Below, in pieces: positions 1 to 64,000 of a stretch of DNA of 64,000 nucleotides. A program made the translations under genes and the position numbers. Source of the stretch: Gemmatimonadota bacterium (GTDB lineage: Bacteria > Gemmatimonadota > Gemmatimonadetes > Longimicrobiales > Gaopeijiaceae); the NCBI GenBank assembly GCA_022825135.1, contig JAJDYN010000040.1, positions 62,001-126,000 on the forward strand, written 5' to 3'. Positions within the stretch are counted from its first letter, which is position 1, and every line of letters starts with the position of its first letter. The notes beneath the pieces were generated by a model. The model was not told where the DNA came from, did not search any database, and worked only from the letters and a program-made list of their open reading frames with translations.

Positions 1-79
1 GCAGGATCCTGAGGCGGTCCGAAATGGGCACCGTCAGATCCCGGTCCAGCCTGCGGAGCGTGGGCTGGAACGCGCTCAC
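1..79 (-). CDS. Partial gene downstream of padR, possibly a permease-type membrane protein
   Basis: Only the first 26 codons are present; the gene runs off the left edge. A GTG start (79..77) overlaps the TGA of padR as GTGA, which makes it the next cistron of the propeller/padR unit. The visible N-terminus contains LRRLDRDLTVPISDRLRIL, a charged amphipathic stretch with no signal peptide. In Acidobacteria and Gemmatimonadota, PadR genes are often followed by FtsX-like ABC permeases or by membrane proteins with a short permease prefix region. The product is therefore guessed from context only. The reading frame is open throughout the visible part. Confidence 0.45.
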   Translation of the reverse strand, partial: MSAFQPTLRRLDRDLTVPISDRLRIL

Positions 80-447
80 GCCGGAACCTCGCGCGCGCGG
101 CGAAGCATCCGCATGAGGCCGGCCAGAATATCCTCAACCCGGTCCGCTTCTCCGCTGAGGTGCCTGCGGCCGGTGTCGGTAAGCGAATAGACCTTCTTCC
201 TCCGGCCTGCCCCGCTCGACCAGCGACCCTGGATGAACCCGTTCGCCTCCATCCGGTGCAGGGTCGGATACAGGGTGCCGTGCCGGAACCGGAAGACTCC
301 GTTGCTGTGCGCCTCCACATCCAGGGCGATCTGGTAGCCGTGCCTGGGCTCCTCCCGCAGGGCGGCGAGGACCAGCAGCTCGTGGATTCCCCGGGCGAAG
401 CCCTGCGCGTCGAATTCCTGGTCGCCGGTGGGGTTTGTCTTGCTCAT
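76..447 (-). CDS. PadR-family transcriptional repressor
   Basis: A 123-residue winged-helix regulator. PadR hallmarks are easy to read: ELLVLAALREEPRHGYQIA (first helices), GTLYPTLHRMEANGFI (recognition helix into the wing) and YSLTDTGRRHL (wing end), followed by a short C-terminal helix of the kind used for dimerisation. The ATG at 447..445 overlaps the TGA of the upstream propeller-SUMF1 gene as ATGA. An in-frame extension to 660 would lie wholly inside that gene and does not look like protein, so it was not used. The stop overlaps the GTG of the next gene. PadR proteins usually repress their own operon from AT-rich palindromes, and such a palindrome lies in the promoter of this unit (2639-2657). 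Confidence 0.93.
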   Translation of the reverse strand: MSKTNPTGDQEFDAQGFARGIHELLVLAALREEPRHGYQIALDVEAHSNGVFRFRHGTLYPTLHRMEANGFIQGRWSSGAGRRKKVYSLTDTGRRHLSGEADRVEDILAGLMRMLRRAREVPA

Positions 448-2582
448 GGCTGATCTTGTCTCCGGGAATGCGATTCGAGGGTCGGCGCCTCGGCCGGGTC
501 TGATGCGATGGGTCGAACCAGTCGGAAGCCGGTCATGGTTTCGCGCTCGTCCCAGGGGCCCGGGTGGTAGAAGCCCCGGTAGGCAGCCGTTACGGCCCAC
601 GAGAAGGATGACCAACTGCTGCCCCGCCTGACAGGCCGTACACAGGCGCCGTCCTGCCACCAGGGAGAATCCTCCGTCCTCGCGGAGCCATCGCCGGGAT
701 TCCCTTCATGAGTGGCATTCCAGCAGTCGGCGACCCATTCCGTCACGTTCCCGATTGTGTCGTGGAGCCCGAACGGATTGGCCGGGAACGATCCTGCGGG
801 AGTTGTGTTCCTGAGGTCCCATCGGCCGGGGCAGCCCTCACAGGTCACCATGCCGGCGCCGGGTCCGTTCCCCCAGTAGCGGGTTGTCGTCGTGCCGCCG
901 CGCGCGGCGTATTCCCACTCCGCCTCGCTGGGCAGGCGATAGGCCTGGCCGGTGCGCTCGCCGATCCATGTGACGTACTGGTCGACATCGGGACGGGCGA
1001 GGTTGATGGCCGGCCGGTTGCCGCGCCCCCAGCCGTTGTCGCCGGGCACATACGTGCACCCTCCGGCGTCGACGCAGGAATCCCATTCCCCGAACGTCAC
1101 TTCATGTTTGCCGATGGCGAAGGAGTACGCGATCCGCACCTCGGTGGGCGGTTTCTGCGCCTCCACCAGCCACTCAGGTGGCGGCGGGTTTCCGGGATCC
1201 GGCTCCTCGTGCGCGCCTCGTCCCATCACGTATTCGCCCGGAGGCAGCTCGACCATCAGGGGGCATTCCGGGCAGTCGCGGAACTCACGGAATCCGGACG
1301 ATGTCGGGACCGGCGGGTTCGCGGTCCCACCGCTCTCCATTGCCGGCTCTCTACCGGAATCCGCCGCCTCCCGATCGGAATCCCCATCGGTCAGACGGTA
1401 GAGCGATACGATCGTCTCTCCGGTTTCCTCCAGGCGGAGACCCGCGAAGATGGAGTCGGAGATGAAGGCAACGGGAACCCCGGGCAACTCGAACGAGCCC
1501 GCGTACCCTCCGGAGGAATCGAGGATGTCGACGATACGGGGCGTCATTCCGTCCGTGCTGCGCGTCACCCACAACCGGCCTCCGGGAGCTGCGACCATAC
1601 TCAGCACCGGCGAGACCTGCTCCTCGTATCCGACCGCGGCCACGATGTCCTCCGCCTCCAGCCCGAAGCGCCGCATGAACATTCCATAGGGACCGGGGCC
1701 GAACTCCGCGCCTCTTACGGCCATCTGCCGCGTAACATCGATGGGGTCCAGGGACCGTCTGATACTCGACACCAACGAGCCGCCGGCTTGCTTGTCGATG
1801 CGATAGCCCGGCCCGTTCAGGAAGAAGATGGAGTCCCCCCGGTGCGTCCAGATGACCGAGGGAGCGAGCACCCTGGGCCCCGGAAAGGATCCGCCGCCGA
1901 ACTCCATGACCGCCAGTTCCATCGGGACCTCGTGCAGCGTCGTCGTGGTTTGTCCTCTCTCGACGACGAGTCGCTGCTCCGTGACCATTCCCGATGCCGA
2001 CGTGGCGCTCGTCACCGTGGCGAGCCAGTCGCTTCCGACCGCGAATCCCGGACCCCAGTAGACCAGTTCCGGGCGCTGCTCGTTCAGGAGATCGCCCTCG
2101 CTCGACCAGCGATTCAGGATCTGCCGGCCGGTGTCCCACACCGTGAGAGCCCCGTACGGGTCGATGGACACGGCGGCGGGATTGCGAAACTCTCCGGGTC
2201 CGTCCCCCTCGCGTCCGTAGCTGCCCGCATAGGCTCCTGAAGCGTCGAAGGCCACGACTCTTTCCCCTGTCCAGTCCGCCACGTAGATCCGGCCTGTCAT
2301 CGGATCCGCGGCCACCCCCCACGGAACCGCCGTGAGCGCGCTGTCGGGAGGGATGAGATCGACCGTTCGCACGGCTCGGATGCCGAGCATTTCGTCGGGG
2401 CCCTGATTGTCGATGATGGTCACGCCCGCGGAATCGCGCGCAGGCGCAGGTTGGGTGTCGCGGCCCTCCGGGTCGCACGAACTGGTCAACACCAGCAATA
2501 CCGCGATCCATGGAGTGCCGTTTTGCGATGAGCGGCGCTGCATGGCGCCGCATGGCCGGATGAAAAGCGAACGCTTGCGCAT
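444..2582 (-). CDS. Lipoprotein: six-bladed beta-propeller fused to a SUMF1/FGE-like domain
   Basis: A 712-residue exported protein. Residues 1-36 form a lipoprotein signal with LTSSC as lipobox (Cys36). After the family signature DSAGVTIIDNQG (about 50-61), residues to about 395 form NHL-like blades (for example YVADWTGERVVAFD and SYGREGDGPGEFRNPAAVS). A low-complexity linker follows, then a formylglycine-generating-enzyme-like domain from about 425 to 700 (GKHEVTFGEWDSCVD, YRLPSEAEWEYAARGG, NPFGLHDTIGNVTEWVADC, GFRLVRP). In the segment matching the FGE active site the sequence is RRGSSWSSFSWAV, so the two catalytic cysteines of aerobic FGE are absent and sulfatase maturation is unlikely. 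The propeller half is closely related to 29777-31006, also at DNA level. A strong ribosome-binding site (2591-2599) lies 8 nt before the ATG. The stop overlaps the padR start. Confidence 0.88.
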   Translation of the reverse strand: MRKRSLFIRPCGAMQRRSSQNGTPWIAVLLVLTSSCDPEGRDTQPAPARDSAGVTIIDNQGPDEMLGIRAVRTVDLIPPDSALTAVPWGVAADPMTGRIYVADWTGERVVAFDASGAYAGSYGREGDGPGEFRNPAAVSIDPYGALTVWDTGRQILNRWSSEGDLLNEQRPELVYWGPGFAVGSDWLATVTSATSASGMVTEQRLVVERGQTTTTLHEVPMELAVMEFGGGSFPGPRVLAPSVIWTHRGDSIFFLNGPGYRIDKQAGGSLVSSIRRSLDPIDVTRQMAVRGAEFGPGPYGMFMRRFGLEAEDIVAAVGYEEQVSPVLSMVAAPGGRLWVTRSTDGMTPRIVDILDSSGGYAGSFELPGVPVAFISDSIFAGLRLEETGETIVSLYRLTDGDSDREAADSGREPAMESGGTANPPVPTSSGFREFRDCPECPLMVELPPGEYVMGRGAHEEPDPGNPPPPEWLVEAQKPPTEVRIAYSFAIGKHEVTFGEWDSCVDAGGCTYVPGDNGWGRGNRPAINLARPDVDQYVTWIGERTGQAYRLPSEAEWEYAARGGTTTTRYWGNGPGAGMVTCEGCPGRWDLRNTTPAGSFPANPFGLHDTIGNVTEWVADCWNATHEGNPGDGSARTEDSPWWQDGACVRPVRRGSSWSSFSWAVTAAYRGFYHPGPWDERETMTGFRLVRPIASDPAEAPTLESHSRRQDQP

Positions 2583-2636
2583 TTCCGAAGCCTCCTCCCG
2601 GGGGACAACATATCGACATCCGTCATATCCGACAAC

Positions 2637-2666
2637 ATTATATCGATCATCGATATATCATCGCAA
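2637..2666 (-). promoter_or_regulatory. Promoter of the propeller-SUMF1/padR unit
   Basis: On the minus strand there is a -35-like TTGCGA (2666..2661), an 18-nt spacer, and a perfect -10 TATAAT (2642..2637). The start codon at 2582 is about 50 nt beyond the -10. This is among the best sigma-70-type matches in the window. The spacer is filled by a long palindrome (2639-2657), the arrangement expected of a repressible promoter. Confidence 0.75.
2639..2657. promoter_or_regulatory. Candidate PadR operator, 19-bp palindrome
   Basis: TATATCGAT-C-ATCGATATA is a perfect inverted repeat with 9-bp arms and one central base. It overlaps the -10 and fills most of the -35/-10 spacer of the promoter driving the padR unit. 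Related TATCGA and TATC words continue downstream (2611-2630). AT-rich dyads overlapping the core promoter are typical of PadR autorepression. Binding by the adjacent PadR is inferred. Confidence 0.6.
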
Positions 2667-2738
2667 GAACCGGTCAGCTTCTTCGGAAGGGATACGACGG
2701 TGCCTGTCGGCCGGTCCTGCAGCTTTCAGGAAACGTGA

Positions 2739-2775
2739 AAACCCGCCGAGCAGTCGGGATGTTGCCGGCGGGTTT
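2739..2775 (-). terminator. Rho-independent terminator after the 2783-3460 gene
   Basis: Perfect 10-bp arms AAACCCGCCG (2739-2748) and CGGCGGGTTT (2766-2775) surround a 17-nt loop. On the minus strand the second arm ends in four T residues. It begins within 10 nt after the stop codon at 2783 and separates this gene from the promoter of the propeller-SUMF1 gene. Confidence 0.75.
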
Positions 2776-2782
2776 GTCCGCG

Positions 2783-3460
2783 TCAGGAGGTCATGGCGGT
2801 CAGTTCGATGTCACGGTTGACGCTGAGGCCGCATACGGAGCCGGTGATCGTCGCCGTCGGGATGGCGCCGCTGAGGGCGGCATCGACCATCGAGATTTCG
2901 GAGGTGATGGTGTTGTCGAGATCGCAGCTGCCCGACCTGGTCCCGCTCGTCCAGCTGAACGAGCCGGAAGAGGTGATGTTGATGGAAAAGCTGAAGTCTT
3001 CCAGTACAAGGATGACCGAGCCCGTCTGAGCCAGACCCGGATCGCTGTCCAGGACAAAGGTGGCGCCACTGCCGGTGAACGTGCAGCCGCTGGGGGTCAG
3101 GGTGCCCGACAGCTCCACCTCCAGGGAACCCCGGGCCTCGTCTATGGAGATCGTCGCACTTCCCGAGAACCCGGCTTCGCCGCCTTCGGTGCAGGGAGTG
3201 GCGGCCTCCAGGGGAAGGGGCGCTCCAGGCGGAACGAGCGTGAGCATTTCCGGATCCGCCTGGAGGAGTATTCCCCCGTACGCCAGAAGGCTTCCGCCGT
3301 ACAGCCCCTGCACGAGGGCGTTGGCTTCGTCCTGGGTCATCCGGTCTTCTTCCGGCTCCGTGGAACTCTCGCAGGCCGTCAGCGCGAGGGTGGTCGGGAC
3401 GAGCAGCAGAAAGAGGAGGAGTCTGAGGGATATCGGCTGACGATTTTTCTTTGAGGACAT
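2783..3460 (-). CDS. Small exported lipoprotein of unknown function
   Basis: A 225-residue protein with a clear lipoprotein signal: basic n-region (MSSKKNRQPISLR), a leucine-rich core and LTAC as lipobox, giving Cys30 as the lipidated residue. The mature part is Ser/Thr/Gly-rich with alternating hydrophobic residues, which suggests a beta-sandwich (FTGSGATFVLDSD, GSVILVLEDFSFSINIT), and has scattered cysteines. I do not recognise a family. The start at 3460 was chosen because an AGGAG lies about 9 nt upstream and the signal peptide begins there; the in-frame extension to 3544 lacks such features. It is monocistronic, with its own terminator. Confidence 0.72.
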   Translation of the reverse strand: MSSKKNRQPISLRLLLFLLLVPTTLALTACESSTEPEEDRMTQDEANALVQGLYGGSLLAYGGILLQADPEMLTLVPPGAPLPLEAATPCTEGGEAGFSGSATISIDEARGSLEVELSGTLTPSGCTFTGSGATFVLDSDPGLAQTGSVILVLEDFSFSINITSSGSFSWTSGTRSGSCDLDNTITSEISMVDAALSGAIPTATITGSVCGLSVNRDIELTAMTS

Positions 3461-3648
3461 TGTCCGAAGCTCCTGAGAATGGGATTGGCGGCGTTCCCTC
3501 CACGGTAGTCGGATACGCGAAGAAGAGAACGAACCCTGCCGCACGTCATCCTACCCTTTCCGGGATGGGATGGTTCGGACGCGCGTTTCCGTCCTGCTGA
3601 TGCTGCTTTTCGCGCCATTTTGCATGTTTTGAAGCGCTTGAGAGCGGG

Positions 3649-3672
3649 AACCGTCATTTGACACTTACGGTT
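3649..3672. promoter_or_regulatory. Candidate operator dyad upstream of imuA
   Basis: AACCGT (3649-3654) and ACGGTT (3667-3672) form an inverted repeat with 6-bp arms and a 12-nt spacer that contains the -35 hexamer. imuAB-dnaE2 cassettes are usually under SOS control. This dyad does not match the LexA boxes known from Proteobacteria or Firmicutes, so assignment to LexA is speculative. Confidence 0.3.
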
Positions 3673-3687
3673 TCTGTTCGGTATCTT
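3658..3687 (+). promoter_or_regulatory. Promoter of the imuA-imuB-dnaE2 operon, probably giving a leaderless mRNA
   Basis: A perfect -35 TTGACA (3658-3663) is followed by an 18-nt spacer and a -10-like TATCTT (3682-3687). The imuA ATG is at 3696, so transcription would start within a few nucleotides of it. No Shine-Dalgarno sequence is visible, which fits a leaderless message. Confidence 0.6.
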
Positions 3688-3695
3688 GTCGGCCC

Positions 3696-4421
3696 ATGTC
3701 TCACGTGCCGAAGACGAAGCGGCGAGCGCTGGAAGCGCTGCGCCGGGAGATCCGCCGGATCGAGATTCCGGGCGAAGCCGGGGCGGCGTGCCTGTCGCTG
3801 GGCATCCCGGAAATCGATGGCGCCCTGCCCGGCGGCGGGCTGCGCGCGGGGTGCATCCATGAGATCGCCGGGGACGAGGCCGCGACCGGTTTCTGCGCCG
3901 TCCTCCTGGCCCGTGCCGGCAGGGCCCCGGGGCCGCTCCTGTGGCTGGCGCGCGGAGATGACCTCTATCTGCCGGGACTGGTCCGGTACGGGATCGAACC
4001 GGGGCGGTTGCTGGTCGCTTCGGGGCTGCGGCGGCGGGCCGACATGCTGTGGGCCATGGAGGAGGCGCTGCGCTGCCGGGCCCTGAGGGGGGTCGTGGCG
4101 GAGGTGGACGCTCTCGACCGGGCGGCCTCCCGGCGCCTGATGCTCGCGGCCGAAGGCTCGGGCGTGCCCGGGCTGGTGCTGTGGCCTGAAGCCGGGAGAG
4201 GGGGAGCGGGACGGGTCAGGGTACCCACGGCCGACAGCCGGTGGCGGGTCACCACCGTTCCGGGCGCCGGGATGGCCCGGTGGCGCGTGGAGGTGATGCA
4301 CTGCCGGGGCGGGAGACCGGGGTGCTGGGTGGTGGGGATGGCTTCTTCCGGCCGTCCGCATTGCCCCGAGCGAGCCTCGCGGGGAATGGCCGTCCGTGAC
4401 CTTTCGCGCCGCGCCGGCTGA
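3696..4421 (+). CDS. imuA: ImuA, RecA-like mutasome component
   Basis: A 241-residue RecA/SulA-like protein, the first cistron of the imuA-imuB-dnaE2 mutagenesis cassette. The N-terminal helix (LEALRREIRRIE) is followed by the core beginning CLSLGIPEIDGALPGGGLRA, the usual ImuA signature in which the P-loop region is degenerate relative to RecA. LLWLARGDDLYLPGLVRYGI and ALRGVVAEVDALD match the next core strands. Family knowledge: ImuA helps recruit ImuB and DnaE2 to damaged templates together with RecA and the beta clamp. imuB starts 14 nt downstream. The C-terminal tail (after about 205) is basic and low in complexity. Confidence 0.9.
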   Translation: MSHVPKTKRRALEALRREIRRIEIPGEAGAACLSLGIPEIDGALPGGGLRAGCIHEIAGDEAATGFCAVLLARAGRAPGPLLWLARGDDLYLPGLVRYGIEPGRLLVASGLRRRADMLWAMEEALRCRALRGVVAEVDALDRAASRRLMLAAEGSGVPGLVLWPEAGRGGAGRVRVPTADSRWRVTTVPGAGMARWRVEVMHCRGGRPGCWVVGMASSGRPHCPERASRGMAVRDLSRRAG

Positions 4422-4435
4422 CCCGATCCGGAACC

Positions 4436-6034
4436 ATGGGCGTCCTTTCCATCCCCCGTCGCATCATTGCCGCCTGGTTTCCCTGGTGGCCGGTGGAGAG
4501 GCTTGCCTGGCGCTGCCCCGAGGTGCACACCCGGGCCTTTGCGACCATCGGCGAGCAGCGGGGCCGGCTGGTGATCGAGGCGGTCAACCCGCGTGCGGCG
4601 GGGGCGGGACTGGCGCCGGGCATGCCCCTGGCCGACGGGCGGGCCATCGTACCCGACGTGATCGTCCACCCCGCCGACCCGGCCGCCGACACCCATGCGC
4701 TGAAGCGGCTGGCCCGGTGGGCGGACGGCTTCACCCCCCGGGTCACGCCGGCCGGCGCGGACGGGCTCTTCCTCGATGTCGGGGGGTGCACGCATCTCCA
4801 TGGCGGCGAGGAGGCGCTGCTGGCGGCGCTGGGGGCGGGGTTGGGGGGGCTGGGGCTCACCTCGCGGCTGGCGCTGGCCGGCACGCCCGGGGCGGCCTGG
4901 GCGCTGGCCCGCCACGGCGAGGAGTCCGGGGCCATCGTGACTCGGTCCGCGGATCCGGACGAAGTGAAGGAGGCGCTGGCCGGGCTCCCCGTCGCCGCCC
5001 TGCGGCTCGAAGCCGATATCGTGGAAGCCCTGGTCTCCTTCGGCCTGGACAGGATCGGAACCCTCTACCCTTTCGACCCCGGGGCGCTGGCGAAGAGGTT
5101 CGGCCCCGCCCCGCGCCGCCGCCTGGAGCAGGCCCTCGGCTTCGTTGAAGAGCCGGTCGTCTCTCTTCCGCCTCCGCTTCCGCGCGAGGTCCGCCGTGCC
5201 TTTGCGGAGCCGATCTCGACAGTGGACGCCATCCACGCGGCGGTGGAAGCCCTGCTGGGGGATCTGTGCCGGAACCTGAGCCGGGCAGGCGAGGGCGTGC
5301 GGCGCATGCGGCTCGTCAGCCGCCGAGGGGATGGAGCGCGTTCCGTTCTGGTAGCGGGCACCAGCCGGCCTCTGCGCCGCTCAAGGCTCCTCATTAACCT
5401 GCTCTCCGGGAAGCTGGAGCGGATCGACCCGGGTTTCGGCATCGAGGAGATGGTGCTGTCCGCCGAGGTGGTCGAGGTCGTCGAAGAGGAGCAGGAGGAC
5501 TGGTTCGCGCGGGCCGGAACGGGGGCGGTGGACCGCGGCGGATGGATCGGAGGAGAGGGTGGGACGGATCGCGAGGAGCTGGCCGCCCTTCTCGACCGGC
5601 TGGGAAACCGCTTCGGCTTCGGAAACATCGCCTGTCCGGTCCCGCGCCAGAGCTGGCTGCCCGAGCGCGCGGTCGAACTGCGTGAACCTTTGGCCGCGCG
5701 GCAGGTTTCCCCCCCGGGCTGGCCGGAAGGACGGCATCGGCCGGTGCGCCTGCTGTCTCCCCCGGAACGGGTGGAGGTCGTCGCCCGCGAATCCGGCGGG
5801 ATGGCGCCAACGGGCGCACCGGTCTTCTTCCGATGGCGCGGGCGGCGGTACCGGCTGCGCGTGGCCGAGGGGCCCGAGCGGCTGGAGTGTGAATGGTGGC
5901 TGGGGGACGCCCCTTCCCGCGACTACTACCTGGCCGGAGATGAGGAAGGCCGGCGCTACTGGCTCTATTGTGAACGCCCCGGCGGCAGCTCCGGTTCTCC
6001 GCCGCGCTGGTTCCTGCACGGGTTCTTCGCGTGA
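4436..6034 (+). CDS. imuB: ImuB, Y-family polymerase-like clamp adaptor
   Basis: A 532-residue catalytically inert Y-family polymerase homologue. RRIIAAWFPWWPVERLAW at the N-terminus is diagnostic. The acidic residues that coordinate metal in DinB and UmuC are not in their usual positions (AAWFPWWPVE in place of a DCDxFF-type motif). Residues to about 350 form palm, finger and little-finger-like regions. The C-terminal portion ending GAPVFFRWRGRRYRL and GDEEGRRYWLYCERP is the domain typical of ImuB. In the family ImuB bridges DnaE2, ImuA and the sliding clamp. Its TGA overlaps the GTG of dnaE2 (GTGA), which indicates translational coupling and fixed stoichiometry. Confidence 0.93.
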   Translation: MGVLSIPRRIIAAWFPWWPVERLAWRCPEVHTRAFATIGEQRGRLVIEAVNPRAAGAGLAPGMPLADGRAIVPDVIVHPADPAADTHALKRLARWADGFTPRVTPAGADGLFLDVGGCTHLHGGEEALLAALGAGLGGLGLTSRLALAGTPGAAWALARHGEESGAIVTRSADPDEVKEALAGLPVAALRLEADIVEALVSFGLDRIGTLYPFDPGALAKRFGPAPRRRLEQALGFVEEPVVSLPPPLPREVRRAFAEPISTVDAIHAAVEALLGDLCRNLSRAGEGVRRMRLVSRRGDGARSVLVAGTSRPLRRSRLLINLLSGKLERIDPGFGIEEMVLSAEVVEVVEEEQEDWFARAGTGAVDRGGWIGGEGGTDREELAALLDRLGNRFGFGNIACPVPRQSWLPERAVELREPLAARQVSPPGWPEGRHRPVRLLSPPERVEVVARESGGMAPTGAPVFFRWRGRRYRLRVAEGPERLECEWWLGDAPSRDYYLAGDEEGRRYWLYCERPGGSSGSPPRWFLHGFFA

Positions 6035-9000
6035 GCGCAGCCGGGGGCGATCCCGCGGCGCGCCTCCCCGGCGGTCGCGTCGGGGAAAGCTCGACGGCCC
6101 GGGAGGGCGGCTACGCGGAACTCCAGGTCACCAGCAACTTCTCGTTCCTGCGCGGCGCCTCCCAGCCCGAGGAACTGGTGGAGCGGGCGCATGCCCTGGG
6201 CTACCGCGCCCTGGCGCTCACCGACCGCAACACCCTGGCGGGAGTCGTGCGCGCCCATCACGCCGCCCGCGAGACGGAGCTGCGCTTCATCTCCGGAGCC
6301 CGCCTCGACCTCGAGGACGGGCCGTCCCTGCTCTGCCTGCCCGTCTCCAGGAAGGGCTACGGCCGCCTGGCCCGCCTGATCACCCGGGGGCGCAGGCGCG
6401 CCCCCAAGGGGGAGTGCCGGCTCGTGCGCGGAGATGTCGTGGAGGCTGCCGGAGAGCAGATCTTCGTCGCCCTGCCGCCGGAGGTGCCCGGTCCCGGTTT
6501 CGCCGAACGGCTGCGGTGGTACCGGGAGCGGCTGGACACACCTCTCTATCTGGCCGCCACCTACAGCCACCGGGGCAACGACGTCCGCCGCCTGGCCGCT
6601 CTCGCATCCCTCTCGGAGACCGGGCGCGTGCCCCTGGTCGCGACCGGCGACGTGCACCAGCACATCCCCGAGCGGCGTCGGCTCCACGACCTGCTCACCT
6701 GCATCCGCGAGCGCTGCACCATCGACACCGCCGGCTGGCGCCTGGCGGCCAACGCCGAGCGTCATCTCAAGTCCCCCGCGGAAATGGCCGCGCTCTTCCG
6801 CGATCATCCCCGCGCCCTGGCCAATGCAGTGGAGATCGCCGAACGCTGCCGCTTCTCTCTCGGAGAGCTGCGCTACGAATACCCCGAGGAGGTGGTCGGC
6901 GAAGGCCGCACGCCCCAGCGGGAGCTGGAGATTCTGACCTGGGAGGGCGCGGCCCGGCGCTATCCCGGGGGCATCCCCTCCAGAGTGCGGGCGACCCTCG
7001 AGCACGAGCTGGCGCTCATCGGCGAGCTGGAATACGCCCCCTATTTCCTGACCGTGGCCGACATCGTCCGGACCGCCCGCGGCATGGGCATCCTGTGCCA
7101 GGGACGTGGCTCGGCCGCCAACTCGGCGGTGTGCTACTGCCTGGAGATCACCTCGGTCGATCCGTACCGAATCGACCTGCTGTTCGAGCGCTTCATCTCC
7201 GCCGAGCGAAACGAAGTGCCCGACATCGACGTGGACTTCGAGCACGAGCGCCGCGAGGAGGTCATCCAGTACATCGACCGCAAGTACGGCCGCGAGCGGG
7301 CCGGGCTGGCCGCGACGGTGGTGACCTACCGCGTGCGCAGCGCGTTGCGCGACACCGGCAGGGCCATGGGGCTGAGCAAGGATACGGTCGACCGGCTGCT
7401 CTCCATGGCTTCGGTCTGGTCGAAGCCGGTGGACGGGGAACGCGCCCGGGAGGAAGGTTTCGACCCGAAGGACCGGCGGCTGCGCCTGACCCTGGAGCTG
7501 GCCCGCGAACTCCAGGGCTTCCCCCGCCATCTGTCCCAGCACACGGGCGGGTTCGTCATTTCCCGCGGGCCGCTGTGCGAGATCGTTCCCATCGAGAACG
7601 CCGCCATGGAGGACCGCACGGTGATCGAGTGGAACAAGGACGATCTGGAGGCGCTGGGGCTCATCAAGGTGGATGTGCTGGGGCTCGGCATGCTCTCCTG
7701 CATCCGGCGCTCCTTCGAGTTGCTCGAAGCGCACTACGGTGTCCGCCACACCCTGGGGGACGTGCCCGCGGAGGATCCGGGGGTCTACCGGATGATCCAG
7801 CGGGCGGACACGATCGGCGTGTTCCAGATCGAGAGCCGGGCGCAGATGGCGATGCTCCCCCGGCTGAAGCCGGCCACCTTCTACGACCTGGTCATCGAAG
7901 TGGCGATCGTGCGTCCGGGGCCCATCCAGGGGGACATGGTCCACCCCTACCTGCGCCGGCGCAGAGGCGTGGAGCCGGTGCAATACCCTTCGGAGGATCT
8001 GCGCGAGGTGCTGGGGAAGACGCTGGGCGTCCCCCTCTTCCAGGAACAGGCGATGAAGATCGCCATCGTCGGGGCCGGCTTCAGCCCGGCCGAGGCGGAC
8101 CGGCTGCGCCGGGCCATGGCCAGCTTCCGCAACTACGGCACCATCCATCGCTTCCGCGACAAGTTCGTGGATGGGATGGTGGGGAAAGGGTATGAGCCGG
8201 AGTTCGCCGAGCGCTGCTTCAAGCAAATCGAGGGGTTCGGCGACTACGGCTTCCCGGAGAGCCACGCGGCCAGTTTCGCGCTCCTGGTCTACATCTCCTC
8301 GTGGCTCAAGCACCACTGCCCGGAGGTCTTCGCCTGCGCCCTCCTCAACAGCCAGCCCATGGGCTTCTACGCGCCCGCACAGATCGTGGGCGATGCGCGC
8401 AGGCACGGGGTGGAGGTGCGCCCGGTGGATGTCAACCACTCCGAGTGGGACTGCACCCTGGAACCGGTGGGGGAGCATGCGCCGGGGCGGGATGGATCGC
8501 TCCCAAGACCGCGCATGGCCTTGAGGCTGGGACTGCGCCAGATCCGCGGTCTGAGGGAGGAGGACGCCACCCGCATCGTGACGGCCCGGGAGGAAGGGTA
8601 TCGCTCCCCGGCCGACCTGCGGGGGCGGGCAGCGATCCGTCCGGCCGTCCTGACGCGCCTGGCCAGGGCGGATGCCTTCACCTCCATCGGGCTGGACCGC
8701 CGCCAGGCCGCCTGGGCGATCCGTTCGCTGGACCAGGTGGAACCGCTGCCCCTCTTCGATCCGCCCGGAGAGGCGGAGCCGCTTCGTCCGGAACCGGCCC
8801 TGCCCGCCATGTCCGCCGGCGAGCAGGTCGTGGCCGACTACCGTGCCACCGGACTGTCCCTCAAGCAGCACCCCACCGCCCTGCTGAGGGAACGGCTGGC
8901 CGACCGGGGGGTGTGCCCGGCCAGCCACCTGGAGAAAGTCCCCGCCGGGACGCGCGTCACCGTCGCCGGCATCGTGCTGTGCCGCCAGCGGCCGGGCACG

Positions 9001-9267
9001 GCGGGCAGGATCGTGTTCGTGACCCTGGAGGACGAGACCGGATCCTCCAACCTGGTGGTGTTTCCCTCGGTCCAGGAACGTTGCCGCCGCGCCCTGCTCA
9101 CCGCGCGGCTGATGGTCTGCCGCGGCCGGCTGGAGAAGGAACAGGGCGTGATCCATGTGATCGCCGACCGCATCGACTCCCTCAACGACTGGCTGGACGG
9201 CCTGGCGGGAAGGCCGGGAGCGATTTCGGGGGGTGCATTCGTGGCCAGAGGACGATTCTTCCACTAG
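6031..9267 (+). CDS. dnaE2: Error-prone DNA polymerase DnaE2 (C-family)
   Basis: A 1078-residue replicative-type alpha subunit of the DnaE2 subfamily. The N-terminal PHP domain (about 25-240) begins YAELQVTSNFSFLRGASQPE. The polymerase core contains GRGSAANSAVCYCLEIT and EVPDIDVDFEHERREEVIQY, which carries the catalytic aspartates, then HTGGFVISRGPL and IVRPGPIQGDMVHPYLRR. A helix-hairpin-helix region (about 830-900) precedes an OB fold (VTVAGIVLCRQRPGTAG, FVTLEDETGSSNLVVFP). The GTG start overlaps the imuB stop. DnaE2 performs translesion synthesis with ImuA and ImuB and causes damage-induced mutagenesis. The stop lies 143 nt before the sigma-factor start. Confidence 0.96.
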   Translation: MSAAGGDPAARLPGGRVGESSTAREGGYAELQVTSNFSFLRGASQPEELVERAHALGYRALALTDRNTLAGVVRAHHAARETELRFISGARLDLEDGPSLLCLPVSRKGYGRLARLITRGRRRAPKGECRLVRGDVVEAAGEQIFVALPPEVPGPGFAERLRWYRERLDTPLYLAATYSHRGNDVRRLAALASLSETGRVPLVATGDVHQHIPERRRLHDLLTCIRERCTIDTAGWRLAANAERHLKSPAEMAALFRDHPRALANAVEIAERCRFSLGELRYEYPEEVVGEGRTPQRELEILTWEGAARRYPGGIPSRVRATLEHELALIGELEYAPYFLTVADIVRTARGMGILCQGRGSAANSAVCYCLEITSVDPYRIDLLFERFISAERNEVPDIDVDFEHERREEVIQYIDRKYGRERAGLAATVVTYRVRSALRDTGRAMGLSKDTVDRLLSMASVWSKPVDGERAREEGFDPKDRRLRLTLELARELQGFPRHLSQHTGGFVISRGPLCEIVPIENAAMEDRTVIEWNKDDLEALGLIKVDVLGLGMLSCIRRSFELLEAHYGVRHTLGDVPAEDPGVYRMIQRADTIGVFQIESRAQMAMLPRLKPATFYDLVIEVAIVRPGPIQGDMVHPYLRRRRGVEPVQYPSEDLREVLGKTLGVPLFQEQAMKIAIVGAGFSPAEADRLRRAMASFRNYGTIHRFRDKFVDGMVGKGYEPEFAERCFKQIEGFGDYGFPESHAASFALLVYISSWLKHHCPEVFACALLNSQPMGFYAPAQIVGDARRHGVEVRPVDVNHSEWDCTLEPVGEHAPGRDGSLPRPRMALRLGLRQIRGLREEDATRIVTAREEGYRSPADLRGRAAIRPAVLTRLARADAFTSIGLDRRQAAWAIRSLDQVEPLPLFDPPGEAEPLRPEPALPAMSAGEQVVADYRATGLSLKQHPTALLRERLADRGVCPASHLEKVPAGTRVTVAGIVLCRQRPGTAGRIVFVTLEDETGSSNLVVFPSVQERCRRALLTARLMVCRGRLEKEQGVIHVIADRIDSLNDWLDGLAGRPGAISGGAFVARGRFFH

Positions 9268-9286
9268 CGACACAACAAAACCGGGT

Positions 9287-9323
9287 CCTGACCTGTCAGA
9301 GAGTCAGGAGGTAGACCTGTCAG
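9287..9323. repeat. Direct and inverted TGTCAG repeats upstream of the sigma-factor gene
   Basis: GACCTGTCAG occurs twice (9290-9299 and 9314-9323, 24 bp apart). CCTGAC (9287-9292) also pairs with GTCAGG (9303-9308) over a 10-nt loop. The same 10-mer occurs upstream of lon (51646-51655). There is no T-tract, so this is more likely a protein-binding array than a terminator for dnaE2. Confidence 0.45.
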
Positions 9324-9410
9324 GATCGGCGGTGTTACATTGCCTGACTTGCTGTTTCTGGGCCAGCCCATCGCCGTTTGTAGACCCCACCCCCGGTAGG
9401 CGCGCACTGG

Positions 9411-10271
9411 ATGTTCTCATCCTCTCGTGGTCTGGATTCCTTCGATCAGTATCTTCAGGATGTAGAGAAGTACCCGCTCATCCGGGATCCCGAAGAAGAG
9501 CGCGAACTGGCCCGGCGTGCCCGGACGGGGGACATAGAAGCGGCCGAGCGGCTGGTGACCGCCAACCTTCGCTTCGTCATTTCCTACGTCAAGAAGTACC
9601 AGGGCCGTGGCCTCGGCCTGGCCGAACTGGTGTGCATCGGCAACGAGGGCCTGCTGAAGGCGGTCAAGAAGTTCGATCCCGACAAGGGGGTCAAGTTCAT
9701 CAGCTACGCGGTCTGGTGGATCCGGCAGACCGTCCTGCAGGCGCTGGCCGAACAGACCCGTTCGGTGCGCATCCCGCTCAACCAGAACTCCAACCTCGCC
9801 AAGCTGGCGCGCACCGACACCGCGCTGACCCAGGAGCTGGGCCGCTCTCCCACCGATCAGGAGATCGCCAAGGAAATGCAGGAGCCTGTCGAGACCATCC
9901 GCGCGCTGCGCCGGGTGGCCGCGACCGAACTCAGCCTGGACGCCCCCATCGACCGTCGCGACCGGGACAGCTCGAGCTTCGGCGAACGCTTTGCCGGTGT
10001 CGAAGCCGCGGACATCGAACTGGATGTGGAGGCGCTGGCCCGCCGCGCCTTCATGGAGGACATGTTCGAGAAGTATCTGACGGAACGCGAACGCAAGATT
10101 CTCTACCTCTACTACGGTCTGGACGACGGCGAGGAGCGCACGCTCGAGGAGATCGGCGTGCTTCTGGGGGTCACGCGCGAACGGATTCGCCAGATTCGCA
10201 ACCGCGCATTCGAAAAGCTGCGCGACAGCCCGCACGGGGATTCGCTGTCCGGTTTCTGGAGCGCGAACTGA
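9411..10271 (+). CDS. rpoD: Primary-type sigma-70 factor (RpoD/SigA-like, no region 1.1)
   Basis: A 286-residue group 1/2 sigma factor. Region 1.2 is at the N-terminus (DSFDQYLQDVEKYPLI). Region 2 includes ANLRFVISYVKKYQGRGL and FDPDKGVKFISYAVWWIRQ, which cover -10 recognition and melting. Region 3 follows (LTQELGRSPTDQEIAKEM), and region 4 ends ERTLEEIGVLLGVTRERIRQ, the -35 helix-turn-helix. Region 1.1 is missing. Such short RpoD proteins serve as the housekeeping sigma in several phyla; whether this is the principal sigma here cannot be told from one window. The start was chosen at the only ATG that includes all of region 1.2. Its last codons overlap the start of the outer-membrane protein gene. 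Confidence 0.92.
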   Translation: MFSSSRGLDSFDQYLQDVEKYPLIRDPEEERELARRARTGDIEAAERLVTANLRFVISYVKKYQGRGLGLAELVCIGNEGLLKAVKKFDPDKGVKFISYAVWWIRQTVLQALAEQTRSVRIPLNQNSNLAKLARTDTALTQELGRSPTDQEIAKEMQEPVETIRALRRVAATELSLDAPIDRRDRDSSSFGERFAGVEAADIELDVEALARRAFMEDMFEKYLTERERKILYLYYGLDDGEERTLEEIGVLLGVTRERIRQIRNRAFEKLRDSPHGDSLSGFWSAN

Positions 10272-12316
10272 CCCGGTTTTCGGTTCAGGACATTCTGCTC
10301 GCCCTCGCCATCGGCGTTTCCTTCGCCCTCGCCACCGGCGTATCTCCCGCCTCGGCACAACAGGCTTCCTCCTGGGACGATCTCCGGGCGCTGGAGCTCG
10401 TCGAGCGCGGGACCGCCACCCGGCAGGCCGCCGCCATGGACGGCCTTCGCGCGTATACGGCGGACGCACGCGGCTACGTCTACTTTTTTCTCGACCGTCA
10501 GGCGGGCGAGCAACGCAACCTGGTCAAGACCGACCAGCTCGCGGTGCGGGTGTACTGGAAGGCGCCCGGCCTGACCAGGCAGCACATTCTCGGTCGCCGC
10601 GACGACCGGCGGATGCCTACCAGCATCCGCTACCACCTCGACCACCTGGCCATCATCCAGGAGAACTTCGGCGACGTGATCCGGATCGGGGACGGGGACG
10701 AGGTGTCGTCGGTTCTCCATCCCCTCGCTCCGGGCGCGGCCGCCCGCTACGAGTACCTGCTGGCCGACTCGATCACGGTCGCCTTCGCGGACGGCCTCGA
10801 CCCCGTCCGGGTGTACGAGGTGCAGGTGCGGCCGCGCGATCCGGACCAGCCCGGCTTCGTGGGCACCCTCTTTCTCGATCAGGAGACGGCGGCGGTCGTG
10901 CGCATGAACTTCACGTTCACGCCCGCGTCCTACGTCGACCGGCAGCTCGACTACATCCGTGTATCGCTGGAAAACGCCCTCTGGGATGGCCGGTACTGGC
11001 TCCCGGATCGGCAGACCCTCGAGATCCGGCGGAAAATCCCGTTCCTCGATCTTCCGGTGGGCAGCGTCATTCGGAGCCGCTGGGAAATCGGCGGCTACAA
11101 CTTCGAGGACGATCTCCCCGACCTGTTCTTCCTGGGGCCGCAGATCGTGCGCAACCCCGACCCGATGCTGGCCTTCCCCTTCGAGCGCGATCTCTACGCC
11201 CAGGTCGACGAGGAGGGGCTCGCCCCCACCGCCGAACTGATCGACATCGAAGCCGAGGCGACCCGGCTGGTGCGCGGCCGATACCTGAGCGGCCTCGGCC
11301 GCCTCCGTCTCGCGATGCCGCCCCTCTCCGAAACGGTGCGCTACAACCGCGCCGAAGGCTGGGTTACCCAGGGCGGCTTCAACCTTCGCGCGACCAACCG
11401 CCTGCACGTCGGAACCCTGCTGGGCTACGCCCACGCCGGAGACCGTCCCCTGGGTCGCGTGAGCGCCGTGTTCGAGGAGCCGGACCGCGAGCGGCCGAGC
11501 ACCGTCGGGCTGGATTTCTTTCTGCGCGAGCCGCGCGACATCGGGCCGGTGCCCGGGTCCAGCCGGATCATGAACACTCTCTCCTCGCTGCTCCGCCAGA
11601 CCGACTGGACGGACCCCTACTTCGCATCGGGCGCCCGTGCCCGCGCAGCCCGCTCGTTCGGCGCGGTCTCGGCGCACGCCGAGGTGCGCTACGAACGACA
11701 TCACGGCGCGGGCGTCGTCTCCGGCGGGGAGCCAGGCGGCTGGCGTCCGGTGCGGGCCATCGACGAAGGCGACCTGACCGCCGTTCGGCTGTCCGCGTCG
11801 CTCGGCTCTCCCGACCGCCTGTTCGGGGAAGCGGGCGCCGCCTGGGCCACCTTCGACGGTGCCCACTACCGGGAGGCGTCCCTGCGTCTCGCCGCCGGCC
11901 GCCGCTGGCTCGAGCACGGCGTGGAACTCCGCTCGACCCTGGACGCCGCTGCCGTGTCCGAGGGCGCGCCGTCGCAGTCGCTCTACCTCCTGGGAGGCCG
12001 CGAGACCCTTCCCGGATACGACTACCGCTCCCTGGCCGGCGACGCCTTCTGGCTGCTCCGGGTCGAAGGCTCCCGCCAACTCCTCGGTCCATGGCTGCGG
12101 CTCCGCGGCGTGGGCGCGGCCGGACGCACCCGGCTCGCCTCCGCGGAGGTTCCGGAATCGTGGGACGCCCGCCCATCCCGGATCACCCGCTTCTCCGCCG
12201 GGCTTGGGCTCGCCCTCGGCTGGGATCTCGTCCAGGTCGATGTGGTGCGCGGCCTGAACGGCGGTTCCTGGGAGATCGTTCTCGACCTCAACCGGCGCTT
12301 CCGCGACCTCTTCTAG
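10268..12316 (+). CDS. Outer-membrane beta-barrel protein with a probable CTG start
   Basis: About 682 residues. A signal peptide is visible (ILLALAIGVSFALATG then ASA before QQ). A periplasmic domain of about 330 residues follows (TDQLAVRVYWKAPGLTRQHI, GTLFLDQETAAVVRMNFTF). The C-terminal barrel has alternating aromatic strands (LGLALGWDLVQVDVVRGL) and ends in Phe (RFRDLF), the outer-membrane insertion signal. The architecture resembles DUF5686/surface-antigen-type barrels. No ATG, GTG or TTG lies in frame between the sigma-factor 3' region and the signal peptide; the next ATG (10436) lies beyond it. CTG at 10268 overlaps the sigma TGA (CTGA) and has GGAG six nt upstream, so it is the best start. 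An indel in the sequence could also explain this. Confidence 0.8.
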   Translation: MTRFSVQDILLALAIGVSFALATGVSPASAQQASSWDDLRALELVERGTATRQAAAMDGLRAYTADARGYVYFFLDRQAGEQRNLVKTDQLAVRVYWKAPGLTRQHILGRRDDRRMPTSIRYHLDHLAIIQENFGDVIRIGDGDEVSSVLHPLAPGAAARYEYLLADSITVAFADGLDPVRVYEVQVRPRDPDQPGFVGTLFLDQETAAVVRMNFTFTPASYVDRQLDYIRVSLENALWDGRYWLPDRQTLEIRRKIPFLDLPVGSVIRSRWEIGGYNFEDDLPDLFFLGPQIVRNPDPMLAFPFERDLYAQVDEEGLAPTAELIDIEAEATRLVRGRYLSGLGRLRLAMPPLSETVRYNRAEGWVTQGGFNLRATNRLHVGTLLGYAHAGDRPLGRVSAVFEEPDRERPSTVGLDFFLREPRDIGPVPGSSRIMNTLSSLLRQTDWTDPYFASGARARAARSFGAVSAHAEVRYERHHGAGVVSGGEPGGWRPVRAIDEGDLTAVRLSASLGSPDRLFGEAGAAWATFDGAHYREASLRLAAGRRWLEHGVELRSTLDAAAVSEGAPSQSLYLLGGRETLPGYDYRSLAGDAFWLLRVEGSRQLLGPWLRLRGVGAAGRTRLASAEVPESWDARPSRITRFSAGLGLALGWDLVQVDVVRGLNGGSWEIVLDLNRRFRDLF

Positions 12317-12387
12317 GATTCCGGGGATGAATCCGCGCAGGTACCGGAGCGGCGTGGCGCCGAGCCCACAGGGTGCCTTGAGGGCTG

Positions 12388-12729
12388 CTAGTCGTCGCTC
12401 CGCTGCGAGAGCAACACCAGCTCGCGCGCGCTCACGTCGGCTGTGGGAATGGTGACGCCGTCCCGCTCATAGGAGTCGTATTCGAGCCGGCCCTCCACAT
12501 ACACCCGGTCTCCCTTCCGCACGTAGTCCTCGACGAACTGAGCCGTCCTGTTCCACACCGTGATGCGGTGCCAGTCCGTCCGCTCCTCCACGTCGTTCGG
12601 CCCGCGGCGGATCCGCTGGTTGGTGGCGAGCGAAAAGTGCGCCACCTTCTTGCGTCCCTGGGTCTCGTGGACGTCCGGATCCCGCCCGACGTTCCCGATC
12701 AGGATTACCTTGTTGACCGACCGGCTCAT
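12388..12729 (-). CDS. ssb: Single-stranded DNA-binding protein, short form
   Basis: A 113-residue OB-fold SSB. SRSVNKVILIGNVGRDPDV begins the fold; KVAHFSLATNQ, TDWHRITVWNRTAQF and KGDRVYVEGRLEYDSYERDG are family hallmarks. The protein ends LVLLSQRSDD, right after the OB fold. The flexible linker and acidic DDDIPF-like tip that recruits partner proteins in canonical SSBs are absent. It may therefore be a specialised paralogue or a reduced form. The start at 12729 was chosen from the family N-terminus and the GGAAGGAGAG just upstream. It lies 120 nt beyond polA on the same strand. Confidence 0.93.
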   Translation of the reverse strand: MSRSVNKVILIGNVGRDPDVHETQGRKKVAHFSLATNQRIRRGPNDVEERTDWHRITVWNRTAQFVEDYVRKGDRVYVEGRLEYDSYERDGVTIPTADVSARELVLLSQRSDD

Positions 12730-12849
12730 CGGCGTCTCTCCTTCCTTTGCGCGTGAAACTGGATTCCTCCCGACAACTCTCACGTTCGCGGGGAAATCCG
12801 GGCGAAGGAATGACAGGATGAGCCGATCGAGGCCCCGGTCCGGCAGGGG

Positions 12850-15618
12850 TCAGCCCTTGCACTCGAACCAGCTTTCGCCGGCTCCGGTATCCACGACCAG
12901 CGGCACCTCGAGCGCGGCCGCGTTCTCCATGTGCGACACGACCATGTCGCGCACCGTTTCCAGCTCTGCGGCGGGCGTCTCGAGCACCAGCTCGTCGTGC
13001 ACCTGGAGGAGCATCATCGCCCCCGAGCCGGCTTCCTCCAGAGCCTGCTGAACCTCGATCATCGCCTTCTTGATGACATCCGCGGCCGTACCCTGGATGG
13101 GCGTGTTGCGCGCGATGCGCTCCCCGTGCGCGCGGATGTTCCAGTTGCGCGAGGCCAGCTCGGGCACGTAGCGCCGCCGCCGCGCGAGCGTCTCGACGTA
13201 GCCCCGTTCCTTCGCCAGCGAGACCTGCTCGTCGAGGAAGGCGCGCACTCCGCTGAAACGCTCGAAGTACTGGTCGATGAAGCGCCGCGCCTCATTCTGG
13301 GGAATGCCCAGCTGCCGCCCCAGGGAAAAGGCTCCCTGCCCGTACAGGGTGGCGAAGTTGATGGTCTTGGCCTGGTCGCGCATGCGCGGGCTCACTTCGT
13401 CCACGGGCACGTCGAAGATTACGGCGGCGGTCTGGCGGTGGATGTCGCTGGCTTCGCGGAACGCGGTCACGAACGCGGGATCGCCCGAGAAGTGCGCCAG
13501 GATGCGCAACTCGATCTGCGAGTAGTCCGCGGTCAGCAGCACATGTCCCGGGGCGGCGACGAAGCCCTTGCGGATCTCCCGCCCGAGCCGGGTGCGGATG
13601 GGGATGTTCTGCAGGTTGGGGTTGCTGGAAGACAGCCGGCCGGTCGCCGCCACCGCCTGGTTGAAATGCGTATGGATGCGCCCGGTGCGCGGATGGGCGA
13701 GACCGGGGAGGGCGTCGATGTAGGTGCTGCGCAGCTTCTCCATGCGGCGGTACTTCATCAGCAGGCGCGGCACCCTGTGGCCCTGGGCCTCGAGTTCCTC
13801 CAGCACCGAAGCGGCCGTCGAGGGCCCGGTCTTGGTCTTGCGGATGACCGGGAGCCCCAGATCCTCGAAGAGCACGGTTCGCAGCTGGGGCGTCGAATTG
13901 AGATTGAACTCGGATCCCGCCTCCCTGAAAATCTCTTCCTGCACCAGTCCGAGCTCGTACTCCAGCTGGCGGCTCATCTCGCTGAAGAAGAGCGGATCGA
14001 TGCGGACGCCGTTTCGCTCCATGCGCGCCAGCACCGGCACCAGGCGCATCTCCACATCCCGAAACAGTCCGTCCAGAGCGTGTCCCTGGAGTCTGGGCCG
14101 GAAGTGCTCGCGCAGGCGGCCCGCGCAGTCGGCGCCTTCGCAGGCATAACGGAGGACCTGATCGGGCCTGAGCCGGGTCAGCGGCACCTCCTTCTTCCCC
14201 GTGCCGACGAGCTCCTTGAGCGGGGTGGTCTCGAGGCCGAGCCTGTTTGCCGCCAGGGTCTCCAGTTCGTGGCCCCGAAGCTCGGGTTCGAGAAGATACG
14301 AGGCCACCATGGTGTCGAAGCAGGACCCCGCGAGTGCGATGTCGACCTCGGCCAGCGCAACCATCCCGTGTTTCAGATCGTGCCCGGTCTTGGCCACCCC
14401 CGCGTCCTCGAGCAGATCGCGAAGCGGAGCCATGGCAGGGGAATCGAGCCCGGGCAGATTATTCACCGATGCCGCGGACTCCGCCAGCGCCCCCATCTCC
14501 AGGCCGAGCGCGGCCTCGTGGGCCAGAGGGAGGTAGCGGGCCACGCCCGGCCGGCTCGAGAGGGCGATTCCTGCGATGGGTCCCCGCATGGGATCGGGAG
14601 ATGCCGTGAGTACGGCGACCGCGACTTCATCCTGCGCGCGCGCTTCCCGGACCACCTCGTCGACCCCGGCGCCGTCCAGCACCAGCTGGTAGTCGATGTC
14701 CTCCTCCCTGGATGCGGTCCCCGCGGCTCCCGGCGAACTCGCGAAGCGCTCCAGCAGGGTGTGAAACTCGAGTTCCAGCAGCAGCTCGCGCATCCGCTCG
14801 CGGTCCGGAGCGCGCACGGCCAGAGCGTCGAGATCGAGGTTCACATCGACGTCGGTGAGCATCGTCACCAGCTGCCTCGAAAGCCGGATCTGGTCCGCGT
14901 GGTTGAGCAGCGATTCGCGGGGACGCTTGGCCCGCACATCTTCCGCGTGCGCGAGAATCCCGTCCAGATCTCCATATTGCTCGATGAGCCTGACCGCCGT
15001 CTTGGGCCCGATGCCCGGCGCTCCGGGCACGTTGTCCGAGGAGTCTCCGATCAGCGCCAGGTAATCGATGATGCGATCGGGAGGGACCCCGAACCGCCTG
15101 CTCGCATTCGACTCGTCGACCCACTCCGCCGAAGTGCCGGCGCGTCCCCCGCGCGCGGGCCGGAACAGGCGCAGGCCCGGGCGCAGCAACTGGTAGAAAT
15201 CCTTGTCCCCCGAGACGATGACGGCCTCGATATCCTCCTCGTGCGCGAGGGCGCGCCGCGCCAGCGACGCGATCACGTCGTCCGCCTCGAATCCCTCGAC
15301 TTCGACCACGGGATGGTGGAGGGCATCCAGCAGCGACCGGATGCGCCCCAGGCTTTCGCGCAGATCCTCGGGCATCTTCTCGCGCGTTGCCTTGTACTCG
15401 GGATAGAGCTTCTTGCGCTGACTCGAGCCGGCGTCGAAGACCACCGCGAGATAATCGGGCGCAAACTCTTCCCGGATCCGGATCAGGTAGTTGAGGAAGC
15501 CCCACTCCGCGGACGTGTTCTCGCCCCTGGAGTTGGTGAGAGGCCGGTTGGCGAAGGCGAAGAACGACTGGTAGATGAGCGCGTAGGCGTCGATCAGGAA
15601 GAGGGTGGGCGGGTTCAT
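12850..15618 (-). CDS. polA: DNA polymerase I
   Basis: A 922-residue family A polymerase for Okazaki-fragment processing and repair. The 5' nuclease domain (1 to about 290) has FLIDAYALIYQSFFAFANR, VEGFEADDVIASLARRA and IVSGDKDFYQLL. The 3'-5' exonuclease-like domain (about 310-500) keeps DTMVASYLLEPELRG, but where the DxE of ExoI is expected it reads VAVLTASPD, so proofreading is probably lost, as in Taq-type enzymes. The polymerase domain has motif A ADYSQIELRILAH (about 698), motif B RDQAKTINFATLYGQG (about 747) and motif C LLQVHDELVLE (about 872). The transglycosylase gene upstream ends 16 nt before the ATG, so the two are probably cotranscribed. Confidence 0.97.
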   Translation of the reverse strand: MNPPTLFLIDAYALIYQSFFAFANRPLTNSRGENTSAEWGFLNYLIRIREEFAPDYLAVVFDAGSSQRKKLYPEYKATREKMPEDLRESLGRIRSLLDALHHPVVEVEGFEADDVIASLARRALAHEEDIEAVIVSGDKDFYQLLRPGLRLFRPARGGRAGTSAEWVDESNASRRFGVPPDRIIDYLALIGDSSDNVPGAPGIGPKTAVRLIEQYGDLDGILAHAEDVRAKRPRESLLNHADQIRLSRQLVTMLTDVDVNLDLDALAVRAPDRERMRELLLELEFHTLLERFASSPGAAGTASREEDIDYQLVLDGAGVDEVVREARAQDEVAVAVLTASPDPMRGPIAGIALSSRPGVARYLPLAHEAALGLEMGALAESAASVNNLPGLDSPAMAPLRDLLEDAGVAKTGHDLKHGMVALAEVDIALAGSCFDTMVASYLLEPELRGHELETLAANRLGLETTPLKELVGTGKKEVPLTRLRPDQVLRYACEGADCAGRLREHFRPRLQGHALDGLFRDVEMRLVPVLARMERNGVRIDPLFFSEMSRQLEYELGLVQEEIFREAGSEFNLNSTPQLRTVLFEDLGLPVIRKTKTGPSTAASVLEELEAQGHRVPRLLMKYRRMEKLRSTYIDALPGLAHPRTGRIHTHFNQAVAATGRLSSSNPNLQNIPIRTRLGREIRKGFVAAPGHVLLTADYSQIELRILAHFSGDPAFVTAFREASDIHRQTAAVIFDVPVDEVSPRMRDQAKTINFATLYGQGAFSLGRQLGIPQNEARRFIDQYFERFSGVRAFLDEQVSLAKERGYVETLARRRRYVPELASRNWNIRAHGERIARNTPIQGTAADVIKKAMIEVQQALEEAGSGAMMLLQVHDELVLETPAAELETVRDMVVSHMENAAALEVPLVVDTGAGESWFECKG

Positions 15619-15634
15619 GGCCCGATGCCGCGGT

Positions 15635-17956
15635 TCACGAGTCGTCGCCGTAGAGCCAGCGATAGATCCGCAGGTTGCGTTCGACGCTCTTCACGTAGTT
15701 GCGCGTTTCGAAGAAGGGAATCCGCTCGGTGAAGCGCTGGAGGTCGGACGCTTCCGGAAGGCGGCGCCAGCGGTTGGCGCGGGAAGGACCCGCGTTGTAG
15801 GCCGACAGCACCAGGGGCAGTTGGCCGTCATAGCGCGCGAGCATCTGTGCGAGGTAGCGCGAACCCAGGCGCAGGTTGACATCGGCGACCCTCAGCGCCG
15901 TAGCCGAAAAGGGGTTCGGTCCTCCCCGGCGCGCGAGTTCGCGTCCGGTCGCGGGCATCACCTGCATGAGCCCGACCGCCCCCGCGCTGGACACGATTTC
16001 CACGTCGAAGGCGGATTCCTGGCGCATCAGGGCGGCCATCAGGAACGGGTCCAGTTCCTGCCTGGCCGCCTCTTCGAAGATGAGGTCCCGATAGGGGAGC
16101 GGATAGGCCGCGCGCACGAGCCGCGGCGAGCGGGGATATCCGGCGCTCTGGGCCCGTCCCCCGACGCGGATGCCCTCGATGTACATGCCTTCGGCGATCA
16201 GTCCTTCGGCCAGCCGGAGCAGCGCTCCCGGAGACCCTTCGGCCCGCTCCAGCAATCGCGCCGCGATGTCCGCAGCGACCGAGCTCATCCCCGCACGCCT
16301 CAGGAGCGCGGCTTCGCGCAGCGGCTCATACATCCAGAAGACGGTGGACTCGTCGAAGGGGAGATCGGGCGCCAGCTCGGGGTCGTGGTCCCCGCCAAGC
16401 AGCTCCGCTCCGAGGAAGGCGTAGTAGGAGAGGGGGTCACCCCGGGTAACGAGCGCCACATGCCGGGCAGCGAGCTCGCGGTCGCCCAGCCGAAGGCGGG
16501 TCCATGCAGCCCAGTATGCCGCTTCCTGCCAGCGACGCCCCCGGGGGAAGTCGGCGAGGTAGTCCTCGAAGATGGCGGCGGCTTGCTGATGGTCGCCGCC
16601 GCCGATGTGGAGCTGGCCGAGGCGCATGCGCGCCAGACCGGCGCGATCCATGGTGGGCGCCATCGACGCGGTTTGCCCGTATCCCTCCATGGCCCGGGAG
16701 AGCCGGCCCGCGTCGTGGTCCGCGTCTGCGCGGAAGAAGATGAAGTCGACCGCTTCGCGGCTTCCCGGGAAGCGCTCCACCATCTGCTCCTGCGCCGCCT
16801 CCGCCGCTCCTCCCGCACCGAGCCGCCGCTGCACCCGGGCCAGGTTGTCGAGGGCCGGTGCGCCCACCTCCGGGTCCTCGCTGCCGGCGAGGCTGCTGAA
16901 CTCGTCCCTGGCTTCCGAAAGCCGCCCCGAGCCCGCCATCAGGCGCGCGCGCGCCAGACGCAGGGTGGCCGGGGGAGCGGTGGAGGTTTCCTCGACGTAG
17001 CGATCGTAGACCTCGAGGGCGAGTCCGGTCTCGCCTCCGCGCTGGAGGACGCGTCCCAGTGCCGGGAGTTCGTCGGTCGAAGCGGTGCCCGACTCGGCCA
17101 GGGCGGTGGCGGCGACGGTGGCGGCACGGCCCCGGTCGACGGCGTCCAGCACGCTGCCAAAGGCGGCGAGAGCGCCTTCCCGGTCGCCGCGCGCCTGCCG
17201 CAGTTCGCCCAGCATGGCCCATCCCCGCGCCCGGCGCCCGTCGTCCGAGATCGAGGCGACGGTCTGGTCGAGGAAGGTCTCGGCGGCGGCGCTGTCGGCG
17301 ACGGTCAGATAGGCGTCGGAACGCAGCAGCCAGGTTCGTTCCCGGATCTCGTCGTCGGTGACGCCCACGCTCGCCAGACGAACGCCGGCCGTGTCGCCCA
17401 GCGGGGCGAGAATCTCCGCGATCTCCAACCGCAAGCGGCTATCGAAGAAGTCCGTGCGGCCCGTGGCGATCGCTTCCAGCGTCCCGAGCGCGTCTCCGGA
17501 ACGGTTCAGGCGGGCTCGAATCCGGACGAGGCGCAGGACGGCTTCCTCGTCGCGGTTTCCGCCGGCCAGGTAGGCGCCCAGGGCCTGTCCCGCGGCTGCC
17601 CAGTCTTCCTCGGCTTCGGCCGCCAGGCCGAGGAGGAGCCATCCTTCCCCGGCATTCACCTCGTCCAGCCACTCGGCGTCTGCCAGCAGCTCGCTCACCT
17701 CCGTCCAGTTCCGCCAGCCCGCCTCGGCCCGGGCCAGCTCCAGGATGGCGGCGGGCTCGGGGGAATCGGTTGCGGCGAGCGCCTCCCTCAGCGCGACCGC
17801 CGTCTGCCAGGGCCGTTCGATCCGGTCGCGGCTCCCCGTTTCCGCGGCCTGGGGGGTCGCTCCGGGCGGCGTCAGGGACGAGGCCGGGGTGGGGGCGGCG
17901 ATGATCAGGGACGCCGCAGTGGAAAGAACCAGTACTCTCACGGAGGACGGCTTCAT
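15635..17956 (-). CDS. Soluble lytic murein transglycosylase with TPR-like superhelix
   Basis: About 773 residues, exported (signal peptide in MKPSSVRVLVLSTAASLIIA). Roughly 550 residues of alpha-helical repeats (for example AILELARAEAGWRNWTEV) form the scaffold seen in Slt70-type enzymes. The C-terminal SLT domain carries the catalytic Glu in ALMRQESAFDVEIVSSAGA, then GLMQVMPATGRELA, YLAQMLARYDG and LVLSAYNAGPSRANRW. It cleaves peptidoglycan to anhydromuropeptides in the periplasm. The ATG at 17956 has AGGGG 7 nt upstream; the longer in-frame GTG at 17992 lies inside a terminator hairpin and was rejected. polA follows after 16 nt. Confidence 0.92.
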   Translation of the reverse strand: MKPSSVRVLVLSTAASLIIAAPTPASSLTPPGATPQAAETGSRDRIERPWQTAVALREALAATDSPEPAAILELARAEAGWRNWTEVSELLADAEWLDEVNAGEGWLLLGLAAEAEEDWAAAGQALGAYLAGGNRDEEAVLRLVRIRARLNRSGDALGTLEAIATGRTDFFDSRLRLEIAEILAPLGDTAGVRLASVGVTDDEIRERTWLLRSDAYLTVADSAAAETFLDQTVASISDDGRRARGWAMLGELRQARGDREGALAAFGSVLDAVDRGRAATVAATALAESGTASTDELPALGRVLQRGGETGLALEVYDRYVEETSTAPPATLRLARARLMAGSGRLSEARDEFSSLAGSEDPEVGAPALDNLARVQRRLGAGGAAEAAQEQMVERFPGSREAVDFIFFRADADHDAGRLSRAMEGYGQTASMAPTMDRAGLARMRLGQLHIGGGDHQQAAAIFEDYLADFPRGRRWQEAAYWAAWTRLRLGDRELAARHVALVTRGDPLSYYAFLGAELLGGDHDPELAPDLPFDESTVFWMYEPLREAALLRRAGMSSVAADIAARLLERAEGSPGALLRLAEGLIAEGMYIEGIRVGGRAQSAGYPRSPRLVRAAYPLPYRDLIFEEAARQELDPFLMAALMRQESAFDVEIVSSAGAVGLMQVMPATGRELARRGGPNPFSATALRVADVNLRLGSRYLAQMLARYDGQLPLVLSAYNAGPSRANRWRRLPEASDLQRFTERIPFFETRNYVKSVERNLRIYRWLYGDDS

Positions 17957-17982
17957 CTTCAAACCCCTGGCCTGAAAACGAC

Positions 17983-18010
17983 GAAAGGCCACCCCTTGGG
18001 GTGACCTTTC
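17983..18010 (-). terminator. Rho-independent terminator of the TolQ/ExbB-like gene
   Basis: GAAAGGCCACCCC (17983-17995) and GGGGTGACCTTTC (17998-18010) form a 13-bp stem with one mismatch and a 2-nt loop. On the minus strand a partly T-rich stretch (CGTCGTTTTC) follows. It lies between the stop at 18034 and the transglycosylase start at 17956. Confidence 0.75.
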
Positions 18011-18033
18011 GACTGCGGAATTGCGGTTTCCGG

Positions 18034-18753
18034 CTATATGGATGCCCTCCCGGTCTCCATCGCGTGGAGCGCGTCGATCATCTTCTGGGCCGACTCTTCC
18101 ATGTCGATGACCAGGGAGTCGATGCGCGAGACGAAGAAGTTGTGGGCGATGCTCACGGGGATCGCGATCGTGAGGCCGGCGGCGGTCGTCAGGAGCGCCA
18201 CCTTGATGCCGCCGGCAACCAGCGTCGCCTCGACCTCACCGGCCAGCTCGATGGACTGGAACGCGATGATCATCCCGATCACCGTGCCCAGGAAGCCGAG
18301 CAGCGGGGCGATGTTGGTGAGGGTCGCCAGGACCACCAGGCCGCGCTCCAGCCGGCTCAACTCGATGAGCCCCTGGTTCTCGATGGCCTTCATGACCCGG
18401 TCGGTGCCTTCCTCGTGCCGCTCGAGGCCGGCGTACAGGATGTTCGCGGCGGGCGAGTTGGACTCGCGGGTGACCTCGATCGCCTCCTGCAGCTGGGCGT
18501 CGGCAAGCAGCGCGTCGACCTCGGAGAGGATCTTCTTGGTGCGGCCGCTCTTGGCCATCAGGTCGAAGAACTTCCAGATGATGACGATGATGCCGACGAC
18601 GATGCAGGCTGCCAGCGGCCAGCGCATGAAACCGGTCTGCTCCCAGATGAAGCCCATCTGTTCGCCGATGGTCTGATCCGGAGCCTCCATCCCGGGAATC
18701 TGCAGCAACGCGACGTAAAGGTTGTTGAGTGCGGCCAAGGGAGTGCCCTCCAT
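18034..18753 (-). CDS. MotA/TolQ/ExbB-family proton channel subunit
   Basis: A 239-residue inner-membrane protein with three predicted helices: about 44-62 (RWPLAACIVVGIIVIIWKFF), about 135-165 (NIAPLLGFLGTVIGMIIAFQ) and about 178-205 (VALLTTAAGLTIAIPVSIAH). The second and third helices carry the small-residue and Thr pattern of the TolQ/ExbB proton path. ExbB/TolQ proteins use the proton motive force to energise TonB or TolA with an ExbD/TolR partner. No such partner is in the window; genes of this type are normally followed by exbD/tolR, so its isolation before a terminator is notable. A promoter candidate lies at 18840-18868. Confidence 0.92.
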   Translation of the reverse strand: MEGTPLAALNNLYVALLQIPGMEAPDQTIGEQMGFIWEQTGFMRWPLAACIVVGIIVIIWKFFDLMAKSGRTKKILSEVDALLADAQLQEAIEVTRESNSPAANILYAGLERHEEGTDRVMKAIENQGLIELSRLERGLVVLATLTNIAPLLGFLGTVIGMIIAFQSIELAGEVEATLVAGGIKVALLTTAAGLTIAIPVSIAHNFFVSRIDSLVIDMEESAQKMIDALHAMETGRASI

Positions 18754-18839
18754 GAGCTGGTTTCAAGGCAAACGAAATGACTGCCCACAGCGGACAGCCC
18801 GCCGAGTCTGCCGGAGCTTATCCTAGCACCGGAGCAGCC

Positions 18840-18868
18840 AAGATGAAAGCACCTCCGAGATGTGTCAA
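18840..18868 (-). promoter_or_regulatory. Candidate promoter of the TolQ/ExbB-like gene
   Basis: Minus strand: perfect -35 TTGACA (18868..18863), 17-nt spacer and a weak -10 CATCTT (18845..18840), about 90 nt before the ATG at 18753. The -10 resembles the TATCTT upstream of imuA. Nothing else was recognised in the 269-nt gap 18754-19022. Confidence 0.4.
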
Positions 18869-19022
18869 GGGTTGTCCTGCGCTCGTCCCGGGCAGCAGGC
18901 GGCATCGTAACTCTGGAAATGCCCGACACATCGGGGGCGGCACCCGAGCCGGTGCCATTGATGACGATGCCGTCCGTCGTGATCCCGTCTCGGGGAGGCC
19001 CTGAAGGCTGGCTCGCCGGAAG

Positions 19023-20303
19023 TCAGGGTCGATGCCCCGCACCTTCCTGCCCTGCCCGTTGCAGGATCGCGCGGTCCAGCACGGCCCGAACCGGTGGCGA
19101 CATCCGTCGCAAACGGATGGCGCTCATGAAGCGGAGCGCTCCCGTGCGCACGAATAGCTTGCCGAGGAACTCGTCTGCAAAGCTGCTCGACACGACCGAG
19201 ATGTCGCCGAAGTCGACGTTCACCGGATGGTTCGGATACATCGCCATCAGATTCTCGAGCTTGGTCCGGGCCAGCTTTCCGGACGATCTCGATCCGACGG
19301 AACCGGCTTCCTTGCGTACAACGAAGCGCAGCACGTCTTCGGTTACGGCTTCGTACCGGTTCTCCACGTAGTCGCCCGCTGGATCCGCCCCGGTATCCTG
19401 GATGTCAAGCGCCCGCCACAAGGCTTCAGGGTCGGAATAATCGAGGCTGACAACGACCAGCGTTCCCGCGACCGGAGAACTTTCTTCGCGGGCTTCAAGG
19501 TCGCGCTGGATGCTCGCATATCCGGAATGAATCACGAAGTCACCCGAGCCCACGGTGGATGCTCGATGTGTTCCAAAAAGGCCGTTGCCCTGCCCGACGT
19601 CCTTGTCCCGTGTGATCCCGCGGCGGACGGCCAACTCAAGAGCGCGCAGGTCGGGAATTGCCGCTCTCGTCGTTCTCATACTGGAGGGAACGCCTTGCCC
19701 CGCATCGGCCACAGCGAATTCCAACCGTTGTGTATTGGGATAGTGACTCAGCTGCACCAACCCGCCCTGCGCGGAGTCAGAGTGCTGCAGCACGTTGTCG
19801 GTAATCTCGTTCACCGCCCACTCGAAGACCGTGAGATTCGAACGCGCAAGTTTGGCCGGAGAGGAGAGGACCGCGTCGAGGATGCGATCGACGATTTCGC
19901 GTTGCTCGTCCGGCGACCTGAAGCGGCTCGCGGGCAGGACGGAGGTGGGATGCCAGGCCGACTGGGCGAAACTCTGGGGTGCCGCCAGGTGAGCCCAGTT
20001 CGCGTTCGCGAAGAGACGTCGCAGGCTTCCATCTGCAGGGCGAACCAGCGACACATCCACGTCGGACTCGTCGTGGAGCCGGATGCATGCCGCGAGCACG
20101 GCCAGCATCGGGCCCGGAAAGGCCGAAGTGGTCGCGGAGAAGTCGAGCGTCACCTCGGGGAAACCCCTTTGGGTCGCATGATGGATGGCCGCGAGCACGC
20201 GCCGGAAGGAATCGAGCAGCAGATCGCCGGAGACGCGGACGTGACCCCTGTCCCGGCTGACGTGCAGGTTGCTCGGATTCATGGCGTTAGCGTAAAAGGA
20301 CAT
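19023..20303 (-). CDS. STAS-like / GHKL ATPase / DUF4325-type regulatory protein
   Basis: A 426-residue cytosolic protein with three recognisable parts. The N-terminal STAS-like region spans about 10-115 (VTLDFSATTSAFPGPMLAVL). A histidine-kinase-like ATPase lies at about 150-270, with N-box FEWAVNEITDNVLQHSDSA, G1 box VADAGQGVPSSM and a GQGNGLFGTHRAS loop. A C-terminal segment (about 340-410) resembles the STAS-like DUF4325 domain (NVDFGDISVVSSSFADEFLG). There is no membrane helix, receiver or phospho-accepting His box, so this looks like a partner-switching (anti-sigma-type) ATPase fused to its STAS partners. The start at 20303 has a GGGGA 8 nt upstream; an alternative ATG is at 20282. Base composition looks less GC-rich than its neighbours. 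The substrate or partner is unknown. Confidence 0.75.
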   Translation of the reverse strand: MSFYANAMNPSNLHVSRDRGHVRVSGDLLLDSFRRVLAAIHHATQRGFPEVTLDFSATTSAFPGPMLAVLAACIRLHDESDVDVSLVRPADGSLRRLFANANWAHLAAPQSFAQSAWHPTSVLPASRFRSPDEQREIVDRILDAVLSSPAKLARSNLTVFEWAVNEITDNVLQHSDSAQGGLVQLSHYPNTQRLEFAVADAGQGVPSSMRTTRAAIPDLRALELAVRRGITRDKDVGQGNGLFGTHRASTVGSGDFVIHSGYASIQRDLEAREESSPVAGTLVVVSLDYSDPEALWRALDIQDTGADPAGDYVENRYEAVTEDVLRFVVRKEAGSVGSRSSGKLARTKLENLMAMYPNHPVNVDFGDISVVSSSFADEFLGKLFVRTGALRFMSAIRLRRMSPPVRAVLDRAILQRAGQEGAGHRP

Positions 20304-20448
20304 GATCTGTCCCCGGAGGGACGATCCGGTAGCGAAAATCTGATGGTTCCGGGGCGACGGTCAACCGATCCTGAATGTGATTGCCGGGCAGCCCCACCAG
20401 GAGCCAGACGCCCTGCGAATAGCGAACGGTCGCGGAGCGTCCCCTCGT

Positions 20449-21228
20449 TCACCGCCGCAGCGTCCATTCGAGCGACCGATAGTGCCGTTCGAGCGATCTG
20501 ATCCGCCGCATCGCGGGTTGCGGGAGTTCTCCCTCCGCCATCCCCGTTTCCAGTTCGGCGGCGAGCCCTGCCGCGACCGCCGTCGCGACCTCCCGCCACG
20601 ATGGCGCGCGGCCGAGCTGTTCGCGCAAGGTCGTGGACGCGGGTACCGCGCCCGCATCGGCCGGCTGTCGGCACAGGTCGCGGGCGAGCTCCTGGGTGCC
20701 GTCGATCAGCACGGACCCGTGTTGCAACATGGCTCGGCCGATGCGCGCCTGGGCGCTGCCGGTGAGCTTCCGCCCCCCCGCCACCACCTCCCCGCCGGCG
20801 GTCGCGTCGAAGCATGCTCCCGCCCGCGGCGGGCCCGGCGCCACCCCCGCGCCCAACCGGGCGTCCGCCCCGAGGGAGCGCAGCCCGGCGGCCAGGCCGG
20901 CATGCACCGCCGTGTAGGCCGCCCGCAACCGCCCGACCGCGGCGACCGGGGCGACCACCGCGTAGGTCAGCTCGGCGTCGTGCAGCACGCCCCGGCCGCC
21001 TGTGGGGCGGCGCACCACGTCGATGCCCATCCCTTCCGCGCGCGCGAAGTCATAGACGCCCGCGGCCGGTTCGTTGCGGCCCAGCGAGAGGGTGGGGCGG
21101 ACCCAGCGGTAGAGGCGCAGCCACCCCGCGTCCGGCTCGACGGTCTCGGCGAGGGCGTGGTCCACCGCCATGTTGGCCGCGCCGTCACGGGGCGGGTCGA
21201 AGACCACCGTCCAGCGGAGGCGAGCCAT
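20449..21228 (-). CDS. lipM: LipM-like octanoyltransferase / lipoate-protein ligase family
   Basis: A 259-residue BPL/LPL-fold acyltransferase. VVRRPTGGRGVLHDAELTYA is the substrate-binding signature; ACFDATAGGEVVAGGRKLTG followed by LQHGSVLID matches LipM-type octanoyltransferases, where the Cys of the CFD motif is the acyl-accepting nucleophile and the Lys contacts the lipoyl group. In Firmicutes LipM moves octanoate from ACP to GcvH. Here it lies downstream of gcvH and gcvP on the same strand, which supports lipoylation of GcvH as its job. Start chosen at MARLRWTVVF (21228), which matches the family N-terminus; an in-frame ATG at 21306, 7 nt after the previous stop, is possible. Confidence 0.85.
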   Translation of the reverse strand: MARLRWTVVFDPPRDGAANMAVDHALAETVEPDAGWLRLYRWVRPTLSLGRNEPAAGVYDFARAEGMGIDVVRRPTGGRGVLHDAELTYAVVAPVAAVGRLRAAYTAVHAGLAAGLRSLGADARLGAGVAPGPPRAGACFDATAGGEVVAGGRKLTGSAQARIGRAMLQHGSVLIDGTQELARDLCRQPADAGAVPASTTLREQLGRAPSWREVATAVAAGLAAELETGMAEGELPQPAMRRIRSLERHYRSLEWTLRR

Positions 21229-21313
21229 CCGGCGGACCGTCTCGCGCCACCCGGCCGCGCCTGTCCCCTCTCGAGCGGCGGGAGAAAACGCCCCCGCAGG
21301 ATGCACGACCGTG

Positions 21314-22000
21314 CTACAGCTCCAGCACGTCCCCGCTGGCCATCACCTCCACCCGCGCGGCATCTCCCACCAGCGCCCGGAACGCCTCCGGGTCCTGCAC
21401 GATGGGCGGGAAGGTGTTGTAGTGGATCGGCACCACCACCGACGGCTGGATGAAGTCCACCGCGATGGCCGCGTCCTCCGGGCCCATGGTGAAGTTGTCG
21501 CCGATCGGCAGCAGGGCCACGTCCACCTGGCCGCGCAGCAGCTTCATGTCCGTCAGCAGCGCGGTGTCGCCCGCGTGATAGACGCGGGTGCCGTCGGCGT
21601 CGATGAGCAGCCCGCCCGGGACCGTCGTGTACGCCCCGGTGTTGTCGCCGTGCACCTGTCCGCCGTGCAGCGCCGGCGTCATCTTCACGCGCCCGAAGGG
21701 GAAGTTGAATCCGCCGCCGATGTGCATGGGGTGCGCGTTCTCGACCCCCTGGGTCTGGGCGAAGGCCACGATCTCGAAGGTGGACACCAGTGTGGCGCCG
21801 GTGGCGTTCGCGAGCGGGATGGCGTCCGCGAAGTGATCGAAGTGCCCGTGCGAGCAGAACACGTAGTCGACATCGCCCAGATCCGCGAGCGACAGGTCGT
21901 TGGCGGGGTTTTCCCCGTACCAGGGGTCGATCGAGATGCGCGTGCCGTCGCCCAGCTCGAGCAGGAAGGTAGCGTGTCCGTGATACGTCAGGCTGGCCAT
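21314..22000 (-). CDS. UPF0173 metal-dependent hydrolase
   Basis: A 228-residue metallo-beta-lactamase-fold protein. Motifs in order: YHGHATFLLELGDG near the N-terminus, CSHGHFDHFAD (HxHxDH), then ALHGGQVHGDN, YHAGDTALLTDM and VVPIHYNTFPPI, which supply the remaining metal ligands. Family members are small stand-alone hydrolases with no settled substrate. The gene begins 2 nt after the gcvP stop and continues toward lipM, so it is part of the glycine-cleavage unit. Whether it acts on an intermediate of that pathway is not known. Confidence 0.93.
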   Translation of the reverse strand: MASLTYHGHATFLLELGDGTRISIDPWYGENPANDLSLADLGDVDYVFCSHGHFDHFADAIPLANATGATLVSTFEIVAFAQTQGVENAHPMHIGGGFNFPFGRVKMTPALHGGQVHGDNTGAYTTVPGGLLIDADGTRVYHAGDTALLTDMKLLRGQVDVALLPIGDNFTMGPEDAAIAVDFIQPSVVVPIHYNTFPPIVQDPEAFRALVGDAARVEVMASGDVLEL

Positions 22001-22002
22001 GG

Positions 22003-24876
22003 TCAAACCTCCGAATAGCTCTCCACGGGGGGACAGACGCAGACCAGGTTGCGGTCCCCGAATGCGTTGTTGACCCGACCCACGGAGGGCCAGAATTTCG
22101 CCTCTCTCGTCCAGGGAGCCGGAAACGCGGCCTGCTCCCGGCTGTAGGCGTGATTCCACTCGCTGCTCACCACCACCGCCGCCGTGTGCGGGGCGTTCTT
22201 GAGCGCGTTGTCCTTGCGGTCGGCAAGTCCCAGCTCGATCTGCTCGATCTCCGCCCGGATCGAGACCAGCGCGTCGCAGAAGCGTTCCAGCTCTTCCCGG
22301 GACTCGCTTTCGGTGGGCTCGACCATGATCGTGCCGAACACCGGAAACGACATGGTGGGCGCATGGAAGCCATAGTCCATGAGGCGCTTGGCCACGTCCT
22401 CGTCGGTGATCCCGGTCGCCCGCTTGAGCGGCCGCAGATCGAGGATGAACTCGTGCGCCACCCGGCCGCGCGCGCCCTTGTAGAGTACCGGGAAGTGCTT
22501 CTCCAGCCGGTTCGCCATGTAGTTGGCGTTCAGGATGGCCACCTCCGTGGCCTTCCTCGTTCCCTCGCGCCCCAGCAGCGCGATGTAGGCCCACGAGATG
22601 AGCAGGATGCTCGCGCTCCCCCACGGGGCCGCGGAGACGGCGCCGATCGCCTTTTCGCCTCCGGTGTCAACCAGCGGATGGCCGGGAAGGAAGGGGGCCA
22701 GGTGTTCGGCCGCGCAGATGGGCCCCATCCCTGGCCCGCCCCCGCCGTGCGGGATGGCGAACGTCTTGTGCAGGTTGATGTGGCACACGTCCGCGCCGTA
22801 GTCGCCGGGCCGCGCCAGCCCCACCTGGGCGTTCAGGTTGGCGCCGTCCAGGTAGACCTGCCCCCCGCGCTCGTGCACGATGTCGCAGGCTTCGCGAATG
22901 CGCTCCTCGAAGACCCCGTGCGTGGACGGGTAGGTGACCATGAGCGCGCTCAGGCGGTCGGCGTGCCGGTCCGCCTTGGCGCGCAGATCCTCGACGTCGA
23001 TGTTGCCTTCCGCGTCGCACTTCACCACCACCACCTTCATCCCCACCATGACCGCGCTGGCCGGATTGGTGCCGTGTGCCGAGGAGGGGATGAGGCATAC
23101 GTCGCGGTGGGTGTCGCCGCGGTCGTGGTGGTAGGCGCGGATCACCAGCAGGCCGGCGTATTCCCCCTGGGCCCCCGAGTTGGGCTGCAGGGAGGTCGCG
23201 GCGAACCCCGTGATCTCGGCCAGCCACCGCTCCAGGTCCGCGACGATGCGCCGGTATCCCGCCGCCTGCTCCGGCGGCGCGAAGGGGTGCATGGCGCCGA
23301 ACTCCGCCCACGAGACGGGCGTCATCTGCGCGGTGGCGTTCAGCTTCATGGTGCACGAGCCGAGCGGGATCATGCTCGTGGTCAGCGACAGGTCGCGGCT
23401 CTCCAGGCGGCGAATGTAGCGGAGCATCTCCGTCTCGGAGTGGTAGCTGTTGAAGACGGGATGATCGAGGAACACGGTCTCCCGGGCGAGCTTCGGGGGC
23501 AGGGCCGGAACGTCCGTCTCCCGGGCGAGACCGGCGGCGTCGAACCCGGGCCCGCCCTCGGCCGAGAAGACGGCGAAGAGATCGTCCAGGTCCTCCGGTC
23601 CCACGGTCTCGTCCAGCGACACGCCCACGTGCCCGGCGCCCTCGCGCAGGTTGATGCCGCGCGCCCGCGCCCGCTCCACGATCCGGCGCGCGCTCACGCC
23701 CGCGGGTTCGATGGTCAGGGTGTCGAAGAAGACGTCGTTGACCACCCGGTGGCCGAGCCTGCGCACGCCCTCCGCCAGCACGCCCGTGAGGTTGCGCACC
23801 CGGGTGGCGATGCGGCGCAGTCCTTCCGGCCCGTGGTAGACCGCGTACATGCCCGCCATGACGGCCAGAAGCACCTGGGCCGTACAGATGTTGGAAGTGG
23901 CCCGCTCGCGGCGGATGTGCTGCTCCCGGGTCTGCAGCGCCATGCGCAGCGCGGGGTTGCCGTGGGCGTCGATCGAAACGCCGATGATCCGGCCCGGCAT
24001 CTGGCGGCGCATGTTGTCGCGCGCGGCGATGAAGGCGGCGTGCGGTCCGCCGTAGCCGAGGGGGACGCCCAAGCGCTGGCTGTTGCCCACCGCGATGTCG
24101 GCGCCCATCTCCCAGGGGGAGGTGAGCAGGGTGAGCGCGAGCAGGTCGGTCGCCATGACCACCAGTCCCCCGGCCGCGTGTACGGCGTCCGAGAGCGCCC
24201 GGTAGTTGCGCACGCTGCCGTCGGTGCCCGGGTACTGGACCAGCGTGCCGAAGACGTTGTCGTCGAGCGCCCAGTCGCGCGGGGACTCCACCACCACCTC
24301 GATGCCGAGCGGCTCCGCCCGGGCGCGCACCACCTCGATGGTCTGCGGGTGGCAGTCGGAGGCGACCAGGAAGCGGTTGCGGCCGCGGTCGCGGGTCGAC
24401 GCCAGGCAGAGCGTCATGGCTTCGGCGGCGGCGGTGGCCTCGTCCAGCAGCGACGCGTTGGCGACCGCGCAGCCCGTGAGATCCCCGACCATGGTCTGGA
24501 AATTCAGCAGCGCCTGCAGCCGGCCCTGCGCGATTTCGGCCTGATAGGGAGTGTACTGGGTGTACCAGCCGGGGTTCTCAAGGATGTTACGGAGGATGAC
24601 GGGCGGGGTGATGGTGCCCGCGTAGCCCATCCCCAGGTAGGAGCGGAACACCTGGTTGTGCGAGGCGATTTCCCGCAGACGACCGATCAGCTCGTGCTCG
24701 GAGATCCCCTCGGGAAGATCCAGTTCGCGCTCCAGGCGAATGGATTCGGGCACGGTGTCCGCGACCAGCCCGTCGAGGGACTCGTAGCCCAGCTCCTCCA
24801 GCATCGCGCGCACATCCCGGGGCCCGGGACCGAGATGTCGTCTGGGGAACCGGTTCTCGTGCGCGATGTCGGGCAT
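22003..24876 (-). CDS. gcvP: Glycine dehydrogenase (decarboxylating), full-length P-protein
   Basis: A 957-residue fused P-protein, so both halves found as GcvPA and GcvPB elsewhere are in one chain. It starts [20 protein letters not shown]. The PLP-binding Lys lies in [20 protein letters not shown] (about residue 705); [17 protein letters not shown] and [20 protein letters not shown] are other family blocks. It decarboxylates glycine and passes the aminomethyl group to lipoyl-GcvH. gcvH lies 37 nt upstream in the same unit. gcvT is not in the window; the ygfZ gene at 47886-48983 is a GcvT-fold protein but not GcvT. Confidence 0.97.
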
Positions 24877-24913
24877 CAGTCGGGGGATCCGCGAAGCGCG
24901 GATGCGGTGCTCC

Positions 24914-25303
24914 TCACCCGTCGATGTGGGACTCGTAGTCCTCGGGGCTCATCAGGCCCTCGAGCGCGTCGTCGTCCTCCGCGCGCAGCTTGATCATCCA
25001 GCCGTCCCCGTAGGGGTCGCCGTTAACCAGCGCCGGATCGAGGTCGATGGCCTCGTTGATCTCGACGACCTCGCCCGCGATCGGGCAGTAGAGGTCGCTG
25101 ACCGCCTTCACCGCCTCGATGACGCCGAACACCTCCATGCGGTCGAAGTGCGTGCCGACTCTGGGCAGCTCCACGTACACGATGTCGCCCAGCTCCCCCT
25201 GCGCGTAGTCGGTAATGCCGACGACGTAGACGCTCTCCTCGTCGGTTTCCCCCACATACTCGTGCTCCTCGGTGTAGTAGAGATGCTCGGGGATGTCGGA
25301 CAT
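24914..25303 (-). CDS. gcvH: Glycine cleavage system H protein
   Basis: A 129-residue lipoyl carrier. [12 protein letters not shown] starts the fold; [18 protein letters not shown] and [19 protein letters not shown] carry the lipoylated Lys; [16 protein letters not shown] closes the hammerhead. Length and order match the family. The start at 25303 (MSDIPEHL) has GGAG 5 nt upstream and was preferred over an in-frame ATG 15 nt earlier. It is the first gene of gcvH-gcvP-UPF0173-lipM, behind the promoter at 25351-25380. The leader is too short for a glycine riboswitch. Confidence 0.96.
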
Positions 25304-25350
25304 GGCTGCTCCGGGCACGGGAGGGGATCGAGGATGGATTTCGGTTCGGG

Positions 25351-25380
25351 ACTATAGAAAGTGCGTTCCTTGCGCGTCAA
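25351..25380 (-). promoter_or_regulatory. Promoter of the gcvH-gcvP unit
   Basis: Minus strand: -35 TTGACG (25380..25375), 18-nt spacer, -10 TATAGT (25356..25351). The ATG of gcvH is about 48 nt beyond the -10. Both hexamers are close to consensus. Confidence 0.65.
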
Positions 25381-25575
25381 CCCCGATACCCACCCCCCGG
25401 CGGAGAAGCCGGATCGGCCCCGGGCTCAGGGTTCCACGCGGGAACGCCGGGCGCCCCCCGGGGGTTGTACGGCGCGCCGCGCGCGCGTGACGTTCGCGCC
25501 GCCGCCCCGGGGATCGGGAGGCGGTCCACGGGTCGGCCCATTCTTCGGCTTCCAGCGCAGGAGACGGAGTTTCTC

Positions 25576-26757
25576 ATGCAGGCAGGCTTCCCGGACGGAA
25601 TGCGCAGCCCCCTGACCTCCCTTGGCGAGGAGGAACGTTTCTTTCAGCAGGCTGTGCGGGACTTCGCGCGGAGCGAGATCGCACCCAGGGTATCCGCCAT
25701 GGATGAGCAGGAGGCCATGGATCCGGCGCTGATCCGCAAGCTGTTCGAACTCGGCCTCATGGGGGTGGAGATTCCCGAACGCTTCGGGGGAGCGGGCAGC
25801 TCGTTCTTCGCGGCGGTGCTCGTCGTCGAGGAACTCTCCGCCGTGGACCCCGCGGTGGCCGTGCTGGTGGACGTGCAGAACACCCTGGTCATCAATGCGC
25901 TCCTCCGCTACGGAACCGAGCAGCAGCAGCGCCGCCATCTGCCGCGCCTGGCCTCCGGCACCGTCGGCGCCTACGCGCTTTCGGAGGCGGGAAGCGGGTC
26001 CGACGCCTTCGCCCTTCGGTGCGCGGCCGTGCGCGCGGGCGGCGACTGGATCCTGAACGGCCAGAAGCTCTGGATCACCAACGGAGCCGAAGCCGGGCTC
26101 TACATCGTCTTCGCCAACGTCGATCCGGCATCGGGTTACCGCGGCATCACCGCGTTTCTGGTGGAGAGGGAGACCCCGGGTCTCTCCGTGGGCAGGAGGG
26201 AACGGAAGCTGGGGATTCGGGCGTCGTCTACGACCGAGGTGGTGCTGGACGGCTGCCGGGTCCCCGACGGGAATCTGCTGGGCGAGGTCGGCCTCGGGTA
26301 CAGGATCGCGATCGCGACGCTCAACGAGGGGCGCATCGGCATCGGAGCCCAGATGGTGGGGCTGGCGCAGGGAGCGCTCGACCACACGCTCCGCTACACG
26401 CGGCAGCGGGAGCAGTTCGGCCGCTCGGTCTCCGAGTTTCAGGGGGTTCAGTTTCAGCTCGCGCAGATGGCCACCGACGTGGAGGCGGCGCGCCTGCTGG
26501 TGTACAATGCGGCGCGTTTGCGCGACGGCGGGTTCCCCTACATCCGTCAGGCGGCGATGGCCAAGCTCTTCGCATCGCAGGTGGCGCAGAGGGTGGCGTC
26601 GGAGTGCGTGGATCTGCACGGTGGATACGGCTTCACCAGCGAGTACCCGGTCGCGAAGTTCTATCGCGACGCCAAGATCGGAACCATTTACGAAGGGACG
26701 ACCAACATGCAGCTTCAGACCATCGCGAAGCTGTTGCTGCGAGAGGCGGGAGCCTGA
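25576..26757 (+). CDS. Acyl-CoA dehydrogenase, short/branched-chain type
   Basis: A 393-residue flavoenzyme for the first step of acyl-CoA beta-oxidation. The N-terminal helical domain (FQQAVRDFARSEIAPRVSAM) is followed by the beta domain with GAYALSEAGSGSDAFAL and WILNGQKLWITNGAEAGLY (FAD contacts). The C-terminal domain has GRIGIGAQMVGLAQGALDHT, YTRQREQFGRSVSEFQGVQ and DAKIGTIYEGTTNMQLQTIA, whose YEGT holds the catalytic Glu of the short- and branched-chain class. The start at ATG 25576 has GGAG 6 nt upstream; an upstream in-frame extension is low-complexity and was rejected. Its electrons would reach quinone through ETF and the ETF-QO at 55537-57198. tatA follows after 66 nt. Confidence 0.94.
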   Translation: MQAGFPDGMRSPLTSLGEEERFFQQAVRDFARSEIAPRVSAMDEQEAMDPALIRKLFELGLMGVEIPERFGGAGSSFFAAVLVVEELSAVDPAVAVLVDVQNTLVINALLRYGTEQQQRRHLPRLASGTVGAYALSEAGSGSDAFALRCAAVRAGGDWILNGQKLWITNGAEAGLYIVFANVDPASGYRGITAFLVERETPGLSVGRRERKLGIRASSTTEVVLDGCRVPDGNLLGEVGLGYRIAIATLNEGRIGIGAQMVGLAQGALDHTLRYTRQREQFGRSVSEFQGVQFQLAQMATDVEAARLLVYNAARLRDGGFPYIRQAAMAKLFASQVAQRVASECVDLHGGYGFTSEYPVAKFYRDAKIGTIYEGTTNMQLQTIAKLLLREAGA

Positions 26758-26823
26758 CAGCGGGCGGATTCTTCCGGGGGCTGCTACCTTCCAGAGGTCG
26801 ACCCACGACATCGAGGCGAGAAC

Positions 26824-27057
26824 ATGTTCGGTCCAGACCTGGTCTTTGTGGCGCTGCCCCTGCTGCTGGGATTCAACGAGATCCTTCTGGCGCTGGGCCT
26901 CCTGGTCCTCTTCTTCGGAGGCCGCAAGATTCCCGAGTTCGCCCGCGGGGTGGGCACGGGCATCAAGAACTTCAAGCGCGGCTTGAAGGAGGGGCAGGCG
27001 GATGAGTTGCCCCAGCTCCCCGAGGCGCCCGAGGAAGAAATAGCCCGCGAGTCCTGA
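26824..27057 (+). CDS. tatA: Twin-arginine translocase subunit TatA
   Basis: A 77-residue protein with one N-terminal membrane helix (FNEILLALGLLVLFFGGRKI), the FGGRKIPEFARG hinge and an amphipathic helix (GTGIKNFKRGLKEG), then an acidic tail. This is the TatA/TatE layout. TatA oligomers form the pore for folded, RR-signal proteins. One client is in this window: ActB (34919-37927) starts with an RRDFLRVVG signal. The other Tat components are not here. Confidence 0.92.
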   Translation: MFGPDLVFVALPLLLGFNEILLALGLLVLFFGGRKIPEFARGVGTGIKNFKRGLKEGQADELPQLPEAPEEEIARES

Positions 27058-27131
27058 AGGCCCGTGGACGCACCGCGCCCGGCATTCGAGCGGCGCTGCA
27101 TCCGCGCCCGACCGCGTCGCTGACCCGCCCC

Positions 27132-28022
27132 ATGCCGGGAGATGTGCCGGCGGAGGCTTCTCCGCTCTCCAACGTCGTGGTCGTGCTGCACGAGCCGCAG
27201 AACCTGGTCAACATCGCGGGCACGGTGCGGGCGATGATGAACATGGGGCTCGACCGGCTGCGCCTGGTTCGTCCCGCCGAGTTCGATGCCTGGCGCATCA
27301 CCGGGATCGCCCACCGCAGCGACCACCTGGTCGAGCGCGCCGAGATCCACGACACCCTGGCCGATGCCCTGGCCGACACCACGTTCGTGCTCGGCACCAC
27401 GGCGCGCGCCCGCACCGCCCACCGCAACTACGGGCGGCCGCGCGAGCTGGCGGCCCAGGTGGTCGAGCGCGCCTCCCGGGGCACGGTGGCGGTGCTCTTC
27501 GGCCGCGAGGACCGGGGGCTCTCCAACCAGGCGCTCGACCTGTGCAACCGGGTGGCCATCGTCCCCACCCTCCCCGAGTACAAGAGCCTCAACCTGGCGC
27601 AGGCGGTGCTGATCCTGGCCTACGAGATCTTCCTGGCGGCGCACGACCCGGCGGAGCTGCCCCGGGGACGGCGCGCGACCGAACCCGCCAGCAGCGCCGA
27701 ACTGGAGGAGACCTACGCGGTGCTCGAGCGCGGCCTCAACCGCATCGACTTCTTCACCCGCCGCGCGCCCGAAGGTGTGATGCGCACGCTGCGCACGATC
27801 ATCGCGCGCGCCGAGCCGGACACCCAGGAAGCGGGGATCCTGAGGGCTGTCGGGTACGAGATCAGGCGCTACGCCGAGCGCGCGGAGGGATTGGCGGCCA
27901 GGCGCGACGGGGCTGAATCCATCGACGGGGCCGAATCCGCCCACGGGGCCCAATCGACCGACGAGGCCGAATCCGTCGAGACCGGGTTGGCCGCCGGGGC
28001 TCCGTCGGAGCGGGCCGACTGA
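27132..28022 (+). CDS. trmJ: TrmJ-like tRNA 2'-O-methyltransferase (SpoU/TrmH superfamily)
   Basis: A 296-residue SPOUT methyltransferase. Motif 1 is VVVVLHEPQNLVNIAGTVRA with LDRLRLVRP. The trefoil-knot motifs are GTVAVLFGREDRGLSNQALD and VPTLPEYKSLNLAQAVLILA, diagnostic of TrmJ/LasT proteins that methylate position 32 of tRNA anticodon loops. A C-terminal helical extension (ERGLNRIDFFTRRAPEGVM) is also TrmJ-like. The last 45 residues contain four copies of a six-residue repeat (27906-27977) and end in a low-complexity acidic tail, which lies beyond the usual end of the family. Confidence 0.9.
   Translation: MPGDVPAEASPLSNVVVVLHEPQNLVNIAGTVRAMMNMGLDRLRLVRPAEFDAWRITGIAHRSDHLVERAEIHDTLADALADTTFVLGTTARARTAHRNYGRPRELAAQVVERASRGTVAVLFGREDRGLSNQALDLCNRVAIVPTLPEYKSLNLAQAVLILAYEIFLAAHDPAELPRGRRATEPASSAELEETYAVLERGLNRIDFFTRRAPEGVMRTLRTIIARAEPDTQEAGILRAVGYEIRRYAERAEGLAARRDGAESIDGAESAHGAQSTDEAESVETGLAAGAPSERAD
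27906..27977 (+). repeat. Four 18-bp tandem repeats inside trmJ
   Basis: Four in-frame 18-bp units encode DGAESI, DGAESA, HGAQST and DEAESV in the C-terminal tail of the TrmJ-like protein. Unit boundaries are 27906, 27924, 27942 and 27960. The DNA units differ at several positions, so the expansion is not brand new. Confidence 0.8.
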
Positions 28023-28042
28023 CGCGCACCACCGCGAAAGAC

Positions 28043-28061
28043 CGGGACCCGATCGGTCCCG
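28043..28061 (+). terminator. Hairpin after trmJ, possible weak terminator
   Basis: CGGGACC (28043-28049) and GGTCCCG (28055-28061) form a perfect 7-bp stem over a 5-nt loop, 21 nt after the trmJ stop. The following ATCTTCC is only moderately T-rich, so termination would be partial at best. Confidence 0.4.
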
Positions 28062-28099
28062 ATCTTCCATTCCTGCTCGTCGGGCGTTGCGATAGCCTC

Positions 28100-28921
28100 T
28101 TGGGTCGCTCGTCCGTCCACACTCCGCGCGGGATCTCGCTCTTGGCACATCCCTCCGGGCCCGAGGCGTATTCAGACGGACGCTTGAAGCGGAAACCGGC
28201 CCGGGTCCCCCGCCGGAGGCGAAGGCCGAGCCCGGGCACCCCCTGCCGTCTCGACGCCCGCTACGTTCGGGAGCTGGAGGTGAGGCTGCGCCGGATGGAG
28301 CGGATCGCGGAAGTCAATCGGCGCCTGGCGCTGACCGATCCGCTGACCGGTCTTCCGAATCGCCGGCACCTGGAGCGCTATCTGGATCGGGTCCTGGTCC
28401 GCGGTGTCCTCGCGGCTTCTCACCAAACCGGTTCTCGCCTTCGCCCGTTCTCGCTGGTTCTCTTCGACGTGGACGACTTCAAGCGCTTCAACGAACGCCA
28501 CGGCTACGTCGCCGGTGACGAAGTGCTGTCGGTCCTGGGAAGGACGCTCTCCAGGGCCTGCCCGACTCTGACGGCCCGGCTGGGCGGAGACGAATTCGTC
28601 GCCCTCCTTCCCGGAAAGGCAATCGACGAGGCCCGGGAAGCGGCCCGGCACATGGCGAAGGCGGTTGCGGGGGACCCGGCGCTCTCCGTGCACGGGGTCA
28701 CGGTCAGTGTCGGTGTCGCCGCCCTGAACACCGGCATGAACCGCTGGCAGGATCTCCTTGCGGCGGCGGATCTGGACCTCCGCCGCCGGCGCTCGCCCAC
28801 CCGCCCGCTCCCGGAGGGCTGCGACCTTCGATATCTTGGGGCGCACTCGCTCGGCACGCGCTGGCCTTCCCGTCAGGCGCGGCACACGGAATCCCCCGCA
28901 CGCGCCCGACCTCCGCCATGA
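28100..28921 (+). CDS. GGDEF-domain protein, probable diguanylate cyclase
   Basis: About 273 residues if TTG 28100 is used. After a basic, proline-rich N-terminus of about 55 residues, a short helix (VRELEVRLRRMERIAEVNRR) leads into the GGDEF domain: LALTDPLTGLPNRRHLE, SLVLFDVDDFKRFNERHGYV, LTARLGGDEFVALLPG (canonical active-site GGDEF) and VSVGVAALNTGM. This makes cyclic di-GMP from two GTP. No RxxD inhibitory site upstream of GGDEF, no sensor and no membrane helix are evident. The start is uncertain; TTG at 28142 or a more internal start would keep the whole catalytic domain. The stop overlaps the hisN ATG (ATGA), which couples the two genes. Confidence 0.85.
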   Translation: MGRSSVHTPRGISLLAHPSGPEAYSDGRLKRKPARVPRRRRRPSPGTPCRLDARYVRELEVRLRRMERIAEVNRRLALTDPLTGLPNRRHLERYLDRVLVRGVLAASHQTGSRLRPFSLVLFDVDDFKRFNERHGYVAGDEVLSVLGRTLSRACPTLTARLGGDEFVALLPGKAIDEAREAARHMAKAVAGDPALSVHGVTVSVGVAALNTGMNRWQDLLAAADLDLRRRRSPTRPLPEGCDLRYLGAHSLGTRWPSRQARHTESPARARPPP

Positions 28922-29724
28922 ACACATCCCGTCCGACGGGGATCGAACTCGGTGACCTGGCGCGCACGGCCGAGGAACTCGCGCGCGCCGCCGGAGAGAT
29001 CGCCCTGCGGTACTTCGGCACCCGGATCGAGGTCGAAACCAAGGCCGACGACACCCCGGTCACCGTCGCGGACCGGGAAGCCGAGAGCCTTTTGCGCGCG
29101 GAGATCCGGCGCCGCTTCCCCGACCACGGCATCGTCGGGGAGGAGCACGGCGAAGTGCAACCCGGAGCTCCCGTGCGGTGGATTCTCGATCCGATCGACG
29201 GCACGAAGTCGTTCGTTCACGGGGTTCCGCTGTGGGGCGTCCTGATCGGCATCGAGGTGGAGGGGGAGCCCGTGGTCGGGGTCGTCCACCTGCCCGCGCT
29301 CGGTGAAACGGTGACAGCCGCCAAAGGCCTGGGGGCCCGGTGGAACGGCGAGTCCTGCTCGGTCTCCAGCGAGAACCGGTTGGACCGGAGCCTCGTGCTC
29401 ACCACCGACGAGGCGGCCTTTCACGGTCACTCCGGCGAAGCGGGCTGGCGGGCCCTGGCCGCCGCCGCGCGCATGACCCGCAGCTGGGGCGACTGCTACG
29501 GCCACGTCCTGGTCGCCACGGGCCGGGCTCAGGTCATGGTGGACCCGCTGCTCGCCTCCTGGGATGCGGCGCCCCTGCTGACTATCGTCACGGAGGCCGG
29601 CGGGTGCTTCACGGACGTGTCGGGCGATCCCACGATCCACGGCGGCTCCGGGGTATCCAGCAATCCCGCACTCCACCCGCGGGTGCTGAAGTTGCTGGCC
29701 GGAGGAGCCGACCCGGTCCGCTGA
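28918..29724 (+). CDS. hisN: Inositol-monophosphatase-fold phosphatase, HisN-like (histidinol-phosphatase)
   Basis: A 268-residue Mg-dependent phosphomonoesterase. PVTVADREAESLLRAEI supplies an early metal ligand, HGIVGEEHGE the EE pair, WILDPIDGTKSFVHGVPLWG the DPIDGT signature and SWDAAPLLTIVTEAGGCFTD the second signature. The KSFVHGVPLWGVLI context and overall pattern are closest to HisN-type histidinol-phosphatases, but inositol-monophosphatase or CysQ-type activity cannot be excluded from sequence reading. The ATG overlaps the stop of the GGDEF gene. No other histidine genes are present. Confidence 0.88.
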   Translation: MNTSRPTGIELGDLARTAEELARAAGEIALRYFGTRIEVETKADDTPVTVADREAESLLRAEIRRRFPDHGIVGEEHGEVQPGAPVRWILDPIDGTKSFVHGVPLWGVLIGIEVEGEPVVGVVHLPALGETVTAAKGLGARWNGESCSVSSENRLDRSLVLTTDEAAFHGHSGEAGWRALAAAARMTRSWGDCYGHVLVATGRAQVMVDPLLASWDAAPLLTIVTEAGGCFTDVSGDPTIHGGSGVSSNPALHPRVLKLLAGGADPVR

Positions 29725-29776
29725 AGCGCAGTCAGGCCGGCCCGATCGGCGCCGACCCCCGCTCCCACGGTCTCCT

Positions 29777-31006
29777 TCAGAAGCTCCCTTCGTTCCTGCG
29801 AAACCGATGGAGCGCCAGGACTGTCTCTCCGAAATCCTCCAGGCGAAGCGCCAGGAAGGTGGAATCGGACACGAACGCAACCGGCACCCCGGGCGCGTCG
29901 AATGTGCCCTCGTACCCCCCGGCAGGATCGAAGACATCAATGGCGTGGGGCGAGATCCCATCGAGGGTGCGAGTGACCCAGAACCGCCCTCCGGGGGCCG
30001 CAGTCACGCTCATGACGGGCGGGATCCGCTCCTCGTATCCGAGGGCGGTCACGATGTCCTCCGCCTCCAGGCCGGACTGGCGCATGAAGGCGGCGTATAG
30101 GCCCGGACCCGACTCGATCTTCCTGACAGCCAGTTCCTGCGTCACTTCGATGGCATCCACCGAGCGTCTGAAACTCAGCGCCAGCGCGCCATCGACGCTC
30201 TTGTCGATACGATACTCGGGCCCGTTCAGAAAGAAGATGGAGTCTCCCCGGTTCGTCCAGACGACGGTGGGGACGAAAACCCTGACGGCTGGAATGGACC
30301 CGGCGGCCAACTCCATGATGGCCATCTCTTCCGTGACTTCGTGCAACGTCGTGGTGTCGCCTTCCCTGTGGATGACCAAGTGCCGCTCGAAGGCCATTCC
30401 CGCTGCCGTGACCGTCACCGTCGCGAGCCAGTCGGTTCCCACCGCGAACCCCGGGCCCCCGTAGTCCAGATCCGGACGCTCTTCGGCCAGGAAATCCCCT
30501 CCGCTCGACCAGCGACTGAGGATGCGGCGACGGTTGTCCCACACGACAAGCGATCCGGAGGGATCCATCGAGACCGCGGCAGGATCGCGAAACTCTCCGG
30601 GCCCGTCCCCCGAGCGCCCCAGGGTGCCCACGTACATTCCCGAGGGTTCGAACACGACGACCCGGTCATTGGGTCGATCCGCCACGAAAATCCGCCCCGT
30701 CACCTCATCGACCGTGACGCCCTGGGCGACCACCGTGAGCGCGCTGTCGGGAGGTATGAGATCGGCCAGCGGCGTGACTTCGATACCCAGCGGCCGGTCG
30801 AGCCCCGGGTTCTCGATGATGGTGACGCCCGCGGAGTCGTAGACGGCCGATGTGCCGACGTCGCGCTCCCCGGTTGTGCAGGAGGCCGTTGCCACCACCG
30901 CCAGCGCGACCGCAATCTTCGCCGCTGCTGCAAGGCCGACGCGTCCATGCGGCGTGAGCGGAAGGGTGTGCCAACGCCCGTCCGGGCCAAACGAAGTGCA
31001 CTTCAT
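29777..31006 (-). CDS. Six-bladed beta-propeller lipoprotein (paralogue 2)
   Basis: A 409-residue exported lipoprotein: signal KIAVALAVVATASC with lipobox ATASC, then YDSAGVTIIENPGLDRPLGI and NHL-like blades (IFVADRPNDRVVVFEPSG, GTLGRSGDGPGEFRDPAAVS, IFFLNGPEYRIDKSVDG). It parallels the propeller half of 444-2582 from the signal onward, with long near-identical stretches even at DNA level (compare 1801-1850 with 30207-30257), so the two are fairly recent duplicates. It lacks the SUMF1 extension. It starts 31 nt after actF on the same strand and may be a late cistron of the act operon. Function unknown; the family is abundant in Gemmatimonadota-like genomes. Confidence 0.85.
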   Translation of the reverse strand: MKCTSFGPDGRWHTLPLTPHGRVGLAAAAKIAVALAVVATASCTTGERDVGTSAVYDSAGVTIIENPGLDRPLGIEVTPLADLIPPDSALTVVAQGVTVDEVTGRIFVADRPNDRVVVFEPSGMYVGTLGRSGDGPGEFRDPAAVSMDPSGSLVVWDNRRRILSRWSSGGDFLAEERPDLDYGGPGFAVGTDWLATVTVTAAGMAFERHLVIHREGDTTTLHEVTEEMAIMELAAGSIPAVRVFVPTVVWTNRGDSIFFLNGPEYRIDKSVDGALALSFRRSVDAIEVTQELAVRKIESGPGLYAAFMRQSGLEAEDIVTALGYEERIPPVMSVTAAPGGRFWVTRTLDGISPHAIDVFDPAGGYEGTFDAPGVPVAFVSDSTFLALRLEDFGETVLALHRFRRNEGSF

Positions 31007-31037
31007 CGCCTCTACAACACCTCCGGAGGCGGGTCGG

Positions 31038-32336
31038 CTAACGGACCCCCGCTTCCTCCCGCGTCACCTCCAGATCCACCATCTCCAACTGCTCCGGCGG
31101 CTGCCATACCTGCACAACCGGGAACGTGCTCAAGAACCAGCGCACGCTCCAGAGCAGCGGCCCCAGGAAGACCAGCGTCACCAGTCCCTCCCAGAGCCCG
31201 ATGGTCGGCCCCTCGAGCCGCAGCGAGGGCGCGATCAGCAAGTGGTGCTCAAGCCAGAGCCCCGCAAGGATGACGCAGACAAAGCTACCGAGGATCACCG
31301 GGTTCATCTTGGGCCGGCGCCCGATCAGTCCCGCGAAGGGGATCACGAAGCACATCAGCACCAGCGCGAGCGAGAACGCTCCCCACGTCTCGCCCGTCCG
31401 GTGAACGATCCACGCCTGCTCCCAAGGCAGCTTGCCGTACCAGATGACGATGTACTGGGCGAAGACGATGTAGGTCCAGAACACGCAGAAGGCGAAGGTC
31501 AGCTTCCCCAGGTCGTGCATCTGTTGGATGCCCATCAGGCCATTCAGATCCGCGTGCCGGCGCTTCAGCAGCACGACGATCAGCGCCGTGGAGGCGATTC
31601 CGCCCCAGAAGCCGCCCATGAAGTACCAGGCCCCGAAGATGGTGGAGAACCAGTGGGGTTCGAGGGACATGGCGAAGTCGTAGGCCACCATGCTCATCAC
31701 GGCGGCGTAGACCAGGATGAAGGCGGGGGCCAGACGGCCCATCCTGCGGGCGCTGGCGGTCTCCTCGGCTTCCTGTCCCATCCATCCCGCGGTAAGGGTG
31801 GCGCGCCAGCGCTTGCGCCCCGCATCACGATCGCCTTCAACCAGCCCCATGTCCGGGCGCACGGCCAGGTAGGCCAGGTACAGGCTCAGCCCGATGAGGA
31901 GCAGCAATCCCGCGACGTTGCGGGCGACGAGGAAGGGGATGTTCAGGTACGCGGCCTTCGCCTGCACGATGGGGTCGCTCTCCATCGCCTCGATCCAGGG
32001 GAAGTACGACTCCCGGAGCCCCAGCATGGGGAGGAAGAGGATGAACGCGATCGGCAGGTAGGCGGCGAAGGCGAGGCTCACGCGGCGCACCGACCAGTTC
32101 CACTTCGCCTTTACGATGGTGGTCACCGCGCACAGGAGCATCGCGCCCTCGGCGACGGCGAAGAAGAAGAGCCAGTTGGCCGAGTAGGCCTGCTCGGCGC
32201 GCGCGGGATCGGCGGCCCGCAGCACGAAGAGCGAGATCACGCCGACGAGGAAGAGGGCCCCGCAGAACATCGAGAAGCCCCGCGAACGCTCCAGGTGGCG
32301 CACCGGGATGTCGGCCGGGACGTGGATGTGGGCCAT
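31038..32336 (-). CDS. actF: Alternative complex III membrane subunit ActF
   Basis: A 432-residue polytopic protein with about ten membrane helices (for example GALFLVGVISLFVLR, LFFFAVAEGAMLLCAVTTIV, NVAGLLLLIGLSLYLAYLAV, AFCVFWTYIVFAQYIVIWYG). It belongs to the NrfD/PsrC-related ActC/ActF group. YIVIWYGKLPWEQAWIVHRT and FAMSLEPHWFSTIFGAWYFM are typical ActF blocks. In ACIII it pairs with ActC in the membrane arm that oxidises quinol and passes electrons to the cytochrome subunits. It is the last act gene, 4 nt beyond actE. Confidence 0.92.
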   Translation of the reverse strand: MAHIHVPADIPVRHLERSRGFSMFCGALFLVGVISLFVLRAADPARAEQAYSANWLFFFAVAEGAMLLCAVTTIVKAKWNWSVRRVSLAFAAYLPIAFILFLPMLGLRESYFPWIEAMESDPIVQAKAAYLNIPFLVARNVAGLLLLIGLSLYLAYLAVRPDMGLVEGDRDAGRKRWRATLTAGWMGQEAEETASARRMGRLAPAFILVYAAVMSMVAYDFAMSLEPHWFSTIFGAWYFMGGFWGGIASTALIVVLLKRRHADLNGLMGIQQMHDLGKLTFAFCVFWTYIVFAQYIVIWYGKLPWEQAWIVHRTGETWGAFSLALVLMCFVIPFAGLIGRRPKMNPVILGSFVCVILAGLWLEHHLLIAPSLRLEGPTIGLWEGLVTLVFLGPLLWSVRWFLSTFPVVQVWQPPEQLEMVDLEVTREEAGVR

Positions 32337-32340
32337 GCCG

Positions 32341-32976
32341 CTATTCCCCCGGAGCGGGGTTGCCCGCCTGCTCCTGCATCTGGCGGATGTAGTTGACGAT
32401 GTGCCAGCGGTCGTAGTGCGGGATCTGGTGCCCGTAGGCGGGCATCAGTCCACGTCCCACGCGAATGACGCCGTACATGTAGCCGTCGGGGCGGATCGCC
32501 GTGGCCGCGCTCGAGAGGTTGAACAGGGGGACCATGGGGTGCAGCGGGGCGATGGCGGCGTTGGCGCCCACGCCGTCCACGCTGTGACAGGGAGCGCAGA
32601 AGCGGTTGTAGAGCCTCTCGCCGCGCGCCAGCGACTCGGCGGTGGCTTCGACCGGGTTCACCATCTCCATGACCACCGGCGCCTGCGTAAGGACTTCCGT
32701 CGCCGTGAAGAACGGCGGCATTTCGGCCGACGGGTCCGGCTGCCCCAGAGAGACCTGGTCCGGGCCGGCAGAGAAGTTGCCGGCCGAGAAGGGCACCGAG
32801 CCCTCCGGCGGCAGCAGCGTGTTCTCGTAGGGGTCGAACGAGCGCTGGTCGCGCATGCTGCGCCCGAAGATGGCGACCATGAGGTCGTCGAAGGGCGAGC
32901 ACGCGCTCACGAGCCCGGCCAGCAGGGCCACCGCGACGAAGCGGACGGGGGTGCGCGGGCGAGATCGGTCAGCCAT
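32341..32976 (-). CDS. actE: Alternative complex III monoheme cytochrome c subunit ActE
   Basis: A 211-residue lipoprotein (signal FVAVALLAGLVSAC, lipobox VSAC, Cys26). One heme site, RFCAPCHSVDGVGAN, lies near residue 130, with a Met ligand candidate in VIRVGRGLMPAYGHQIPHYD. The domain end HIVNYIRQMQEQAG fits class I cytochrome c. In ACIII, ActE is a membrane-tethered periplasmic cytochrome that takes part in electron exit. Its start lies within the last 8 nt of actD. Confidence 0.92.
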   Translation of the reverse strand: MADRSRPRTPVRFVAVALLAGLVSACSPFDDLMVAIFGRSMRDQRSFDPYENTLLPPEGSVPFSAGNFSAGPDQVSLGQPDPSAEMPPFFTATEVLTQAPVVMEMVNPVEATAESLARGERLYNRFCAPCHSVDGVGANAAIAPLHPMVPLFNLSSAATAIRPDGYMYGVIRVGRGLMPAYGHQIPHYDRWHIVNYIRQMQEQAGNPAPGE

Positions 32977-33489
32977 GGGACGGGGCGGGTTCTTCGGTGA
33001 GTTCGGCCGGATCGCTTCCGTTGAGGATCCGGCGGGCTTCCTCGATGCGGTCTGCGGGGGCGCTCACGTGCACCCCGAAACGTCCGCCGCTGAACCCGGG
33101 ATCGTAGACGACCGGCGGGCGCACACGGGGGAGCTTCGCGTTGATGAAGACGCCGATGACCGTGGCCAGCGCACCGAACAGAACTGCCAGCTCGAAGGCG
33201 ATGATGAAGTACGCCGGGATCGAAACGATAGGCTTGCCGCCGGTCACCAGCGGCCAGTCCATCGAAGTCCAGGTGGTGAATGCGAACCCGGTCGCGGCGC
33301 CGGTCAGCCCGCCCACCAGCGCGAACACGCGCACCGGGCTCTGGTCGTACCCCAGCGCCTCCTCCAGATGATGTTCCGGCAGCGGGGAATAGGCGGTGAT
33401 CTTGCGGAACCCCGACTTGCGCAGCGCCTTCACAGCGTCCACCGCCCCGTCGAGGTAGTCGAAGGAGGCCAGCAGGCCGGCGTGCGCGC

Positions 33490-33493
<4 letters not shown>
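32969..33493 (-). CDS. actD: Alternative complex III subunit ActD
   Basis: A 174-residue subunit with a cytoplasmic N-terminal domain (LLASFDYLDGAVDAVKALRK, ITAYSPLPEHHLEEALG) and two membrane helices (VRVFALVGGLTGAATGFAF and YFIIAFELAVLFGALATVIG), followed by a soluble tail. This is the standard ActD (DUF3341) layout. The ATG overlaps the actC stop as ATGA; the longer in-frame reading to 33796 lies inside actC and was rejected. It is thought to have a structural role in linking membrane and peripheral arms. Confidence 0.93.
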
Positions 33494-34866
<1,373 letters not shown>

Positions 34867-34918
34867 CCTTCTCCCGGGCGCGTGTTCGCCGGCCAGCGGG
34901 CCGGAGGGCGCCCTGCTT

Positions 34919-37900
34919 CTAGTGTCCTGCCGCCGCCGGCTCGTGGAACGTTACCTTCCGCTGGTAGGTGACCGCCGGCTGTGTGTTGATCAGATCGTCG
35001 AGCACCCGGTACGAACGCTCGTTCGCGGTGACCTGGGCCACCCGCGAGTTGGGATCCCGGATGTTGCCGAAGACGATGGCCTCGGCCGGGCAGCTCTGCT
35101 GGCAGGCCGTCACCACCTCGCCGTCGGCGATGGCCCGTCCCTCGAGCACCGACTGGTTTTCCACCTCGCGAATCCGCTGTACGCAGAAGGTGCACTTCTC
35201 CATCACGCCCTCGCCCCGCACGGTGACGTCCGGGTTGTACTGCCAGTTGAGGGGCTCGGGCACGTCCGAATACTCGTACCAGTTGAACACCCGCACCTTG
35301 TAGGGGCAGTTGTTGGCGCAGTACCGGGTGCCCACGCAGCGATTGTACACCTGCGCGTTAAGTCCGTCCGGGGTGTGGTAGGCCGCGAACACCGGGCACA
35401 CCGGCTCGCAGGGCGCGTTGCCGCAGTGCTGGCAGAGCATGGGCGTGAAGCGCACGTCGACCGGGCCCGCGTGAGACGCGTCCACGGTTTCGAAGTAGTT
35501 CTCGATGCGCATCCACTGGATGTCGCGGCCCATGAGGAGCTGTTCCTCCTGGACCACGGGCACGTTGTTCTCGGCCTGGCAGGCGGTCACGCAGGCGCTG
35601 CACCCGGTGCACTTGTCCAGGTCGATGGCCATGGCCCAGCGGGGGGTGGTTTCCGGATCGTACTCGCCGTGCTGTGCTCCCGGTAGCGGGAAATCGCCGG
35701 GCTCCCCGTCCGCGGGGACGGGGACAAAGCCGCCGACCTCCTGCAGCTCGTAGAGGTCGTGCTCCGCGTGCTCCTCTTCGGCATGGCCGATGTCGGCGAG
35801 CGCGACGGCGGGCGCGATGTTGCGGTCTTCCTGGGTATGTCCCGAGCCGTGGATGCTCGCGAGCTTGCGCCACTCCCCGGTGGGTTCGACCGCAACGCGG
35901 GTGGCGAGATGGACCATGCCGCCCGATGCCTGCTCCGACTCGGCCGGGAGCAAGACCATGGGGTTCACCCCGTTTCCGTCGGCGTAGCGGCCGTAGCCCG
36001 TGTGTCCGGTGCCCATGGCGATGGCGGCGACGTCCTCGCGGACACCTGCGTACGGCCATACAGGCAGTTCCACCTGGCCGTGCGGCGAACCCACGCGCAC
36101 GATGTCGCCCTCGCGGAGCCCGTGTCGCTGCGCCGTGGCCGGATGCAGCTCCAGCCACGAATGCCAGGTGATCTTGCTGACCGGGTCGGGGAGTTCCTGC
36201 ATCCACGAGCGGTTGGCCTGGCGTCCGTCCCCGAAGCGGGACGACGGATACACGACCAGCGCCAGTCCGTCCTGGTCGCCGTCCAGCGAGGGCACGTCGA
36301 ACCCGACCGCGGGGTCCGGGGAAAGCAGCTCCGCGGCGTCCTCCGGCTCGTCGGTCGCGGAGAACACCACTCCCCGGCGCAGGGCCTCGCGCCAGAAGCC
36401 GTCGAAGTCGTCTTCTCCCGCGAGCCCCATCTCCTGCCAGCGGGCGCGCACATACCCCTGGAAGTCGCCGGCGCCCAGGTTCTGGCCCAGGGCGTTCGCC
36501 GCGGACAGCAGCACGTCCCCGGTGGCTCTGGCGTCGAACAGGGGAACGGGCCTCATGACCGGTTGCTGCACTGCGTGCACGCCCGGGCGCGGGTGCGAGT
36601 CTCCCCACGACTCGAGCGGGTGAGTGTCGGGCAGCACCAGGTCGGCGAGGTGCGCGGTTTCGTCGAGAGCCGAGGCGAAGGACACCTTGAACGGCACCGC
36701 GCCGAACGCGTCCGCGAAGCCCGCGGCGGGCGGCAGCGAATAGGCCGGGTTGGCGCCGTGCACGAGCGCGACCGCAACCTCCCCCGCCCGCATCGAACCC
36801 ATGGCGGACTCGAGCGACGCGTAGGGCGAGGACGCGGCGGCCTGATCCGGAGAGGCCAGGTGCACGGAGCGACCGATGTTGCCCGCGACGTGGTTGAGCA
36901 CCAGCACCGCCAGGTTGGCTCCGGTGGCGCCCCTGTGCTGACCGCTCACGCCGGGACCCAGCGCCAGCCCGGGCCCTTCGGCCACGAAGCGCCGCGCCAG
37001 ATCGGCGATCTCCTCGGTCGAGAGCCCCGCCGAATTCGCCGCCGCGTCCAGGTCGAAACCGGCCAGCAGCTCGGCGTACCCGCCCGCATCGGCCCCCTCG
37101 CCCGCGATCACCGCGGCCATGGCGAGCGCGACCGCCGCCTCGGATCCCGCGCGGATGGGGAACCATTCATCGGCGTTCTGGCCCGTCAGCGAGAGCCTCG
37201 GCGCGAGGAAGACGAAGCGTCCCTTGGAACCCATCTGGTCGATGGCGCTGGTGCGCGCGAAACCCCGGCCGTACGCCGTCGGCGACAGCCAGGTCTCAAG
37301 GAAATCGGCGCCGAAGGAAAGGACGAAGCGGGCCGCTTCGAAGTCGTAGGCGGGAACCACATCGCGTCCGAAGGCGATGCGCGCAGCCGCGCGCAGCGGG
37401 GCTTCCGAAAGCGCCTCGTATTCGACGCGCGTACCGCCGGTCACCTCTGTGAACCGATCGAAGAGGTGGCCGAGCGCTCCTCCGTCGCTGCCGGTGACGA
37501 GCAGCACGTTTCCGCCCGCCGCGCCCAGCCGGTCGACCAGTTGCGCCTCGGCGTCCTCCCAGCTGACCGGCACGAAGCCGTCCCCGTTCCGCATCATCGG
37601 GCCCGCGAGACGATCCGGGTTGTACAGCCCCTGCAGGGCCGAATGCCCGCGCGCGCACAACGCGCCTCCCGAGACCGGATGTCCGGGGTTGCCCTCGATC
37701 TTCACCGCGCGCCCCTCGCGCGTGCGCACCCAGGTGCCGCACCCGGCCGGGCATTCCCCACACACGGACGCATACCAGGTCGCGACTCCCGGCGTGATCT
37801 CCTCGGGCGGGACCACATACGGGATGAGTTTCTCCACGTTCTCGGTGGAGCAGCCGAACATCGTGGCCCCGGCCCCCGATGCGCCCACCACCCGAAGGAA

Positions 37901-37927
37901 GTCCCGGCGCTGGATGCCGCCGCTCAT
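34919..37927 (-). CDS. actB: Alternative complex III iron-sulfur/molybdopterin-like subunit ActB
   Basis: A 1002-residue peripheral subunit. The N-terminus is a Tat signal with a potential lipobox (RRDFLRVVGASGAGATMFGC), so it is exported folded. The large first part (about 50-700) is a molybdopterin-oxidoreductase-like fold (YASVCGECPAGCGTWVRTRE, GALCARGHSALQGLYNPDRL), in which known ActB proteins have no molybdenum cofactor. The C-terminal ferredoxin-like part binds clusters through CTGCSACVTACQAENN, CQHCGNAPCEPVCPV, CVGTRYCANNCPYKV and CTFCVQRIREVE with CQQSCPAEAI. The start at 37927 sits next to the Tat motif; an in-frame extension to 38002 was rejected. actA lies 88 nt upstream. Confidence 0.95.
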   Translation of the reverse strand: MSGGIQRRDFLRVVGASGAGATMFGCSTENVEKLIPYVVPPEEITPGVATWYASVCGECPAGCGTWVRTREGRAVKIEGNPGHPVSGGALCARGHSALQGLYNPDRLAGPMMRNGDGFVPVSWEDAEAQLVDRLGAAGGNVLLVTGSDGGALGHLFDRFTEVTGGTRVEYEALSEAPLRAAARIAFGRDVVPAYDFEAARFVLSFGADFLETWLSPTAYGRGFARTSAIDQMGSKGRFVFLAPRLSLTGQNADEWFPIRAGSEAAVALAMAAVIAGEGADAGGYAELLAGFDLDAAANSAGLSTEEIADLARRFVAEGPGLALGPGVSGQHRGATGANLAVLVLNHVAGNIGRSVHLASPDQAAASSPYASLESAMGSMRAGEVAVALVHGANPAYSLPPAAGFADAFGAVPFKVSFASALDETAHLADLVLPDTHPLESWGDSHPRPGVHAVQQPVMRPVPLFDARATGDVLLSAANALGQNLGAGDFQGYVRARWQEMGLAGEDDFDGFWREALRRGVVFSATDEPEDAAELLSPDPAVGFDVPSLDGDQDGLALVVYPSSRFGDGRQANRSWMQELPDPVSKITWHSWLELHPATAQRHGLREGDIVRVGSPHGQVELPVWPYAGVREDVAAIAMGTGHTGYGRYADGNGVNPMVLLPAESEQASGGMVHLATRVAVEPTGEWRKLASIHGSGHTQEDRNIAPAVALADIGHAEEEHAEHDLYELQEVGGFVPVPADGEPGDFPLPGAQHGEYDPETTPRWAMAIDLDKCTGCSACVTACQAENNVPVVQEEQLLMGRDIQWMRIENYFETVDASHAGPVDVRFTPMLCQHCGNAPCEPVCPVFAAYHTPDGLNAQVYNRCVGTRYCANNCPYKVRVFNWYEYSDVPEPLNWQYNPDVTVRGEGVMEKCTFCVQRIREVENQSVLEGRAIADGEVVTACQQSCPAEAIVFGNIRDPNSRVAQVTANERSYRVLDDLINTQPAVTYQRKVTFHEPAAAGH

Positions 37928-38015
37928 GGGCTCTCGCTTCTCACTGGATTCCCGGTCGTGGTCATGGGCATTGCGTTCTCGCTTCCGGCGGTGGCTGCTC
38001 ATGACTCCCGTTCGC

Positions 38016-38588
38016 TCAGTAATGACAGACCGCGCAGTCGCGGGAGACTTCCCGTTCCACGTGGCACTGCACGCACCAACCCATGGAGAGCGGCTGGTTC
38101 ACCGCCTCGATGACCGCCATCTCCTGCACCGGGCCGTGGCACTCCTGGCACTGGACCCGGGGTTCGCCGGACTCGTCGGGCGCCACGTGCCGCATGTGCG
38201 GGAAGCGCACGTGGTCCGAGACCTTGTAGATGCGCACCCACGGGATGGCTTCCTGACGCTGGGCATAGTCGCGCACCTTGGCCACTTCCTCCGGATTGTT
38301 GCGTCCCTGGACGACCAGGTGGCAGCCCTGGCAGGTGGCAACCGGGGGGATGCCCGCGTCGACGGACCGCTCGGCGGAGAAGTGGCAATACTGACAGTCC
38401 ATGCCGAAATCGCCGGCGTGAATGTCGTGGGGGAATGCGATGGGCTGCGCCAGCGGATCCGGTTCCACGACCGCCATCTCGACGGCCGTATCGAGGCTCT
38501 CCTGGGGGGTGTCGCTCTCCTGAACGAAGGCGAGGGCGCCGAGCGTCGCGACGACTCCGGCCAGAACGGCAGTCCGCTTTCCCTTCAT
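38016..38588 (-). CDS. actA: Alternative complex III pentaheme cytochrome c subunit ActA
   Basis: A 190-residue cytochrome with an N-terminal signal-anchor helix (RTAVLAGVVATLGALAFV). It has five CxxCH heme sites in order: CQYCH, CQGCH, CQECH, CVQCH and CAVCH, plus His ligands in IAFPHDIHAGDFGMDC and HVRFPHMRHVAPDE. This matches the pentaheme ActA of ACIII, which collects electrons on the periplasmic side. It is the first act gene, about 100 nt beyond the promoter at 38688-38716. The start MKGKRTAVLAG (38588) was chosen because the signal-anchor begins there. Confidence 0.95.
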   Translation of the reverse strand: MKGKRTAVLAGVVATLGALAFVQESDTPQESLDTAVEMAVVEPDPLAQPIAFPHDIHAGDFGMDCQYCHFSAERSVDAGIPPVATCQGCHLVVQGRNNPEEVAKVRDYAQRQEAIPWVRIYKVSDHVRFPHMRHVAPDESGEPRVQCQECHGPVQEMAVIEAVNQPLSMGWCVQCHVEREVSRDCAVCHY

Positions 38589-38833
38589 GAAGCGCGCGGT
38601 TCCTTGGCGGGTGGAGGTTTCGGGAAGGGTTCGCGCCGTTCGCATCCGGCGGCGACGGAGACACGCGGCCCATGTAGCTCGGGCCGCAAGTTAGGGGCAC
38701 CGATGGCGAGCGTCAACGGAACGGGCCGAGTGGATCGGCTGGAACCCGCAGACCGCGGTTCGCGAAAGAACACTCATGGAACGGATGCACCAACGCCCCC
38801 GCGAGGAGGCTGCTGGAGGATGAACGGGTCACG
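38589..38833. other. Divergent intergenic region between actA and the 38834-39234 genes
   Basis: It contains the act promoter (38688-38716). A 15-codon ATG reading frame (from 38776) precedes the small ORF at 38834 but has nothing to support it. No plus-strand promoter, RNA fold or repeat was recognised. Confidence 0.5.
38688..38716 (-). promoter_or_regulatory. Promoter of the act operon
   Basis: Minus strand: -35 TTGACG (38716..38711), 17-nt spacer, -10 TAACTT (38693..38688). The mRNA would have a leader of about 95 nt before actA. This is the only good match upstream of the operon. Confidence 0.6.
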
Positions 38834-38926
38834 ATGGCGGAGCACGCGACGAAACCGTTGCGGGAGGTCGCCCGCGGTACCCGGCCTGCCCGGGTCGAGG
38901 CGCTGGATTTCCGGGGCTGCGGATGA
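38834..38926 (+). CDS. Possible 30-residue leader ORF
   Basis: ATG at 38834 opens a 30-codon frame whose TGA overlaps the ATG of the next gene as ATGA, the coupling style used elsewhere in this window. The peptide is basic (begins MAEHATKPLREVARG). There is no strong ribosome-binding site and no known relative. It could be a coupling leader or chance. Confidence 0.25.
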   Translation: MAEHATKPLREVARGTRPARVEALDFRGCG

Positions 38927-39234
38927 TAATGTATGCGACCATGATCGACCCTGCGGTACCCTCCGACCTGAGGCCCATGCCGGGCCAGCACCTCGCCACC
39001 ATCACGTACCAGAATCGCATCTGGGACGTCTATCTGGAATTCGAGACCAAGCGATCCGCGAGCGGGGAGCCGTGCCGGGCGAAGCTCGTCTATTCGCCGG
39101 CCGATGGCGAATCCGGGGACGCCGCGCAGACCGCGGCCATTTTTGTCGAGGAATCGTACGAGCTCGCCGTGGAGAAGGCACAGAGCTTCAGGCGCCATCA
39201 ACTGGAAGCGCTGCTCCGGTCCATTCTTCCCTGA
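38923..39234 (+). CDS. Conserved-looking 103-residue protein of unknown function
   Basis: A small soluble protein. A beta-rich first half (QHLATITYQNRIWDVYLEFE) is followed by an acidic helical half (TAAIFVEESYELAVEKAQSF, RRHQLEALLRSILP). I do not recognise a family. Its codon use resembles the neighbouring real genes. The first ATG (38923) has GGGG 6 nt before it; further ATGs at 38929 and 38941 are possible starts. Its TGA lies 5 nt before the TTG start of the GWxTD gene, so the two are probably one transcript. Confidence 0.65.
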   Translation: MIMYATMIDPAVPSDLRPMPGQHLATITYQNRIWDVYLEFETKRSASGEPCRAKLVYSPADGESGDAAQTAAIFVEESYELAVEKAQSFRRHQLEALLRSILP

Positions 39235-39239
39235 AAGCC

Positions 39240-41546
39240 TTGAGCCGGTCGCTTCGGGGGCCCCGTGGTATCCTGGCGTGGCTGACGTGGGTTCTGGTAG
39301 TGCCCGTACCCGCCTCTGCTTCCGCGAATCCCGTCCTGCCCGCGGGACCTGCGCCTCAGGAGCCGTCCGCCCAGGCAGCCCCGGTCCCGCGCGCCGTGGC
39401 CCGGGCCACGAGCCTGCTCGAAGCCGGGGACACGACGGCGGCGCTCGGACTGCTGCGCAGGGCGCGGGACGAAGACGATCGCGATCCCCACATCGCCTTC
39501 TTGCTCGGCACGCTGCTGGCGCGCACCGCACCCCTGGAGGAGACCGACTTCAGGCAGCGGATGGAGGCGGAAGCGTTGCTGGAGGAGGCGTACGAGGGAC
39601 TCCACGAAGACGCCGGCGTGCTGCTGGAGATGGCGCTGCTCAAGCGGCGCCAGTTCATGCGCGTGGACGCGCGCAGGATTCTGGAGCGCACCGTGGCGTC
39701 CGAAAGCAGCCGCGCGGTGGAACCCCGGGTCCTGGCCCAGTCGCACTTTGTGCTGGCGCGCATCCTCACCGAGGAGATGGAGGACTTCGAGCATCTGGTC
39801 TTTCTGCCCGCCGGATGGCGGCGGGACGGGTCGCCGGGGACGGACGAGTACGCGGGATCGACGCGCTGTCCCGCCGGGGTCCAGGCCTTCTGCCTCAACT
39901 ACACGGAACCCCGCACCTTCAACCGCCAGCTGGCCGGCGCGGGCCGCGCCAGCGACCGGGACGTGGACTACCCCCCGCGGATCGAAGCCCACTACCGGGC
40001 TGCTCTGTCGTACGTACCCGACCACCCGCAGGCCGCCCGCGGACTGCTCGCGCTGCTCCATCGCCAGGGCCGTTTCGAGGACATGGCGACCGAGGCACAG
40101 CGCCTGGCCGAGGTGAACCCCGACGATCCCTACGCGCACATCTTTCTCGGGCTGGCGTTCTACGAGTCGCTGGACTGGACCGCCGCCCGCGATGCCTTCG
40201 ACACCGGTCTCGCTCTCATGCCTCCGGCCGAGCGCGTCCCCTACGACAACGTTTCCTACCTGCTCGACGAGGAGGACAGGGCCTCGTACGGACAGCTCGA
40301 GGCGGAGCAGGCGCGGGAATACGAGCGCATCCTGTGGGCCAAGTCCGATCCGCTCTTCCTGATTCCGGAAAACGAGCGGGCGATGGAGCACATCGCACGC
40401 GTCACCTACGCGGAGCTGGCCTTCGGCGACCTCGAGCGGCGCCTGCCCGGCTGGAGCAGCGACCGGGGCCAGGTCCTCATACGCTACGGCCTGCCGGAGA
40501 ACATCTGGATGCTGCGCCAGGACGGCGCCGGCGCGGGGCTCGGAGGCGCGGCTCAGCGAGCCGGATCCAACAGCAACGGACGGTGGATCTTCTGGAACTA
40601 CCGGCTGGAGGTGCCCAGCTTCGTGTTCCGCCGGCAGCTCGGGTACAACCGGGTCGACTTCGACTTCGACGCGAACACGGGACAGTACCTGCGCCAGGTC
40701 AGCGAAACCGAGGCCACCACGACCTTCGAGAGCCGTGCCGTCAACCGCTGGACGGAGATCCCCGCGCAGATCGCCCGGTTCCGGGGTGCGGCTCCCGGGC
40801 AGGTGGAGGTGCTGGCCTTTCTGCGCGCCGACCCGGACTCCTTCAATCTGTTCGAAGGCGACTCCGTGCGCGTCGGCATGTTCCTGTTCAACCGGAGCTA
40901 TGAGGACTCGGCCAGCGTGACGCACGCGGTGAAGGCCGAAGACACGGGCAACGTTCTCTTCACCTTCGAGTTGCCCCGCGGAACGTTCGAATACTCGCTC
41001 GAGGGGCTGGCTGCCGAATCCCGCGTAGCCGCGCGCAACCGGGGGACGATCACCGCCATTCCGGTACGGCGCGTCGGTCTGTCCACGTCCGACCTGGTCC
41101 TGGCCGGGGGCGTGATTCCGCGTGTCGAGCAGCCCGGCGGATGGCGCGACTTCGCCATCGGCGCCTCGCGCGACCTGATCTTCGACGCGGACGACGACAT
41201 CCATGTCTACATGGAGATCTACGGGCTGACCACCGACTTCATGGGCTCGTCGGAGTACACCGTGGAGGTGACGCTGCAGGACGCTGAGCGGCGCAGCGTG
41301 GGCGCGCGCCTCCTGCGCTCGCTGGGCAACCTGATAGGCGGCGCGGAGGGCGACCTGGCCGTCCGCTTCGTGCGCAACGTCGAGCCCGTCGACGGAGTCG
41401 TGCCCGAGTACTTCTCCGTCTCGGCCGATGAAGCCGGGGAGGGGGCGCACCGGCTCATCATCGCCATCACCGACCGGACCACCGGCGCCTCCGTCAGCGT
41501 CGAGCGCGAGCTTGCCATCCGCAGGCCGGAGGACGACCCCCGATAA
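39240..41546 (+). CDS. Exported TPR and GWxTD-domain protein
   Basis: About 768 residues from TTG 39240. A signal peptide (LAWLTWVLVVPVPASASA) leads to a helical-repeat region (about 40-380: AVARATSLLEAGDTTAALGL, YRAALSYVPDHPQAARGLLA, AQRLAEVNPDDPYAHIFLG). A GWxTD-type domain lies at about 380-500 (YERILWAKSDPLFLIPENER, PGWSSDRGQVLIRYGLPENI). The rest is beta-rich. GWxTD proteins occur in Bacteroidota, Gemmatimonadota and Acidobacteriota as envelope proteins of unsettled role. No ATG or GTG is in frame before the signal peptide. TTG at 39240 lies 5 nt after the stop of the previous gene; CTG at 39231 overlapping that stop is the alternative. Confidence 0.85.
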   Translation: MSRSLRGPRGILAWLTWVLVVPVPASASANPVLPAGPAPQEPSAQAAPVPRAVARATSLLEAGDTTAALGLLRRARDEDDRDPHIAFLLGTLLARTAPLEETDFRQRMEAEALLEEAYEGLHEDAGVLLEMALLKRRQFMRVDARRILERTVASESSRAVEPRVLAQSHFVLARILTEEMEDFEHLVFLPAGWRRDGSPGTDEYAGSTRCPAGVQAFCLNYTEPRTFNRQLAGAGRASDRDVDYPPRIEAHYRAALSYVPDHPQAARGLLALLHRQGRFEDMATEAQRLAEVNPDDPYAHIFLGLAFYESLDWTAARDAFDTGLALMPPAERVPYDNVSYLLDEEDRASYGQLEAEQAREYERILWAKSDPLFLIPENERAMEHIARVTYAELAFGDLERRLPGWSSDRGQVLIRYGLPENIWMLRQDGAGAGLGGAAQRAGSNSNGRWIFWNYRLEVPSFVFRRQLGYNRVDFDFDANTGQYLRQVSETEATTTFESRAVNRWTEIPAQIARFRGAAPGQVEVLAFLRADPDSFNLFEGDSVRVGMFLFNRSYEDSASVTHAVKAEDTGNVLFTFELPRGTFEYSLEGLAAESRVAARNRGTITAIPVRRVGLSTSDLVLAGGVIPRVEQPGGWRDFAIGASRDLIFDADDDIHVYMEIYGLTTDFMGSSEYTVEVTLQDAERRSVGARLLRSLGNLIGGAEGDLAVRFVRNVEPVDGVVPEYFSVSADEAGEGAHRLIIAITDRTTGASVSVERELAIRRPEDDPR

Positions 41547-41781
41547 GGAGCCACGTCAGGGGCCGCACCCGCCTCGGGACGTCAGACAGGGCGCGCCCGC
41601 GGGATGCGGAATCCGGGAGAGACCGGCTGAGGCCCTGTGCAAAGGTCTTGCGTTCTCTCTAAGTTGGAAGATGGGCTTGCACCAACGTTCCGGCCCGGGA
41701 CGGCCGCCCTTCGGTCCTGCTCCGCCAGGCCACCGGGGAACCACTTCCGGTCTTGATTCGATTCCAACCACAGGGAAAGCC

Positions 41782-41973
41782 ATGGCCATCTATCGCTCGC
41801 TGTACTACGGCGACGTTGTCGTGGGAGTTGGGGGCAGGATCACCATCCCCCAGGAGATGCGCGACGAGCTCGGCATCGTGGAGGGGGACATGCTGCGGGT
41901 GAGAGTGGAGGCTTCGAACGGGTCGCGTCAGCTGGTCGTCTGGCGCTCGGAGGACCAGCCGGAAGACCATTAG
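41782..41973 (+). CDS. AbrB/MazE/SpoVT-type DNA-binding protein, orphan
   Basis: A 63-residue swapped-hairpin protein. GDVVVGVGGRITIPQEMRDE followed by LGIVEGDMLRVRVE is the AbrB pattern. Such proteins are transcription regulators or antitoxins that bind DNA as dimers. No toxin gene is adjacent: downstream is the opposite-strand LuxC-like gene and upstream is the GWxTD gene. A regulator role is therefore more likely than a toxin-antitoxin role. The 235 nt upstream (41547-41781) contain no other recognisable element. Confidence 0.85.
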   Translation: MAIYRSLYYGDVVVGVGGRITIPQEMRDELGIVEGDMLRVRVEASNGSRQLVVWRSEDQPEDH

Positions 41974-41989
41974 GGGGGGTGTGGTTCTT

Positions 41990-43456
41990 CTACTCCACTT
42001 CCCAGTCGACCCAGCGGACGAGCGCCCGCAAGGGGTCGCCGCCGTCGTGGTGCCACCAGGCGGGCGGCCACGCCATCCGCCGTAGCGTGGCCACCCGGGT
42101 GACGCCCGCCCCGCCGAGCTGTTCGACCAGGGAGGCAGCGCGCGCCCCGGCCCCGCACAGCCCGGCGGTCTGCAGAAACGGGCGCAGTCCAGCGAGGAGT
42201 CCTGCGACCCGCTCCAGGTCGGCAACGGGCTTCACCCAGGCGAAACGGCCCAGGCAGGACGGCGAGAAGGCCGGGTCGGGGTCGTAGGCGACCGTCCACT
42301 CCACCCCCGCCGGGCGGAAGACCCGCACACCTTCGCCCGCTGCCTGCTTCAGCTCCCAGGTGCCGCGCAACTGCTGCACCTTCGACGCGACCTCCGGGGG
42401 AGCGGGGCCGGCGGGTAGATCCCGCTCGAGCGCGGCCATGGCGGCGGCCAGGCGGGCGGCCCACTCGGCGGGCGTGAGCGCGCCGCCTTCCTCCACCCAG
42501 AAGAGGTGGGGGGAAACGCAACCCCTCTGGTCGAATGCGGCTACCGCGCGCGCGGCGTCCATGGCGGTTCGGTTCGCCTGCCCGGCGGCGAGCGCTTCCC
42601 GGCCGACCAGGGCGACCCCGACCCGGTGGGAGTACGCCACCAGGGGAGTGGTGGCGGGGAGCCGGGCGCGCACGGCCTTGACCGTGTCGGCGCCGCCGTA
42701 CACCACCACCAGGCCGGCGCGGGAGAGCACCTCCGCCTCGACCGTGTCGGCGCCGCCCGGCCAGTAGAGCACGGCCAGGGCGGCCGCCAGCCCCGGGTCG
42801 CAGTCGGCCAGGGCGCGGGCGTAGAGCACCGGCAGCACGGCGTCATGGAGGCCGGGCTTGAGGAGCACGGGCGAGCGCGCCAGGAGCGCCCGCGCCACCC
42901 CTCCGACCGACACGCCGGCCACGTTGCCCGCGCCCAGTTGAACGATCAGGCGGTGGCCGAACGCACGCACGCGCGACCCGCCGGGCCCGGGCCGGAAGCC
43001 GTCGAGCACCGCCGGGTCGGGGAACTGCGCGCGCACCAGCCGCGCCAGGCGGTCGGCGGTCCAGTCGCGCGCCATCCCGTCCAGGACCTCCCGGGCCATG
43101 GCGGTGGAGAGCCCGGCGGCGGGGGGCAGCAGGTCGAGCGCTTCCTTGCGGATCGGGTCGGCGGGATCCAGAAAGCGCGCCCCGGCGCGGCCCAGCGACG
43201 CCACCAGCGAGTCGGTGCGGCGCTCGTGCAGGCGGGCGCCCGCTTCGACCAGGTGGTCGCACAGGCAACGCGCGAACGCGGGGTCGGGGGTGGGGAAGCG
43301 GAGCCGCAGGTCGCCGCTCACGGAGGTGGTGGAGAAGGCGGTCGGCGCCGTGCCCGGGTGCTCCGCTCCGCGCGCGTGCGGCGGGAGTTCCGCTGCGGCG
43401 GAGGCTGCCCGCCCCGGCACCCCGGGAGGCAGCCACCAGGCCGGGAACGTCCTCAT
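41990..43456 (-). CDS. LuxC-like acyl-CoA / acyl-protein reductase
   Basis: A 488-residue aldehyde-dehydrogenase-fold reductase of the LuxC group. The cofactor region has HRLIVQLGAGNVAGVSVGGV and LARSPVLLKPGLHDAVLPVL; the catalytic Cys lies in AFDQRGCVSPHLFWVEEGG (about residue 302). LuxC reduces an activated fatty acyl group to the aldehyde with NADPH. The ATG overlaps the stop of the LuxE-like gene (ATGA). There is no luciferase (luxAB) or luxD in the window, so the aldehyde presumably feeds lipid or secondary metabolism. A proline- and alanine-rich N-terminal stretch of about 40 residues is not typical of the family. Confidence 0.87.
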   Translation of the reverse strand: MRTFPAWWLPPGVPGRAASAAAELPPHARGAEHPGTAPTAFSTTSVSGDLRLRFPTPDPAFARCLCDHLVEAGARLHERRTDSLVASLGRAGARFLDPADPIRKEALDLLPPAAGLSTAMAREVLDGMARDWTADRLARLVRAQFPDPAVLDGFRPGPGGSRVRAFGHRLIVQLGAGNVAGVSVGGVARALLARSPVLLKPGLHDAVLPVLYARALADCDPGLAAALAVLYWPGGADTVEAEVLSRAGLVVVYGGADTVKAVRARLPATTPLVAYSHRVGVALVGREALAAGQANRTAMDAARAVAAFDQRGCVSPHLFWVEEGGALTPAEWAARLAAAMAALERDLPAGPAPPEVASKVQQLRGTWELKQAAGEGVRVFRPAGVEWTVAYDPDPAFSPSCLGRFAWVKPVADLERVAGLLAGLRPFLQTAGLCGAGARAASLVEQLGGAGVTRVATLRRMAWPPAWWHHDGGDPLRALVRWVDWEVE

Positions 43457-44559
43457 CGTATCGGGCCGCGGCGGGCGGTCATCAGCTCGTCCATCGCCAG
43501 GGAGCAGCCGCGCGGCTCCGCGCCGGGGTTCCGTCCCAGCACGAGGAAGCCGTGTCCCTCGGCCTCCGGGGGCTCCACGCCCAGGTCTTCAGTGAGCACG
43601 CAGCACACGGAGCCCAGGTTGGCGAGGTCGACGTGGCACAGCAGCCCTTCGCGGCCGGGAGGAAGCGGCTCAAGCGTCGCCGGGTCCAGCACGCGCGTGC
43701 GCACCCACGGCGGGGGACGGTGCAGACGCGCTCCCCCCGCGAGCACGGGCTCGTAGAACTGGGAGAGCAGCTCCGTCATGCCGTACTCGTTCACGATCCG
43801 GCGCGGCGGAATGCCGAGTCGACTGTCGATGGCCGCGTAGAGCTCCTCCCTCGGAACGGTGCGGCTGCGCCCCTTGAACCCTCCGGTCTCCATCACCCGC
43901 GAGCCGTCCGGCAGCCGAAAGCGGGTGCCCCCCGTTGCCAGGGCGTCCAGCAGGTGGACGAACGCGAAGGCGGTTCCAACCACCAGTACCGGATCTCCAG
44001 CGTCCTCCGCGTCGCGAAGCGCCGCCCGCAGCGCGTGCTCGTCCAGCCTCCCGTCCCTGCCCACGAAATAGCGGGTCTCGGCCGCCAGTTCGGCTTCCAC
44101 GACGCCGATCATGTGGCTGAGCGAAGAATCCGGAACCTCCAGCGGAGACGGGATGAGCGAGACCATGGGCAGGCGCGCGCCTCCGGGAAGCAGATGCGCC
44201 TCGAAGTTGGGAAGCAGCGAAGCGTGGTAGAGCGACAGGTCGGGGACGCGGTGTTCCCCGCGCGCCGCTCCGGCGCCCGTGGTGCCGCTGGTCCGGAAAA
44301 CGGCCTGCGCGGGCCCCAGGGAGACGAGGCCTCGCTCCCGGAAGGCGCGCGCGGGCACGGGCGGCAGGTCGCGCCACGAGGACCACGAGCCAGGCTGAAC
44401 GCCGCGCGCATCGCAGAAGCGGGCGAATGCCGGGTTGCGCTCGCACTGGTGTGCCCAGACCCGGCGTGCAAGAGCGTCGAAGTCCGCGTCGGGCAGGGGC
44501 GTGCCGACCCCCGCTCCCATGACGCCGATCAGATCGTCACGGAGCCGGGTGCCGTTCAT
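43453..44559 (-). CDS. LuxE-like acyl-protein synthetase
   Basis: A 368-residue adenylate-forming enzyme of the LuxE group. FRTSGTTGAGAARGEHRVP is the P-loop-like adenylation motif; GGFKGRSRTVPREELYAAI and RIVNEYGMTELLSQFYEPVL match LuxE; WVRTRVLDPATLEPLPPGRE begins the C-terminal lid. LuxE activates fatty acids as acyl-AMP and transfers the acyl group to a Cys before handing it to LuxC. Its ATG overlaps the stop of the small coiled-coil gene and its stop overlaps the LuxC ATG, so the three are tightly coupled. Confidence 0.87.
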   Translation of the reverse strand: MNGTRLRDDLIGVMGAGVGTPLPDADFDALARRVWAHQCERNPAFARFCDARGVQPGSWSSWRDLPPVPARAFRERGLVSLGPAQAVFRTSGTTGAGAARGEHRVPDLSLYHASLLPNFEAHLLPGGARLPMVSLIPSPLEVPDSSLSHMIGVVEAELAAETRYFVGRDGRLDEHALRAALRDAEDAGDPVLVVGTAFAFVHLLDALATGGTRFRLPDGSRVMETGGFKGRSRTVPREELYAAIDSRLGIPPRRIVNEYGMTELLSQFYEPVLAGGARLHRPPPWVRTRVLDPATLEPLPPGREGLLCHVDLANLGSVCCVLTEDLGVEPPEAEGHGFLVLGRNPGAEPRGCSLAMDELMTARRGPIR

Positions 44560-44828
44560 CCATCCCGCGCGGAGGCGCGTCGAACCCGCCCGGGCTCCAG
44601 GCCTCCCGCCACGAGGATCTTGTGTTGCAGGCGGCGCGACTCCTCTTGCACGAATTCCACCACTTGGTCGAGCTGCCCCCGGGCCTCCTCGTAGGCGTGC
44701 CCGGGGAAGTCATCGCCCTCGGCTCCGGCGAGCGCCCCTTCCAGCGCATCGATTTCCCGGTGCGCCTTCTCCAGCGCCCGCCGCAGTCGATTTGCGGCTC
44801 TGCGCGCCTCCGTTTCGGCCTGTGCCAT
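44556..44828 (-). CDS. Small coiled-coil protein coupled to the LuxE-like gene
   Basis: A 90-residue, highly charged helical protein with heptad-like spacing (AETEARRAANRLRRALEKAH, EEARGQLDQVVEFVQEESRR) and no cysteine or signal peptide. Not recognised as a known family. The start at 44828 is preferred over an in-frame ATG 36 nt earlier because it begins the helix. The stop overlaps the LuxE-like start (ATGA). It could be a scaffold or acyl-carrier accessory for the LuxE/LuxC pair; that is inference. Confidence 0.65.
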   Translation of the reverse strand: MAQAETEARRAANRLRRALEKAHREIDALEGALAGAEGDDFPGHAYEEARGQLDQVVEFVQEESRRLQHKILVAGGLEPGRVRRASARDG

Positions 44829-45026
44829 CTTCGACGCTCCCTGAGGATGTGGCAGGTGCTCCATCGGTACGCTCCAGCCCGAGCGGCGTTCCCGCGCGGG
44901 CGTCCATGTCCGGGGAGTCGCCGCGCAGGCGTCCCGGAATCAACCGGACGACCGCCTCCGGAGTTATATCTTCAGAGCCTGGATGTTTCCCGGGTCGGCG
45001 CCGCGAAAACCGACGATGTGAAGAAG

Positions 45027-46064
45027 ATGTCCCAACTCGAAACGCTCTCCGCCGGAGGCGGGATGGCCAGCGAAGGCGCGCCCGTCGACCTGGCGATCGT
45101 GGGCGCCGGACCCTGCGGCCTGGCGGCGGCGAGCGCGGCCAGGGTCGGAGGCGTTTCGGCCACCGTCTTCGACCGCGGATTCATTACCGAATCCCTCATC
45201 CACTACCCTCCCTACATGACCTTCTTCTCGACGGCGGAGAAGCTCGAGATCGAGGATGTGCCCTTCATTCTTGCTTCCGGCAAGCCGACGCGCCGGGATG
45301 CCCTCGTCTACTACCGGCGCGTGGTGCGGCATTTCGCGCTGGATGTGCGCCAGCACGAAGAGGTGACGGCGATCGAGGGGCAGAGGGGGGACTTCGTGTT
45401 GCGCACGCGCCGCCGTGACGGTACCCGCGCCGGACACCGCGCCCGCGCCGTGGTGATCGCCACCGGAAGCTTCCACGAGCCCAACTACCTGGAGGTTCCG
45501 GGAGAGGACCTGCCCAAGGTGCACCACTACTACAGGGAGCCCGATCCCTACTACGACCAGGACGTTCTCGTGGTGGGCGGGCGCAACTCCGCGGTGGAGG
45601 CCGCGCTGGAACTCTTCCGGGCCCATGCGCGGGTCACGCTGGTCCACATCTTCGACGGGATCGACGATGGCGTGAAGCCGTGGGTGGTTCCCGACATCAC
45701 CAACCGGATCAGGTTCGGGGAGATCGCCACCCATTTCACGACGCGGGTTGCGGAGATCCGGCAACGCAGCGTCGTCCTGGAGCATCTGGAGACGGGCGAG
45801 ATCACCGAACTCGCCAACGACTGGGTCTTCGCCATGACGGGATGGCGGGCTTCACCGCTGCTTCTCGAGAGCGTGGGCGTCGGAATCGATGAGGAGACCG
45901 GCATTCCCCGTCACGACCGCGCCACCATGGAGACCAACACCCCCGGAATCTACATCGCCGGCGTGCTCGCCGCGGGCCACGACGCCAACAAGATCTTCAT
46001 CGAGAACGGGCGCTTCCACGGCGGCCTGATCGTGAACCACTTCAGGGCCTCCCGGCACGGCTGA
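45027..46064 (+). CDS. ypdA: YpdA-family FAD-dependent bacillithiol disulfide reductase
   Basis: A 345-residue flavoprotein. The FAD site is VDLAIVGAGPCGLAAASAAR. YPPYMTFFSTAEKLEIEDVP and RRDALVYYRRVVRHFALDV are diagnostic of YpdA; VVIATGSFHEPNYLEVPGED and DVLVVGGRNSAVEAALEL form the NADPH site, and NTPGIYIAGVLAAGHDANKI closes it. In Firmicutes YpdA reduces bacillithiol disulfide. Bacillithiol is also reported outside Firmicutes, so this hints at that thiol here. The start at 45027 is one of several (GTG 45018, ATG 45063). It is divergent from the coiled-coil/luxE/luxC unit; the 198-nt gap contains a TATATCTT element but no clear -35. Confidence 0.9.
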   Translation: MSQLETLSAGGGMASEGAPVDLAIVGAGPCGLAAASAARVGGVSATVFDRGFITESLIHYPPYMTFFSTAEKLEIEDVPFILASGKPTRRDALVYYRRVVRHFALDVRQHEEVTAIEGQRGDFVLRTRRRDGTRAGHRARAVVIATGSFHEPNYLEVPGEDLPKVHHYYREPDPYYDQDVLVVGGRNSAVEAALELFRAHARVTLVHIFDGIDDGVKPWVVPDITNRIRFGEIATHFTTRVAEIRQRSVVLEHLETGEITELANDWVFAMTGWRASPLLLESVGVGIDEETGIPRHDRATMETNTPGIYIAGVLAAGHDANKIFIENGRFHGGLIVNHFRASRHG

Positions 46065-46080
46065 GGAGGAGTTCGCAGGC

Positions 46081-46382
46081 GAGTCTCAAGCCGAACGGCC
46101 GGAGGCCGTGTTGGGCCGCTTTCCAGACGCGGACCGCTTCCGTCCCGCCGGGCTCATCGTGCGGTGGATGAAGAACCGGTGGGGGTCGCTCTCGCCAGCG
46201 GGTGGCCTGCCCCCTCAACCGCCGGCTCATCGAGGCCCGCCGGATGCGATCGACTACGTGATCGCACACGAGTTCTGCCACATGGCCGAGCCGAACCACG
46301 GGTCGGGGTTCCACCGCCGCTGAGCCGGATGATGCCCGGCTGGCAGGAGCGGAAGGAGACGGCTCGATGGCGTGAGGGGGAA
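46081..46382 (+). pseudogene. Frameshifted remnant of a YgjP/DUF45-type zinc metallopeptidase
   Basis: The characteristic text is present but split across frames. VRWMKNRWGSLSPAGG reads in one frame. LNRRLIEA reads in the next. PPDAIDYVIAHEFCHMAEPN, with the HExxH zinc site, returns to the first frame, which then stops at 46321-46323. LSRMMPGWQERKE continues in the third. At least three small indels have therefore broken the gene. The order of pieces matches the family, whose members often accompany restriction or other mobile functions. It lies between ypdA and the toxin-antitoxin-chaperone module. Confidence 0.75.
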
Positions 46383-46865
46383 TCACTCCCCAACCGGCGA
46401 CTCGTTCTCCACGCTGACTTCCTCGACGCCGGGCCTGAACACCGGCACGGTGATGCCGCCCAGGCCCGCCCGCCCGGTCATGCTCTGGACCAGTTCCCGC
46501 CAGTAGGGCCAGACGTTGAAGGTTCCGTTCAGGTCCGCAAAGTGCTTAAACGCCTCTGCGGAGTACTTGGCCGCGTCCTTCAGGGCGTAGGTCGCGAGGA
46601 AGGTCGCCGACAGGTCCACCTGCGACTTGGACTCCTCCGACGGCGTTCCATCCGGGGAGGCATCGAAATGCAGGTCGACGTAGACGCGCAGCCGGTCGGG
46701 TTCCGCGGAGTGCAGCCGGTGCCTGCAACGGTATCGGTTCGAAAGGAGCAGTTGTTCATCGTACTCTCCGGTCGCGTCCATGCGGACGCCGACGAGAGTG
46801 ACCGACTCGATCTGCACGTCGCGGGCCACAAGGCTCGCGAGGTCGAGGGTGGTGGACACGCTCAC
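46383..46865 (-). CDS. SecB-like chaperone of a toxin-antitoxin-chaperone module
   Basis: A 160-residue protein. The N-terminal half is beta-rich (VQIESVTLVGVRMDATGEYD, RLRVYVDLHFDAS) and the C-terminal half reads YALKDAAKYSAEAFKHFADL then FNVWPYWRELVQSMTGRAGL, ending VPVFRPGVEE. This matches SecB-like proteins, in particular the solitary SecB-like chaperones of TAC modules such as that of Mycobacterium tuberculosis. There it protects the antitoxin from aggregation and proteolysis. The GTG start (46865) is 4 nt after the higA stop. Confidence rests on fold pattern plus gene order; the sequence is divergent from housekeeping SecB. Confidence 0.78.
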   Translation of the reverse strand: MSVSTTLDLASLVARDVQIESVTLVGVRMDATGEYDEQLLLSNRYRCRHRLHSAEPDRLRVYVDLHFDASPDGTPSEESKSQVDLSATFLATYALKDAAKYSAEAFKHFADLNGTFNVWPYWRELVQSMTGRAGLGGITVPVFRPGVEEVSVENESPVGE

Positions 46866-46869
46866 CCCC

Positions 46870-47325
46870 TTAGGCGGCTAGAGCGATTGCGCCCGTGCGC
46901 GCCTTACGAGGCACATGGGCGGCGGCGGCGGGCGGCAGATCCATCGTGCGCTGATCACCGTCCGACGACCTGAACACCGGGACAGGGACCCGTCCGGCAG
47001 CCGCAACTTGAGTCACCGAGTTTCCCACCGGCACGAACACCTCGTCGTGGAGTTCGGCCAACTGCACCTCTGCTCGATGGCCGCATGCGTGGGCGAGCTT
47101 CGCGAGGCTTCGCAGGGTCATGTTGCGCGACCCGCTCAGAAGCCGGGTGACATTTGCCCGGCTGCTGCCGATCCGCGCGGCGAGGTCCGCCCGGGTGAGG
47201 CCGTGCTCGGCCATGACAGCCGCAATCTCCTCCGCCGCTTCCAGGATGAGCCGTTCCTCCTCGTACAGCTGGCGAAACGACGGATCCTCGGACTTGCGGC
47301 GCACCCAGGCTGTGGCGGTCTCCAT
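46870..47325 (-). CDS. higA: HigA-type antitoxin with C-terminal extension
   Basis: A 151-residue protein. An N-terminal helix (SFRQLYEEERLILEAAEEIA) is followed by an XRE helix-turn-helix at about 38-85 (MAEHGLTRADLAARIGSSRA, NVTRLLSGSRNMTLRSLAKL). About 60 further residues follow that are not needed for DNA binding (VFVPVGNSVTQVAAAGRVPV and onward). In TAC systems such a tail (chaperone-addiction sequence) makes the antitoxin depend on the SecB-like chaperone, and the chaperone gene indeed follows. The ATG at 47325 overlaps the ancestral higB stop as TGATG. As sequenced, the frame is also open upstream into higB (see that entry). Confidence 0.85.
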   Translation of the reverse strand: METATAWVRRKSEDPSFRQLYEEERLILEAAEEIAAVMAEHGLTRADLAARIGSSRANVTRLLSGSRNMTLRSLAKLAHACGHRAEVQLAELHDEVFVPVGNSVTQVAAAGRVPVPVFRSSDGDQRTMDLPPAAAAHVPRKARTGAIALAA

Positions 47326-47649
47326 CAGCGTTCTCTCGTTCTCTCGTTGAATTGGGCTCTCATCCTGATCGCCCTCTCTATGTCCGTCCGCTTGGCCTTC
47401 GCGGACTTCTTCACCGCCCCCAAGCGCGAGGATCAGCTGACCGGGGGCGAAGAAGCAGAATACCCTGTTTCGACCGCTCCTGATCTCCCAGATGCCGTCC
47501 GTGCCTCGGAGCTTCTTGAACTTGGTGTCGTTCGTGAGGAACCCTCGATCCCCCAACTGCTTGATGATGAGCGTCACACGCAGGCGTTCGCTGTCCGGCA
47601 GCGCCTGGAGGAACTCGCGTGCGGGCGACCGTCCGCTTGTCTGCTCCAT
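47325..47649 (-). CDS. higB: HigB/RelE-superfamily toxin, frameshifted near its C-terminus
   Basis: The protein starts MEQTSGRSPAREFLQALPDS and continues IIKQLGDRGFLTNDTKFKKL, GTDGIWEIRSGRNRVFCFFA, a Gp49-like HigB mRNA interferase. After LILALG the family C-terminus (AVKKSAKAKRTDIERAIRMR, AQFNERTRER) is in the +1 frame and ends TGA overlapping the higA ATG. The break is at a run of five C (47417-47421 on the plus strand); four would restore a 107-residue toxin. As sequenced, the zero frame instead reads straight into higA and predicts one 259-residue toxin-antitoxin polyprotein from this ATG. Causes could be a sequencing indel, an inactivating mutation, phase variation or programmed slippage. 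Confidence 0.8.
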
Positions 47650-47741
47650 GCACCTGATAGTAAGCCTGCTTCCCGCATACTCGGGTGGTTCCATTGCCGG
47701 CTTAGCGTGCCCGCACTCCGAACATCACTCGTGGAACGACG

Positions 47742-47757
47742 TTAACATATATGTCAA
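47742..47757. promoter_or_regulatory. Candidate HigA operator and -35 of the toxin-antitoxin-chaperone operon
   Basis: TTAACATATATGTCAA is a 16-bp near-perfect palindrome (core ACATATATGT, 47745-47754), the most AT-rich spot in the neighbourhood and 93 nt upstream of the higB start. Its outer half gives a minus-strand TTGACA (47757..47752), although no convincing -10 follows at normal spacing. Autorepression by the XRE antitoxin at such a dyad would be usual. Confidence 0.5.
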
Positions 47758-47885
47758 CCCCACGCCTGGCGTTGCCCGTGCGGGAGGCGTCCGAGGCGGC
47801 TGCGGTGCGGGTCGCCCGCTGTCAAGGTTGGGTCCAGTCCGGGAGTCGGTGGCGGGCTCTGGCACACCGTGGTCGCGGCACCCCC

Positions 47886-48983
47886 TCAGCTCAGGTCGCC
47901 CCGCTGAAGCTCCCAGCCGCCTTTCCCCAGCGCCCGCACCCCGGCCAGCGCCCCGTCCGGGCTCCCCAGGCGAAGCTCGGCGGGCGGGACGACCTCCCGG
48001 CGCACGAAACCCAGCGCGATGGTCTGCCCGAAGGCGGGCGACATGGCCGCGCTCGTGACGTGCCCGACCGGTTTGGCCTTCGCGCCCGAGTACAAAGGGG
48101 TCGCTGGCGCCGGGGCGGGCGCATCGCCGAGCAGAAGGCCCCGCAGATGCCGGTTGACATGGCCGCGGTCGCGGATGCGCACGATCACTTCCTGTCCCGT
48201 ATAGCAGCCCTTGCCATGGTCGATGGCGCGCGCGTCGATGCCCGCTTCCGTGGGGATGGTGCGGTCGTCCATGTCGAGGCCGAACTCGGGCCGGCCCGCC
48301 TCGATGCGCAGCGTCTCGAAGACGCCCATGCCCGTCGGCGCCGCGCCCAGGCGAACCAGCTCGGAACCGAGGCGTGCGAGCGCGGCCCGGTCACCCAGAA
48401 TGTCGAAGGCGGGCAACCGGACCTCGGCGAGGCGCGCGACCAGGAAGCCGTCCGGCGGCGGACCGGTGAGGAGGCAGCCGTCCGCGTCGAACGCCGCGAC
48501 CTCGCCGGAGGCGACCCCGAGGGCGGTCTCCACCATCCCGGCCGCGTCCGGACCGGCGACGGTGACAGTGCCGGTAGCGTCGGTGACGTCATCGACGAAA
48601 GCGAACCGGGGTGGCAGGAACTTGCGCAGATGGGCCAGGAGGGGCGTGTGTCCGGCCGCCGGCAGGTGCAGCCAGAGGCCGTGGCGGTCCTCACGGGTGC
48701 CCCTCCAGGCGACCACCAGGTCGGTGACCATGCGTCCCTTGGGGATGAGCACGGCGCTATAGGCCGTGCGCCCCGCGAGCAGCCCGGAGGCGGTCGGCCC
48801 CGGGGGGGGCGGGACGCTGTTGGTGAGCACGCCGCCCAGCATGCGCACCGGCGCCCGGCCCGAGACCGCCAGCCGGCTGCGGTGCGAACGATCGAGGACG
48901 GCCGCGGAGCCCACGGCGGCCTGGTACTCCAGGTCGGGCCGGCCGAAGTGGCGGGCCGCCGGCCGCCCGTGGTGCCGTCCCAT
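47886..48983 (-). CDS. ygfZ: YgfZ-type folate-binding protein (GcvT fold)
   Basis: A 365-residue protein of the GcvT superfamily. LEYQAAVGSAAVLDRSHRSR near the N-terminus and the signature DHGKGCYTGQEVIVRIRDRG (KGCYxGQE) identify YgfZ/IBA57-like proteins, which use folate to support assembly or repair of certain iron-sulfur enzymes. It is not glycine-cleavage GcvT, which lacks KGCY. The window encodes several Fe-S clients (ActB, ETF-QO, MutY). Start chosen at ATG 48983, in line with the family; GTG one codon earlier or CTG overlapping the lon stop (49022) are alternatives. It is downstream of lon on the same strand, 35 nt after its stop. Confidence 0.88.
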   Translation of the reverse strand: MGRHHGRPAARHFGRPDLEYQAAVGSAAVLDRSHRSRLAVSGRAPVRMLGGVLTNSVPPPPGPTASGLLAGRTAYSAVLIPKGRMVTDLVVAWRGTREDRHGLWLHLPAAGHTPLLAHLRKFLPPRFAFVDDVTDATGTVTVAGPDAAGMVETALGVASGEVAAFDADGCLLTGPPPDGFLVARLAEVRLPAFDILGDRAALARLGSELVRLGAAPTGMGVFETLRIEAGRPEFGLDMDDRTIPTEAGIDARAIDHGKGCYTGQEVIVRIRDRGHVNRHLRGLLLGDAPAPAPATPLYSGAKAKPVGHVTSAAMSPAFGQTIALGFVRREVVPPAELRLGSPDGALAGVRALGKGGWELQRGDLS

Positions 48984-49018
48984 CACGGCGCCGGGCGCAA
49001 CCTCGAGCGTCGGCGGGG

Positions 49019-51562
49019 TCAGTGCGTCGCGACCTCGGGCGCGGAGGACGAGCCGCCCGGGGCGAGCAGCGCCATCGGATCGGCGGCCTCGACCGGGTCC
49101 TCCCCGGGTTCCAGCCCGCCCGCGAACGCCACCCGGGTGACGTCGTCGAGGCCGTCGACCAGGTGCAGCACCAGGTCGGCGCGCACCTCGTCGGAGAGGT
49201 CTTCCAGGTCGGCATGGTTGTCGGCGGGGAGCACGATCTCCTGGATGCCGGCGCGAACGGCGCCCAGGATCTTCTCCTTCAGGCCGCCGATCGGGAGCAC
49301 CCTTCCCGTCAGCGTCAGCTCGCCGGTCATGGCCACGTCGCGCCTCACCGGACGCCCCGACAGTGCCGAGATCAGGGCGGTCGCCATCGTGATCCCGGCC
49401 GACGGGCCGTCCTTCGGCACCGCGCCCGCGGGCACGTGGATGTGCACTTCCTTGTCGAGCACGTCCTCGACCGACATCCCCAGGCTCTCGTGATGGCTGC
49501 GGGCATAGGTCAGTGCCGCCCGCCCCGATTCCTTCATCACGTCGCCCAGCTGCCCGGTCAGCACGAGCCTGCCTTTCCCCGGCATGACGCTGGCCTCCAC
49601 GAACATGATGTCGCCGCCGGTGGGCGTGTAGAACATTCCGGTGGCCACGCCCACCCGGTCCTCCTCCGCCATCACTTCCGGGTGCACCCGCGGGCGGCCC
49701 AGCAGCTCGCGCACCACGGCCGGGTCCACGACCATCTGCTCGCATCCGCCCCCGGCGATCCTGCGCGCTACCTTGCGCGCCAGCTTTCCGATCTCGCGCT
49801 CCAGCTGGCGGACCCCTGCCTCGCGCGTGTACTCGCTGATCACGTTCAGGATCGCCTCGTCGCCCAGCTCCATCTCCTCCTCCCGCAGCCCGTTTTCCTC
49901 CAGCTGTCTGGGCAGCAGATAGCGCCTGGCGATCTCCAGCTTTTCCTGCTCGGTGTATCCGCTGAAGTCGACCCGCTCCATGCGGTCGAGCAACGGGGGC
50001 GGAATGCGGTCCCAGTAGTTCGCGGTGGCGACGAACAGCACCTCCGACAGGTCGAAGGGGATGCCCAGATAATGGTCGGTGAAGGTCCAGTTCTGAGCCC
50101 GGTCCAGCACTTCGAGCAAAGCCGCGCTGGGATCCCCCTGGAAGGAGACGCCCAGCTTGTCGACCTCGTCGAGCAGGAACACGGGGTTCTTCGACTTCAC
50201 CTGGCGCATCCCCTGGATGATGCGGCCCGGCATGGCGCCCACGTAGGTCCGCCGATGGCCCCGGATATCGGCTTCGTCACGCGCGCCGCCCAGCGAGATG
50301 CGCACATACTTGCGGCCGATCGCGCGGGCGATGGACTGCGCGATGCTTGTCTTGCCGACGCCGGGCGGGCCCACGAAGAGCAGGATGGGCCCCTGGCCGC
50401 TTGCGGGCGGCGATGCAATGGCCGGCTCGTCGTCCGCCGGGGATCCGTTCCGGGCGGCCCCGACCTGGGCTTCCTGGCGGGCCTCCTCCTCTGCCGCGTC
50501 CTCGTCGTCCGCCTCTTCCGGGTCCGGCGCCCGCTCCGCCTGAAGCTTGCGCACAGCGAGGAATTCGAGGATGCGATCCTTGACGTCCTCCAGTCCGTAG
50601 TGGTCTTCGGCGAGCACGTCCGCAGCCGTTTCCAGGTCGATCTTGTCCTCGGTGCGATCATCCCAGGGCAGTTCCGTGATCCACTCGAGGTAGGTGCGGA
50701 TGACCTGGTATTCGGCGGATTGGGGGTTGGTCCGTCCCAGGCGCTTGAGCTCCCGTTGAACTTCGGCGTGAGCGTCATCGTTGAGCCGCAACGCCTGGAT
50801 CCGCTCGCGCAGATCGTCGAGCTCCGCCTTCTCGTCCTCATCGCCCAGTTCGCGCCGGATCTGCTTCATCTGTTCTCGCAGGAGCATCTCGCGCTGGCGC
50901 TCCCCCAGCTCCTCCTGCACCCGGGCCTGGATCTCCTCCTGCGCGCTGAGCCGCACCAGTTCGCGCTCCACCGCCACGAGCGCCTGGCGCATGCGGTCCT
51001 CGTCGTCGAGCACCTCCAGCAGCCGCTGCTTCTCGGCGGTCTGCAAATCGAGGTAGAACGCGACCAGGTCCGCGAACGCGCCCGGTTCGTCCACCCCCTG
51101 GATGAGCTGGTTCAGCGATTCGGCAGGGACGCCGCGCCGGGTTCCCAGCCCGGCCGCCCGGTCGCGCAATTCGCGGTCCAGGGCCTGGAAGGCGGGATCC
51201 TGTTCGCTGCGTGGCGGGATTCTCTCGAGGTCCAGGACGATGGCGGCGAGCATGGCCTTGCCGCGCGTCTCGTAGGAGACGACCTGGGCCCGCCTGTCCC
51301 CCTGCACCAGGAGCTGGATTCCGGCCCGCACACGGTGGGTCTGAATGACGCGCACCACCGTACCGACCTCGTACAGCCCCTCGGGGGTCGGCTTGTCCAC
51401 GTTCTCCCGCTGGGCCACTGCGAGGAGCTTGCGATCTCCCTCGAGGGCAGCCTGAACGGCCTCAATGGTACCGGGTCGACCGGCCGAGATGGGCACCGCC
51501 ACCCCCGGGTATACCACCGTGTCCCGCAGCGGAAGCACGGGTAGCCTGTATCGTTCGCCCAC
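49019..51562 (-). CDS. lon: ATP-dependent protease Lon
   Basis: An 847-residue LonA. The N-terminal substrate domain starts RLPVLPLRDTVVYPGVAVPI. The AAA module has Walker A FVGPPGVGKTSIAQSIARAI, Walker B NPVFLLDEVDKLG, and RRYLLPRQLEENGL in the small domain. The protease domain has the Ser/Lys dyad in PKDGPSAGITMATAL (Ser about 721) and PIGGLKEKIL (Lys about 764). Just before the Walker A region there is an acidic, low-complexity insertion (about 45 residues, containing APDPEEADDEDAAEEEARQ) that most Lon proteins lack. The GTG start has AAGGAG 8 nt upstream. Lon degrades damaged proteins and unstable regulators, commonly including antitoxins. Confidence 0.96.
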   Translation of the reverse strand: MGERYRLPVLPLRDTVVYPGVAVPISAGRPGTIEAVQAALEGDRKLLAVAQRENVDKPTPEGLYEVGTVVRVIQTHRVRAGIQLLVQGDRRAQVVSYETRGKAMLAAIVLDLERIPPRSEQDPAFQALDRELRDRAAGLGTRRGVPAESLNQLIQGVDEPGAFADLVAFYLDLQTAEKQRLLEVLDDEDRMRQALVAVERELVRLSAQEEIQARVQEELGERQREMLLREQMKQIRRELGDEDEKAELDDLRERIQALRLNDDAHAEVQRELKRLGRTNPQSAEYQVIRTYLEWITELPWDDRTEDKIDLETAADVLAEDHYGLEDVKDRILEFLAVRKLQAERAPDPEEADDEDAAEEEARQEAQVGAARNGSPADDEPAIASPPASGQGPILLFVGPPGVGKTSIAQSIARAIGRKYVRISLGGARDEADIRGHRRTYVGAMPGRIIQGMRQVKSKNPVFLLDEVDKLGVSFQGDPSAALLEVLDRAQNWTFTDHYLGIPFDLSEVLFVATANYWDRIPPPLLDRMERVDFSGYTEQEKLEIARRYLLPRQLEENGLREEEMELGDEAILNVISEYTREAGVRQLEREIGKLARKVARRIAGGGCEQMVVDPAVVRELLGRPRVHPEVMAEEDRVGVATGMFYTPTGGDIMFVEASVMPGKGRLVLTGQLGDVMKESGRAALTYARSHHESLGMSVEDVLDKEVHIHVPAGAVPKDGPSAGITMATALISALSGRPVRRDVAMTGELTLTGRVLPIGGLKEKILGAVRAGIQEIVLPADNHADLEDLSDEVRADLVLHLVDGLDDVTRVAFAGGLEPGEDPVEAADPMALLAPGGSSSAPEVATH

Positions 51563-51894
51563 GGATCCGACTCCTTGTCGTTAGCTCTGGCGAGACGGGT
51601 GGTCTGCCCCGCGAAGCCGGCCCTGCCTCGGGCCGCGCCGCGGTCGACCTGTCAGAAAGGCAGATACCCCGGCTTCCAGGCGGTTCGCTCGCCTTCCATG
51701 TCAGACGAAATGCATGGTGTCGGGCCCACATGCACGAATCGGGCCTGACATAATGGCGGACTCCGCGTGCCGGGACTGCCATTCTGGCAGACCGGGTTTC
51801 GCACGCAGGGAGGCTGGCAGGCTCCGTTCGCTCCCTCTAGCTTGGCGCGGCACGCGCGTTTGCGCCAGCCGAACCGAGCCCCGGGAGTGACGAT
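51563..51894. other. Divergent promoter region between lon and the gamma-glutamyltransferase gene, with nested inverted repeats
   Basis: The 332-nt gap holds GACCTGTCAG (51646-51655), the 10-mer also found twice before the sigma gene. It also has a nested inverted repeat at 51699-51750 (TGTCAG/CTGACA outside, TGCATG/CATGCA inside, GGGCCC at the centre). A compact palindrome, CTGCCATTCTGGCAG, lies at 51776-51790. No convincing -35/-10 pair was found on either strand and no reading frame looks coding. Confidence 0.5.
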
Positions 51895-53499
51895 GTGTCC
51901 ACGCTCAGACCGGAATGGGCGGCCGTGACCGGACGATCCACCGTTTACGCGCCGAGGAGCGCCGCCGCCACCAGTCAGCCGCTCGCCAGCCGGGCGGCGA
52001 TCGCGGTGATGGAACGCGGCGGGAACGCCGTCGATGCGGCTGTCGCCGCCGCGGCGATGCTGAACGTGGTCGAGCCGCACATGACGGGGATGGGCGGCGA
52101 CATGTTCGCGTTGCTGTGGTCGGCGGAGGAGGGCCGGCTGGCTGGACTCGACTCGAGCGGACGGTCGGGGTCGGGCATGTCGCGCGAGGCGCTCGCGGCC
52201 GCGGGGCTGGAAGACGTGCCCGCGAGCGGGCCCGGATCGGTTACGGTGCCGGGCGCGGTCGCGGGGTGGGCGGCCCTGCTGGAGAGGTTCGGGACGATGA
52301 CCTTCGCGGAAGTGCTTGCGCCGGCCATCCGGGTGGCGGAGGAGGGCTTCCCGGTCACCCCCATCATCGCGGGTCAGTGGGCCGCCGCGGCCGACAAGCT
52401 GCGCGCCGACCCCGGGGCGGCAGCCACCTGTCTGGTCGGGGAGTGGCGCGGCCCGCACCCGGGGGAGTGGTTCCGGTCGCCGGAACTGGCCGCGAGCCTC
52501 CGCCTGGTCGCGGGCGGGGGGGCGGAGGCCTTCTACTCTGGCGCCCTGGGCCGGCGGCTGGTGGACGGGCTGGAGGAACTGGGCGGCTTCCTGACGCATG
52601 AGGACCTCGCCCGCCACGAGGCGCGCTGGGTGACGCCGCTTTCCACCGATTTCGCGGGGCACACCCTTTGGGAACTGCCGCCAGCCGGGCAGGGGATCGC
52701 CGCGCTCGAGATGCTTCGAATCCTCGAAGGGTTCGATCTCCGCATCATGGGTCACAACAGCCCGGCGTATCTGCATCATCTCATCGAGGCCAAGAAGCTG
52801 GCCTTCGCCGACCTCGCGGGCCATGTGGGCGATCCGGAGCATATGCGGATCCCGCCTCGGGCATTGCTCGCCGACGACCATGTGAACTCCCGCCGGGCGC
52901 TCCTGAACCCAAGGGAGGCCGCCGACCGGGTGGACCCGGGCGCTGTGGTCCCGGAGAGCGAGACCATCTACCTGTGCACGGCGGACGAGCACGGCAACAT
53001 GGTGTCGTTCATCAACAGCCTCTACGAGGGCTTCGGCTCCGGCGTGGTGATCCCGGGAACCGGCTTTGCGCTCCAGAACCGCGGCGCCTGCTTCACCTTC
53101 GAGGAGGGGCATCCGAACCAGGTCGCGCCCCGCAAGAAGCCGCTGCACACCATCATCCCGGCGTTCGTCACCCGCGGCGGGGAACCGTGGCTGGCGTTCG
53201 GTGTCATGGGCGGCTCGATGCAACCCCAGGGACACGTCCAGGTGCTGCTCAACCTCCTCGTCTTCGGCATGGACCTGCAGGCCGCCATCGAGGCCCCCCG
53301 CTTCCGCCACACGGCCGGACGGGACGTCGCGGTCGAGGGCATGAGCCGCGTGACCGGGGTCGCGCTCGCGCTCATGGGACATCACGTGATCGATCCGTCG
53401 CTCACGTCCTTCGGCGGAGGACAGGCGGTGATGCGCCTGGAGCGGGGTTGGGCGGCAGGGTCGGACCCGCGCAAGGACGGGATGGCGGTGGGGCGCTGA
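51895..53499 (+). CDS. Gamma-glutamyltransferase family protein
   Basis: A 534-residue Ntn-hydrolase precursor. PLASRAAIAVMERGGNAVDA with AAAAMLNVVEPHMTGMGGDM and GSVTVPGAVAGWAALLERFG are family blocks of the large subunit. The autoprocessing site and nucleophile lie in VVPESETIYLCTADEHGN (Thr after Glu), followed by FINSLYEGFGSGVVIPGTG and PLHTIIPAFVTRGG of the small subunit. It has no signal peptide, unlike classical periplasmic GGT, so it is probably cytosolic and may act on another gamma-glutamyl or acyl amide. The GTG start was chosen; its stop overlaps the Nudix ATG as TGATG. Confidence 0.9.
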   Translation: MSTLRPEWAAVTGRSTVYAPRSAAATSQPLASRAAIAVMERGGNAVDAAVAAAAMLNVVEPHMTGMGGDMFALLWSAEEGRLAGLDSSGRSGSGMSREALAAAGLEDVPASGPGSVTVPGAVAGWAALLERFGTMTFAEVLAPAIRVAEEGFPVTPIIAGQWAAAADKLRADPGAAATCLVGEWRGPHPGEWFRSPELAASLRLVAGGGAEAFYSGALGRRLVDGLEELGGFLTHEDLARHEARWVTPLSTDFAGHTLWELPPAGQGIAALEMLRILEGFDLRIMGHNSPAYLHHLIEAKKLAFADLAGHVGDPEHMRIPPRALLADDHVNSRRALLNPREAADRVDPGAVVPESETIYLCTADEHGNMVSFINSLYEGFGSGVVIPGTGFALQNRGACFTFEEGHPNQVAPRKKPLHTIIPAFVTRGGEPWLAFGVMGGSMQPQGHVQVLLNLLVFGMDLQAAIEAPRFRHTAGRDVAVEGMSRVTGVALALMGHHVIDPSLTSFGGGQAVMRLERGWAAGSDPRKDGMAVGR

Positions 53500-54299
53500 T
53501 GGACCGGTTTGAACGCCTTCCGCCCTCCGGCGTGACGCCTCGTCCCGCCGCAACCGTCGTGCTGCTGCGCGAGCACGTCTCGGGCTTCCAGCTCCTGCTG
53601 ATGCGGCGCAACCGCTCTGCGGGATTCGTGCCGGGCGCTTACGTCTTTCCCGGCGGGCGGGTGGATGCGCAGGATGCCGATCCCGTGCTCGTCTCCCGCC
53701 TGGAACGGCTCACGCCGGAGGCAGCGGCGGTTCGGCTCGGGCTGCCGGACGGGGATCCGCCCGCCATCGCGTACTATCTGGCTGCCGCGCGCGAAGCCTT
53801 CGAGGAGGCGGCGGTGCTGGTCGCACGGCCCGGGGGACGCTTTCTACCCGGCACGGTGGTGGGCCGCGCGCGCCTGGTCCTCCTGCGCGAGCACCTGCTG
53901 GCCGGCACTCTGGGATTCGCCGAGGTGCTGGACGACCTGGGGGTGGACGTCGACGGATGCGCCCTCGAGTACATCGCCCACTGGATCACCCCCGAGGCCG
54001 AGACCCGGCGCTACGACACCCGCTTCTTCGCGGCGCTGGCGCCCCCGGGGTCGCGCTCGGCTCCCGATCCGCGCGAGATGACCGATTCGCTCTGGCTCTC
54101 CCCCGGCGAGGCCCTCGACCGGCGCCGCGCAGGGCGGCTTCCGATGATATTCCCCACCATCCGCACGCTGGAACAGTTGAGCGCCTTCTCGACCGCGGAG
54201 GCGGTGCTGGCACACTACCGGACGCGCCACATCCCGGTCATCATGCCCGCGCTGGTGCGAACGGAGGCCGGGGTGAAGGTGAGCATCCTGGACGAATAG
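53499..54299 (+). CDS. Nudix hydrolase, NUDT7/NUDT19-like
   Basis: A 266-residue Nudix-fold protein. The N-terminal strand ATVVLLREHVSGFQLLLMRR and VPGAYVFPGGRVDAQDAD lead to a Nudix box split by an insertion of about 40 residues and completed by AAAREAFEEAAVLVAR (catalytic EAxEE). This split box is typical of the coenzyme A diphosphatase-related NUDT7/19 group, so acyl-CoA or CoA turnover is plausible. The C-terminal half is mostly helical (LLREHLLAGTLGFAEVLDDL, PTIRTLEQLSAFSTAEAVL). The ATG overlaps the previous stop (TGATG). The next gene is convergent. Confidence 0.85.
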   Translation: MDRFERLPPSGVTPRPAATVVLLREHVSGFQLLLMRRNRSAGFVPGAYVFPGGRVDAQDADPVLVSRLERLTPEAAAVRLGLPDGDPPAIAYYLAAAREAFEEAAVLVARPGGRFLPGTVVGRARLVLLREHLLAGTLGFAEVLDDLGVDVDGCALEYIAHWITPEAETRRYDTRFFAALAPPGSRSAPDPREMTDSLWLSPGEALDRRRAGRLPMIFPTIRTLEQLSAFSTAEAVLAHYRTRHIPVIMPALVRTEAGVKVSILDE

Positions 54300-54310
54300 A
54301 CAGCGCCGGA

Positions 54311-55531
54311 TCAGCGTCCGCCCGTCTCCAGGCGATGCACGCTGACGTACTCGACGCCCAGCTCATCCCGGTATACGCCCGCCACGAGACCGTCGCGGAT
54401 GGCGGTCACGGTCATTGCGCCCGGCGTCGCAACCACGCCAAGCCAGGTTCCTGCCGGGTCGAACAGGTCCCACGACGGCGGCTCGCGCGTCAGCAGATCG
54501 GCCATGAACCGCCGTGCCCACAGGTTTCCATCCCCGTCCGCGAGCAGCCGGTCAAACGCCGGCTCGTGCGCCGGAACCTCCATCTCGTCCCGCCATTGCC
54601 GCCACACCGCCTCGGGCCCCTGGCCGATCTCGACGAGACTCTCGATCACCCGCCCGACATCCGATTCCGACACCGGCTCCCGTGCGCGTGCGAGCCGGTA
54701 CCGGGCCACCAGCGAACCGTCGACATCGTGGACCGAAACCTGCGGATCCGGCCCGCCGGCCACCGCGAGGCGATCGCCCAGGGCCACCCGCAGCGGCCTC
54801 GGGCTGAACGGCACCGGCAGCATGGATTGGCCGGTCCAGAGCCATCGTTGGCCGAGGACCGTCGCCAGCCGCACATCCTCCTCCAGCACCGGATCGTAGC
54901 GTCCCAGCCGGACGCTGTCCGTCCATGTGGTGCCGGGCTCAGGCGCCTGCCTCACGACCGGAAAGGCAACCAGCCAGGCACCGTCGTCGAAAAGGCCGAA
55001 AGCCACCAGCGGGGATCCGTCCGGACCGGACCGGCGCTCGGTACCGAGCCGGTCTCCGTTCTGTCCGATGGTTGACACGCGAGAGAGCGCGCGGTCCCAG
55101 ATGAGGAACGCCCCGTCGCCGCGCCGTCCCAGGTAGCGCGGGCTGCGGAATTCTCCCGGCCCCTCGCCAGGTCCTCCGGTGCTCCACAGATGACGGCCCG
55201 CCGCGTCGTAGCGACGCACTTCGGCGGACCCGCCGTCCACCACGATGACCTCACCGCCGGCGAGCAGCGCGACATCGAGGATCCGGAAGAAGCTGAAGGA
55301 GGGATCGTCCCCGGCGTCGCCCAATCGGAATACGGGCTCGGGATCCACGCGCCACTCCGTCCCGGGCGGCCAAGCCGGGGCCCGGCTCTCCACGATCCGA
55401 ACGCCCGCGCCGTCGACCTCGACAACGGCGTCCGGTTCCCGTTGCGCGCAGGCCGTCGCGGCAACGAGCACGAGCACCGGCAAGAGCGCGAGGCGGAAGC
55501 GCGGGAGGGGGGACAACAGGCCTTCCTTCAC
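54311..55531 (-). CDS. Six-bladed beta-propeller lipoprotein (paralogue 3)
   Basis: A 406-residue exported lipoprotein (LALLPVLVLVAATAC, lipobox ATAC). It carries a divergent form of the family signature, VDGAGVRIVESRAPAWPPG, and propeller blades such as VIVVDGGSAEVRRYDAAGRH and STGGPGEGPGEFRSPRYLGR, which match 444-2582 and 29777-31006 in order but at much lower identity. There is no SUMF1 extension. It lies 5 nt beyond ETF-QO on the same strand and may share its transcript. Function unknown. Confidence 0.82.
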   Translation of the reverse strand: MKEGLLSPLPRFRLALLPVLVLVAATACAQREPDAVVEVDGAGVRIVESRAPAWPPGTEWRVDPEPVFRLGDAGDDPSFSFFRILDVALLAGGEVIVVDGGSAEVRRYDAAGRHLWSTGGPGEGPGEFRSPRYLGRRGDGAFLIWDRALSRVSTIGQNGDRLGTERRSGPDGSPLVAFGLFDDGAWLVAFPVVRQAPEPGTTWTDSVRLGRYDPVLEEDVRLATVLGQRWLWTGQSMLPVPFSPRPLRVALGDRLAVAGGPDPQVSVHDVDGSLVARYRLARAREPVSESDVGRVIESLVEIGQGPEAVWRQWRDEMEVPAHEPAFDRLLADGDGNLWARRFMADLLTREPPSWDLFDPAGTWLGVVATPGAMTVTAIRDGLVAGVYRDELGVEYVSVHRLETGGR

Positions 55532-55536
55532 GACAC

Positions 55537-57198
55537 CTACATCCTTCGATACGCCGGCCCGCTGCCCCCTTCTCTCGGCGTCCAGCGCGGCCCGAGCACG
55601 TCGGTTGCCTTGCAGTCCACGCAGTTGGGGGCATTCACGACCAGTGCGCCGTCTTCACCCTCCTCGTACACCCCGGCCGGGCACATGCGGGTGTAGAATG
55701 CGGCTCCCTCCGGGGGGACGTCGTCGCCGGCAAGCACATGGCTCGGGATGTCGTCGCGGGTCTGGTTCCCCGACTTGTACACCGCGTCGACCTTGGAGAA
55801 CGTGAGTTCGCCATCGGGCTTGAAGGCCGGGGCCGCGCCCCTCCGACGCTCTTCCTCGACGTCTTCCCCCACCGGGATGCGCGCCCCGGGAAAGGCGCCG
55901 CCCGTCACCGTCATGAGCCCCGCCCGGATGCCGCCCTCCCAGAAGCCCTTCTTGAAGGCGAGGCGCAGGTTGCGGGTGCGGCGCAGGTCCTTCATCACGT
56001 AGGAGTCGTCCAGGGCGCGGCTGAATCCAGCCAGGCCCTCGCCCTCGCCCTTGAGTTCGGCGAAGATGGCGTGGGCCGCGTAGATGCCCGACTGCATCGC
56101 GTAGTGGATGCCCTTGAGGGAGGGCACGTCCACGAGGCCGGCCGCGTCTCCGCAGACCAGCACGCCCTCCCCATGGCGGCGCTCCGGAACCGAATGGTAG
56201 CCCCCTTCGGGGATGGTCTTCGCGCCCCATTCCAGCATCTCGCCGCCCTCGAGCGTCGAGCGAAAGAGCGGGTGCAGCTTCATCCTCTGGAGAAGCTCGT
56301 GGACATCGAGCGAAGCGTCGCGATAGTCCAGCCCCACGACCAGCCCGAGCGCGACAAGGTCGTCGGCGAGCGGATACATGAAGCTGCCCCCGAAGGCATC
56401 GCGCGGGAGCGGCCATCCCAGGGTGTGCACGACGCGGTCCAGGGGCCGGCGGGTGCGCCAGAGCTCTTTCACCCCGAGGGCGTAGATCTGGGGGTTTGGC
56501 GAACCGATGCCCTCCCGTTCCAGCCAGGCCTGGGTGAGCGGGCCGCGGGTGCCTTCGGCGAGCACGGTGACCGTGGCCGAGATGTCCATGGGCGGCTGGT
56601 ATCCCGCGCCGGGCGCACCCTGCCGGTCGAGGCCGGCAGGCGTCGTGCGCACGCCCGCGACGCGCCGTCCATCAACGAGAAGCGAGTCGACGGGAAACCC
56701 CGGAAAGACGTTCACGCCCAATGCCTCCGCGCGCTCGCCCAGCCACCGCACCATCTCGCAGATCGAGCCCACGAAGTTGCCGTGGTTCCTCATCGTGGGC
56801 GGTGTCGGCAGCCGGAACGCGCGCGCGCCCGTCAGCAGGTAAACCGCCTCGCGGGAAACCGGGCCCGCGAAGGGGAAGTCGCCGTCCGGGATTTCGGGGA
56901 AGAGTTCCCGGAAGGCGCGCGGGTTGACCACGGCGCCCGACAGGCTGTGCTCGCCCAGCTCCCCGGCTTTCTCGAGCACGCCGATCTCGAGTTCGCCCAG
57001 ATCGCCCCCCGCCTCGCCGTCCGCCCGCGCCAGCTTCGCGAGCTGTATCGCGCCGGCGAGCCCGGCCGGGCCTCCGCCAACGAAGACCACGTCGAGGGGG
57101 ACCGCTTCGGCGTCCGGAGGTTCCTCCACGACGAAGCGCTCGACGGGGAGCGCGGGCTGCCAGACAGCCGGTCGCACGGACACCGGAAGTTGCGGCAT
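55537..57198 (-). CDS. Electron transfer flavoprotein-ubiquinone oxidoreductase
   Basis: A 553-residue membrane-associated flavo-iron-sulfur enzyme. The FAD site is VPLDVVFVGGGPAGLAGAIQ, followed by EKAGELGEHSLSGAVVNPRA. PEGGYHSVPERRHGEGVLVC with GDAAGLVDVPSLKGIHYAMQ is the second flavin motif and quinone-proximal region. The C-terminal cluster domain has TRMCPAGVYEE and VNAPNCVDCKATDVLGPRWT, which supply the [4Fe-4S] ligands. It oxidises reduced ETF and reduces quinone, linking acyl-CoA dehydrogenases (such as 25576-26757) to the quinone pool and on to ACIII. The etfAB genes are not in the window. Confidence 0.95.
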   Translation of the reverse strand: MPQLPVSVRPAVWQPALPVERFVVEEPPDAEAVPLDVVFVGGGPAGLAGAIQLAKLARADGEAGGDLGELEIGVLEKAGELGEHSLSGAVVNPRAFRELFPEIPDGDFPFAGPVSREAVYLLTGARAFRLPTPPTMRNHGNFVGSICEMVRWLGERAEALGVNVFPGFPVDSLLVDGRRVAGVRTTPAGLDRQGAPGAGYQPPMDISATVTVLAEGTRGPLTQAWLEREGIGSPNPQIYALGVKELWRTRRPLDRVVHTLGWPLPRDAFGGSFMYPLADDLVALGLVVGLDYRDASLDVHELLQRMKLHPLFRSTLEGGEMLEWGAKTIPEGGYHSVPERRHGEGVLVCGDAAGLVDVPSLKGIHYAMQSGIYAAHAIFAELKGEGEGLAGFSRALDDSYVMKDLRRTRNLRLAFKKGFWEGGIRAGLMTVTGGAFPGARIPVGEDVEEERRRGAAPAFKPDGELTFSKVDAVYKSGNQTRDDIPSHVLAGDDVPPEGAAFYTRMCPAGVYEEGEDGALVVNAPNCVDCKATDVLGPRWTPREGGSGPAYRRM

Positions 57199-57419
57199 GC
57201 GGACTCCTGAGCGGGCTGCCGGCCGCCGTTTGGGCGACGGGCGCCATGGATCGAGGCCGCCGTCCGGCCCGCAGGATCCGGGCCCGGAGAGCGGGGTAGT
57301 CTGTCGAGGCCGCAGCGCCGCCCGACCCCGGCCGGCCGGCCTCCCGAAGTGCTACATCCTAGCCAATCCCGCGCCGGTCGTCACGGCGTCGATCCGACCC
57401 CCCGCTCCCCACGACACAC

Positions 57420-58889
<1,470 letters not shown>

Positions 58890-58928
58890 GTCAATCAGGA
58901 AGAGCTGAGCCAAACCAGGAGAAGAACC

Positions 58929-59528
58929 ATGCGCTGTTCCACCCGTGTGTCCGTTCCCGCGCAGTCCATCGCAGCAACGAGCCTCCGGGGGCGGATGCTC
59001 CTCGCCCACGCCGTATTGACCCTCGCGGCGCTGGCGGCCCTGGCCGCTCCCGCGCGCGCTCAGGGCATTTCGGGTTTCGGCGGAGAGTTGCGCGGCCAGT
59101 TCGAGGGGTCGGCCGAGAAGCTGGTGGCGCTGGCCGAGGCGATGCCGGCGGAGTCGTACTCCTGGCAGCCCATGGAGGGGGTGTACACCGTGGCCGCCGC
59201 GTACATGCACGTCGCCCGCTACAACTACATGTATCCCGACATGTATCTGGGGGTCGACGCGCCCGCGGGAGTGAACTACGGCTCGCTCGAGGAGCGGGTG
59301 ACCACCAAGGACGAGGCCGTGCGCATCCTCACCGCGTCGATGGATCACGTGCGCGGCATCCTGGCATCGATGTCCGATGCCGACCTGGCGAAGAAGACGG
59401 AACTGTACGGGCGCGAAGTGGAGAGCTGGGCGGTGCTGCTGCAACTGATGACCCACATGAACGAGCACCTGGGCCAGGCGATCGCCTACGCCCGCATGAA
59501 CCGGGTCGTGCCGCCCTGGTCGCGATGA
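58929..59528 (+). CDS. Exported DinB-like protein
   Basis: A 199-residue protein with a long signal peptide (RMLLAHAVLTLAALAALAAP then ARAQG). The mature part is a DinB/YfiT-like four-helix bundle: LRGQFEGSAEKLVALAEAMP, a metal-ligand His in YTVAAAYMHVARYNY, and the C-terminal pair in LMTHMNEHLGQAIAYAR. DinB-fold proteins bind divalent metals and include thiol S-transferases; an exported member is less common. AGGAG lies about 8 nt before the ATG. It follows the AAA gene by 39 nt and is probably cotranscribed. Not to be confused with the Y-family polymerase called DinB. Confidence 0.85.
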   Translation: MRCSTRVSVPAQSIAATSLRGRMLLAHAVLTLAALAALAAPARAQGISGFGGELRGQFEGSAEKLVALAEAMPAESYSWQPMEGVYTVAAAYMHVARYNYMYPDMYLGVDAPAGVNYGSLEERVTTKDEAVRILTASMDHVRGILASMSDADLAKKTELYGREVESWAVLLQLMTHMNEHLGQAIAYARMNRVVPPWSR

Positions 59529-59580
59529 CCGACGCGACCCCTGTGTAGCCGTCGCGCCGGTGTCGGGAGCGGTGTGCTCC

Positions 59581-60597
59581 TCAGAAGCCTGCTGCCCGGG
59601 CGATGCGCTGCTGGGCGACCGGAAGGGGGAGGTCGGCGAGCTCTGACGGGGTGACCCAGCGGCCCGCCGCCTCCCCCCACTCCGCGGCCACCTCGACCCG
59701 CCGCGGCCGGTACACCGCGGTGAAGTGCGAGAACCGGTGGGTGACCGGGGGCAGTTCCGCGACCGCCGCCGCGGGCTCCGCGACCTTCATCGGTCGCCCA
59801 CCCCGGTCGGCGCCATCCGCCACCTCCACCGCCGGAAACTCCCACATCCCCCCCAGCAGCCCCTCGCGCGGGCGCCGCACCACCAGCGTCCTGCCCCGCG
59901 GCGAGACCGCGATCTGCACGTCCCAGGTCCGGGTGGGCACCGGGCGCCGCCTTCGCCTCAGCGGCCGCTCCGCCGCCGTGCCGGCCGCGCGCCCCCGGCA
60001 GCCCGCCGCCAGCGGGCATGCGCCGCACTTCGGCGACCGGGGCGTGCATACGGTGGCCCCCAGCTCCATCATCGCCTCGTTGAAGTCGCCGGGGCGAGCC
60101 GTGTCCATCAGGCCGGCCGCGCGGTCGCGCACCTCCGCGAGAGACGGATCGGGGAGGTCGAACAGCCGCGCCACCACGCGGCGCACGTTGCCGTCCACGG
60201 CCGGAACCGCCTCCCCGAAGGCAATGCTCGCCACCGCGGCGGCGGTGTACGGTCCGATTCCCGGCAGGGCCCGCAGGCCCGCGGCCGACGAGGGCAATAC
60301 ACCGCCATGCCCGTCCCGCACCTGCCGCGCACACCGGTGGGCATTGCGCGCCCGGGCGTAGTACCCCAGCCCCCGCCACAGCCGCAGCACCTCCTCCAGG
60401 TCGGCGCCGGCAAGAGCGCCCACATCCGGGAACCGCTCCATCCAGCGCCGGTAGTAGGGGACCACGGAGCCGGCTCGCGTCTGCTGCAGCATGACCTCGG
60501 AGATCCACACCGCGTAGGGGTCGCCGACGCCGCGCCAGGGAAGGTCTCGCTTGTGCGCGTCGAACCACGCGAGCAGTCTTTCGTGGATGGCTTCCAT
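59581..60597 (-). CDS. mutY: Adenine DNA glycosylase MutY
   Basis: A 338-residue base-excision glycosylase that removes A paired with 8-oxoG. KRDLPWRGVGDPYAVWISEV and MLQQTRAGSVVPYYRRWMER carry the catalytic Glu; GIGPYTAAAVASIAFGEAVP with AVDGNVRRVVARLF carries the helix-hairpin-helix and catalytic Asp. The [4Fe-4S] cluster motif is CTPRSPKCGACPLAAGC (C-x6-C-x2-C-x5-C). The C-terminal Nudix-like domain (TLVVRRPREGLLGGMWEFPA) recognises 8-oxoG. The ATG at 60597 begins the conserved N-terminus; an upstream in-frame GTG (60669) is possible. It is divergent from the VWA gene and embedded between AAA/DinB and VWA. Confidence 0.95.
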   Translation of the reverse strand: MEAIHERLLAWFDAHKRDLPWRGVGDPYAVWISEVMLQQTRAGSVVPYYRRWMERFPDVGALAGADLEEVLRLWRGLGYYARARNAHRCARQVRDGHGGVLPSSAAGLRALPGIGPYTAAAVASIAFGEAVPAVDGNVRRVVARLFDLPDPSLAEVRDRAAGLMDTARPGDFNEAMMELGATVCTPRSPKCGACPLAAGCRGRAAGTAAERPLRRRRRPVPTRTWDVQIAVSPRGRTLVVRRPREGLLGGMWEFPAVEVADGADRGGRPMKVAEPAAAVAELPPVTHRFSHFTAVYRPRRVEVAAEWGEAAGRWVTPSELADLPLPVAQQRIARAAGF

Positions 60598-60686
60598 TCT
60601 CCTGTCGATGGCTGGCCGCGCCGGCAGGGGCTCGAGATGACCGACCGGCGGGCGTGGTCGGACGCTCACTCCGCGAGGGCAGGGCG

Positions 60687-61973
60687 ATGCGCTTCACGAC
60701 CTACACAAAGTACCGGCCCGGCCTGTTCGACGCCCTGAACCTCGAGGCCCTGCTCGAGCACCTCACCGACTTCCTGATGGACGGCGGCTTTGCCGGCGGC
60801 CCGCACTTCCATCCCTACTGGGGATGGTCCGGGACCGAGGACACGAGTTCGTACGACGCCCTGCAGCGGGCGATCCTGGACGCCCTCATCGAGAGCGGGC
60901 AGTTTACCCCGGAGATGCTCGAGGAACTCCGCGGCGAGGGCGAGGGCGACGAGGAGGTCCAGCGCCGCATCGCCCAACTCATCGACGAAATCGTGCAGAA
61001 GCTGGTGGAGGAAGGCTACCTGACCCTCGAGGGCGGCAAGGCCATGCCGCCTGCGCAGGAAATGACCGGCCAGGGGCACATCGACGAGGCCAGGGACGCC
61101 GCCCGCAGCGTGAACTTCGGTCTCACGCGCAAGGGCATGGATTTCCTGGGATATCGCGCCCTGCGCAACCTGCTCTCGGCCAGCGGCACCTCCAGCTTCG
61201 GTTCCCACGAAACCCCCAAACTGGCCACCGGCGTCGAGGCCGACGCCGCGAGCCGCCCCTACGAGTACGGCGACGTCCTCAACCTCGACATTCCCGCCAC
61301 CCTCCGGAGCGCGATCGAGCGGGAAGGGCTGTCCATTCCCATCGAGCTCGACTACCAGGACCTCATGGTGCACCAGACCGAGTACCGGTCCTCCTGCGCC
61401 ACGGTGCTCATGCTCGACGTGTCGCACTCGATGATCCTCTACGGGGAGGACCGGTTCGGGCCCGCCAAGCAGGTCGCCCTGGCTCTGACCCACCTGATCC
61501 GCACGCAGTTTCCGGGCGACATCCTGAAGGTTGTGACCTTCGGCGACCGCGCGACGGAGATCCCGCTGTCGCAGTTGGCGCGGGCGCAGGTGGGGCCCTT
61601 CCACACCAACACCGCGGAAGGCCTCCTGATCGCGCGCCGCCTGCTCAAGGCGCAGAAGAAGGACATGATGCAGATCATCATGATCACCGACGGCAAGCCC
61701 TCCGCGGTGACCCTGCCCAACGGGCGCATCTACAAGAACTCGGGCGCGCCCGACGGCCTGATTCTGCGGAGGACGTTCCGCGAAGTGGCCGCGTGCCGGA
61801 ACGCGGGCATCCACATCAACACCTTCATGCTGGCCCGCGACCCCTACCTCGTGCGGTTCGTGCGCGAAGTGGCCGAGATTTCGCGCGGGAAAGCGTACTT
61901 CACGAGTTCGCTCACCCTGGGGCAGTACATCATGATGGACTTCCTCCGGCGCAAGCAGCGTCGGATCGCCTGA
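60687..61973 (+). CDS. VWA-domain protein, probable partner of the AAA+ ATPase
   Basis: A 428-residue cytosolic protein. The N-terminal half is helical and acidic (FTPEMLEELRGEGEGDEEVQ, RRIAQLIDEIVQKLVEEGYL). The C-terminal von Willebrand A domain has a complete MIDAS: ATVLMLDVSHSMILYGEDR (DxSxS), a Thr in FHTNTAEGLLIARR and an Asp in IIMITDGKPSAVTLP. Metal-dependent adhesion of this type is used by ChlD/BchD, CoxE and ViaA partners of MoxR-like ATPases, and such an ATPase is at 57420-58889. The start at 60687 (MRFTTYTKY) was preferred over the longer frame that runs into the mutY 5' region. Confidence 0.88.
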   Translation: MRFTTYTKYRPGLFDALNLEALLEHLTDFLMDGGFAGGPHFHPYWGWSGTEDTSSYDALQRAILDALIESGQFTPEMLEELRGEGEGDEEVQRRIAQLIDEIVQKLVEEGYLTLEGGKAMPPAQEMTGQGHIDEARDAARSVNFGLTRKGMDFLGYRALRNLLSASGTSSFGSHETPKLATGVEADAASRPYEYGDVLNLDIPATLRSAIEREGLSIPIELDYQDLMVHQTEYRSSCATVLMLDVSHSMILYGEDRFGPAKQVALALTHLIRTQFPGDILKVVTFGDRATEIPLSQLARAQVGPFHTNTAEGLLIARRLLKAQKKDMMQIIMITDGKPSAVTLPNGRIYKNSGAPDGLILRRTFREVAACRNAGIHINTFMLARDPYLVRFVREVAEISRGKAYFTSSLTLGQYIMMDFLRRKQRRIA

Positions 61974-62014
61974 CACAGCGGCTGGCGGCGTCGGACTTAG
62001 TCAAGTTGGTTTAG

Positions 62015-62404
62015 CTATTTCGATCCGCTCATGTTCCGGGCATCGCCTGCGGGCTTCGGCACCAGCGCGGCGAGCACTTCGGCCAGTTCCCGCGTGCCGG
62101 CCGCAGCCTTCTCGCGATCCCTGCCTCCGGCCGCGAGCGCCACCTCCGCGCAGGCCTCCAGGCTCTCGACAGTCGCCCAATCGACGTCCAGGGCTCCCGC
62201 AAGCGTGGTGAGCAATTCGTCGGCGTAGTTGAGGCGCGTCGCCCGGCGGCCGGCGTTAAGGTCCTCCCACGAGGACTGGCGCCTGCTCCGGGTCGGGTCC
62301 CGGGCCTTCTCGCGCTCGTAGATGCCCCGTGCCAACCGTTCCCGCAACGCGCGGCGCAGCTCCCGGTTGCGGTTCTTGGCGTCCGTCGGGTGGTCGGGCG
62401 TCAT
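62015..62404 (-). CDS. 129-residue protein of unknown function coupled to the HmuY-like gene
   Basis: A charged, mostly helical cytosolic protein (RELRRALRERLARGIYEREK, YADELLTTLAGALDVDWATV, ESLEACAEVALAAGGRDREK). I do not recognise a family. Its ATG overlaps the stop of the HmuY-like gene (ATGA), so it is the last visible cistron of hemB / HmuY-like / this gene. The gap 61974-62014 to the convergent VWA gene has no clear terminator. Confidence 0.7.
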   Translation of the reverse strand: MTPDHPTDAKNRNRELRRALRERLARGIYEREKARDPTRSRRQSSWEDLNAGRRATRLNYADELLTTLAGALDVDWATVESLEACAEVALAAGGRDREKAAAGTRELAEVLAALVPKPAGDARNMSGSK

Positions 62405-63066
62405 CGTTCGCCGCTCGCGCGGGATGGGGCCCGGGCGTCCGGCTCGCCGTCCGCGACCGGACCGGTTTCTGCAGGCGTCCCCACCGAGCGGCCGCCCGCG
62501 CCCTGATAGGCGTAGCGGAAGGTCAGGCATCCGGGCTGGGCACCCGGGCAGTAGTACCCCAGCAACTGCAGCTTGGCATAACGTCCGTCCGCGGTCCGGA
62601 CCGCATAGACGGCGGGGTGCGGCGTCAGGAGATGGCTCGTCCACCCGTAGGCATACCAGCGCTCGATGGCCGCGTTGACCGAGTCGCGCCGCACCGCGGT
62701 CTCCACGTAGGGTGCGTCGGGCAGCTCCGCGACCGCATCGAAGTCGGTCTCCTCCAGGCGGATGATCCCACCCTCGCCGGAAAAGCCCGGGCCTCCGTTG
62801 GCGATGATGTGGAAGCGCCGGAAGGCCAGATCCCAGTCGCGCGCCCCGGGGTCTCCCACCACCGACCCGCGCGAGAAGTCGAAGAACTGCCACGCGTCGG
62901 TCGACGTGGCGTCCACGGTGTATTCGACGGGGCCGACCAGCGTCTCACCGGCCTCCGAGGGGTCGGGAGGAGTCGGGACGTGAGCCTCGACCACGGGCCG
63001 GTTGAACGACACGGTCACCAGCGCAATGGCCAGAACCACGATGATGCCGACCAGCACGGCCGGCAC
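62401..63066 (-). CDS. HmuY-like protein with N-terminal membrane anchor
   Basis: About 221 residues from GTG 63066, which has GGAG 6 nt upstream. A single hydrophobic segment (AVLVGIIVVLAIALVTVSF) anchors it. The extracytoplasmic domain has the HmuY pattern: WQFFDFSRGSVVGDPGARDW, DLAFRRFHIIANGGPGFSGE, GGIIRLEETDFDAV, VRTADGRYAKLQLLGYYC and LTFRYAYQ. HmuY proteins of Bacteroidota bind heme outside the cell as lipoproteins; this one is membrane-anchored and its heme-binding residues cannot be confirmed. It begins 20 nt after the hemB stop, a direct link to heme synthesis. The proline/alanine-rich tail is disordered. Confidence 0.82.
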   Translation of the reverse strand: MPAVLVGIIVVLAIALVTVSFNRPVVEAHVPTPPDPSEAGETLVGPVEYTVDATSTDAWQFFDFSRGSVVGDPGARDWDLAFRRFHIIANGGPGFSGEGGIIRLEETDFDAVAELPDAPYVETAVRRDSVNAAIERWYAYGWTSHLLTPHPAVYAVRTADGRYAKLQLLGYYCPGAQPGCLTFRYAYQGAGGRSVGTPAETGPVADGEPDARAPSRASGER

Positions 63067-63086
63067 CCGGTTCTCCGGACTGATCC

Positions 63087-64000
63087 TCAGGCGTCTTCGC
63101 GCAGCCAGCGTGCGGCCTCCACGGCGTAGTAGGTGACGATGATGTCCGCGCCCGCCCGCTTGATCGCGCCCAGGCTCTCCAGCGCAATCGCCTTCTCGTC
63201 GATCCAGCCGCGTTCGGCCGCGGCGCGCATCATGCTGAACTCCCCGGACACCTGGTAGGCCGCGGTGGGCGCGCGGAAGGTGTCCCTGACCCGCCGGATC
63301 ACGTCGAGGCACGGGCCGGCCGGCTTCACCATCACGATGTCCGCGCCCTCCTCCAGGTCCGCCTGCACCTCGCGCAGCCCCTCGTCGCTGTTGGCGGGAT
63401 CCATCTGGTGGGTGCGGCGGTCGCCGTGCGAAGGCGCCGAGTGGGCCGCATCGCGAAAAGGACCGTAGAAGGCCGAGGCGTACTTGGCCGCGTACGACAC
63501 GATCGGCGTCGAGCCGTGGCCCGCCTCGTCCAGGGCCGCGCGGATCACCCCCACGCGCCCGTCCAGCATGTCGCTCGGAGCCACGGCGTCCGCTCCCGCG
63601 CGGGCGTGCGAGACGGCGGCCCGGGCGAGCAGCGGCAGGGTGGCCTCCTCGTCCAGGGAGCCGTCCGCTGCAAGCACGGCGCAGTGGCCGTGGTCGGTGT
63701 ACTGGCAGAGGCACACGTCGGTCCACACCAGCAGGTCGGGGTAGCGCGCCTTGAGTTCACGCACCGCCCGCGGAACCAGGCCGCCCTCCGCGTAGGCTTC
63801 GGAACCCGGCGCGTCCTTGTGGTCGGGCACGCCGAAGAGGAGCACGGCGCCCACCCCCGCGTCCACGGCCGCCCCGGCTTCCTCGACGAGCAGCCCCGGG
63901 GAGAAGCGGTATATGCCGGGCATGCTGGGCACGGGCTGGCGCCGTCCTTCGCCCGGCACCACGAAGAGCGGATACACCAGATCGTGCACTCGGAGCACGC
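63087..64000 (-). CDS. hemB: Delta-aminolevulinic acid dehydratase (porphobilinogen synthase), 5' end outside the window
   Basis: 304 residues are visible; the first 25-30 lie beyond the right edge. The text starts in the conserved DLVYPLFVVPGEG region. WTDVCLCQYTDHGHC is the zinc-binding Cys triad of Zn-dependent HemB. The two active-site lysines are in SYAAKYASAFYGPFRDA and DIVMVKPAGPCLDVIR; SGEFSMMRAAAERGWID is also conserved. It condenses two 5-aminolevulinate molecules to porphobilinogen. The gene leads into the HmuY-like gene. Its product would supply heme for the cytochromes of the act operon. Confidence 0.96.
   Translation of the reverse strand, partial: VLRVHDLVYPLFVVPGEGRRQPVPSMPGIYRFSPGLLVEEAGAAVDAGVGAVLLFGVPDHKDAPGSEAYAEGGLVPRAVRELKARYPDLLVWTDVCLCQYTDHGHCAVLAADGSLDEEATLPLLARAAVSHARAGADAVAPSDMLDGRVGVIRAALDEAGHGSTPIVSYAAKYASAFYGPFRDAAHSAPSHGDRRTHQMDPANSDEGLREVQADLEEGADIVMVKPAGPCLDVIRRVRDTFRAPTAAYQVSGEFSMMRAAAERGWIDEKAIALESLGAIKRAGADIIVTYYAVEAARWLREDA

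Follow-up and report, generated by a model that had tools for sequence, protein, structure and literature searches.

The described system closest to the locus presented here is higB1-higA1-Rv1957 (SecB-TA), which has the same gene order, an XRE antitoxin with a long tail and a SecB-like chaperone. Its antitoxin, HigA1, bears a C-terminal Val-Ala ClpX degron (PMC8165232). A SecB-like chaperone also governs the toxin-antitoxin pair in the anti-phage toxin-antitoxin-chaperone (TAC) modules HigBAC and CmdTAC (PMC11980606, PMC11618068), the CmdTAC toxin being an mRNA ADP-ribosyltransferase (PMC11618068) and not a HigB RNase. Fusions of toxin and antitoxin in a single gene are known as well. A total of 69 gp49-HTH and 10 HigB-HigA fusions have been reported in prokaryotes (PMC11980606), and a HicA-HicB fusion has been described (PMC4963859).

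We have analyzed a stretch of 64,000 nucleotides (the window) from a Gemmatimonadota genome, in which genes for a toxin, an antitoxin and a chaperone follow each other in that order, all on the minus strand. We consider it fairly probable that this is a horizontally gained TAC module in which a one-base frame change has put the toxin out of action and has left the antitoxin and the chaperone open. The features are the following:

47694-46870, minus strand: joined toxin-antitoxin ORF, 274 aa, the zero frame being open through both genes
47419..47649, minus strand: first 77 codons, in frame, of a HigB/Gp49-type toxin (PF05973 match; ATG at 47649)
47417..47421, minus strand: G5 run of the coding strand (C5 on the plus strand), site of the toxin frame change
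47325..47417, minus strand: toxin C-terminal segment, in the +1 frame only; it has the KK pair of the family and a stop that overlaps with the start of the antitoxin
46870..47325, minus strand: XRE/HigA-like antitoxin, 151 aa (HTH_26, HTH_3), with a variable tail of about 60 residues, defined by alignment and ending in ALAA
46383..46865, minus strand: SecB-like TAC chaperone, 160 aa (profile match to Rv1957)
46108..46323, plus strand: fragment of a YgjP-like metallopeptidase (PF01863, E 9e-14, profile 131-188 of 207)
46065..47883, no strand: segment of about 1.8 kb between two convergent genes, missing at all nine same-genus junctions fetched

Identity of the three genes

The in-frame toxin piece, searched in Pfam as 47418-47649, matches Gp49 (PF05973, E 7.4e-07, profile 1-66 of 90), and so do the toxins of all six relatives searched. 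It is 63% identical to the toxin of the related locus L011 over the same part. A profile of six relatives' toxins matches a single PDB sequence, HigB 6af3 (E 1.5e-05), which we take to be the S. pneumoniae protein. The HTH_26 and HTH_3 domains of the antitoxin are found within the joined ORF. In NCBIfam, the antitoxin matches the HigA family TIGR02607 below the family cut-off; no NCBIfam family was found for two relatives' toxins or for the chaperone. PADLOC gives 11 families for the window antitoxin, over its HTH part, the best one being PDC-M64B (E 3.6e-10), and none for the chaperone or for the one relative's toxin that was searched. A match of the same HTH part to PD-Lambda-2_B (E 6.1e-07) is a point of likeness to HigBAC and CmdTAC.

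The chaperone is 42-56% identical to those of six relatives. No Pfam family matches it at E values up to 1, and Pfam SecB is reached by only one of the seven members of the chaperone family, weakly (E 0.17). Against the PDB, the sole match of the family profile is Rv1957 (5mtw, E 1.6e-05). The chaperone gene adjoins that of the antitoxin, which has an extra C-terminal tail in the window and in six relatives. This tail is absent in L002, the only two-gene homologue compared, which has no SecB match within its 3.2-kb stretch. A complete HigB/Gp49 toxin gene is found in five relatives of the host family and not in the window.

The Gp49, HTH, tail and Rv1957 matches thus bear out the earlier note, which had proposed a TAC module here. 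Since gene order, antitoxin tail and chaperone fit the TAC modules described in PMC5105189 and PMC6377645, the sequence supports an assignment of the window locus to the HigB-HigA-SecB type. It differs from higB1-higA1-Rv1957 in its broken toxin frame, and the likeness of the two antitoxin tails lies in their presence and in their end.

The antitoxin ends in LAA or LVA in all seven loci with a complete or nearly complete chaperone; the tails otherwise differ. These ends (46873-46884 in the window, and those of L008 to L013) resemble an ssrA/ClpX degron. In a control set of 85 ORFs (45 from the sister genome G009 and 40 from the window, many of them orthologous), only one has such an end, and it is the window's own joined ORF (LAA). 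The predicted tmRNA tag of the window's genome is ANNHMAMAA. The hydrophobic end of the window antitoxin resembles the Val-Ala degron of HigA1, so the LAA and LVA ends fit a known TAC feature (PMC8165232).

Related loci and genomic setting

A chaperone match is found in 10 of 121 genomes of the host family, the window's own genome included, and in one of 11 genomes of its genus. The profile search of the chaperone gives 12 of 154 genomes in the order and 12 of 395 genomes drawn from the phylum, two weak partial matches being included in each case. A plasmid search gave distant relatives only: Four records match the joined ORF and 23 match the chaperone.

The ten family loci are found in three states. 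Five have a separate, uninterrupted toxin ORF: L009, L010 (which is the same as L006), L011, L012 and L013, the last with CTG where the aligned start codon falls. Two, the window and L008, have a broken toxin beside an open antitoxin and an open chaperone. The L008 toxin lacks 152 nt relative to that of L011, which is not a multiple of three; the two loci are 91-95% identical across two long blocks. The other three loci are remnants without a toxin match. L014 has a chaperone fragment only, while L015 and L016 have fragments of both antitoxin and chaperone, which deletions have brought together. Flanking DNA is common to L008, L011, L012, L014 and L015, and separately to L009, L010 and L016, so the degree of decay varies among copies that apparently occupy a single site. 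Four more distant toxins of the order (L002 to L005) are also uninterrupted.

In the window, the module lies in an insert bordered by a reductase gene which ends at 46064 and a convergent gene which begins at about 47884. At all nine junctions found in the same genus these two genes are about 0 to 75 nt apart, and the 1.8 kb are missing; a tenth genome of the genus, G006, has no reductase match and is left out of this count. The YgjP-like peptidase gene of the insert is a remnant which covers only 131-188 of the 207 profile positions. Scans of the insert for promoters and terminators gave none of either, and the repeats around it are short imperfect pairs, none of them at its two ends. The absence from all nine junctions and the fragmentary neighbor gene lead us to infer a recent gain, rather than repeated loss elsewhere: The insert of about 1.8 kb, with its TAC module, has probably been acquired horizontally, and recently.

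The five-base run and the frame change

The earlier note had described a HigB-like toxin, an XRE antitoxin with a 60-residue tail and a SecB-like chaperone, and this layout is confirmed, on the minus strand. Its account of the frames also holds. The zero frame runs from the toxin ATG at 47649 to the antitoxin ATG at 47325, over 324 nt, in frame and free of stops. The toxin-like C-terminus AVKKSAKAKRTDIERAIRMRAQFNERTRER is read in the +1 frame from 47417; its stop, which ends at 47325, overlaps the antitoxin start codon. The one-base change at 47417-47421 agrees both with these frames and with the aligned DNA, in which all five intact family relatives present a one-base gap at the site of the run.

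One explanation for a five-base run at this point would be a consensus or assembly error, the true genome having an ordinary intact TAC module and no fusion. Indels in homopolymers are a common type of sequencing error. The window comes from a genome in 41 contigs, 93% complete, which is the only one of its species examined, and the +1-frame end of the toxin is well preserved, together with its stop. In fact, the undamaged state of this end, of the antitoxin and of the chaperone fits a very recent mutation and a sequence error alike. We regard an error as rather unlikely, although it is the main rival to a toxin lost by frameshift.

Comparison with the sister genome G009 speaks against such an error. 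Apart from two partial ORFs, 53844_54230 of the window and 40950_42029 of G009, there is no clear frameshift in conserved genes over about 60 kb. The 40 window ORFs give 34 full matches, four without a match and two partial ones: a reductase with an over-long start, and 53844_54230, of which 114 of 128 aa are matched. In the opposite direction, 45 ORFs were called in the G009 stretch; 33 of them have a window match with at least 70% identity, and 27 are covered over at least 90%. Five of the six partial ones are explained, on inspection, by the edge of the window, by an over-long start or by a position antisense to better ORFs; the sixth, 40950_42029, lies in a divergent segment. With so few partial ORFs, base-call errors are not frequent here. 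We have considered a generally frameshifted assembly and rejected it, because most ORFs are full length against G009; a real mutation is therefore favored, not proven from the assembly alone. Two further points against an error are that toxin loss is common in the family loci and that the insert already has a decayed neighbor. The region 26764-31035 of the window is rearranged or divergent with respect to G009, and some of its ORFs have no match there.

The run itself might be a switch. The earlier note had suggested that programmed slippage or phase variation at this run could toggle between a separate toxin and a joined protein. In favor of such a switch are the open state of both frames and the overlap between the stop of the toxin and the start of the antitoxin. 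Nevertheless, the result which the note itself had named as a refutation was obtained: Five relatives have intact separate genes, and the indel is found in one genome only. None of the five intact family relatives has a G-run at this site, so we have rejected a conserved slippery site. Their toxin-to-antitoxin distances, taken modulo 3, are 1, 2, 0, 2 and 2, which means that the frame relation between both genes is not conserved. There are 192 runs of G or C in the window, each five to nine bases long. In aligned blocks of window and G009 of at least 1,500 columns there are 175 such runs, of which only five have an indel in the run itself or no more than two bases from it. Against G009, an indel in the G5 run at window position 2600 and another near 2767 lie between the genes of that region. 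Runs of this type are thus common and mostly stable. The present one has five bases and is not the long or length-variable homopolymer of phase-variable simple repeats. A scan of viral contigs with a variable-gap DNA pattern around the run gave no matches, which says little. Taken with the evidence above, slippage or phase variation is very improbable.

An open frame across the toxin is not a special feature either. Upstream of the antitoxin its frame is open for 351 nt in L010 and for 264 nt in L009; the remaining three intact relatives have 0, 33 and 72 nt. The idea of a special open linker frame has been discarded, since the antitoxin frame of L009 and L010 extends without a stop across much of the toxin. 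With these open frames, and with a GC content of 69% in the DNA here, read-through after a frame slip is unsurprising.

The joined reading frame and the loss of the toxin

After such a frame change at the G5 run, ribosomes starting at the toxin ATG would miss the stop next to the antitoxin start and would continue into the antitoxin. The predicted product consists of 77 residues of the toxin, 31 residues read out of frame and the complete antitoxin, which may also be translated from its own ATG. In the intact relatives, by analogy with known TAC modules, the chaperone would bind the antitoxin tail and shield it from aggregation and proteolysis; titration of the chaperone would lead to degradation of the antitoxin and would set the HigB RNase free.

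The joined protein may be compared with complete toxins. Its Gp49 match ends at profile position 69 of 90 in the 274-aa ORF; that of the 77-codon piece ends at 66, and those of all six relatives' toxins end at 86-89. In the KK pair of the family, the first Lys aligns with the Lys of an FMK stretch in HigB 6af3, which in our own reading of F90 and K92 in PMC9098466 is K92. According to the same paper, K92 of S. pneumoniae HigB corresponds to K95 of HigB-TAC, a change of K95 to Ala abolishes toxicity, and helix alpha3 of HigB is critical (PMC9098466). Neither the lysine that aligns with the catalytic residue nor the C-terminal end of the toxin is in frame in the joined ORF. A protein without this lysine and without the end which forms alpha3 would be non-toxic.

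A working fusion assisted by SecB, similar to the described gp49-HTH fusions, has precedents in the 69 reported cases (PMC11980606) and in a natural protein which we have found in a Candidatus Manganitrophus plasmid (L061, 1210-1872), a single-gene Gp49-HTH fusion of 221 aa. As in the gp49-HTH and HigB-HigA mono-gene modules (PMC11980606), a Gp49-type toxin domain is followed by an HTH in one ORF. The toxin domain of L061 is practically complete (Gp49 1-89 of 90); that of the window covers 1-69, has no C-terminal part and has lost the aligned catalytic lysine. The linker of the window protein is an out-of-frame translation of toxin DNA. In the viral contigs, where five loci were found, the three inspected have two separate ORFs ahead of SecB. 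We find a functional fusion hardly credible. The self-neutralized polyprotein of the earlier note is not supported, in view of the loss of the lysine and of the toxin end, of the fragmentary neighbor gene in the insert and of the other lesions by which other family loci have lost their toxin. Toxin-antitoxin fusions of this toxin family, and the HicA-HicB fusion, are already on record, so a fusion as such is not new. No report of a TAC locus joined by a frameshift was found in the part of the literature searched, which is weak evidence of absence.

Toxin loss might also have been selected, as a sub-case of the decay that we favor, with which its probability overlaps. The antitoxin and the chaperone would then act as an anti-addiction pair against related TAC toxins entering the cell. 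In favor of this idea, two of the ten loci, the window and L008, keep both partners open beside a broken toxin. Against it, all parts are missing or truncated in three further loci, as in plain decay. We regard such selection as very improbable.

We return to toxin inactivation by a frame change in a horizontally gained module. The intact, toxin-broken and remnant states of the family loci argue for decay of the toxin. Most likely the seeming fusion of toxin and antitoxin is a side effect, and what we observe is mostly ordinary gene decay. It is very doubtful indeed that rare slippage at the run still yields a trickle of separate toxin while the mRNA encodes mostly an inert chain, stabilized by the SecB-like chaperone. 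If it did, one short run would set the toxin dose, a new way of dosing.

In summary, a striking read-through ORF can come about when a TAC module decays in an ordinary way. The loci of this family, some intact, some with a broken toxin and some reduced to remnants, make up a small natural series. Several of them have common flanks, and the series may serve to find out which component of an addicted module goes first.
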